The notes beneath the pieces are model-generated. The model did not search any database and was not told the origin of the DNA. It worked only from the letters and a program-made list of their open reading frames with translations. From a bacterium (GTDB taxonomy: Bacteria; Patescibacteriota; Gracilibacteria; Absconditabacterales; Absconditicoccaceae), in contig JAHFJL010000007.1 in assembly GCA_023245855.1 (NCBI GenBank), positions 1-35,348 of the forward strand: 35,348 bases of DNA, written 5' to 3'. The translations under genes and the position numbers were made by a program. Positions within the stretch are counted from its first letter, which is position 1; each line of letters begins with the position of its first letter. Positions 1-35,348 of the stretch are shown piece by piece.

Positions 1-639
1 ATTGATAACTTCGCAATAACTACAGATAATTCTTCTCCTAGTACTTTCAACCGAGTTGATCTTAGTGTTGTAGCTCGTGATGCCAACAATAATACAGTCA
101 CTAACTTTACAGATAACCTCATTTTTAGAATATATTATAGGACTTCTATAAATAATGCTTGGGTTGAAACCACATCTTCATCATACTTTGCTATCAATTC
201 TCCTTGGTCTTCTAATTATCAATATGGCATATCATTTTCTTCTTCACGAAATGGTTCATATACATTTTCTAACATCATAGAATTTAAGCAAAATTATGAT
301 TATAAAGTTGTAGTACAAGATGCCAACAATTCTAACATCCTAGGATACAATATATTTTCAGTAGGAAATTCAAGCTCTGCGAGCAATGTAGCGGGATTCT
401 CCACAAGCCAACTCCAGACCGTACAAAATATTTATAATGCTCGAAATAATATGATCAATAATTTACAGAATAACTATCCTAGATTAAGCAGCAACAACAT
501 CCGACAAAACATGTCAAGCAACCTCTATAGTGCAATGCAGCAGATTATCAACAATAATTCAATCAAGACCTATTACAATTTCAATGACTTTTATAACGCA
601 TTCTTAGATTGGTATAAATATACCGTAAGCACTAGATAG
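1..639 (+). CDS. C-terminal part of a secreted/surface protein (5' truncated)
   Basis: The frame is open from the first base to the TAG at 637-639 (212 residues seen); the true start is upstream of the window. It is rich in Asn, Ser and Thr and has two similar stretches, VVARDANNN (near residue 25) and VVVQDANNS (near residue 105), in beta-rich surroundings. This looks like repeated Ig-like or fibronectin-like units of an extracellular protein. No catalytic motif or C-terminal anchor is visible. No UGA occurs in this part. It is followed by a clear terminator and then by a pilin-like gene, so a cell-surface role is likely but inferred. Confidence 0.7.
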   Translation: MDNFAITTDNSSPSTFNRVDLSVVARDANNNTVTNFTDNLIFRIYYRTSINNAWVETTSSSYFAINSPWSSNYQYGISFSSSRNGSYTFSNIIEFKQNYDYKVVVQDANNSNILGYNIFSVGNSSSASNVAGFSTSQLQTVQNIYNARNNMINNLQNNYPRLSSNNIRQNMSSNLYSAMQQIINNNSIKTYYNFNDFYNAFLDWYKYTVSTR

Positions 640-659
640 GACAATAGATGAAAATATAA

Positions 660-687
660 AGGTGGACATATCTGTCCACTTTTTTTT
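660..687 (+). terminator. Rho-independent terminator after the surface protein gene
   Basis: Perfect 7-bp stem GTGGACA (662-668) and TGTCCAC (673-679), loop TATC, followed by eight T. Confidence 0.85.
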
Positions 688-745
688 ATTGAAAGCTCAC
701 AAGAAATACATACAATCAAAAACGATATTTACTCCAACATAAAGG

Positions 746-1891
746 ATGAAAAAAAAGAAATGAGGATTTACATTATTAGAAGTGATTATAGCGGTCACCA
801 GCTTTTTTTTGTTGTTGGTAGTAATCATCAATATCTATACGAAGATGATGAAACTGAAATACAATATCCAGGCAAGAACGAATATCACTCAGAACTCTTA
901 TCTAGCTATAGAAAAAATCAATCTTCTCCTCAAAGATTACACCATCGACTACGAAGAATATTTCAATAAAAAGAACGTAGGCTGCGATACATACAACGAT
1001 AATTTTACACGAGATGCAGGAGCTGATGGATATTGCGATCTCTTCACTGCATATGGAAACAACAGCAATATCGATACCACTCCATCAACAACACGCAACA
1101 TCTATTTTTGCAGTTCGACAAACGATGAAACCAGCCCATATAGAGTCATACAAAATTCTGACATACAAAACGGGTCTTGATGCCTCAATACCGGACAACA
1201 ATCTTTTGGCCAATACATCCGGCAATTTCGAGACGTAAAAAGAGATACGGACGGAATCTGATGAGCATGGAACGATGATGACGATGAGAATGTATTGAAG
1301 TGACCGGACGCAGTTGCTGATCCAACCCAGGTACAAGAACTGTATCTCATCTCGCAAGACGGCAAATCAAGGATACTCATCAGAAGAGCGCTCATAGAAA
1401 GCGGTGATCGAAACCATGATGGAATCGTAAGTGGTGACAGCGAAAAATTATACACCTTGCAGATGTTGAAGCTTAGAGGATTCGATGCAGGAGACAACCA
1501 CAATTTCGATGTAAACAATTCATCTGGAGTCTACGACGGAAAAATTGACACGCGAGCCTGCGATTATGCGCAAGGATTCGTATGTCATGGAAACAGTGTT
1601 GGGCCTCTTTATAACTGATACAATCTTCCTTCTGACCAAAACGACGGTTGGGTCAATCTATTCCAAAGAGACATCACTATCAGCGATCGAAATCTCACCC
1701 TCTCTCCGACAAAAAATCCGCAGTACGCACTCGCTGAAAACAACGTCCAGATAAATCCCTATTTCACCATCAACATCACAAGCAAACTCTATGGACAGGT
1801 CCGACAACAAAGGCTTGGCATCCAAAATATAGATACCTTCCAAGTAAATCTCCAGACTACATTCAATACAAAAAATATGTATACTAAATAA
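746..1891 (+). CDS. Type IV pilin-like protein with a dockerin-like Ca-binding loop
   Basis: 381 residues with UGA read as Gly. The N-terminus has the prepilin peptidase motif KKKKGGFTLLEVIIA followed by a hydrophobic helix (residues 7-30), so it should be processed after GG and assembled by a type IV pilus or pseudopilus machine. Six UGA codons are read as Gly (761, 1178, 1259, 1262 and two later); the first lies in the GGF motif. Around residues 235-290 there is an EF-hand/dockerin-like loop, GDRNHDGIVSGDSE, then a second acidic stretch DVNNSSGVYDGKID. Cysteines (near residues 80, 95, 120) may form disulfides. AAAGG lies directly before the ATG. Read with the standard code it would look like four fragments; it is intact. 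Exact pilus role unknown. Confidence 0.85.
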
Positions 1892-1921
1892 GCAAGTAAT
1901 TTTATTTTCTAACGCATATCC

Positions 1922-2110
1922 ATGGAAAAATTATTGCATGACTTTACTATGACTCGACGACAAGGGACATTATTTAAGTTTACAGTAGGTTCCTTTGGAA
2001 TTTTACTCGGTATATACTTTGGCAAGTATTTAAAAAAAATCACACGGCTTCGATGGATTCTTTTCGTGGGATGAAGCATATATCTAGGGATTCTCTATTT
2101 CAGCGCATAA
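1922..2110 (+). CDS. Small membrane protein, 62 residues
   Basis: Starts MEKLLHDFTM and ends at TAA 2108-2110. It contains one UGA-Gly codon, in the pair GG before SIYLGILYF. Two hydrophobic segments (about residues 20-34 and 46-61) are separated by a basic loop with KKITRLR, a helical hairpin. It lies 30 bases after the pilin gene on the same strand and may be co-transcribed. No family recognised. Confidence 0.6.
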
Positions 2111-2139
2111 TTTGATTTGAAAAAATGAGGAAAATATAT

Positions 2140-2175
2140 ACGGTAAGTAAACCGTTTTACTAAATTTTTTGTAGA
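2140..2175 (+). terminator. Weak hairpin plus T-rich tract before lysS
   Basis: ACGGT (2140-2144) and ACCGT (2151-2155) can pair around AAGTAA, followed by TTTTAC and a later run of T. The short stem makes this a weak candidate. Confidence 0.3.
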
Positions 2176-2178
2176 GCA

Positions 2179-3813
2179 ATGACTGAAGAAATCAAAGTTA
2201 CCGACCATCAATGAGAACGCGATGTACGTATCGCTAAAGTAAAAAAGATGAAAAGCATGGGAGTGATTCCGTATGCACAATCTTTTGATAAAAAGGATCT
2301 GATTTCCGATATCATAAAAGACTACGATACCAAAGAACATCGCGATATCAACGATATCATCCCTACCCCTGTCATGCAAGTGCAGACAGCAGGAAGAGTG
2401 ATGCTTCATCGTTCGCACGGTAAACTTGCATTCGCAAAATTACTCGATAGCACCAATCAAATCCAGCTGATGTTCCATAGAGAAAATTGCAAGCTCATCA
2501 CCCATGAAGGGATAGTAAGCACGCTCAATGACGGAAGCGAAGAAGGGATGACTGCATACAAATTTATGGAAAAAATGATAGATGTCGGTGATTTCATAGG
2601 AGTTCGCGGAGAAGTATTCAAAACGCACAAAGGAGAACTCACGATATTCGTGTCAGAATTCAAATTTTTATCGAAAGCGATCAGACCGTTACCAGAAAAA
2701 TTTCATGGACTCCAAGACCAGGAAGAGCTTTATAGAAAGAGATATCTCGACCTCACGATGAATCCAGAAACCTACAAAAGATTTTTGTTGAAATCAAAAT
2801 TATATCAGACACTCAGAGCATTCTATACCCAAGAAGGATTTACTGAAATACAAACGAACATATTGGGAAACAGCGCTTCGGGTGCTGCAGCAAAACCATT
2901 TGTAACCCATCACAATGATTACGATACCGATGTATATTTGAGGATAGCATTTGAAACTGGACTCAAAAAAGCGACGGTCTGAAGATTTGAAAAAGTGTTC
3001 GAGATCGGACAAGACTTTAGGAATGAAGGTTCAGATCCTACTCATGTCCAAGAATTTACGCAAACAGAACATTATGCAGTATATCGAAATTACGAAGACA
3101 ACATGAAATTCACAGAAAAGATGTTTGATTATATGTTTGAAAAACTTGGAATATCAAAAAAAGTGAACGTCAAAGATAAGGAAGGGAATAGCAAGGAAGT
3201 TGATTTCACGACACCACGGACAAGGATAGATTTCACTCAAGGGATATTAGAAAATTGCGGCATAGATATCACGAAATATACGATGGATGACGCAGACCAA
3301 CTCAGAGCGGATATCAAAGCTAAAGGGATAGAATTTGAATGAATACACAAGATGGGAACGACGACTTTGATAGATCATCTCTACAAAAAAGTGCTCAGAC
3401 CGAAAATCATCGGTCCTGCATTCATCTACAATTACCCTGTTATCATGCAGCCGCTTGCGAGAGTATCTGATACCCATGCAAACATTGTAGAACAATTCCA
3501 ATTGTTGGTCAACGGCCGAGAGATATGCAAAGCATATTCAGAACTAGTCGATCCGATATTTCAGCAAGAAAATTTTGACAAACAGGCTGAAGCTGCTGCA
3601 AAAGGCGACGAAGAAGCTACAGCAAGCGATGATGATTTTGTCACCGCTATGGAATACGGCATGCCTCCGCAATCAGGTTTTGGCATGGGAATCGAAAGGT
3701 TATTAGCAATTCTTACAGAACAGGATAATCTCAGAGATGTCATATTATTCCCTTTGATGAAACCAGAAACAAAAGATACAACAGAACACAACGAAGAAAT
3801 ACAAAAAAAATAA
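2179..3813 (+). CDS. lysS: Lysyl-tRNA synthetase, class II
   Basis: Charges tRNA-Lys with lysine in the cytoplasm. 544 residues; starts ATG 2179 (MTEEIKVTDHQ, then UGA-Gly). An N-terminal OB-fold anticodon-binding region (about residues 60-175) precedes the class II core. Motif 2 is FRNEGSDPTHVQEFTQTEHY and motif 3 is GFGMGIERLLAIL near the C-terminus. Three UGA codons (2212, 2980, 3340) fall at V-G-RFEKVFEIG and FE-G-IHKMG, the first of these a conserved position. Length is usual or slightly long for LysRS. Followed after 27 bases by a membrane-anchored protein gene on the same strand. Confidence 0.95.
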
Positions 3814-3840
3814 TATACAAACCAAACAAAAAAAATACTT

Positions 3841-4383
3841 ATGGGCTATATACTGATAATAGGTATTGTGGGAATATTGATTGATCTGTATCTAGAATAC
3901 AGAAAACTCACAATAAGAATGAAAAAGGAAAAAGAAAAGAAGCAGGCGCCTTATACAGAACATCTGGAAAAAAAGGTTCACCTCTTCAAATTCGGTATCA
4001 ATGGGAAAGACGATGTCGAAGCTATAACCTTCAAAAATCTTGAAGTCATCAAAGACCAAGACAAGATATATAGCATAGTATTTATTCTTTTCCCTGATAA
4101 ATCGCAAAATATGATGAAACAACAATTCGATACCCTATCACCATTGCGCGATCTCTCACAGTATCCCAGAAAACTTTATAACATGGATGCTGATATTCAG
4201 CAGATACTCTTTGATAACCAAGCATGGGCAATTACAGGAGAACTAACCTATAAAGACAATCAGATCATCTTCTCAGGAGTCGCTCTCCGTGAAGAAAAGG
4301 ATGATGATAATGATGGTGGTGGAAACTACGAAGGAGAAGGTACTCCCGTACTTCCCAAGAGAGAAAAAATTCTTGTATGATAA
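3841..4383 (+). CDS. Membrane-anchored protein of unknown function
   Basis: 180 residues. A single N-terminal membrane segment (GYILIIGIVGILIDLYL, residues 2-18) is followed by a Lys-rich stretch, a folded region of about 110 residues and an acidic Asp/Gly-rich tail near residue 160. The last codon before TAA is UGA (4378), so the protein ends V-G rather than at the UGA. Close to lysS (27 bases) and ended by a strong terminator, so probably the last gene of that transcript. No family recognised. Confidence 0.7.
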
Positions 4384-4389
4384 ATCATT

Positions 4390-4418
4390 CCTGTTGAGTA
4401 TGCTCAGCAGGTTTTTTT
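4390..4418 (+). terminator. Terminator of the lysS operon
   Basis: CCTGTTGAG (4390-4398) pairs with CTCAGCAGG (4403-4411) with one G-U, loop TATG, then seven T. Confidence 0.85.
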
Positions 4419-4434
4419 AATAAGCATTTCAATT

Positions 4435-4464
4435 TAAAAAAAATCTCCTACGAAAACGCAGGAG
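4435..4464 (-). terminator. Terminator of the receiver gene (minus strand)
   Basis: CTCCTACG (4445-4452) and CGCAGGAG (4457-4464) around AAAA, with an A run on the left (T run on the minus strand). It lies just past the stop of the 4475-4843 gene. Confidence 0.8.
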
Positions 4465-4474
4465 GTTCTTGGCA

Positions 4475-4843
4475 TTAAAACAATAAGAAGGTTTTAATAA
4501 GTTGTACCAACTCTTTCACTACAAATGGCTTCTTGTGATATGAATTGAAACCTATGTTTACATAAGTAAATTCGATATCGTCATTTGCAGTAAGAGCTAT
4601 TATAGGCAATTTAGGACGGAAAGCTTTTATTTGTCGGGTAGCTTCATATCCATGGAGAACGGGCATATCGCTCGCCATGATAACGATATCGATACCGAAA
4701 TCCTTAGTACAGATATCTACCGCTGTTTTACCATCAACGGCGGTAACCGTAACAAAGCCATTGTGTGCGAAGATATCGACTAAATTTTCACGAACGTGAT
4801 TGTCAGGATCAACAATCAAGATCTTACGTTTTCTGAAACTCAT
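4475..4843 (-). CDS. Receiver-only response regulator lacking the phospho-acceptor Asp
   Basis: 122 residues, a stand-alone CheY-like receiver. Visible landmarks: acidic pocket VDPD (residues 10-13), the conserved Thr in IIALTAND and the conserved Lys in YHKKPF. The usual phosphorylation site DxxMP reads ASDMP here (codon GCG), so the acceptor Asp is Ala; another Asp stands two positions later. It may be a phosphorylation-independent pseudo-receiver, or the neighbouring Asp may be used. No kinase gene or output domain is present in the window. Monocistronic with its own terminator. Confidence 0.85.
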   Translation of the reverse strand: MSFRKRKILIVDPDNHVRENLVDIFAHNGFVTVTAVDGKTAVDICTKDFGIDIVIMASDMPVLHGYEATRQIKAFRPKLPIIALTANDDIEFTYVNIGFNSYHKKPFVVKELVQLIKTFLLF

Positions 4844-5003
4844 GGTGTTTTTTGGGGTTTGATGTATTTTATTTTTTTATTTATAAAATATATCATAAAT
4901 TTTTATAAAGAAAAGTCAAGAAAGAAAAAATTTACTAAACTTAGGAAAAATACTATTTTTGTCTCCCTTTTTAAAGCCCACCTTCGTGAATAAAGGAGAA
5001 GTC

Positions 5004-5088
5004 TTCCGTTAAACACGGAATAAACTACGGACAGAGAGATTTAAATCCTCCGGTACTTTGTACCACCCCTCCTTTAAAATAAAGGAGG
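5004..5088. repeat. Intergenic multi-hairpin element
   Basis: Three consecutive hairpins: TTCCGT/ACGGAA (5004-5020), GGTAC/GTACC (about 5052-5064) and the perfect CCTCCTTTA/TAAAGGAGG (5068-5088). The order 'ACTTTG hairpin, then CCCCT..AGGGG hairpin' resembles the element at 25513-25637. This and nearby AT-rich sequence fill 4844-5100; no gene seen there. Confidence 0.5.
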
Positions 5089-5102
5089 ACAGAAAAAACA
5101 AA

Positions 5103-5129
5103 GAAAAATCTCCCACGAAAACGTGAGAG
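5103..5129 (-). terminator. Terminator of the deaminase gene (minus strand)
   Basis: CTCCCACG (5110-5117) and CGTGAGAG (5122-5129) around AAAA; on the minus strand the stem (with one G-U) is followed by ATTTTTC. Confidence 0.7.
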
Positions 5130-5135
5130 AAAAAA

Positions 5136-5531
5136 TTATAAGGTATAGGTTTTGTTGCTATCAAGACAATACGCAGATGTTATGCCATATTGTTTCATAT
5201 GCAACAAACAGCTTTCGCAACAATAGTCATGACCTGTAAGATATGCCTTAGCGCCATGAAGATTAGCTTGAGCATCAAGACAGGCAGTAATAGCATGAAG
5301 TTCTGCATGAGCGCCTTGTCGGCAAACATTTCTGCAGAGTTCGTATCCTTCTCCTGTAGGTGAATTTTGTCTAGGGCATTCCTTGAGATCAGAATTATTA
5401 ATACAATTCATCCCATAAAAATATTCATTTTTAGCAGTGATAATAAGGACATAGAGAGGTCTTTTAAGACATAATGTCGCATTGGGATATTGGTTATTAC
5501 ATCCAGCAATAATACTTTCTTGAGTAATCAT
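5136..5531 (-). CDS. Cytidine/dCMP deaminase-fold protein
   Basis: 131 residues. The zinc-dependent deaminase signature is present: HAELHAITA (His ligand and catalytic Glu, near residue 75) and CCESCLLHM (two Cys ligands, near residue 105; the usual Pro of PCxxC is replaced by Cys). Extra cysteines in ECPRQNS and LCRNVCRQG may form a second metal or disulfide site. The fold deaminates cytidine, dCMP or related bases; the substrate cannot be read from sequence. Monocistronic, start ATG 5531, stop TAA. No UGA-Gly codon. Confidence 0.8.
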   Translation of the reverse strand: MITQESIIAGCNNQYPNATLCLKRPLYVLIITAKNEYFYGMNCINNSDLKECPRQNSPTGEGYELCRNVCRQGAHAELHAITACLDAQANLHGAKAYLTGHDYCCESCLLHMKQYGITSAYCLDSNKTYTL

Positions 5532-5655
5532 GTTGTTTTTGTTTATTTTTTATTATTGATATTATAAAGAACATAAACAAAAAGTCAATGTACATAAAAA
5601 AATATAAAATATCTATGTTTTCGCTCATCAGGTTGTATTTTAAAGATAAATTTTT

Positions 5656-6603
5656 ATGCTCAGGCATCGTTTAACCGTTACATCGTTCGTTATGATCATA
5701 GGGAATAAGGAAAATATCGAGACACTGACCAGATATATTGATATGTTTTTTTCAGGAGACAGTAAAGCTCCTCATTTTATTATTGTCGCATGACCAAAAC
5801 ATATAGGCAAGACAAGCATTGCAACAGATATTCTCAAACAGAGAATGGGTAATTATTTTGTTACGGATATGTTGCATATCAAAGATTTTTCTGAACAGCT
5901 GGAAAAAAGACATACGCTCAGGATAGAATACAAACCGACATCAGAGATAGCAAAGATACTGGTTAAAGACAATAATTACCAAGACATAGGAGTAAGAGAG
6001 ATAAACAGACGATTGCAGCAATCAGCGATAGGAAAACACAAAGTCACTTTCATAGAAAATATAGAAAGGATGACGACGGAAGCGGCTAATGCATTTCTCA
6101 AGACCTGTGAAGAACCCTTGCCAAAAAGACTCATCATCGCGACAACCTCAAATCATACCCAGCTTCTTGAAACGATACTTTCAAGAGCATTGACGATAAA
6201 ATTCAACGAACTCAGCAATCATGAATTATTGGAACGGATGAACAGCAAAAATATGTTCAGCACGAGCGATGAGCTCAAACAGCTCGTCTGCAATATGGCT
6301 ATGGGAAAGCCATGAATAGCGCAACGCATGTATGATCTCACACAAGAAGACGAAGAATTGCAAAAGACATTGATTGACCTCATCCACGATCTATCGACAG
6401 GAAAAAATATTTTCAAAGCGCATGACGCACTCAAAAAGATCTACAAATATGGCATTTTGGATGCATTTCTTGATGGACGGATCGCCTATTGCATCAACAA
6501 CAATCTCCAAGAAAAATGAGAAAAACGATTAGCGACCAAAAGACTGATGAGAACGAATATAAATATTGAGAACCTCCTCCTCTATTGATTACTTAAAAAA
6601 TAA
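5656..6603 (+). CDS. holB: DNA polymerase III delta' subunit (clamp loader AAA+)
   Basis: 315 residues with UGA as Gly. Walker A reads AGPKHIGKTS near residue 46; its first Gly is a UGA (5791). Downstream are VTFIENIERMT (Walker B region), LKTCEEP, and a sensor-like TTSNHTQLLETILSRA, typical of delta'/DnaX clamp-loader subunits. Other UGA-Gly codons are at 6313, 6517 and 6586. Start ATG 5656 gives a short extension; the internal ATG 5692 (MIIGNKENIETL) is an alternative. Stop TAA overlaps the ATG of the next gene (TAATG), implying translational coupling. Confidence 0.85.
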
Positions 6604-7373
6604 TGTATAAAATCTGAATCTTCATCACAGATCCCATTGGAAACAACGAATTTTCTTATCAGGAAAGAATCGCTCTTTGATCAAAAGGTGAAATTTTCGT
6701 TCCCAATCTCAAACAATGAACAGTAAACGATCTAGAAGTAGGATCAGAAATAGCTTTTGAAGAAGTGAATAACTGAAAATTAGTGAGCTGCAAAGGACTC
6801 AAACAATTTATTCAGACCACATACAAAGGTATTCCCACCTACATTTTCGACAATCACAATCACGCATTATTTTTCCGATATCGGCATACTGCAAAGGAAA
6901 AAATATCCACTGATGCGGATGAGGGATTTAAACCATTCAAAGTGATTCACATCGATCAACATGCTGATACCAAGCCAAATCTAAATAGTTTTCAAGCAAG
7001 CCATAGTTCTCCAAGAGAAGTCCTCGGATTTACGAATTATGGTTGCAACGTAGGAAATTTTCTCACATCGGCAAAAGATGCGGGGATCATAGAAGAGATT
7101 ATTCAGATCAGAAGCCAGCATGCGTTGCATACTATGGAAAAATTAGATTTTCAAAAGTATAATTATATCCTAGATATCGATATAGATTTTTGGGAAAGCA
7201 AATCAGAACAAGAAAGAGAATCTGATTTTGAAATCATCAGAAAACTCACAGACAATGTATGTCTCATCACTATAGCCACCTCACCGTATTTTTTCGATCA
7301 GGAAAAAGCGATCGAGCTGATAAAAAAGCTTTTTAAAAAAAGCTCTCTGGAAAACCCAGAGAGCAAGCATTAA
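6603..7373 (+). CDS. UPF0489 family protein (arginase-like fold)
   Basis: 256 residues. An N-terminal about 60-residue segment (MYKIGIFITDPIGNNEFSYQ) precedes a UPF0489-like core: IFDNHNHALFF, HIDQHADTKPN and LDIDIDFWES supply the His/Asp set of an arginase-like metal site. Some UPF0489 members are peptide arginases converting Arg to ornithine in modified peptides; whether this one is cannot be told. Four UGA-Gly codons lie in the first 60 residues. The start overlaps the holB stop. The last codons are also the terminator of the convergent gene at 7370-7801. Confidence 0.75.
7335..7364 (-). terminator. Terminator (minus strand) inside the end of the UPF0489 gene
   Basis: GCTCTCTGG (7342-7350) pairs with CCAGAGAGC (7356-7364), 9 bp perfect; the A run 7335-7341 gives the T tract on the minus strand. 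It serves the 7370-7801 gene while coding the last residues (..SSLENPES..) of the plus-strand gene. Confidence 0.85.
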
Positions 7374-7801
7374 TAAGCGTATTGTTCAAAATTTTCATGA
7401 ATTTCACAATTGATTTTCTTCTCAGCTCTAAGCTGTTGATGTATTTCCAAATTTTCATCTGAAACAACATACGTTTCGAAAATCTTTTCTAAAGTGAAGC
7501 CGGCTTCCTTTGGGATATTTGATTCTCCAAATCGCAAAATCAATTTCCCATCAAGATCAAGGATATCATATCCTTCGATATATCCCATCAGATTTTCTTT
7601 GGGTAAGATCAAAAGAAGTTCATCCTTAACGATTTCAAGAGTTTTCTTAAAATCGCCTTTGGGAATTACATACTTAGTGAACTGTGAGATGTCTGTTAAA
7701 AAAGTTTTTCCACTTAAATTTGGATGTAGAGGAGTGGAAGACCAAGTCACTGTTTTTTCATGCAAACCTTTGAGAAGGTTCAATTTTTCTGCTGAATTCA
7801 T
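7370..7801 (-). CDS. Hypothetical protein, 143 residues
   Basis: Soluble, mixed alpha/beta composition, no membrane segment, no UGA. Stretches such as IPKGDFKKTLEIVKDELL and GYIEGYDILDLDGKLILRFG suggest a small globular domain, but no family is recognised. Convergent with the UPF0489 gene, overlapping it by four bases at the stop codons. Monocistronic; terminator at 7335-7364. Confidence 0.65.
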   Translation of the reverse strand: MNSAEKLNLLKGLHEKTVTWSSTPLHPNLSGKTFLTDISQFTKYVIPKGDFKKTLEIVKDELLLILPKENLMGYIEGYDILDLDGKLILRFGESNIPKEAGFTLEKIFETYVVSDENLEIHQQLRAEKKINCEIHENFEQYAY

Positions 7802-7902
7802 AGATTTTTTGTTTTTTAGTTTATGAATATATTTTGTTATATAAACAAAGATACTATCTTTTTGCTAACATTTTACAATAAAATTTTATACCAAAAAACT
7901 AT

Positions 7903-7931
7903 TTGACATATTGGTATTAAAAAACTATCAT
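7903..7931 (+). promoter_or_regulatory. Promoter of guaB-purA
   Basis: TTGACA (7903-7908), 17 bases, TATCAT (7926-7931), about 48 bases before the guaB ATG. No purine riboswitch-like structure seen in the leader. Confidence 0.7.
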
Positions 7932-7978
7932 AGCATACAAAAATAAAAATAATATTCACTAAAAAAAACAAAAAAAAT

Positions 7979-9481
7979 ATGGAAACAAACGCTATTGCAT
8001 TAACGTATGATGATATTGTAATCTTGCCTGGTTATCTCAAAAGAGGCTCAGAATCAGATATCTCTACGCTGCTGTGCAAAGACCGTGATGGTCACGAATT
8101 AATATTAAAAAAACCGTTTTTATCAGCTGCCATGGATACCGTTACCGAAGCAAAAATGGCAATCGCCATGGCCCGCGAAGGTGGCATCGGAGTCATCCAT
8201 GTCAATTTAAGCACTGATGAACAGGTCAAACAAGTAAAAAAAGTGAAAAGAGCAGAAAATCTGATGATCTCAAATCCTATCCATGTAAACGATACTACAA
8301 CCATCAAAGAGACTGCAGAATTGATGCAGAAAGCTGGCTTTAGTTCTATACCGGTATTGGACAAGGATAATAAGATTTTAGGGCTCGCTGTACGGCCTTC
8401 GGTTCGTTTTCAGGAAGAAAATTTTGAAAAAGCTATTACTACAAGCATGGTAAAAAATCCAGTCATTGTAAGATTGGAAGAAGTCCAAAGCGAAAAAACC
8501 AGTTTTGTAGATTTGGGAAAAGCTAAACGGATTTTTGCCAACAACACACAAAACAATACCAAAGCTTTGCTGATAGCAGATGAAAACAACGTTTTGATAG
8601 GTATGATCACTTCCAAAGATGTGGAAAATCTAAAAACTTTTCCTTTTGCCTGCAAAGACATCCAAGGAAGATTACGCGTTGCTGCCGCAATAAGCACTGC
8701 TCCCCATACCATGGAAAGAGTATGTTTGCTTGTGGAAGCCGAAGTGGATCTTCTTGTGATTGATTCTTCGCAAGGGCACAGTGATTATGTAGCAGATCTT
8801 ATCTCATCAATCAAAAAAGAATTCCCGACTATGCCCGTAGTGGCTGGTAATGTCGTGACAGCTGAAGGCGCATTATTTTTGGCGGAAGCAGGTGCTGACA
8901 TCATCAAAGTTGGTGTAGGTCCAGGTGCGATCTGTTCTACCAGGAAAATCTCTGGTGTAGGATTGCCTCAATTTTCTGCAGTCAAAGAGGTGCATGCAGC
9001 ATTGCAAAGACAATATCCGCATATTGCAGTCATCGCTGATGGAGGAATTAAAAATACCGGTGACATAGGCAAAGCCATTGTTGCAGGTGCAAAAGCCATA
9101 ATGATGGGCAATGCTTTTGCTGGAACTGATGAAGCTCCAGGTGAAACCATTATCCATGAAGGCGCAAAAGTGAAAGTCTATCGAGGCATGGGAAGTATTG
9201 ATGCTATGAAAAACGGTTCTGGAAGCAGGTATGAACAAGATGGAAAAACATTGATCTCACACGGAATTGTCGGTTTTGTACCCTACAAAGGAACGGTTAC
9301 AGACATCATCTTCCAATATGCAGGAGGACTTCGCGAAACTATGAAATTGACAGGAGCAACAAACTTAGCTGAATTAAAAAGAGCAAAATGGATGCAGATT
9401 ACAAATGCAGGTGAATTAGAATCTCATCCGCACGATATAAAATTAGCGCATCAGGAACCAAATTATGGAACAAGCAAGTAA
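7979..9481 (+). CDS. guaB: IMP dehydrogenase
   Basis: Oxidises IMP to XMP with NAD, the committed step to GMP. 500 residues, normal length. Core barrel motifs: [11 protein letters not shown] near residue 48, two CBS domains around residues 95-215, [12 protein letters not shown], and the catalytic-Cys loop [11 protein letters not shown] near residue 310, followed by [20 protein letters not shown] and the C-terminal flap. It contains about 42 Gly and not one UGA, unlike most of the window, which suggests recent import from a standard-code donor. 24 bases ahead of purA in one operon. Confidence 0.97.
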
Positions 9482-9505
9482 ACAAAAAATCTAAAAAAAA
9501 ATAAT

Positions 9506-10831
9506 ATGAAACTAGACGTAGTATTAGGCCTTCAATGGGGAGATGAAGGCAAAGGAAAAATAATTGACGTACTGACCCCAAAGTACGACATCATCGCAAG
9601 ATTTCAAGGTGGACCCAATGCTGGTCACACACTGGAATTGGGATCAATAAAACATGTGCTTCATCTGATTCCTTCTGGAATTTTTCATTCAGAAAAATTG
9701 AATTTTTTAGGGAATGGCATGGTGATATGTCCTATCGCTTTCAAAAAAGAGATCGAAGGATTATTACAATACATTCCGTTGGAAGAGCTCAAAAAAAGGA
9801 TCGTTATCGCACAACAAGCAAAAATCATAATGCCTACTCATCGGCTTCTTGATGGTGCAAGCGAATCAGCCAAAGGATGTCAAAAGATAGGAACCACGAA
9901 ACAAGGCATCGGACCTACCTATACTGATCACGTAAGTCGTAATGGATTACGGATAGGCGATATGTTACAGGATGGTTTTGCTATGAAATACAGTGAATTG
10001 CAAAACAAACATTGTATGTTGATGACAGCACTTGGAGGTAACTTTGACGCAAACACATTAATGGCTGAAGGTAATGCATTTTTGGAAGCGGTAGAGTTTA
10101 TGAAACAATTCAAAATTGTTGATGGACCCAAGTGGATAAACGAAAAACTGGATGCAGAACAAACAGTACTTGCCGAAGGCGCACAAGGAACATTGCTTGA
10201 TATCGACCACGGAGACTATCCTTACGTCACAAGCTCCAACACTACTATCGGTGGAGTTTGCATCGGTTTGGGTGTAGCTGCCAATCGCATCGGTAAAGTA
10301 TATGGCTTATTCAAAGCCTATTGTACCCGTGTAGGTAACGGCCCTTTTCCTACCGAATTAGGAGGAGAGAAATCCGACATCTGGTGTCAGACACATAAAC
10401 GTGAAGACGAAGAACGTGAGTATCCTAACGCGAGCATGAATGATACAGATGAATTTACGCAAGGCATTGCATTGAGAAAAAAAGGGAATGAACATGGAGC
10501 AACCACCGGTCGTCCACGCAGGACGGGCTGGCTTGACCTGCCTTTGCTCAAATATGCATGCATGATCAATGGAGTCACTGATCTCATCATCTCCAAAGCG
10601 GATGTGTTGTCAGATTTGGAATCTATAAAATTATGCACAGGATACGAGAAGAATGGATCACCTATATTTAGAGAGTGTCAGAGCTGGGAAAACATGTCTT
10701 TAATCAAAGACTTTGATGACCTGCCACCAAGTTTTAAAGTATATCTGATGTTCATCGAAGAAGAAACAGAGACAGAAATAAAATTTATTTCAACGGGTCC
10801 TGATCGTGATCAGATCATCATTCACGAATAA
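9506..10831 (+). CDS. purA: Adenylosuccinate synthetase
   Basis: Converts IMP plus Asp plus GTP to adenylosuccinate, the first step to AMP. 441 residues. Signature motifs: GLQWGDEGKGKIID (P-loop-like, residues 8-21), FQGGPNAGHTLE, KIGTTKQGIGPTYTDH, VGNGPFPTEL and ATTGRPRRTGWLDLP. No UGA-Gly despite many Gly. With guaB it forms a two-gene operon sending IMP to both GMP and AMP. Ends at a terminator whose sequence is repeated after purM. Confidence 0.97.
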   Translation: MKLDVVLGLQWGDEGKGKIIDVLTPKYDIIARFQGGPNAGHTLELGSIKHVLHLIPSGIFHSEKLNFLGNGMVICPIAFKKEIEGLLQYIPLEELKKRIVIAQQAKIIMPTHRLLDGASESAKGCQKIGTTKQGIGPTYTDHVSRNGLRIGDMLQDGFAMKYSELQNKHCMLMTALGGNFDANTLMAEGNAFLEAVEFMKQFKIVDGPKWINEKLDAEQTVLAEGAQGTLLDIDHGDYPYVTSSNTTIGGVCIGLGVAANRIGKVYGLFKAYCTRVGNGPFPTELGGEKSDIWCQTHKREDEEREYPNASMNDTDEFTQGIALRKKGNEHGATTGRPRRTGWLDLPLLKYACMINGVTDLIISKADVLSDLESIKLCTGYEKNGSPIFRECQSWENMSLIKDFDDLPPSFKVYLMFIEEETETEIKFISTGPDRDQIIIHE

Positions 10832-10842
10832 AAATACCTATG

Positions 10843-10872
10843 AGAGTTCCGGTTTCCCGGAGCTCTTTTTTT
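10843..10872 (+). terminator. Terminator after purA (twin of the purM terminator)
   Basis: AGAGTTCCGG (10843-10852) and CCGGAGCTCT (10857-10866), loop TTTC, then seven T. The core is identical to 18075-18102. Confidence 0.85.
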
Positions 10873-10895
10873 GATAGCAGAATTTTAAATATTTA

Positions 10896-10923
10896 TTGAC
10901 ATTAGTTATATTATAATTATAAT
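10896..10923 (+). promoter_or_regulatory. Promoter of the dCMP deaminase gene
   Basis: TTGACA (10896-10901), 16 bases, TATAAT (10918-10923): consensus hexamers. The transcript would start just before the pyrimidine repeat tract at 10938. Confidence 0.8.
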
Positions 10924-10937
10924 ACAAAATATATGTT

Positions 10938-11022
10938 CTACCTTCCACCCTTCCACCCTTCCACCCTTTCACCTTTCACCTTGTCCCTTGTCCCTTCCAC
11001 CTTTTACCCTTTACCTACCCTA
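10938..11022 (+). repeat. Pyrimidine-rich 7/8-bp tandem repeat tract in the dCMP deaminase leader
   Basis: Degenerate units: CCTTCCAC repeated three times, CCCTTTCAC, then heptads CTTTCAC, CTTGTCC, CTTGTCC, CTTCCAC, CTTTTAC. It occupies almost the whole 5' leader and leaves no purine-rich ribosome binding site before the ATG at 11025. Same CTTNNAC unit as in mltG. Confidence 0.75.
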
Positions 11023-11024
11023 TA

Positions 11025-11516
11025 ATGGCTGAAGAAAAATACATTCGTCCCACACGAGATGAATACTTCATGGAAGTAGCGAGAACAGTAGCCAAAAGAG
11101 CTACCTGCGATAGAGGCAGAAGCGGATGCGTAATAGCAAAAAACAAGCAAATTTTATGTACAGGATATGTAGGATCGCCTCCAGGATTGCCGCATTGCGA
11201 CGAAATCGGTCATCAATTCAAGCAAATGACACATGAAGATGGTAGTGTAACCAATCACTGTGTAAGAACCGTTCATGCCGAACAGAACGCTCTCTGTCAA
11301 GCTGCTAAATTAGGTGTAGCTTTGGATGGAGCAACGTTGTATTGTAAGATGACACCATGCAGAACCTGTGCAATGCTGATTATCAGCAGTGGAATCAGAA
11401 AAGTCATTGCAGACAAAAGATATCATGCAGGAGGAGAATCTGAAGAGATGTTTCGCCAAGTAGGTATAGAACTTAACTATTTTGATGAAACAGTAGAACA
11501 CTATGAAAAACAATAA
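11025..11516 (+). CDS. dCMP deaminase (ComEB-like)
   Basis: Deaminates dCMP to dUMP, feeding dTMP synthesis. 163 residues. Zinc site: HAEQNALCQAA (His and catalytic Glu, near residue 85) and TPCRTCAMLI (Cys ligands, near residue 112). The N-terminus RPTRDEYFMEVARTVAKRA and the insert CVIAKNKQILCTGYVGSP with LPHCDEIGH are typical of the family. No UGA. Preceded by a consensus promoter and a repeat-filled leader without Shine-Dalgarno. Ends at a bidirectional terminator. Confidence 0.93.
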   Translation: MAEEKYIRPTRDEYFMEVARTVAKRATCDRGRSGCVIAKNKQILCTGYVGSPPGLPHCDEIGHQFKQMTHEDGSVTNHCVRTVHAEQNALCQAAKLGVALDGATLYCKMTPCRTCAMLIISSGIRKVIADKRYHAGGESEEMFRQVGIELNYFDETVEHYEKQ

Positions 11517-11524
11517 TAACTTAC

Positions 11525-11560
11525 AAAAAAATCTCTCCCACGACAGGAGAGATTTTTTTT
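11525..11560. terminator. Bidirectional terminator
   Basis: ATCTCTCC (11531-11538) and GGAGAGAT (11546-11553), A run before and T run after. Ends the dCMP deaminase transcript on the plus strand and possibly the PKD-protein transcript on the minus strand. Confidence 0.8.
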
Positions 11561-11577
11561 ATGTAAAAGAATACCAA

Positions 11578-11626
11578 CATTATTCATTATTCATTATTAA
11601 TTATTCATTATTAATTATTAATTAGT
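11578..11626. repeat. AT-rich heptad tandem repeat, seven units
   Basis: CATTATT x3, AATTATT, CATTATT, AATTATT, AATTAGT in exact 7-bp register. The minus-strand surface protein stops (TAA 11618-11620) inside this tract. Confidence 0.85.
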
Positions 11627-14600
11627 ATTTTCCGGAGGTACTTCATTATTTTCTTCTTGTTGATTCATTCTCGCTCTTACAGCAAAGACAATCACAAGGA
11701 CAACAAATACACCGACCAATATTCAAAGGATGATAAGGATTATTTTCCACCATGCAGTTCATCAGGAAGTTGCATTAGAAGATTGAATAGTTGTAGCATT
11801 AGGAACGATTTTGACATTGGCGTTGGGACAAGCATCACTGACGATACCATAGAATGCAAGGATATTACACATATTTGGCATGATAGTTGTTGTCATATCA
11901 AGAGGATCAACTTGATTTGCGCTTACTGTCGCTCATGCGGGAGCAAGATTTTTTGTAATAAGATTTATGATATCCTGGAGCACTTGTTTTCTCTTATCCT
12001 GTTGTGAAATATTAGTTTTTGTATCAGAGACAACAGATTCAAATTCCTTAAACAATCATTCGACATCCACAGAAAGGTTAGTAGGTAAGATGCTAAGGAT
12101 TTCTGCCTTAGCAAGATCATATTGATTGCCTCATGCAGCAGCAGCTACTGAACTATCCGTCAATCTTGTAAAGACATCCTGCAAAAGATTTTTTTGAGTA
12201 TCAGGAAGTTGGATAGCTTTAGCATCATAGAAATTTTTAACAGAAACAACATTTGATTTGGTGTCATTTTCATCAATCAATCCATCTCTCAGACTCACCA
12301 ACAACGTTCTGAAGTCATTGATAGTACCCGTAGTTCCTACCGCAAGAGAACTAATAACATCTTGTATTTCTTTGTATATTGCCGTCATTTCAGGAGTAAG
12401 GTTAGTTTGAAAATCCAGAAATGAAACATTGAAATCTTTGGAAACGAGTGTATTAGCAGGATTAGTATAGTAGATTCTACCAAGTGCTGACTGATATTTC
12501 GGTTCGTATTTTTGGAGATAGAGCTGATTACAATAAAAATCCTTATCATTGTCTTTGACTCCATCACCATCACTATCTACACCAAGATCAGTATCTACAT
12601 AACATTGTCCTCTTGAATTATCGTATTTGATATAATAAAGGATGCTGTTGTTGAGATTTTTGCCGACATAGAAATCGATAGCGCCGCTAGCAAGAGAAAC
12701 GGCAGGTATAGAAAGGATATGGAAATCACCCATATTAGCTGTACCTGTACTCATATTCAAAGTTCGTTTCTTATTTGCCATATTCGCATATTTGTCAGTC
12801 ACATCCATATTGATGAAATATTTTCCATAATCAGGATACGTGAAATCAAATGCATCACCAGAAATTACGATAAATCACGAATTATTTTTGCAGTCCTTGA
12901 GACTGAGACAGATATTTTTATTGGAGATATCTCCAAGACTCACATCCCTGAAGATAGCAAGTTTATCAAAAGTATCAGACAGCAGCATCGGTTTGAGTCC
13001 ATTTTTTACTACGATAGTACCTCAGACACCGATTCATTTATATCCTCTATACAGCACTGCTGCTCTTGGTCTGTATCAGAATTCATTGGGTTCTGTATAG
13101 ATATGAGTGACGCGATCAGATTTAGTTGTAAGATCCCACGTTCAATCTCCATCAAAATCATATTGGATAGTCCTCTCTTGAATAAAATCAGGTCTATCTG
13201 AAATTATTTTTGAAACGACATCAAAGGTCACTTGATCACCGATTTCTACGCTTGCAAGATCAGATTTGAGAGTGACAAGCGGAATATCTGGTCTCGTAAC
13301 ATCAGGCGGAAAGAACACGAGCGGACCATTACCGATGATATCTTGATTGCTTTGGCTGCCATCGTCATTGTCGTACATAGTGACTCCAAACATGAATTCG
13401 CCTGGGACTCTAGGCAACGAAAAGAATGCATAGGGAATATTACCTGGAGTGATTTTAGTTTCAAGCTGTCTTGTCGGATCATCCTTATAATAATAATACC
13501 GTTTGTAGTAGGAGATAAATCAGTCAGGATCAATAGCATTAGTAGCGCTTACTTTGACAATCAAAGGATCAAAAGTGCCATTAAAGATATCTTTGACATT
13601 ATTTTCACTGAATCCTACACCCATTTCATTTCCGTATTGAGGAAAGAAAAGGACAATATTATCAAGTTTTGGCAAAGCATTGACTACCTTAAAATATATC
13701 CTGGATTTAGCGCTTTTTGAGATCGTTGTATCTTCTGCAGTGAGCTCGATAAACGTACATCCTAATTCATTGAATTTGTATTTGAACATATCTTGCTTGA
13801 ATATTTCTCAATTTTGGGGCTGAAAGAAAAACTGCATTCATAATTTTTCGCCTTTGGTATTGACGGACAAAGAAGGATCTACAGTGAAATCAGCATATCT
13901 ATCCATTCTATATGCAGGGATCATAGTACCCGTAGCATCAACATTAGGACATTCATCACTTTGAGTTTGGATATTGGAACTTGCATCAATCACATTAAAA
14001 CCTGCTACCGGATAATCTTTTTCACCGACAAACACATTCTTACTCACTTCATTCATTGCGCCATCAGCTCCGCTCACCTTAAGGACAACGAGATACACAC
14101 CGGCCTTTTTGTAGGTATGAGCTATTTTATCGGTCTGGATAGTTCTCGTATCAGCATCAGCAAAATCCCATTGATAATTTACAATAGGTTGATTGGATTT
14201 TACAACAAAATTCATCGGATTACCCCATGGCGTAGCGATAGGAACAACGAATATTTCAGGTCTCAAAATGGAGAGTACATCGATATCTTTTGATATTTCA
14301 GCAATCTTTCCATAACTATCTCTTACCGTGAGTTTGACCGTATGTTTCCCAACAGCATCAAATTGCACTTTGATCTTTTGATTATTTTTTTCTGTGTTGA
14401 CGATCTTGCTTACTGAAGGATCAGAGAATGTTCGTTCATAATTTAGACTATCATATCCATTTATTACATCAAGATCAAAACTCACAGAAGCATCCAAAAT
14501 AAATTCAGAAGGATTTTTTCGAGCATTGCTTGGTACGATAGTAAACTGAGGAATAGGATCAGTAGATTCAGCATATACAGAGATTGAATCCGTATTGGTC

Positions 14601-15859
14601 TGACCAAGCTCATCTTGTACAGTAAGTTTAACCGTGTACGTTCATGGTTTTTTGAATTGTTTTTTGATTGATTTGCCTTGGAAAGTATCGGTTTTATTTC
14701 ATTGATCATCAAATATTTCTCGAGTATAGAGCTTGAGGCTAGAGACAATAGAATATGATGTACTAGAATCAAAAGCGAACGTCATGGAAGTATTTCCTTG
14801 ATCTGGCTGTTGTTTTATGATAGCTACCGGATCAGACACTAAGATATAATAATTCTCTGTAATTTTATTTGATTCATTATCAATTGTAGTCAATGCAAGT
14901 TTATATTCTCATTGTCCTGGTAAAACTAACCTCATAATACTAGGTTTTCCATCGCCATCTTTGGTATAGGAGAAACCATCTTTGGAAGTTATCGTTCGAT
15001 TATGCGTAAGAATTTGTCTTCCTCACATCGGTAACGTAGCAGAACCATCAAAGATAATTCATTTTTGAGCTTCTTGGATGCCGAGTTTGATATTTCCATC
15101 TTTGACTAATTTTTGTCCGTTGGCATAGACGACAATATTTGCAGTCTTTGGCAGCACATCGATAGAGATGGTTTTTTCACCATCAAAAATACCATTAGTC
15201 GCTTTATTCGAGCTTCTCACCGTCAGATGCACTTGATAATTTCCTGGAGCAGCAAACGTAGTATTGACTACAGGTCATACACCGATAGTAGTATCATTCC
15301 CATCAATATCTCTATAATATCGATAATAATTTTTTGAAGGAATGGTATCATTAGAAGGATCCATACTTGCTCTACCATCGAAAGTAACGGTCAATGGAGC
15401 AGGTCATCCTTGAGGAGAAATTTTCGCATTAGCGACAACCGTATATTTTGAATTCACTTGTTTTACGATATCACCAAACGGTTTGTAACAATTGGTCATA
15501 AACGAAGCTAGTTTGCTTTGATAATCAGTGCTGGTATAGGTGATCAATCCTTGCGTGATATCCAAACATTGCTGATACGTGACTTTGAAGGCATAGTCCT
15601 GAGGAAATTTTGGGAATACCGTCTGAAAACTTGTATTGAGGTCAGCAAACTTAGTTTGAGGAATCTGAGTTCAAATCTTTGTCGCAGCATCGATCTGGAC
15701 AAAAAGTCAGAGAATTTTATCATAATCAGTTTTGATTTCATAATTCGCTATGTAATCATTGGGGATGCTTGCATTAATTTTTCCGATAAGAAAAGCAGAT
15801 AAAAGAACAATCAGCATCAAAGTTACCTTGAAAAGCGTCTTGGAAAACAAAGATTTCAT
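11618..15859 (-). CDS. Giant PKD-repeat surface protein with C-terminal membrane anchor
   Basis: 1413 residues in one frame when UGA is Gly (about 20 or more UGA codons; checked with no in-frame TAA/TAG). N-terminus MKSLFSKTLFKVTLMLIVLL.. is a signal peptide. Repeated PKD/Ig-like domains follow, e.g. NYQWDFADADTR..HTYKKAG near residue 560 and IQYDFDGD-G-TWDL..HIYTEP near 910. Near residue 1090 a Ca-binding loop reads DSDGDGVKDNDKDF. The C-terminus has a membrane helix (IILIILGILVGVFVVLVIV) and a short basic/acidic tail. Probably an adhesin or host-contact protein displayed on the cell surface. ATG 15859 is chosen because it starts a signal peptide; a TTG at 15910 would add a hydrophobic extension. 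Confidence 0.85.
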
Positions 15860-15928
15860 GGAGATATATAAGGTGCTAAATCCGACAAAAACAACCGAAA
15901 ACAAAGCCAAAATATGGCATATACGTTC

Positions 15929-15956
15929 GTTATAGTGATTTTTGCTGCATTTGCAA
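15929..15956 (-). promoter_or_regulatory. Possible promoter of the PKD surface protein gene
   Basis: On the minus strand TTGCAA (15956-15951), 16 bases, TATAAC (15934-15929), about 70 bases before the ATG. Confidence 0.4.
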
Positions 15957-16043
15957 AAAAAAATGCTGATAAAATAAGGTTTGAAAATAAAAGAAAAATA
16001 TATACATTAGGGCAACTTTTTTTATCCTTATACGAAAAGGAGA

Positions 16044-16709
16044 ATGACGCAAAACAACTCTACTCAAAAAATCATTGCAATATCCATTTTATCATTAAGT
16101 ATGTTATGACTCATGTGATGCTCAACAAAAAAACAACAAACAGAAGACACTCAAACTAATCAGACTGCAGAGACCACTACTGACAACAGTGCTTGTAAAC
16201 AAGCCATCGCAGCATATCTACAACAAGCTCAAGCATCTTCAAACGGTGCAGCAGTAGCAAAAGGCAGCAGCATAACCGTAGACTATGTAGGAAGATTGGA
16301 TGAAGCGACGGTATTTGATACCAGCGTAGAAAGCGTCGCAAAAGCATGCGGAAAATATGCATCAGGAAGAAATTATAATGAAGGATTAGCATTCACTGCA
16401 GGTGCAGGACAGATGATAGCAGGATTCGATCAAGCAGTTGTCGGTATGAAAGTCGGAGAGACAAAAACAATAACTATAGCTCCAAAAGACGCATACGGAG
16501 AACGAGATGAAAAAAAACTTATCACGGTTCCAAAGACACAGGTACCTCAATCAGAGCAATATCAAATAGGTATGCAAGTAATGTCGCAAAATGGACAAAC
16601 ATTCAAAGTATATAAAGTAACTGACAAAGAAATCACGTTTGATGCGAATCCAGAACTAGCAGGAAAGACGTTGATTTTCGATATCACGATCAAAAGCATC
16701 CAAAAATAA
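16044..16709 (+). CDS. FKBP-type peptidyl-prolyl isomerase, lipoprotein
   Basis: 221 residues. Signal peptide with lipobox LGLMGCS: both Gly are UGA codons, including the one just before the acylated Cys, so the lipoprotein signal exists only under table 25. After a Thr/Gln-rich linker comes an FKBP domain of SlyD-like layout (SSITVDYVGRLDEATVFDTS, GQMIAGFDQAVVGMKVGE, APKDAYGERDEKK) with an inserted flap domain. Likely assists folding of exported proteins on the outer face of the membrane. Clear Shine-Dalgarno AAGGAGA directly before ATG. Terminated at 16746-16767. Confidence 0.92.
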
Positions 16710-16745
16710 TTTTTTTAGAAATTCCTATATGAAAAAAATTAAAAG

Positions 16746-16767
16746 GACGAGGAAACTCGTCTTTTTT
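16746..16767 (+). terminator. Terminator of the FKBP gene
   Basis: GACGAG (16746-16751), loop GAAA, CTCGTC (16756-16761), six T. Confidence 0.85.
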
Positions 16768-16797
16768 GTATTTGGATTTTTACTCAATCAAATTTTA

Positions 16798-16825
16798 TTG
16801 ACTTTATAGTCTTAATATATATGAT
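16798..16825 (+). promoter_or_regulatory. Promoter of purM
   Basis: TTGACT (16798-16803), 16 bases, TATGAT (16820-16825), 39 bases before the ATG. Confidence 0.7.
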
Positions 16826-16864
16826 TTAAAAAAACAAAAATATATAAACTTAAACCAAAAATTT

Positions 16865-18070
16865 ATGTCACAACAAAGTACCTACGAAAAAAGAGGCGTT
16901 TCATCAAGCAAAGAAGATGTACATAACGCAATCAAAAACATTGATAAAGGCATTTTCCCAAATGCTTTTTGTAAAATCATGCCAGATCCATTTATGGATA
17001 GTGAAAAACACTGTTATGTCATGCATGCAGATGGAGCAGGCACCAAATCCGCTTTAGCATACCTATATTGGAAAGAAACAGGTGATATTTCTATATGGAA
17101 AGGAGTTGTTCAAGATTCGATTGTCATGAATTTAGACGATCTTCTTTGTATAGGAGCTATAAATGTTCCTCTCCTTCTTTCAGCGACTATCGGAAGAAAT
17201 AAACATCTGATACCCGCAGAAGTGATTGCAGAAATCATCAATGGTACAGAGGAGTTCCTTGAAAAGATGAGAAAACTTGGCATCGAAATTAAGAGTACCG
17301 GTGGTGAAACAGCTGATTTAGGAGATTTGGTGAGAACAATAACTATCGACAATACGCTTAGCTGTAGAATGTCACGAGGCAAAGTCATTGACATAGAAAT
17401 TCAACCAGGCAATCTTATTGTAGGACTTTCTTCATCTGGCACAGCAACTTATGAAAATGAATACAATAGCGGGATGGGAAGCAACGGATTAACCAACTCC
17501 AGACATGATATCTTTTGTAACGAATATATGCAAAAATATCCTGAAACATTTGACCCCAACACACCAAAGGACGTCATTTATTGTGGAGTGCACCGAGTAG
17601 ATTCACCAGTACCCAGTGAATATTGTCAAAATGATCCTGATGCACTATCAAAAAATGTAGGAAAATTGGTTCTTTCACCAACAAGAACCTATGCACCTAT
17701 CATCAAACAGATATTGAATAAGGTGAATGTGGATATGTTGGATGGTATCATCCATTGTTCCGGTGGCGGACAGACGAAAGTCATGAAATTTGTGGATAAT
17801 GTTCACATTATAAAAGACAATTTATTTCCTCTGCCTCCATTGTTTCAGATGATCCAAAAAGAATCTGAAACACCTTGGGAAGACATGTACAAAGTATTCA
17901 ACATGGGACACCGAATGGAGATTTACGTAAAAAATCAAAAAGCAGCCACAGAAATTATTGAAATTTCAGAAAAATTTAATGTAAAAGCACAAATCATCGG
18001 CATAGTAAAATCTGCCAAACAAAAAAAACTCACTATCAAAAGCCAATACGGTGAGTTCAATTACGAATAG
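16865..18070 (+). CDS. purM: Phosphoribosylformylglycinamidine cyclo-ligase (AIR synthetase)
   Basis: Makes AIR from FGAM in de novo purine synthesis. 401 residues, longer than the proteobacterial form. The N-terminus KRGVSSSKEDVHNAIKNIDK, HADGAGTKSALAYLYWKETG, STGGETADLGDLVRT, KLVLSPTRTYAP, HCSGGGQTK and KVFNMGHRMEIYV match from memory the Bacteroidota-type PurM. About 30 Gly, no UGA codon. No other early purine gene is in the window, so whether the full pathway exists is unknown. Single-gene unit with own promoter; its terminator is the same as that of purA. Confidence 0.93.
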   Translation: MSQQSTYEKRGVSSSKEDVHNAIKNIDKGIFPNAFCKIMPDPFMDSEKHCYVMHADGAGTKSALAYLYWKETGDISIWKGVVQDSIVMNLDDLLCIGAINVPLLLSATIGRNKHLIPAEVIAEIINGTEEFLEKMRKLGIEIKSTGGETADLGDLVRTITIDNTLSCRMSRGKVIDIEIQPGNLIVGLSSSGTATYENEYNSGMGSNGLTNSRHDIFCNEYMQKYPETFDPNTPKDVIYCGVHRVDSPVPSEYCQNDPDALSKNVGKLVLSPTRTYAPIIKQILNKVNVDMLDGIIHCSGGGQTKVMKFVDNVHIIKDNLFPLPPLFQMIQKESETPWEDMYKVFNMGHRMEIYVKNQKAATEIIEISEKFNVKAQIIGIVKSAKQKKLTIKSQYGEFNYE

Positions 18071-18074
18071 CATG

Positions 18075-18102
18075 AGAGTTCCGGTTTCCCGGAGCTCTTT
18101 TT
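18075..18102 (+). terminator. Terminator after purM (twin of the purA terminator)
   Basis: AGAGTTCCGG (18075-18084), TTTC, CCGGAGCTCT (18089-18098), T run. Identical in stem and loop to 10843-10872. Confidence 0.85.
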
Positions 18103-18142
18103 CTATGATTAATTTTGTTTCGTAGGGGCAGATACTATCCGC

Positions 18143-19324
18143 CTAATTATGTGTAAACTCAAGTATTCCCGCCACCCCTATCATCGCTGCATTATCCATA
18201 GAATAGACTTTTTTCATGGGTCTGAGACAAACCACATTCGTTTGTTTTTTTCACTTTATCTCTAATTTATCATTTATCATTTCTAATTGTTGATTTAAGT
18301 ATTCCCACAATCTATCATTGCAGGATACTCCTCCAGCCAATCATAAAGTTTTTGCATCAAAAGCAATGCCAGCTCTAACAAGCTTTTTCACCATCACTTC
18401 AACAACTGCTTCTTGAAATTCATAGGCAATATCGCAAACTAATTCTTCTGGGAGTTGGGACAAGGTTCATGGAACATGTGTTCAATCCTTGTCACTCATC
18501 CCTTGTCCCTCGTTCCTTAGTTTTTTTAGTAAGGTTGATACCTGAGATTTCATTCACGAAAAACTAAATTCAAAGGCATCCTTGGAGAGAAAGATCCTCT
18601 TGAAATGAAAGTCCTTCAAGTCAAAAGTCTCAAGATTTGTAAAGTCAATTTCTTTTTCTTGACCTTCGACTTTAAGGACTTTATTGGCCTTACGACTAAG
18701 TAATGCTTTTTCAGCGATTCGTTGTCCTCCAGGATAAGGCCCTCACAACATTCTTGCAACCTTATCAAAACACTCACCCGCAGCATCATCCAACGTATAT
18801 CAGATCTTTGCGATTCTGTATCATCAAAAAGAATTTCGTTCCAATCATTCATTATTCATTATTCATCATTCATTATCGGTAACGATATAAATGTCGTTGT
18901 GTCCTCCACTCGCGGTCAAAACAACAAACGGAAATTTGATTTCAGAAGGATTTCTTTCAAGGAGAAGCGAGAATAAGTGACCATAGATATGATTCACATA
19001 TACCAAAGGTTTAGCAAAATAACTAGAAAGCAATGAAGCAACCGCCTTCCCAACCACCAACGAACCGGGAAGTCCAGGATGAACAGTAACGCTGATAAAA
19101 TCTACATCTTTGATCTTTTCTAAACCGATATTTTTGATGACTTCAATGATTTTTTCTGAATGAAGCCTAGAAGCTATTTCAGGAACCACACCTCAATATT
19201 TTTGATGATCTTGGATTTGAGAATATGCCAGTAACGAATCAACAGAAAAAATCTGGCCATCCCAAGACACTATGCCCAAAGAAGTATCATCACAACTAGT
19301 TTCTATAGCTAACGTTTTTAACAT
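18143..19324 (-). CDS. tsaD: tRNA N6-adenosine threonylcarbamoyltransferase, with three repeat insertions
   Basis: Transfers threonylcarbamoyl to A37 of ANN-decoding tRNAs. 393 residues against a usual 335-345. Motifs: LAIETSCDDTSLGI (N-terminus), VHPGLPGSLVVG, metal-binding HIYGH, VVLTASGGHNDIY, IGYTLDDAAGECFDKVARML, FSFSGMKSQ, and C-terminal MDNAAMIGVAG. Several Gly are UGA. The surplus length falls in three places that coincide with 7-bp repeat tracts (residues about 148-160, 270-289, 343-357), which the frame crosses without a stop. Divergent from the 19421 gene. Read with the standard code it looks broken; it is not. Confidence 0.9.
18255..18296. repeat. Heptad repeat tract inside tsaD (C-terminal)
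   Basis: Units TTTATCT, CTAATTT, ATCATTT, ATCATTT, CTAATTG, TTGATTT in 7-bp register. On the coding strand it gives the Lys/Glu/Asn-rich LEMINDKLEIK between YLNQQ and the conserved C-terminus. Confidence 0.7.
18457..18516. repeat. Heptad repeat tract and inverted repeat inside tsaD (middle)
   Basis: TCAATCC, TTGTCAC, TCATCCC, TTGTCCC, TCGTTCC in 7-bp register (18482-18516). GGGACAAGG (18457-18465) is the reverse complement of CCTTGTCCC (18501-18509). It codes NEGQGMSDKDWTHVPG, absent from usual TsaD. Confidence 0.7.
18845..18879. repeat. Heptad repeat tract inside tsaD (N-terminal half)
   Basis: TCATTCA, TTATTCA, TTATTCA, TCATTCA, TTATCGG in 7-bp register. It codes DNEGGIMNNEGLE between the conserved IYIVT and YRIAKIGYTLDDAAGE; UGA must be Gly for the frame to stay open here. 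Confidence 0.75.
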
Positions 19325-19357
19325 AAATTATCATAGATATAAAATACTCATCAAAAT

Positions 19358-19386
19358 TTGCTTTTTTTCGTATTTACGGATATAAT
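19358..19386 (+). promoter_or_regulatory. Promoter of the 741-residue protein gene
   Basis: TTGCTT (19358-19363), 17 bases, TATAAT (19381-19386), 34 bases before ATG 19421, in the gap shared with divergent tsaD. Confidence 0.65.
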
Positions 19387-19420
19387 ATAACTATCTACTT
19401 TAAATTTTAAAGAAAAAAAT

Positions 19421-21646
19421 ATGAACAAAGCAAAAGAATCAGATTTTAAAGAAAAAAATAACATAAGAAAAAAAAAGGGTGTAAAACCCATTATGCGTTC
19501 AAAGACGAATTTTATGGGAACAATTCGCACAGGAGAAGGCACTTTTGCTAATATCAAAAAACGTACTCAAGAAAGACTTAAAAAAGAAATGGAAGCAACA
19601 AAGAAAGAAAAGGTAGAACCAAAAAAACGAGAAAATTTTTCAAGAGTCTTATTTCTGAATTTAAAAAAATGATTGGATAATAACAAAACAACGAATGCAT
19701 ATCTTTTCGAACTCACAAAATGACGTTTCCAGGGCCAATTACATGATGGAATCTATAAGATAGATGTCATAAAAAGAGATGGAGACAAGATTATATGCAA
19801 AATAAGAGGAGAAAATAATTATCATCATATATTTCCCATAACCAATGAAGATATAATGGCTTCTAAACCAAAAGCGGATACATTTGAAAAACAGGAGACA
19901 ACAGAAAGAAAAGAGAAATCAAAAAAAGATAAATATATCTACGATATGTCAGAAGAAGCTCAAGAACACTTTAAACGCAAACAGTTACCAAAAAAATATA
20001 TGATAAAAGCAAAAGATTTTTTGGATGAGATCCAATATGAAGATAGCGTGATCATCAAGTCAAAAGGAAAAGAACTTTTGAAAGTGAGTCCAGATGATAT
20101 CATCGATGAGATACGCCGATACATCCAAGAAGGATGAGATATAACTAAATCAGCAAAAAAAATACAGAACGCAATCACTTTTTTGAACGAATCCAAAAAT
20201 CAGAACGCAACCGAATACATCAAAGATTTTTTCAAACTTGTCAGAGAAAAACAGAAAAAACGGAAAGGGAAAAGCAAAGCAGAGATTACAAAAGAAGATT
20301 TTGCTGAAGTACTCAAAAGATTTATCAACAAAGAGAAATTATACGTCCATAAAACAAATGATATCGATAAATCATCTGTACAATTTCTGCTTAAAGAATT
20401 TGGCGTAGATGCAAAAAAAAGATTTAACGAGGTAGAACATAATGAGGTAGATATGGTAGATGAAGGGATACTTTTTGATATATGAGGGACAGCAAGCGGA
20501 TTAAAAACAATCAGAAAAGAAGAAAAAAAAATAGAAAACGGGAAAGAAATCACCACTACCAAAGTGAAGAAAATAGCGAGTGAGCATTCTGATACTTCAA
20601 CAGAAGCTATGTTCACCAACAGACCAAGTTCTACAACACAGATCATATTCAAGATATTCAAAGAGCTTTGAGCCATAGACAAAGATAAACTGCCTCAGAT
20701 CCAAAGATTCGTCAATTTTGTAAATACCGTTGATAGCATGGATTATCAGATAAGCAGCGTAGATTACAAAAATAATTATCAGACATTATTCGGACTCTAC
20801 CGTCTCATACCGATCAGAGATATTTTTGAATATTTCAAAGATCCTGCACATACTTGATTTGAAAAATTTTCACAACACTATTTGGAAAACACTAAAATAA
20901 AAAACGAAAATGGGAAAGAAGTGACTCTCAAAGAGAAATCAGAAGAGCACAAACAAAAAATAGAAAAAAATATTCAAACATTCCAAGAACTGCAGAAAGA
21001 AGGGAAAGAATTACGCTACAATGATATGAATTTTATCGTTGATATCGAAGATAGATTAAAGAATGGTCCGCAAACCGCAGGATTTTTCAGATATGGATTT
21101 TTAAAGATATATCCAGAAAGATGAAATATTTATATCTATAGTCCAAAAAAATTACCTGAAATGATTGAAGGATTTCCTACAGAATCAGAGCATTTCCTTA
21201 TCATCAATCATCCTACACAACAAGATCTGGAAAGATTGATTGATAAATTTTCAATGGATAAGACACAACACACTCAAAAAGCATGACTCAAAGAAGATAT
21301 TCTCGCTTATAGCAAGAAGATACAAGAAAGAAGAGCAATCGAACCGATTTCTGAAGAAGAGTTAAAAATGATGATAGGAAGATTGCCTGCTTTAGAAAAG
21401 CAAGATATCGTAACAAAACAGATCTATCCAGCAATCATCAATAGCATCCAAAACAAAGTGGCATTTATAACTTTAGATAAAAACAAAAAATTTAATGCAA
21501 GATTCAAAGTAGAACACAAAGAGATGCTGAAACAATTTAAAGTATGAGAAAAAGTGAAAGTGAAACTTTCTTCAATAGAAGAGAAAGAAGGGAAAATGCT
21601 GATAGAAGTTAAATCAATGAGAAAACCGATGATTAATACGCAGTAG
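19421..21646 (+). CDS. Large charged protein of unknown function, 741 residues
   Basis: One continuous frame from ATG 19421 to TAG 21646 with about nine UGA-Gly codons. Very Lys/Glu-rich and without membrane segment or signal peptide, so cytoplasmic. The first 85 residues are basic and disordered-looking (KEKNNIRKKKGVKPIMRSK). Then come a possible small beta domain (GQLHDGIYKIDVIKRDGDKI), helical regions, an aromatic region (GFFRYGFLKIYPE), and a C-terminal beta-rich piece (EKVKVKLSSIEEKEGKMLI). Composition would fit nucleic-acid binding, but no family is recognised. Its end overlaps the convergent flippase gene by 14 bases. Confidence 0.75.
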
Positions 21647-23216
21647 GATCTACCGCATCTTCTACCGTCAATCCTTTAGCGACCTTTTTGATTGTCGGCA
21701 AGCACAACAGTACAAGTACAAAATTAAATGCTAGAGCGACAGCAAAGAACGTAAGAAAATTAAGATGCATATAATAAAGGATACCATATCCGAGAACGAC
21801 AAAAACAGCTAATCGTAAAGTCAGTAAAGAAGCGCTTTTCATGGAATACAAAGGTTGTACTTGTTTTCTCCGTCCCGTCCAGATAGCTCATATCATAAAG
21901 AAAAATTCGATAGCTAATTGAGTGGCTGCCCCACCGAGCAATCCATATTTTGGGATCATAAAGACTCATAAAGGGATACCGATAAGCACACCGACCAGAT
22001 TTATGGGCAAAAGCACATTCTGTTTTTCTACAGCAACAAAAAGATAATTATATACTTGTTTGATAAAGCTTCGGAACAAGACAATTCAAAGAAACGGCAA
22101 CACTTGATTTGATCATCGGGTATGCAATGTCTCAAAAGTTCAGATAAAAGCTTTACCGGAAACAAAACGGATAATCCGATCAGAAAATATCCAGAAATTC
22201 AACGCAATGATAGCTCATATCCGATACATCATCACCAGTAGATTTCAAAGACTTTTGCGTTTATTGATGAGGGTATAATGGGAGATCTTGTGCAATAAGC
22301 TATTACCCAACGACGAAGGGATGATCAGCAATATCTCTATCAATGATAATGCTAGCGCTCGGATACCGGCATAATCATGCCCACCTGAAGTAGGGAAAAA
22401 CCGACCTAAAAACAGAAGCACAATCAAGGTATGAAAACTACTAAGATAGTAAGATACTCCATATTGCCGATTTCTGATAATCAACGCTTTCGTGAATTTC
22501 CGATCAAAGTTGATTTTGAGCGGCAATATTTTATGCGCTCTGAAATGTATTTCAAAATTTTGTCCGATAGAGCTCGCGACGACAGAAAACATGATGAGAC
22601 AGAATGCAAGAATAGAAACAGAACTTCCATTGAAGCTCACATGTCTGAAAAAAAGATATACGACAGGCACCAAAATGGCTATCTGAGAAAGCCTAGCGGT
22701 AATCAAGGTTCGGCTCAACTGATCCATTCTCCAGAAAATCTGCAAAGGAAGCTGTTGGACACCAGCAAACATAAAACTTGCTGAAAATATCATACCAAAA
22801 GGCAATCATCGAACAAGATAAGGATTGGAAGTATATGCAGGCAAGAGGTATGCAATTACGATAGCGATCACATAGATCACAGCCATGATAAGCACTCTCG
22901 ATCATACGAATCTGCCATATTCCTCTCTCAATTCTTTATAGACAGGACTTCTTCACTCTTCTTTGGTTGTAAGTTGGGAATCGACTTTCTCTTTTATCTC
23001 TCACAATCTTTTGACCGCTAGCACATAGAGTCACAAATCTGCCAACGCCGTCCATATAGCGAAATATTTTAGTATCGTAGAATAATCACCATATCTCAAA
23101 GGTCAGAGATAAGGCGTCATGATCTTGATAGTAAGAAAACCGAATAACGCGCTGATAATCCTTCCAAAAAGCTGCCATGCGGCATCCTTGATGACTAATT
23201 TATGTGATGAAACCAT
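21633..23216 (-). CDS. Polysaccharide/lipid-linked oligosaccharide flippase-like protein (MATE/MVF superfamily)
   Basis: 527 residues, about 12-14 hydrophobic segments spread along the whole length. The N-terminus LVIKDAAWQLFGRIISALFGFLTIKIM is typical of Wzx/MurJ-like exporters. About 13 Gly are UGA; no TAA/TAG occurs in frame. Likely moves a lipid-linked sugar or glycan unit across the cytoplasmic membrane for cell-surface polymer synthesis; MurJ versus O-unit flippase cannot be decided. Convergent overlap with the 741-residue gene. Confidence 0.8.
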
Positions 23217-23223
23217 ACTACTG

Positions 23224-23258
23224 ATTAATAATGAATGATGAAAGATGAATGATTTTGG
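23224..23258. repeat. Heptad repeat tract (ATGAATG type)
   Basis: ATTAATA, ATGAATG, ATGAAAG, ATGAATG, ATTTTGG in 7-bp register, just upstream of the flippase gene start. Confidence 0.7.
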
Positions 23259-23273
23259 ATTTTTTATATTTTT

Positions 23274-23310
23274 GCTTTCTGCTTTAAGCTTTAGGCTTTA
23301 AGCTTTCTGC
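23274..23310. repeat. Heptad repeat tract (GCTTTNN type)
   Basis: GCTTTCT, GCTTTAA, GCTTTAG, GCTTTAA, GCTTTCT, GC: five exact-register heptads, directly after the stop of the 23316-23774 gene. Confidence 0.85.
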
Positions 23311-23315
23311 TATTT

Positions 23316-23774
23316 TTAAAGTTTGCATCTCCTAGAAAATCTATCGAGAAAGGTCTGATGATAATCGCCAAGCCCAGGAAGAGAGGTAGTGAGTTCAGTG
23401 ATAAATGTTTCTACATGTGCAAGAGAATCATCAAAACTATAGATCATATGTCATGAAGCAGTCACAAAAACAATATTTTTTATTCTCTGATCCTTGAGAC
23501 TATAAGGCTCTAAAGCGAATCATGTGAACGAATTCCACGGATACGATTTGGTTCATATGAGAAGTTGAGTCCTTTCCGCTTTCATGGTGACCACTTGGTT
23601 ATTGATGGTTGAATAATAAAAATATCATCCCAGCAAAAAGAACATCACCACCGCGCCGACAATATTATTGTAGAAAATAGAAAGCAAAAAAACACAGGCG
23701 AAAACTAGAGTAAAAATCAAGTACCAGACTTTCCCTCTCTGGAATTTTTCTCCGTTGTATACACGAACGCTCAT
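23316..23774 (-). CDS. Membrane protein with two N-terminal helices, 152 residues
   Basis: ATG 23774 to TAA 23316. A basic N-terminus is followed by two adjacent membrane segments (about residues 17-33 and 36-54), then a cytoplasmic domain with TKSYPWNSFTGFALEPYSLK and IVFVTASGHMIYSFDDS. Four UGA codons are Gly. It resembles small PH-like or two-helix membrane proteins often encoded near envelope genes, but no family can be named. Lies between rsmA and the flippase gene on the same strand, so possibly one transcript. Confidence 0.7.
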
Positions 23775-23862
23775 CAAGTATACTGAAAAAATTAAAACAA
23801 TAGATAACGATTTTTTTATACTTAATATACGCTGATTTGCAAGACCTTACAAACCTGCGACC

Positions 23863-24684
23863 TTAGGGACTCTGAGAGAGAATAGCGGTGATATCCTCCC
23901 GACTCATCTCTTCCAATCTTTTCTTTTGGAGAGCGACAGGAATTTCAAAACATATATACCCTTCGGGTACAATTTCGTGTCTCTTTATGTCTGATTTTTT
24001 TTTAATCATTTTTTGGATGGCTCATACGGTCTTTCTACTATACGGCGCAAACAATTCCAAAAACGAGATGAATTTTTCCCATGCAATCTCTAATATATCC
24101 TGTCTCATTGCTAATTGTATGAGGCAGCTTTTGACTTTGGGAGCAGGTTTAAACGCTTTTGCAGGAACGGTTTTGACGTACGTGACCGTATATGAAAAAT
24201 TGAGCAGCCATCGAAGATAAGATTTTTTTTTGGCATCATATTTCACTTTCTGGCCGACCTCATCTTGCACCATAAACAGTCCTCACGCAAAATCCTGCTT
24301 TCATTCGCTGAAAAATTTCCTCAATATCGGAGAAGTGATATAATACGGAAGATTACCAGAAACAAAGGTCTTTTTTGAATCTATATGGTGGTGTTTGAGA
24401 AGATGTTCTACGTCAACATCGAGGACATCGCCTTCGATAAGTTGGATGTTGGGGATAATCGATCTGAGATTTGGAATCAGTGTCGAATCTTTTTCAATCA
24501 CAAAAAAATGAGAAGAGATAGAATGGATAAGTTTGGTTATAGAGCCTTTTCCAGGTCAGATCTCTATCAACGCTTCACATCACGATGTTTGATATAACGC
24601 AGAAATCTTATCAGCGATATAGGTTCTGATTTTAGCATCAATAAGAAAATTTTGTCCAAGATACGTTCACATGGTCATTACCAT
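23863..24684 (-). CDS. rsmA: 16S rRNA (A1518/A1519) dimethyltransferase
   Basis: Dimethylates the two adenines of the 16S 3' hairpin using SAM. About 273 residues. Motifs: YLGQNFLID near the N-terminus, SAM site EIGPGKGSITK (its first Gly is UGA), VIEKD acidic loop, LIEGDVLDVD and catalytic NLPYYITSPIL. The C-terminal small domain has PAKAFKPAPKVKSCLI. Three close in-frame ATG codons (24684, 24678, 24672) are possible starts; no Shine-Dalgarno decides. Stop TAA 23863. Confidence 0.93.
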
Positions 24685-24718
24685 ATAGATTTCAAATTCT
24701 AGTACAAACTAATCATAA

Positions 24719-24746
24719 TTGACTTTTAGGGTAGAATAGATATAAA
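24719..24746 (+). promoter_or_regulatory. Promoter of the 24774 gene
   Basis: TTGACT (24719-24724), 16 bases, TATAAA (24741-24746), 27 bases before the ATG. Confidence 0.65.
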
Positions 24747-24773
24747 GGTAAAAACAAAAAAAAACATACAACT

Positions 24774-25421
24774 ATGCTTATAGGAAAAACACTAGCAGAA
24801 ATCGAATTCGATTCGGTAGAAAAATTTGTTTCGTTCTGTGAAGCACAAGCCCAGACACAAAAGGGATTATTGTACAAAAATCAAGTTGCTTGGATGGTAC
24901 AACTTGCAGGGAGTCCAAAATATTGGCCAAGACCGCAAGAATTTATCCAAAGCACTACAAAATTTCATTCGTTTCACGAAGAGATGGATGATTTAGTGGC
25001 TCGATATAGACTCATTAAGGGACGGTTGGATAAAGCCAATTCCTACGATGAATTATTTCAAGTAGCAACGATGATTTTAGGTACTACGCATCAACCGGTC
25101 AGTATGGTATCTGGTCCGGTCAGTACCGGAGGTACAGGAAATCTGCAAAACAATATTCTGGCTATGTCAGAATACATTACACATCTGCACAATGCAGGAG
25201 AAAACATGTTCGATCAAACACCGTTCGAAGAACCTATCCAGCGGATAAAAAACAAAAAAGTAGAATATGATAATGACATACTCTACCAGTTATATCTGCC
25301 GATATTTGAAAGCGGATATATCAAAAAAATGTTTTTTATGCGAGATTGGGAATCTTCCAGAGGGGCACGATGGGAACACGAACAGATGATACGTTTGAAG
25401 ATCGAACGAAAGTATCAATAG
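24774..25421 (+). CDS. Hypothetical protein, 215 residues
   Basis: Soluble, mostly helical composition. Notable stretches are KNQVAWMVQLAGSPKYWPRPQEFI and the Ser/Gly/Thr-rich SMVSGPVSTGGTGNLQNN (about residues 105-122). No membrane segment or catalytic motif recognised. About 12 Gly, none UGA, in contrast to its neighbours. Own promoter and terminator; starts with ATG after an A-rich leader without Shine-Dalgarno. Confidence 0.65.
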   Translation: MLIGKTLAEIEFDSVEKFVSFCEAQAQTQKGLLYKNQVAWMVQLAGSPKYWPRPQEFIQSTTKFHSFHEEMDDLVARYRLIKGRLDKANSYDELFQVATMILGTTHQPVSMVSGPVSTGGTGNLQNNILAMSEYITHLHNAGENMFDQTPFEEPIQRIKNKKVEYDNDILYQLYLPIFESGYIKKMFFMRDWESSRGARWEHEQMIRLKIERKYQ

Positions 25422-25430
25422 AATTGCAAG

Positions 25431-25458
25431 CGTTGAGGTTTCCCTCAGCGTTTTTTTT
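25431..25458 (+). terminator. Terminator of the 24774 gene
   Basis: CGTTGAGG (25431-25438), TTTC, CCTCAGCG (25443-25450) with one G-U, eight T. Confidence 0.85.
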
Positions 25459-25512
25459 AATTGTTTTAGGACTCAAGCCAGTACTCTATCAGTTTTTTTT
25501 ATTTTAATTTTT

Positions 25513-25637
25513 AACAAACCCCCTCATTCCACTTTGATTTCACAAAGTACAAGCCCCTTAACAGGGGGACTATATTGAAAAATAAAAAGAGATCCTTGAT
25601 TCCCGCCCTGTTAAGGGGGGGTCAGGGTGGGTTTGTT
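25513..25637. repeat. Nested inverted-repeat intergenic element
   Basis: Outer arms AACAAACCC (25513-25521) and GGGTTTGTT (25629-25637). Inside: hairpin ACTTTG/CAAAGT (25531-25548), hairpin CCCCT-TAAC-AGGGG (25554-25567) and a second copy CCCTGTTAAGGGG (from 25606) in inverse orientation. No ORF. Could be a MITE/REP-like element or a structured transcript end; related in layout to 5052-5088. Confidence 0.55.
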
Positions 25638-25735
25638 TTTCATTTTATTTTATTTTCATATTTTTTTAAATTGTTTGAATTTATTAGCGATATAACTATC
25701 ATCGTTCTCACGATATTTATTTAATCACATCCATC

Positions 25736-26743
25736 ATGAACCACCCAAAGAAAAAAATAAAATTAGGAAGATACATCTTACTGCTCCTCATAATCCGAAT
25801 AATATATCTTTTTATGAAAAATATTTCGCTTAACGAAAAAATCACTATCAACTCGTGAGAAGGCGCAGGAAAAATCCTGAACCAATTGGGGATGATTGAA
25901 AGATTTCGCGTAAAGGTATACATCAAAAACAACAACGTGGATTTATCCAAACTTGAACCGGGAGATTACGGATTTAGCGGGAGCTACACCAGAGCGACAT
26001 TCGTCAAAAAAATATTGAAATGACCCGACAAAACCTATATCCGTCCAACATTGCTTGAAGGACGATCCATGTACGACATCGATGCCGCATTAGCAAGAAA
26101 ATGATATATCACCGGTGGCGACTACATCGCATTTGTAAGCAATCCGACAATCATCGCTAAATATCAAAAAAAATATCCCTTCCTTTCACCTTCTACCTTG
26201 CACCTTGTACCTTCTACCTTAGAAGGTTTTCTGTATCCCGATACCTATCAAGTGGATGTCAAAAAAAATATTATCGACCAACTCGTATATCTGCAATTAG
26301 AAGCATTCAATAGCAGAGTGCGAAGCAAAGTCAGTTCTCCAGCCAACTGGTACACTACCATCATATTAGCGAGTATCGTAGAAAAAGAGGAAAGGAACAA
26401 CGACAACAGACCGACCGTCGCAGGGATATTTCTCAAAAGATTAGATATATGAATGGCTTTGGGTGCGGATATCACTTTATGTTACGGATTGAAAACGACA
26501 TACATCGACTGCACTCCTGCGTTTATAGGAAGAAATATAGATGACAAAAACAATCCATATAATACGAGGACAGTAAGATGATTACCACCGACACCGATTT
26601 GCAGTCCGACATGGGAAAGCATCAACGCAGCCTTGAATCCACAAAGCTCTGATTATCTCTATTATTTGCATGATATGCAGGGGAATATCCATTACGGAAC
26701 AACGCTTGAAGAGCATAACGCAAACAAAGCGAAATATCTATAA
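25736..26743 (+). CDS. mltG: Endolytic murein transglycosylase, with a heptad-repeat insertion
   Basis: Cuts nascent peptidoglycan strands at the membrane. 335 residues. One N-terminal membrane helix (YILLLLIIRIIYLF), a LysM-like region, then the YceG core: LEGFLYPDTYQVD, catalytic-Glu motif ILASIVEKEE, ALGADITLCYG, NPYNTRTV-RGLPPTPI, and C-terminal HYGTTLEEHN. UGA codes Gly at five places, including the conserved GLPP. Before LEGFLYPDT an extra FLSPSTLHLVPST (about residues 149-162) is coded by 7-bp repeats. Its end overlaps the convergent integrase gene by six bases. Confidence 0.92.
26183..26224. repeat. Heptad repeat tract inside mltG
   Basis: CTTTCAC, CTTCTAC, CTTGCAC, CTTGTAC, CTTCTAC, CTTAGAA in exact 7-bp register (CTTNNAC), same unit as in the dCMP deaminase leader. 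Confidence 0.8.
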
Positions 26744-27550
26744 AGGACTTACAACATTTTTTAAACTCAGATTCGTAACTTGGGTATACATCTGTGTCGT
26801 GCGGATATTATTGTGTCACAACAACACTTGTACATAACGAATATCTGTTCCATTTTCTAACAAATGTGTAGCGAACGAATGACGAAGCGAATGAAAGGTA
26901 GCTGGCTTGATAACGCCAGCTTTTTGTCTAGCATGATGAAAAATATTGTCCAAAGTTCTGGTATGTAACATTCATCCTCTCTCACTTTCAAAAACATATT
27001 CATCTGGCTTTTTCAATGAACAATACGTTTTCAACTCATCCCTGATTTTCGGAGAAAGAAGGGTTATTCTATCTTTTTGTCATTTAGCTCATTTGATATG
27101 GATGGTCAACGAATCAAAATCGATGTCTTGGACAGCCAAATGCACCACTTCAGAAATCCTTAATCATCATCCATATGCCAGCATCAGAAGCATCCTGTGT
27201 TTATTATTTTGTGGAACAGAAAACATACGATCTAGTTCGATTCTAGAAAGCACAATCGGTAATTTTTTCGGTTCTTTAGATAGCTTAATATTAATATCAA
27301 AAGAAACTTTCAATATCTGACTGCAGAAGAATTTGATGACCTCCTTGTAGAGATTGACTGTTTTCGGCGCTTTACCTTCCTTTTGAAGAAACAAAATAAA
27401 ATCAAGAATTTTTTCCCTCGTGATTTTTGAAACATTTTGATCTATCCATTTAAGAAAAAATTTTAAACAATTTCAATAAATTTCTACCGTCCTCGGACTG
27501 TAGTTTCTTTGCTGAAGTTCTCTAGTGAGCTGAAGTAAGTAATCTTGCAT
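26738..27550 (-). CDS. XerC/D-like tyrosine recombinase, candidate integron integrase
   Basis: 270 residues. N-terminal SAM-like core-binding domain ([19 protein letters not shown]), then the catalytic domain: Arg in GGGLRISEV, Lys in [38 protein letters not shown] with the nucleophile Tyr. UGA codes two of the three Gly before LR and the Gly of LLGH. C-terminus ..[13 protein letters not shown]. The extra segment that marks classical IntI between the Lys strand and HxLRH is absent, so by sequence it is Xer-like. Position and orientation (facing away from an array of attC-like sites, candidate attI at its 5' end) are those of an integron integrase. Confidence 0.9.
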
Positions 27551-27642
27551 TTCAAAAGCGTAAAAAAATAAAAATGAGTTGATTTTTAAATAATTTTGTG
27601 TATACTATAATCACTCTGCCCAAATAAGGGCTCCACCCTGTT
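27551..27642 (+). other. Candidate attI with promoter, first array junction at GTT 27640-27642
   Basis: The 90 bp between the integrase start and the first cassette boundary. The junction CACCCTG/TTAATAAAACA is placed by complementarity: GGGTAAACT (27655-27663) just inside the first cassette matches AGTTTACCC (28219-28227) at that cassette's end. TATAAT (27606-27611) points into the array with a poor -35 and could be the common cassette promoter. Confidence 0.55.
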
Positions 27643-27654
27643 AATAAAACAATA

Positions 27655-27749
27655 GGGTAAACTATACCTTCGGGCTCCTACCCCGCTATATAGCGGGGGA
27701 AAACTATTAAGAATCTTCTGGGAAATACATCAGTCTCAGAAGTTTTTTT
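27655..27749 (+). other. Structured region at the start of cassette 0
   Basis: Contains the perfect palindrome CCCCGCTATATAGCGGGG (27681-27698) and, overlapping the end of the toxin gene, CTTCTG..CAGAAG followed by seven T (27715-27749), a possible plus-strand terminator. It could end read-through from the candidate attI promoter or be a short RNA; undecided. Confidence 0.35.
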
Positions 27750-28123
27750 ATTTGTTTAAATTCTTCCTTGGACATTAAACCTATTTTAGTAAAAAATCTT
27801 TGTGCATCAAAGGTTCTTCATTGACTATTGACAACAAAAGAGTCTCTCTTAAAATTTACGCTTTGAACTTTCATATAATATTTCCCACTATTTCACTTAG
27901 TAGTCATAGGCAAAGAAAAATACATATTTCCGATAATACTTACAACTAAAACAGGCCTGAAAAATCAACTTTTGCCAAAAAGTTCTCTTCCTATGTTAGC
28001 TCAAATTTTAATATACCAGATTTCTCTTGATTTAGGATAAATAATCTTATGAGATCTATTCAGTTTTTTCTTTTCGTTATTCCAAAGGTCGAATAGCGAA
28101 TCATCAGTATAGAGTTCTTGCAT
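27707..28123 (-). CDS. PemK/MazF-like toxin, cassette 0 gene
   Basis: 138 residues with UGA as Gly (four codons). PemK/MazF-type landmarks: SREIWYIKIGANIGREL, GFFRPVLVVSIIGNMYFSLPMTTK, VVNSQGRTFDAQRFFTKIG and MSKEEFKQIKKLL. This fold usually cuts mRNA and is paired with an antitoxin. No separate antitoxin gene is visible, but the N-terminal 30 residues (MQELYTDDSLFDLWNNEKKK) are extra. It is the only cassette gene on the minus strand; reversed toxin genes near the start of arrays are known to stabilise them. Confidence 0.75.
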
Positions 28124-28226
28124 TTTTCGGTTTTTTGGATATAAAAATGATATTGCAAATCTATCAATCCAAAAAAAGAAAAAAACTGACAAAACTAGGA
28201 CAAAAAAGTAAACATCACAGTTTACC

Positions 28227-28281
28227 CACTACAACTCGTCACTTATCTGCAAACATCGCAGATAGCGACGAGTTGTCGAAC
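28227..28281 (+). repeat. attC-like site S0 (end of cassette 0)
   Basis: CTACAAC (28229-28235), then TCGTCACTTATCTGC pairing with GCAGATAGCGACGA with one extra T, then GTTGTCG (28272-28278). Next cassette starts TTGTCGAACA. Confidence 0.7.
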
Positions 28282-28340
28282 ATCTATCTTTATGTTTCAA
28301 ATAAGGAACAGAGAGTGGAAATTTTAGAGAACAGATGGGC

Positions 28341-28368
28341 TTGACTTTTTATATAAAATAGGTATAAA
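28341..28368 (+). promoter_or_regulatory. Promoter of cassette 1
   Basis: TTGACT (28341-28346), 16 bases, TATAAA (28363-28368). Confidence 0.7.
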
Positions 28369-28417
28369 TAATTCTAGAAAACAAAAAATATTAACTAATA
28401 TAAAAGGAGGAAATCTT

Positions 28418-28837
28418 ATGATGTTATCGATGTCATTTAACCAAAGGCAAGAACAAAAACTTAGTTTAAAACAAAAAGTTTTTGGAGATTTTATATCAAC
28501 TTCCCATGCAATTTGCCCGGCATGTAATAATCAATTAAGTGATGACGAAATTCGTGCAGGATTTAGTAATGATCCACATAATTTCGATACTACTTGTCCA
28601 AAGTGTGGAAGGAAATTTCTATCACACTTAATAATCAAGGATAAGGAGACTGGTAAAGAAAAAGAAACTGAACCTGTTATCTTTATGTGCGAAGCACAAA
28701 CATTATATGCCATGAGACATCTCAAAGAAGAAAGAGGGAAAATTGGCATAACATATTTAGGGAAAAATAACAGGCAATTGTTCTACAACATGGTAAGGCA
28801 TTGGGGAAGTTATGAAAGAGCCATCCAACAAATTTAA
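28418..28837 (+). CDS. Zinc-ribbon protein of unknown function, cassette 1 gene
   Basis: 139 residues. Two CxxC pairs (CPACNNQ and CPKCGRKF, residues about 34-37 and 60-63) form a likely four-Cys zinc ribbon, followed by IIKDKETGKEKETEPVIFM and a basic helical C-terminus. Very strong Shine-Dalgarno AAAGGAGGAAAT before ATG, unlike the chromosomal genes. No UGA. Own promoter and terminator within the cassette. Function not recognised. Confidence 0.75.
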   Translation: MMLSMSFNQRQEQKLSLKQKVFGDFISTSHAICPACNNQLSDDEIRAGFSNDPHNFDTTCPKCGRKFLSHLIIKDKETGKEKETEPVIFMCEAQTLYAMRHLKEERGKIGITYLGKNNRQLFYNMVRHWGSYERAIQQI

Positions 28838-28856
28838 TACCAAAAAATCTTAAAAC

Positions 28857-28885
28857 AGTGTTTGTTTTGCAAGCACTATTTTTTT
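28857..28885 (+). terminator. Terminator of cassette 1
   Basis: AGTGTTTG (28857-28864), TTTTG, CAAGCACT (28870-28877) with one G-U, then ATTTTTTT. Confidence 0.8.
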
Positions 28886-28968
28886 ATAATTGAAAAAGTC
28901 AAAGCTATTCCTATAATAAACTCAGTTAAATCTCCACTCTCTAAATATAAATAACAAAAAGATAGACA

Positions 28969-29056
28969 ATCCGACAACAGCTGCTAGCGGACAGCCCGAT
29001 TACCATATTCCTAATGGAACATCGGTTCGTCCGCAGAGCAGCGAACGTTAAGTGAC
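28969..29056 (+). repeat. attC-like site S1 (end of cassette 1)
   Basis: CCGACAAC (28971-28978), A, GCTGCTAGCGGAC (28980-28992), inner hairpin CCGAT..ATCGG, GTCCGCAGAGCAGC (29029-29042; one base longer than its partner), GAAC, GTTAAGTG (29047-29054). Upstream AACAAAAAGATAGA and CTCCACTCTCT match the start of the same cassette in reverse complement. Confidence 0.85.
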
Positions 29057-29118
29057 ATATTACTCCGACCGATACTAAAACAAATAGGACTGATTTTATT
29101 TTAAGTAATATAAGTAAA

Positions 29119-29757
29119 ATGAACAATAGAATACTCTGTTTTGGCGATTCATACACTTGGTGATACATTCCAGGAAGTAATCATGAGAGATTTCCCGAAA
29201 ACATAAGATTTCCAAAAAGATTACAAGAATTACTTGGATGAAATTTTGAGATAATTGAAGAATGATTAAATAGCAGAACTCTAACTTCTGAGGACGAAAG
29301 ACCAGGTAAAGAAGGTAGAAATGGGAGTTCTTATTTAATTCCATGTTTAGATACTCACGATCCATTAGATTTAGTAATTCTTATGCTAGGAACAAACGAG
29401 TTAAAACATGTATTTCAAAATTCTCCTGAACAAATCGGAAATCTTTTGGAAAAATTATTCGTTAAAGTAATTCTTAGTAGGAAATCTCAATTCCAAGATA
29501 AATACCCACAAGTATTGATAATTTCTCTGCCTATTATTAATGAAGGAACAAAATATTCATCAGAAAGATATATCGGAGCGGCAGAGAAAACTAAACAATT
29601 AAAAGAGATTTATTCTGAAATCGCCAAGAGAAACAACTGTCACTTTGTAAATGCAAGTGATCTAAAAGTAGGTTCTGACGGTGTTCATTTAACAGAAGAA
29701 AGCCACATAAAATTAGCAGAAGTGCTTTATGAAAAAATAAAATCGATTATATTTTAA
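29119..29757 (+). CDS. SGNH/GDSL-family hydrolase, cassette 2 gene
   Basis: 212 residues. Block I: ILCFGDSYTWGYIPGS (catalytic Ser; the Gly after Trp is UGA). GLNSRTLTSED supplies the second block (Gly again UGA), LMLGTNELK is block III, and VGSDGVHLTEESH carries the catalytic Asp-His pair. Such enzymes are esterases/lipases, often removing acyl or acetyl groups from sugars. Three UGA-Gly at conserved sites show that the gene is adapted to table 25. No Shine-Dalgarno. Confidence 0.88.
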
Positions 29758-29795
29758 CGTATCGGTCTGCGTAATACGTCCATTCGCTTCGCTCA

Positions 29796-29882
29796 TTCAC
29801 TCAACAGCTGCTATCCTACACGCCTCCACATCAAAATTTAATGGAGGTCGGTGCTTCGGACTAGCAGCGAACGTTGTCGGAC
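29796..29882 (+). repeat. attC-like site S2 (end of cassette 2)
   Basis: ACTCAAC (29799-29805; fits the integron core RYYYAAC), A, GCTGCTATCC (29807-29816), inner hairpin CCTCCA..TGGAGG, GGACTAGCAGC (29858-29868; one base longer), GAAC, GTTGTCGG (29873-29880). Confidence 0.88.
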
Positions 29883-29942
29883 ATCTATCTTTTTGTTTAA
29901 AACAAGGAACAGAGAGTGGAGATTTTTTAGGAGTCACTGTGA

Positions 29943-29970
29943 TTGACTTTCTACAGGAAAAATATATAGT
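29943..29970 (+). promoter_or_regulatory. Promoter of cassette 3
   Basis: TTGACT (29943-29948), 16 bases, TATAGT (29965-29970). Confidence 0.7.
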
Positions 29971-30018
29971 AAAATCAGAAAAACACAAATATTAACATAA
30001 AATTAGGAGGAAATTATT

Positions 30019-30537
30019 ATGCAAAAATTAAAAAAGCTTTTGAAATTAAAAAAAATTACATCTCCCGAGGAACAAAGAGATTGTTGGTTGTTTGATAAGA
30101 TATTATATGCTCAAATTAGCAAATTAGTAACAGCAAAGGATAAATTAGATTATCATATTAATTGTCTTAAAGATAATTATTGTGAAAAAGCTATGATTCT
30201 TTGTGGTCAAGTTGACCAACAAACAGGCGAGCCTTATATGAAATTCCTCCAACCACTTATCAAATCCGAGAAATCCTGGGAAAAACAAAAACAATTCCAA
30301 AGTAATCCATATTTTCAAGGATTACTACACAAACAAAGACGAATGAAAACAAAGTGGGTGAGATTAGCTGATGAGAGTAGAATATTAATGAATTTATACA
30401 CATTATCTGATCCAACATTCCTTGAAAAATGGAACTGAATAAGTTTAAAGGGTTGATTTATAGTCGACTCTTTTTTTTATAATTGAAAATCTTTATATTT
30501 TTCCTATAGTAAACTAAGTAACATCTCCACTCTCTAA
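30019..30537 (+). CDS. Unknown protein, cassette 3 gene; UGA stop/Gly ambiguity
   Basis: Strong Shine-Dalgarno TTAGGAGGAAAT before ATG. The conserved-looking body is 139 residues, basic and helical (LKKLLKLKKITSPEEQRD.., GLLHKQRRMKTKWVRLADES). It ends at a UGA (30436-30438), 12 bases before a good terminator. Under table 25 translation would run on through the terminator to TAA 30535-30537 (172 residues), including the cassette-end repeat. The likely gene end is therefore 30438, with UGA as stop in the donor. No UGA elsewhere. Function not recognised. Confidence 0.7.
30450..30478 (+). terminator. Terminator of cassette 3
   Basis: GGGTTGA (30450-30456), loop of seven, TCGACTC (30464-30470) with two G-U, eight T. 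Directly after the UGA at 30436. Confidence 0.75.
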
Positions 30538-30562
30538 ACTATACATAACAAAAAGATAGACA

Positions 30563-30629
30563 ATCCGACAACAGAGCCTGCACGACACCCGATTGAACGG
30601 AAATCGTACAGACTCAGACGTTGTCGGAC
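30563..30629 (+). repeat. attC-like site S3 (end of cassette 3)
   Basis: CCGACAAC (30565-30572), A, GAGCCTGCACGA (30574-30585), TCGTACAGACTC (30604-30615), AGAC, GTTGTCGG (30620-30627). Hairpin sequence unrelated to S1/S2 but same layout; no extra base here. Confidence 0.8.
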
Positions 30630-30689
30630 ACATGATCATAGATTTCAAAAAGACATCTCAACCATTATGTAAAATAGACTAAACATCAA

Positions 30690-30717
30690 TTGACTTTTAA
30701 TGACTAATATGTATATA
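30690..30717 (+). promoter_or_regulatory. Promoter of cassette 4
   Basis: TTGACT (30690-30695), 16 bases, TATATA (30712-30717). Confidence 0.7.
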
Positions 30718-30752
30718 AATAAACAGAAAATTTATATATTTACTTTATCAAA

Positions 30753-31364
30753 ATGGAAAAATTTAAAAAATATCATACAGAATTAGGATTCGATTATAAA
30801 TTATTCAAAGAAGATATTTGAAAAATTTCAGATATCAATAAGGATTATGCTAAATCATTATTGGCGGATTTATATAATGATGATACATATAAACAATCTA
30901 AAAATCATAGATTGAATATTTCCCATAAAACAACCGAAAAATTCAAAGATTGTGCAATTGAGCTTAAAAAAGGAAATATTACGCCAAAACAAAGAAACAT
31001 CACAAGAGAAATTTTAGAAATAGCATATGAGATTAGTGCATTAGGAAATTTTGAATCTTATAAATATTTCAAAGAAGAATTACTACCATATGCTGGTAAA
31101 GAAGGCATTAATATAAGTGAATATGATATTTTTTTATCAGAACACGATAGTAAATACGACATCTACATAGTGAAAAAATGTAAAGATTGGTTAAATAATT
31201 TTGATAAAGTAAGAGATATAGAAAGAGAATGTGGGAAACAAAAACCATCAATTGACGATATAGAAATGTTAACTAAGTCATTAAAAGAATTTAAAAAATG
31301 TGGTTGAGATATAGAAACAATAAACTTATACAAAGAGAAATATAGTATAATAGAGGAAATCTAG
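30753..31364 (+). CDS. Unknown protein, cassette 4 gene
   Basis: 203 residues, ATG 30753 to TAG 31362-31364, two UGA-Gly (EDI-G-KISD and KKCG-G-DIE). Highly charged, mostly helical, no membrane segment. Contains LLPYAGKEGINISEYDIFLSE and a Cys-containing C-terminus. No Shine-Dalgarno. Its stop codon lies within the cassette's right structural arm GAAATCTAGATCATG, so coding and recombination sequence overlap. No family recognised. Confidence 0.65.
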
Positions 31365-31390
31365 ATCATGCGCTAAAGGTCACGTTGTGA

Positions 31391-31481
31391 CTCCGACAAC
31401 AGCTTCTGTCCTACACGCCTCCTACATATCAAATTTTCATAGGAAGTCGGCACTTCGGACGAGAAGCAAACGTTATCTGAC
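31391..31481 (+). repeat. attC-like site S4 (end of cassette 4)
   Basis: CCGACAAC (31393-31400), A, GCTTCTGTCC (31402-31411), inner hairpin CCTCCTA..TAGGAAG, GGACGAGAAGC (31457-31467; one extra G), AAAC, GTTATCTG (31472-31479). Confidence 0.88.
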
Positions 31482-31854
31482 ATACTCGGGAGCTATCTAA
31501 AAAATTTCGGGGGTGTTTGCCCTTATGGGGCAATCTTCTTTTGAAAAAAGAAGCGAAAAGGGTATTAAAATTTTTATCATTTACATAATCATAAAAAAAA
31601 ACAATTATTGACTTGGTTTTCTAAAAATAAGTAAAAAAACATGAAAAATATTAGACAATATTTTCTTCAATCCTAATAAACACAACTATTTTGAAAATAG
31701 GAAGTAATAAAAACACCCCCTTCAAATAAAAAAAATATATGTTGGATTTACTGGCCTATAGCCAGAATCTGAAATTTTGCAAATTTTTTCCATTTGCTTT
31801 TTGGACATATTTGGCTATACTTGGACATATAAGTTTATATCCAAATCAATAAAA
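31482..31854 (+). promoter_or_regulatory. Leader of the Fic cassette with 10-bp repeat operator
   Basis: About 370 bases without a gene. Contains hairpins TGCCC..GGGCA and CTTCTTTT..AAAAGAAG (31515-31552), TTGACT at 31608-31613 without a good -10, and next to the start codon TTGGACATAT, TTGGCTATAC, TTGGACATAT in exact 10-bp register (31801-31830). The last repeat forms an imperfect palindrome with TTTATATCCAA (to 31844). The 10-bp spacing puts all repeats on one DNA face, as in an operator. Confidence 0.5.
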
Positions 31855-32925
31855 ATGGCTGAACTCCACAGACTAAGCAAAAGATTACAATTCCCATTTG
31901 AGGTAAATAACAAGATTTACAATCTTATTTCTCAGATTGATGCATTCAATCGTGAATTTCAGATTACCGAAAAATTATCACCACAAACCATCAAAAGACT
32001 TACTAAGTCAGTCTTAGTCACTTCCACAGGGTCATCAAACCGCATTGAATGAAACAAGTTGAGCAATGAAGAAGTTGAATCGCTTTATTCTAAGATGAAC
32101 ATCAAAAAATTCAAAACAAGAGACGAGCAAGAAGTTGCTTGATATCTTGAGGTTTTAGCAATGATTTTTGAAAATTATCAAAGCGTTAATTTCAGCGAAT
32201 GAGTGATATTACAACTCCACGAAATGATGCTGAAATATGTCGAGAAAGATACCTGACATAGATGAAAATATAAATTCTGACCAAATAGAGTGGAAGCGAG
32301 AGACTACAAAGGGAATCTCGTAAAAGTGATTTTCAACCCAACCAATCCAGCATTTACGCCAATCAAAATGAAAGCATTGATTGAACGAGCTCAAAAAGCA
32401 TTCAAAGAGAAAAACATCCATCCTCTCTTGATTATAGCAAATTTCATTTTTGAATATCTCGCCATTCATCCTTTTCAAGACGGAAATTGAAGAACAAGTA
32501 GAATTTTAACCAATTTATTGCTTCTAAAAAGTGGATATGTATTTGCTCCATTTGTTTCTCATGAATCATTAGTTGAAAGCAAAAAAGTTGAGTATTATAA
32601 GGTTCTCGCGAAAACACAGCAGACATGGAAAACAAAACACGAAGATATGTCAGCTTGGATTCTTTTCTTTCTTGAAATTGCAAAACAACAAGTAAGTAAA
32701 GCAATTTCTCTATCAAAAACGGACAAGATTGATATCCATTTATCCGATATTCAAAGTAAAGTATGGCAGACAATTCTCGCTCATACAAATATTTCCAGAC
32801 AAGAAATTCAGAAAAAAACAGGATTATCCGATAGCACGATTAAACAAGTAATTAACAAGTTAATTCACATGAAAAAAATTGAAAGAATAGGAGAAACGAG
32901 ATCGGTAAAATACAGAGTCTTATAA
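31855..32925 (+). CDS. Fic domain protein with C-terminal winged-helix domain, cassette 5 gene
   Basis: 356 residues. Active site HPFQDGN-G-RTSR near residue 210 with the loop Gly as UGA: FIC enzymes transfer AMP (or similar) from nucleotides to target protein hydroxyls. The N-terminal self-inhibitory motif is present as SSNRIE-G-N (residues about 58-65, Gly is UGA), so it should be autoinhibited. The C-terminal about 60 residues (NISRQEIQKKTGLSDSTIKQVINKLI) form a winged HTH that could bind the operator-like repeats upstream. About seven UGA-Gly codons. Single-protein Fic regulators of this type are common on mobile DNA. Confidence 0.92.
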
Positions 32926-33023
32926 AAACACCAAAAAACGACTAGAAAAACACCCCATTTAAGAAAGACTTCAGTCCCGTAAGGGGAAAACATATGCTGA
33001 CCCTAATAGATACACTCGTACGA

Positions 33024-33112
33024 TTACACAACACATCTAGTCTAAACATCCACGACCTAATTGATTCCAACGGTAAGTCGTGGCGTCAGACATAGATGAA
33101 ACGTTGTCGGAC
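33024..33112 (+). repeat. attC-like site S5 (end of cassette 5)
   Basis: ACACAAC (33026-33032), A, CATCTAGTCT (33034-33043), inner hairpin CCACGAC..GTCGTGG, AGACATAGATG (33088-33098; one extra A), AAAC, GTTGTCGG (33103-33110). The 100 bases before it (32926-33025) hold no gene. Confidence 0.85.
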
Positions 33113-33172
33113 ATCTATCTTTTTGTTTCAAATAAGGAACGGAGAGTGGAGATTTTTTAGAAATTAATTTAA

Positions 33173-33200
33173 TTGACTTTTTATAGGAATAGTGTATAGA
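33173..33200 (+). promoter_or_regulatory. Promoter of cassette 6
   Basis: TTGACT (33173-33178), 16 bases, TATAGA (33195-33200). Confidence 0.7.
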
Positions 33201-33235
33201 TAACTGGTTATTTATTTAACTAAATATAATATATT

Positions 33236-33979
33236 ATGATTGAATCAGAATATGCTAAAATAGCAGAAGAGACAGGCGTAACTGTCAATTTTATTGAAAA
33301 ATATTTATCTAATGCAAGAGATGACATTAATCAAGCAGAACTTGTAGACAAAATACGTATTGAAAAAAGTATGCAAATATTGCGTGCGCTTAAATTATTA
33401 GAACCAATTCTTGGTAAGAATGAAAGTGATTTATTGTCTGCACTCAATATCGATAAAAAAACATTTTATCTACCATATATCAATTTTTCAAAAAAAATAA
33501 TAACTCATATTAATAAATTTATAGAGAATATTAGTAATCTTAGAAAGGAAATTTTGGAATATTATATACACAACATATCCTATAACGATCATAATAATCA
33601 ATTATCAGCGCCAACTAGTAAAATAAATATAGATCCAACGCTAATTGAATCCCGAAGGAATGGAATTATCGCTCCAAAGAGTGTTGAAGAAAAAGAAATA
33701 AAAGAAACATCACAAAAATTTGTATGAAAATATAAAGAGATTATTGCAAGTTTTGAAAATGAAAGCAAACAACTAGAAGAGCACGCTCCAGAAGATCGAT
33801 ACGCAACAGTAATGGGAAGAATATTTTCGTGAAGCTCATTTCACATTGATAATTTAGCAAAAAATTCAAAAAACGCAAAAGATATGAGATCTATACTGAT
33901 ATATTCAGATTCAATAGAGGAAGATTTAGAATTAAGTCGCTCAATAACCAAAAAAAATGATCGAGAGGTACTACAATAA
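33236..33979 (+). CDS. Unknown protein with HTH-like N-terminus, cassette 6 gene
   Basis: 247 residues, ATG 33236 to TAA 33979, UGA-Gly at 33725 and 33830. Residues 5-25 (EYAKIAEETGVTVNFIEKYL) resemble a helix-turn-helix; the rest is helical and charged (SKKIITHINKFIENISNLRK, KEIIASFENESKQLEEHAPED). No membrane segment. No Shine-Dalgarno. It may bind DNA, but this is only suggested by pattern. Ends 155 bases before site S6. Confidence 0.65.
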
Positions 33980-34132
33980 TTAATTTCTGTTTTCTATATT
34001 AGAAATATATTATATTTAAATAATAATTAGATCTCTAATAGATTTTTCTAATTGAAAAAATCAGAACTATTCCTATAGTAAACTCAGTTATATACTCACT
34101 CTCTAAAACTATATATAATAAAAAGATAGACA

Positions 34133-34223
34133 ATCCGACAACAGCTTCTGTCCCACACACCTCCTCCATATCAAATTTTCATAGGAAGTGGGTACTTCGG
34201 ACTAGCAGCGAACGTTAGACGAC
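34133..34223 (+). repeat. attC-like site S6 (end of cassette 6), mixed arms
   Basis: CCGACAAC (34135-34142), A, GCTTCTGTCC (34144-34153, as in S4), inner hairpin, GGACTAGCAGC (34199-34209, as in S2), GAAC, GTTAGAC (34214-34220; fits GTTRRRY). The two hairpin arms come from different site types and pair less well. Confidence 0.82.
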
Positions 34224-34279
34224 AATATTTTGATTGCTATGGTAATATATAAAAATCTTTATTTACTAATAAGAAAACT

Positions 34280-34498
34280 ATGAAAAATTATTGGTTCAAA
34301 AAAATAGGATGGCTATATATTCCTACCTCCTGGCAAGGTTTTGTAATAGTTACTGTATTCATAGCTTTTTGTTTACATATTTTCCTTTTTATCGATAGTT
34401 CTTCCCATTCAGTTAGTGATATAGTATATGGGATATTTCCTTATATAATTCCAGCCCTTTTGGTGTATCTTTGGATAGGGTCAGAAAAAAGTAAATAA
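34280..34498 (+). CDS. Small two-helix membrane protein, cassette 7 gene
   Basis: 72 residues: MKNYWFKKIGWLYIPTSWQG, then membrane segments at about residues 21-37 and 49-66, ending in a short basic tail. Small proteins opening with an aromatic-basic stretch and W-Q-G before the first helix are frequent in bacteria, but I cannot name a function. No UGA. The cassette start TTAGACGACA lies 65 bases upstream. Confidence 0.65.
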   Translation: MKNYWFKKIGWLYIPTSWQGFVIVTVFIAFCLHIFLFIDSSSHSVSDIVYGIFPYIIPALLVYLWIGSEKSK

Positions 34499-34571
34499 AA
34501 GTTTTAACAACGATCGCAATCAAAATACACAAGGCACGTTGCACTCTCACTCCGCTATCGCTCCGTTCGGC

Positions 34572-34643
34572 TCGCCTAACACAGTATACGGTTCACTCGT
34601 TGCACTACGCAAAACATCGCATATACTTAAACATTAGAGGAAA
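34572..34643 (+). repeat. attC-like site S7 (end of cassette 7), core G changed to A
   Basis: GCCTAAC (34574-34580; fits RYYYAAC), A, CAGTATACGG, then CGCATATACTT, AAAC and ATTAGAG (34633-34639) where other sites have GTT. CGCCTAAC pairs (one G-U) with this cassette's own start GTTAGACG. Confidence 0.6.
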
Positions 34644-34665
34644 TTTTATTTTTTATAATACAGTT

Positions 34666-35094
34666 ATGATAAGCATTTCAAAAGCAAAAATAAAAGATTG
34701 CCCCAAAATCGTACAGCTCGAAAAAAAAGTACGAAATGACGAATTTGTTGCAAACGTATATGAAAATTCCACTTTCATAGAATATGGTTTTGTCTTTATT
34801 GCAAAAGATAGTGAAAAAATAGTTTGAGCTATTGTAAGTTTTATCGGGAAAAATAATGTGGTGTTTGTAAGTGATTTTGTTGTTGATCCAAAATACAGAA
34901 ACCATGGTATATGACATAAACTATACAATAAGCTAATTAAAGAAGCCCAAAGACCAATTCACGCATTGATATGACCAGAATATAAACAATCAATTCACCT
35001 GCATGAAAGCTTAGGGTTTAATTTAATTAAAAAGGTTGATAAACCGTATGGATCCAAAAAAAACATAATGTATCTATATGAATTAAAAAAATAA
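34666..35094 (+). CDS. GNAT-family N-acetyltransferase
   Basis: 142 residues from ATG 34666 to TAA 35094. Motif A VSDFVVDPKYRNHGI-G-HKLYNKL holds the acetyl-CoA loop RxxGxG, whose last Gly is UGA; two more UGA-Gly occur at 34825 and in ALI-G-PEY. SIHLHESLGFNLIKKV is the typical C-terminal part. Transfers an acetyl group from acetyl-CoA to an unknown amine. Probably the last cassette or the first gene after the array: no matching right arm was found up to 35230. The region 35095-35230 shows only GC-rich CGCTCCGCTTC-like sequence. Confidence 0.88.
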
Positions 35095-35230
35095 AACAAC
35101 ATCCCAAAAAACAAGTCGGGACACTATCTCCACTCCACCCAAGAAATATTTAATAGCCCGCCCGCGTTCCGCTCCGCTTCACTGCGTCTAGCTCAAAAAA
35201 ATAAATAACATTTTAAATATTCAAAATATC

Positions 35231-35348
35231 ATGAACTACAAACACACTCAAATGAGTTACCTGATGCTACTTGTGACGCTTGCCGTGCTGATCCTTTTCG
35301 CATGGATGCAGATTACAGCAAGAGCCGAGCCTGCTTCGGTTGACTCCG
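35231..35348 (+). CDS. Start of a membrane-anchored or exported protein (3' truncated)
   Basis: MNYKHTQMSYLMLLVTLAVLI.. : short polar N-terminus, one hydrophobic segment (residues about 10-24), then ITARAEPASVDS running off the window. More GC-rich than the cassettes. Signal anchor or signal peptide; nothing more can be said from 39 residues. Confidence 0.55.
   Translation, partial: MNYKHTQMSYLMLLVTLAVLILFAWMQITARAEPASVDS

Follow-up and report, generated by a model that had tools for sequence, protein, structure and literature searches.

In-frame heptanucleotide arrays in tsaD and other essential genes of a bacterial genus that reads UGA as glycine

In many prokaryotes, long simple repeats are most often built of heptanucleotides, and polymerase-footprint slippage was proposed as their origin (Mrazek 2007, as reported in PMC4679880). 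Coding DNA contains fewer heptads than expected in Xanthomonas and Nostoc (PMC4692102), and arrays of TAACTGA are mainly intergenic (PMC4679880). The palindromic elements of Rickettsia are described as repeat DNA lying in frame within metabolic genes (PMC10969869, citing Ogata 2000 and 2002). Within the Gracilibacteria, a closed genome was reported to contain a gene with hypervariable 9-mer PTD repeats (PMC6851277). The DNA analysed here, referred to as the window, is a stretch of 35,348 nucleotides from a member of the Absconditicoccaceae (Gracilibacteria; assembly GCA_023245855.1, contig JAHFJL010000007.1). Its tsaD gene contains heptanucleotide arrays in frame, and arrays of the same period are spread over the genome (G000) and the genus (G000 to G008).

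The tsaD gene and its expanded loops

The tsaD gene is present as a single copy and has 13 in-frame TGA codons. Its reading frame is open under translation table 25 only, as the initial annotation had stated. The product matched the Pfam TsaD profile with 187.7 bits (cut-off 24.8) and TIGR00329 with 232 (cut-off 207.8), while it stayed below the cut-off of TIGR03723 (267.8 against 296.1, E 1.2e-79). With 393 aa it exceeds the centre of the sorted lengths of 78 other bacterial TsaDs (~342 aa) by ~50 aa, in agreement with the surplus that had been claimed. The invariant residues, namely HxxxH (H112, H116), SGGH and D377, were intact in a comparison with 35 relatives. Concerning the partner proteins, TsaB was matched only weakly in G000 (22.4 bits) and is weakly detected and diverged throughout the family. 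A profile search of G000, which is 90.6% complete, gave no match to TsaE. As TsaE is present in six out of eight same-genus genomes, this gap is probably due to genome incompleteness. No match to TsaD was obtained in viral contigs, and a scan of named genomes returned distant relatives as well as one family member (L191).

The surplus sits in four loops. Compared with the medians of the 78 bacterial TsaDs, loop 1 (residues 145-171) has 27 instead of 10 aa, loop 1b (residues 199-244) 46 instead of 22 aa, loop 2 (residues 266-297) 32 instead of 14 aa and loop 3 (residues 340-370) 31 instead of 18 aa. The three loops named in the initial annotation were thus recovered, but its count fell short by one, and the expansion it had missed, loop 1b, is the largest. 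Its assignment of a heptad tract to each insert applied to loops 1 and 3, which carry clear arrays, and less well to loop 2, where the tract is degenerate and, taken alone, remained below the period-7 score threshold. A tandem-repeat finder marked this tract at 18482-18518, inside the GGGACAAGG...CCTTGTCCC hairpin. Loop 1b contains a palindrome with a long paired stem, and its DNA fold (z -3.2) was equalled by none of 200 shuffles. The arrays of loops 1 and 3 showed no folding advantage over shuffles (z 0.39 and 0.23, respectively). The coordinates of all features are compiled in Table 1.

Table 1. Repeat features and their host genes in the window (positions of the whole stretch).
Feature	Position	Strand	Remarks
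tsaD coding sequence	18143..19324	minus	393 aa, 13 UGA=Gly codons
tsaD loop-1 heptad array (AATGAAT)n, ATAATGAATGATGAATAATGAATAATGAATGAT	18844..18876	minus	residues 150-160; pLDDT 68 at 151-160
tsaD loop-1b in-frame palindrome, AAAGTC-type units	18608..18682	minus	within expanded residues 199-244
tsaD loop-2 degenerate heptad tract (AGGGACA-like) with hairpin arms GGGACAAGG / CCTTGTCCC	18457..18518	minus	z -2.7
tsaD loop-3 heptad array (AAATGAT)n, AATTAGAAATGATAAATGATAAAT	18265..18288	minus	residues 346-353
mltG (YceG family) coding sequence	25736..26743	plus	Pfam YceG 197.9 bits; in-frame heptad array
Heptad array (ACCTTNN)n inside mltG	26182..26220	plus	
Heptad array (CCTTTCA/CCTTGTC...)n	10965..11015		just upstream of deaminase-like ORF at 11025
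Heptad array (CATTATT)n	11578..11630		end of, or past, ORF starting 15910
Heptad arrays (TGATGAA)n then (GCTTTNN)n	23224..23306		mostly upstream of ORF starting 23216

Markov shuffles of tsaD that kept its dinucleotide content gave one array of this strength in 0.25% of cases and two in 0 of 2000. With codon shuffles, one such array was obtained in 2 of 2000. When the gene was scanned at the other periods from 4 to 13, no array was found, and the one detected at period 14 is the harmonic of 7. A chance origin of the repeats was rejected on the basis of these shuffles.

A structure was predicted with AlphaFold2 on a 35-sequence alignment and reached a mean pLDDT of 88 and a pTM of 0.87. The core was confident and low confidence was confined to the inserts, with values of 68 for residues 151-160, 72, 47 and 61 over residues 211-240, and 66 and 53 over residues 271-290. 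The top Foldseek matches of the model were solved TsaDs (TM 0.81-0.83 by target). Given the low pLDDT at these positions, the matches to the TsaD fold and the invariant residues, it is most likely that the enzyme is intact and that its inserts form disordered loops. The inserts are presumably translated, and the enzyme would be expected to work normally despite them. Mapping the inserts onto the predicted structure, as had been proposed, placed them in low-confidence loops around a confident core. The view that genuine repeats are inserted into a core enzyme of functional appearance was thus supported.

The TsaD sequence was aligned with relatives from the same genus, family and class (~40 TsaDs), and most genera of the family had short loops at the insert positions. 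Within the genus, loop 1 carries (AATGAAT)n in G000, (AATGCAG)n in G005, (AATTCAG)n in G008, (CTTGAAG)n in G002 and a GGGATGA-type unit in G007, while G001 and G003 have no array there. The loop-1 arrays of G000, G005 and G008 are of equal length and share the same register. Loops 2 and 3 are common to G000 and G007, with an AAATGAT unit in loop 3 of both, which fits the prediction of in-place evolution; these two genomes were grouped in a tree of TsaD and MltG, a grouping without a support value of its own. A conserved, non-repeat extension in all relatives, which would have refuted the initial annotation, was rejected as source of the surplus since the relatives differ: they have either no inserts or other repeats. 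In other genera of the family (L005, L007, L018 and L028), loop 1 holds in-frame palindromic or REP-like sequence, e.g. CCCCCTAATAAGGGGG or GATTCCTGCCTTCGCAGGAATGAC (L018, L028). Loop 1b of tsaD in another genus (L005:1880-2010, G010) contains an array of AAAGTCG heptads and, after it, one of GACCTTN in inverted orientation, an arrangement related to the palindrome in the window.

Heptad arrays in the genome and the genus

In 767 kb surveyed of the 1.11 Mb of G000, 134 arrays of period 7 were counted, compared to 1-19 for each other period between 4 and 12. For G008, 70 period-7 arrays were found in 489 kb. Shuffled sequence contained no period-7 arrays. Per 100 kb, the genus showed 17.5 (G000), 3.7 (G001), 12.5 (G002), 23.5 (G003), 40 (G004), 15 (G006), 4.8 (G007) and 14.3 (G008) arrays. 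G005 had none, in 23 kb only, and its two tsaD tracts lie just below the threshold. Values for other genera of the family were between 0 and 2.5, and class-level outgroups had no arrays in 80 kb. The heptad burst is thus largely confined to the genus. Two contigs (L053:1-127 and L082:1-120) start within a nearly perfect AACTAAT array of ~120 bp, and for this reason long arrays probably break the assembly.

The tolerance of repeat inserts by a core enzyme had initially been regarded as unusual; it turned out not to be peculiar to TsaD. Among the proteins that could be named, arrays were located in frame in LeuS (3), PheT (3), ThrS, MnmA (2), PrmC (4), SufC, Nth, RlmL-like, ComEC-like and CsaB-like proteins as well as in TsaD and MltG. 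In the sampled part of G000, 38 arrays are internal to ORFs of at least 150 aa. ORFs of at least 110 aa cover ~90% of the bases and contain 41 out of 89 arrays, so that arrays are depleted in coding DNA yet frequent there. Array frames stay open in 55% of cases under table 25, compared to 46% under table 11, and 9 of the 38 internal arrays of G000 contain an in-frame TGA.

Orthologous genes of G000 and G008 were compared in 157 reciprocal best pairs. Arrays of both species are co-located in tsaD, mltG, prmC (two sites), nth and the csaB-like gene. Six out of 13 internal G000 arrays coincided with an array in G008, against 0.04 expected under random placement with a null that is uniform over residues, and because of this uniformity, part of the excess must come from insert-tolerant loops. 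The coincidence of sites would point to hot spots or common descent, either one. At several shared sites the units differ. The array site of mltG is occupied by ACCTTNN in G000, GAATTAT in G008 and AACACTT in G003, and has no array elsewhere in the genus. In prmC, GAACAAG corresponds to GAACAGT in a shared register, and in the csaB-like gene AATAATG and AACATTC occupy a common site. In leuS, AATGAAN arrays are present at residue 315 in four genomes (G000, G005, G007 and G008), and differing heptads were found near residue 870 in three species. At residue 658, a GAGGGAC heptad tract of G000 lies exactly at the position of an additional segment of ~110 aa in G006 and G007. By its appearance, this segment in the leuS genes L272 (G007) and L273 (G006) may be ASCH-like.

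The arrays draw on a restricted set of units. Under a null of heptamers drawn from the genome without slippage bias, 15 pairs of arrays with the same unit would be expected in G000 and 4 in G008; the observed numbers were 229 and 129, respectively. The two genomes had 13 unit classes in common, where 3.5 would be expected. In the GCTTTNN and ACCTTNN families, five positions are fixed and two are hypervariable. GCTTTNN arrays are located at many loci, among them 23269-23306 in the window, L055:4112-4168, L062:5470-5557 (C15) and L144:12569-12632 (C49). A phase test for hypervariable positions gave p<0.05 for 18 of 99 arrays; since duplication history is not part of its null, this result is suggestive only. 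Within 100 bp of the array, a reverse-complement partner was found for 10% and 23% of arrays in the two species, compared to 2-2.5% at random sites.

Origin of the arrays

We consider it probable, though by no means settled, that the inserts are heptanucleotide simple-sequence DNA which is made and rewritten by slippage or recombination and is passively tolerated in surface loops, with UGA as glycine opening extra frames. The extra segments of TsaD would then be heptanucleotide arrays that entered the gene in frame. Growth, shrinkage and rewriting of the arrays would most likely be brought about by replication slippage together with recombination among arrays that draw on the same set of units. 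Within genes, the survivors would be those arrays that are free of TAA and TAG, leave the frame intact and are placed in flexible surface loops, and the reading of UGA as glycine would leave a larger share of frames open. We infer both this mechanism and the neutrality of the loops. With slippage alone, starting from random seeds, a restricted vocabulary would not be expected, and unrelated units at one site, as in mltG, are not accounted for either. The fixed core of five nucleotides with two hypervariable positions is likewise unexpected under uniform mutation, which is suggestive given that the null ignores duplication history, and the palindrome of loop 1b, which is not a plain tandem array, fits the slippage account poorly.

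As the vocabulary is restricted and one site can hold unrelated units, there is room for array-to-array copying, mobile elements or an unknown generator. It is conceivable, but rather doubtful, that an active generator, working by templated or error-prone synthesis or by conversion between arrays, deposits DNA of 7-bp period and restricted vocabulary at fixed permissive positions, among them loops of essential genes, and changes it in register from species to species. In that case the burst would be confined mainly to one genus whose UGA=Gly code eases the invasion of coding sequence. We regard it as unlikely that selfish mobile elements, palindromic or heptad in nature and resembling those of Rickettsia, make up the inserts after being copied whole into permissive loops, with the heptads as their building blocks or remains. 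The unit vocabulary common to dispersed loci and species is consistent with such elements, as are the palindromic loops 1b and 2 of tsaD, the nearby reverse complements, the palindromic or REP-like inserts in loop 1 of other family genera (L018, L028) and the whole ~110-aa segment at the heptad site of leuS. The two clearest tsaD arrays, however, fold like shuffles, and no common element was noticed across the aligned sites, nor any terminal repeats or duplicated target sites. Moreover, orthologous units can match in register and length and differ at two to three positions (AATNNNG, GAACANN), which suggests rewriting in place.

Selection for a function of the inserts, e.g. in regulation, protein binding or phase-variable length switching, appears quite improbable. 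Their persistence between species in loops 2 and 3 of tsaD and at residue 315 of leuS would agree with it, and heptads of other organisms are candidates for regulatory elements (PMC4679880, PMC4692102), but the presence of arrays in the genus is patchy, the encoded peptide is wholly different between species at one site, many unrelated genes are affected and the AlphaFold2 confidence is low in the inserts. An assembly artefact or a decaying pseudogene is highly improbable. The genomes are drafts, and the contigs that start inside the AACTAAT array indicate that arrays disturb assembly; still, such inserts recur at the same sites in several separate genomes, and the artefact was rejected on this ground. 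A pseudogene was rejected given that tsaD is a single copy, in frame and intact at the residues invariant across 35 relatives.

Comparison with described repeat systems

A literature search of open-licence papers found no earlier description of essential genes with heptads in frame and turnover of the unit. Essential enzymes, namely TsaD and several tRNA synthetases, are shown here to carry simple-sequence DNA in frame, and the genus offers a natural system in which site and period persist while the repeat unit changes. With it, two questions become testable: why the long simple repeats of prokaryotes favour a period of 7 bp, and whether genes are more readily invaded by repeats once a stop codon has been reassigned. 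In such lineages, core genes can escape gene callers and family cut-offs, as illustrated by the TIGR03723 score of this TsaD.

Solved TsaD, Kae1 and Qri7 structures (8ifx, 4ydu, 6n9a) have the fold, the HxxxH site and all conserved motifs in common with the TsaD of the window, which differs by its four expanded loops and by its score below the TIGR03723 cut-off. The arrays resemble the heptad repeats known from other prokaryotes (Mrazek 2007 via PMC4679880; Xanthomonas, Nostoc, Calothrix and Beggiatoaceae, PMC4692102, PMC4679880) in their 7-bp unit, short arrays of few copies, genome-wide dispersal and patchy phylogeny. As described in these sources, those systems comprise one or few units per genome and are mostly intergenic or at gene ends, whereas tens of units, many arrays in essential genes and replacement of the unit at orthologous sites were observed here.

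With the palindromic elements of Rickettsia, as portrayed in PMC10969869, the arrays share the in-frame position in unrelated essential genes of bacteria with small genomes, and loops 1b and 2 are palindromic as well. They differ in that no family of ~150 bp was noticed in the array listing, for which only 7-bp units were compared genome-wide, that most arrays are plain heptads without a hairpin and that different sequences occupy a common site. The 9-mer PTD gene (PMC6851277) is similar in being a case of repeat hypervariability in a Gracilibacteria group with the UGA=Gly code. It is, however, one surface-protein gene with a 9-bp unit and synonymous variation, while the repeats described here are heptads in housekeeping genes.
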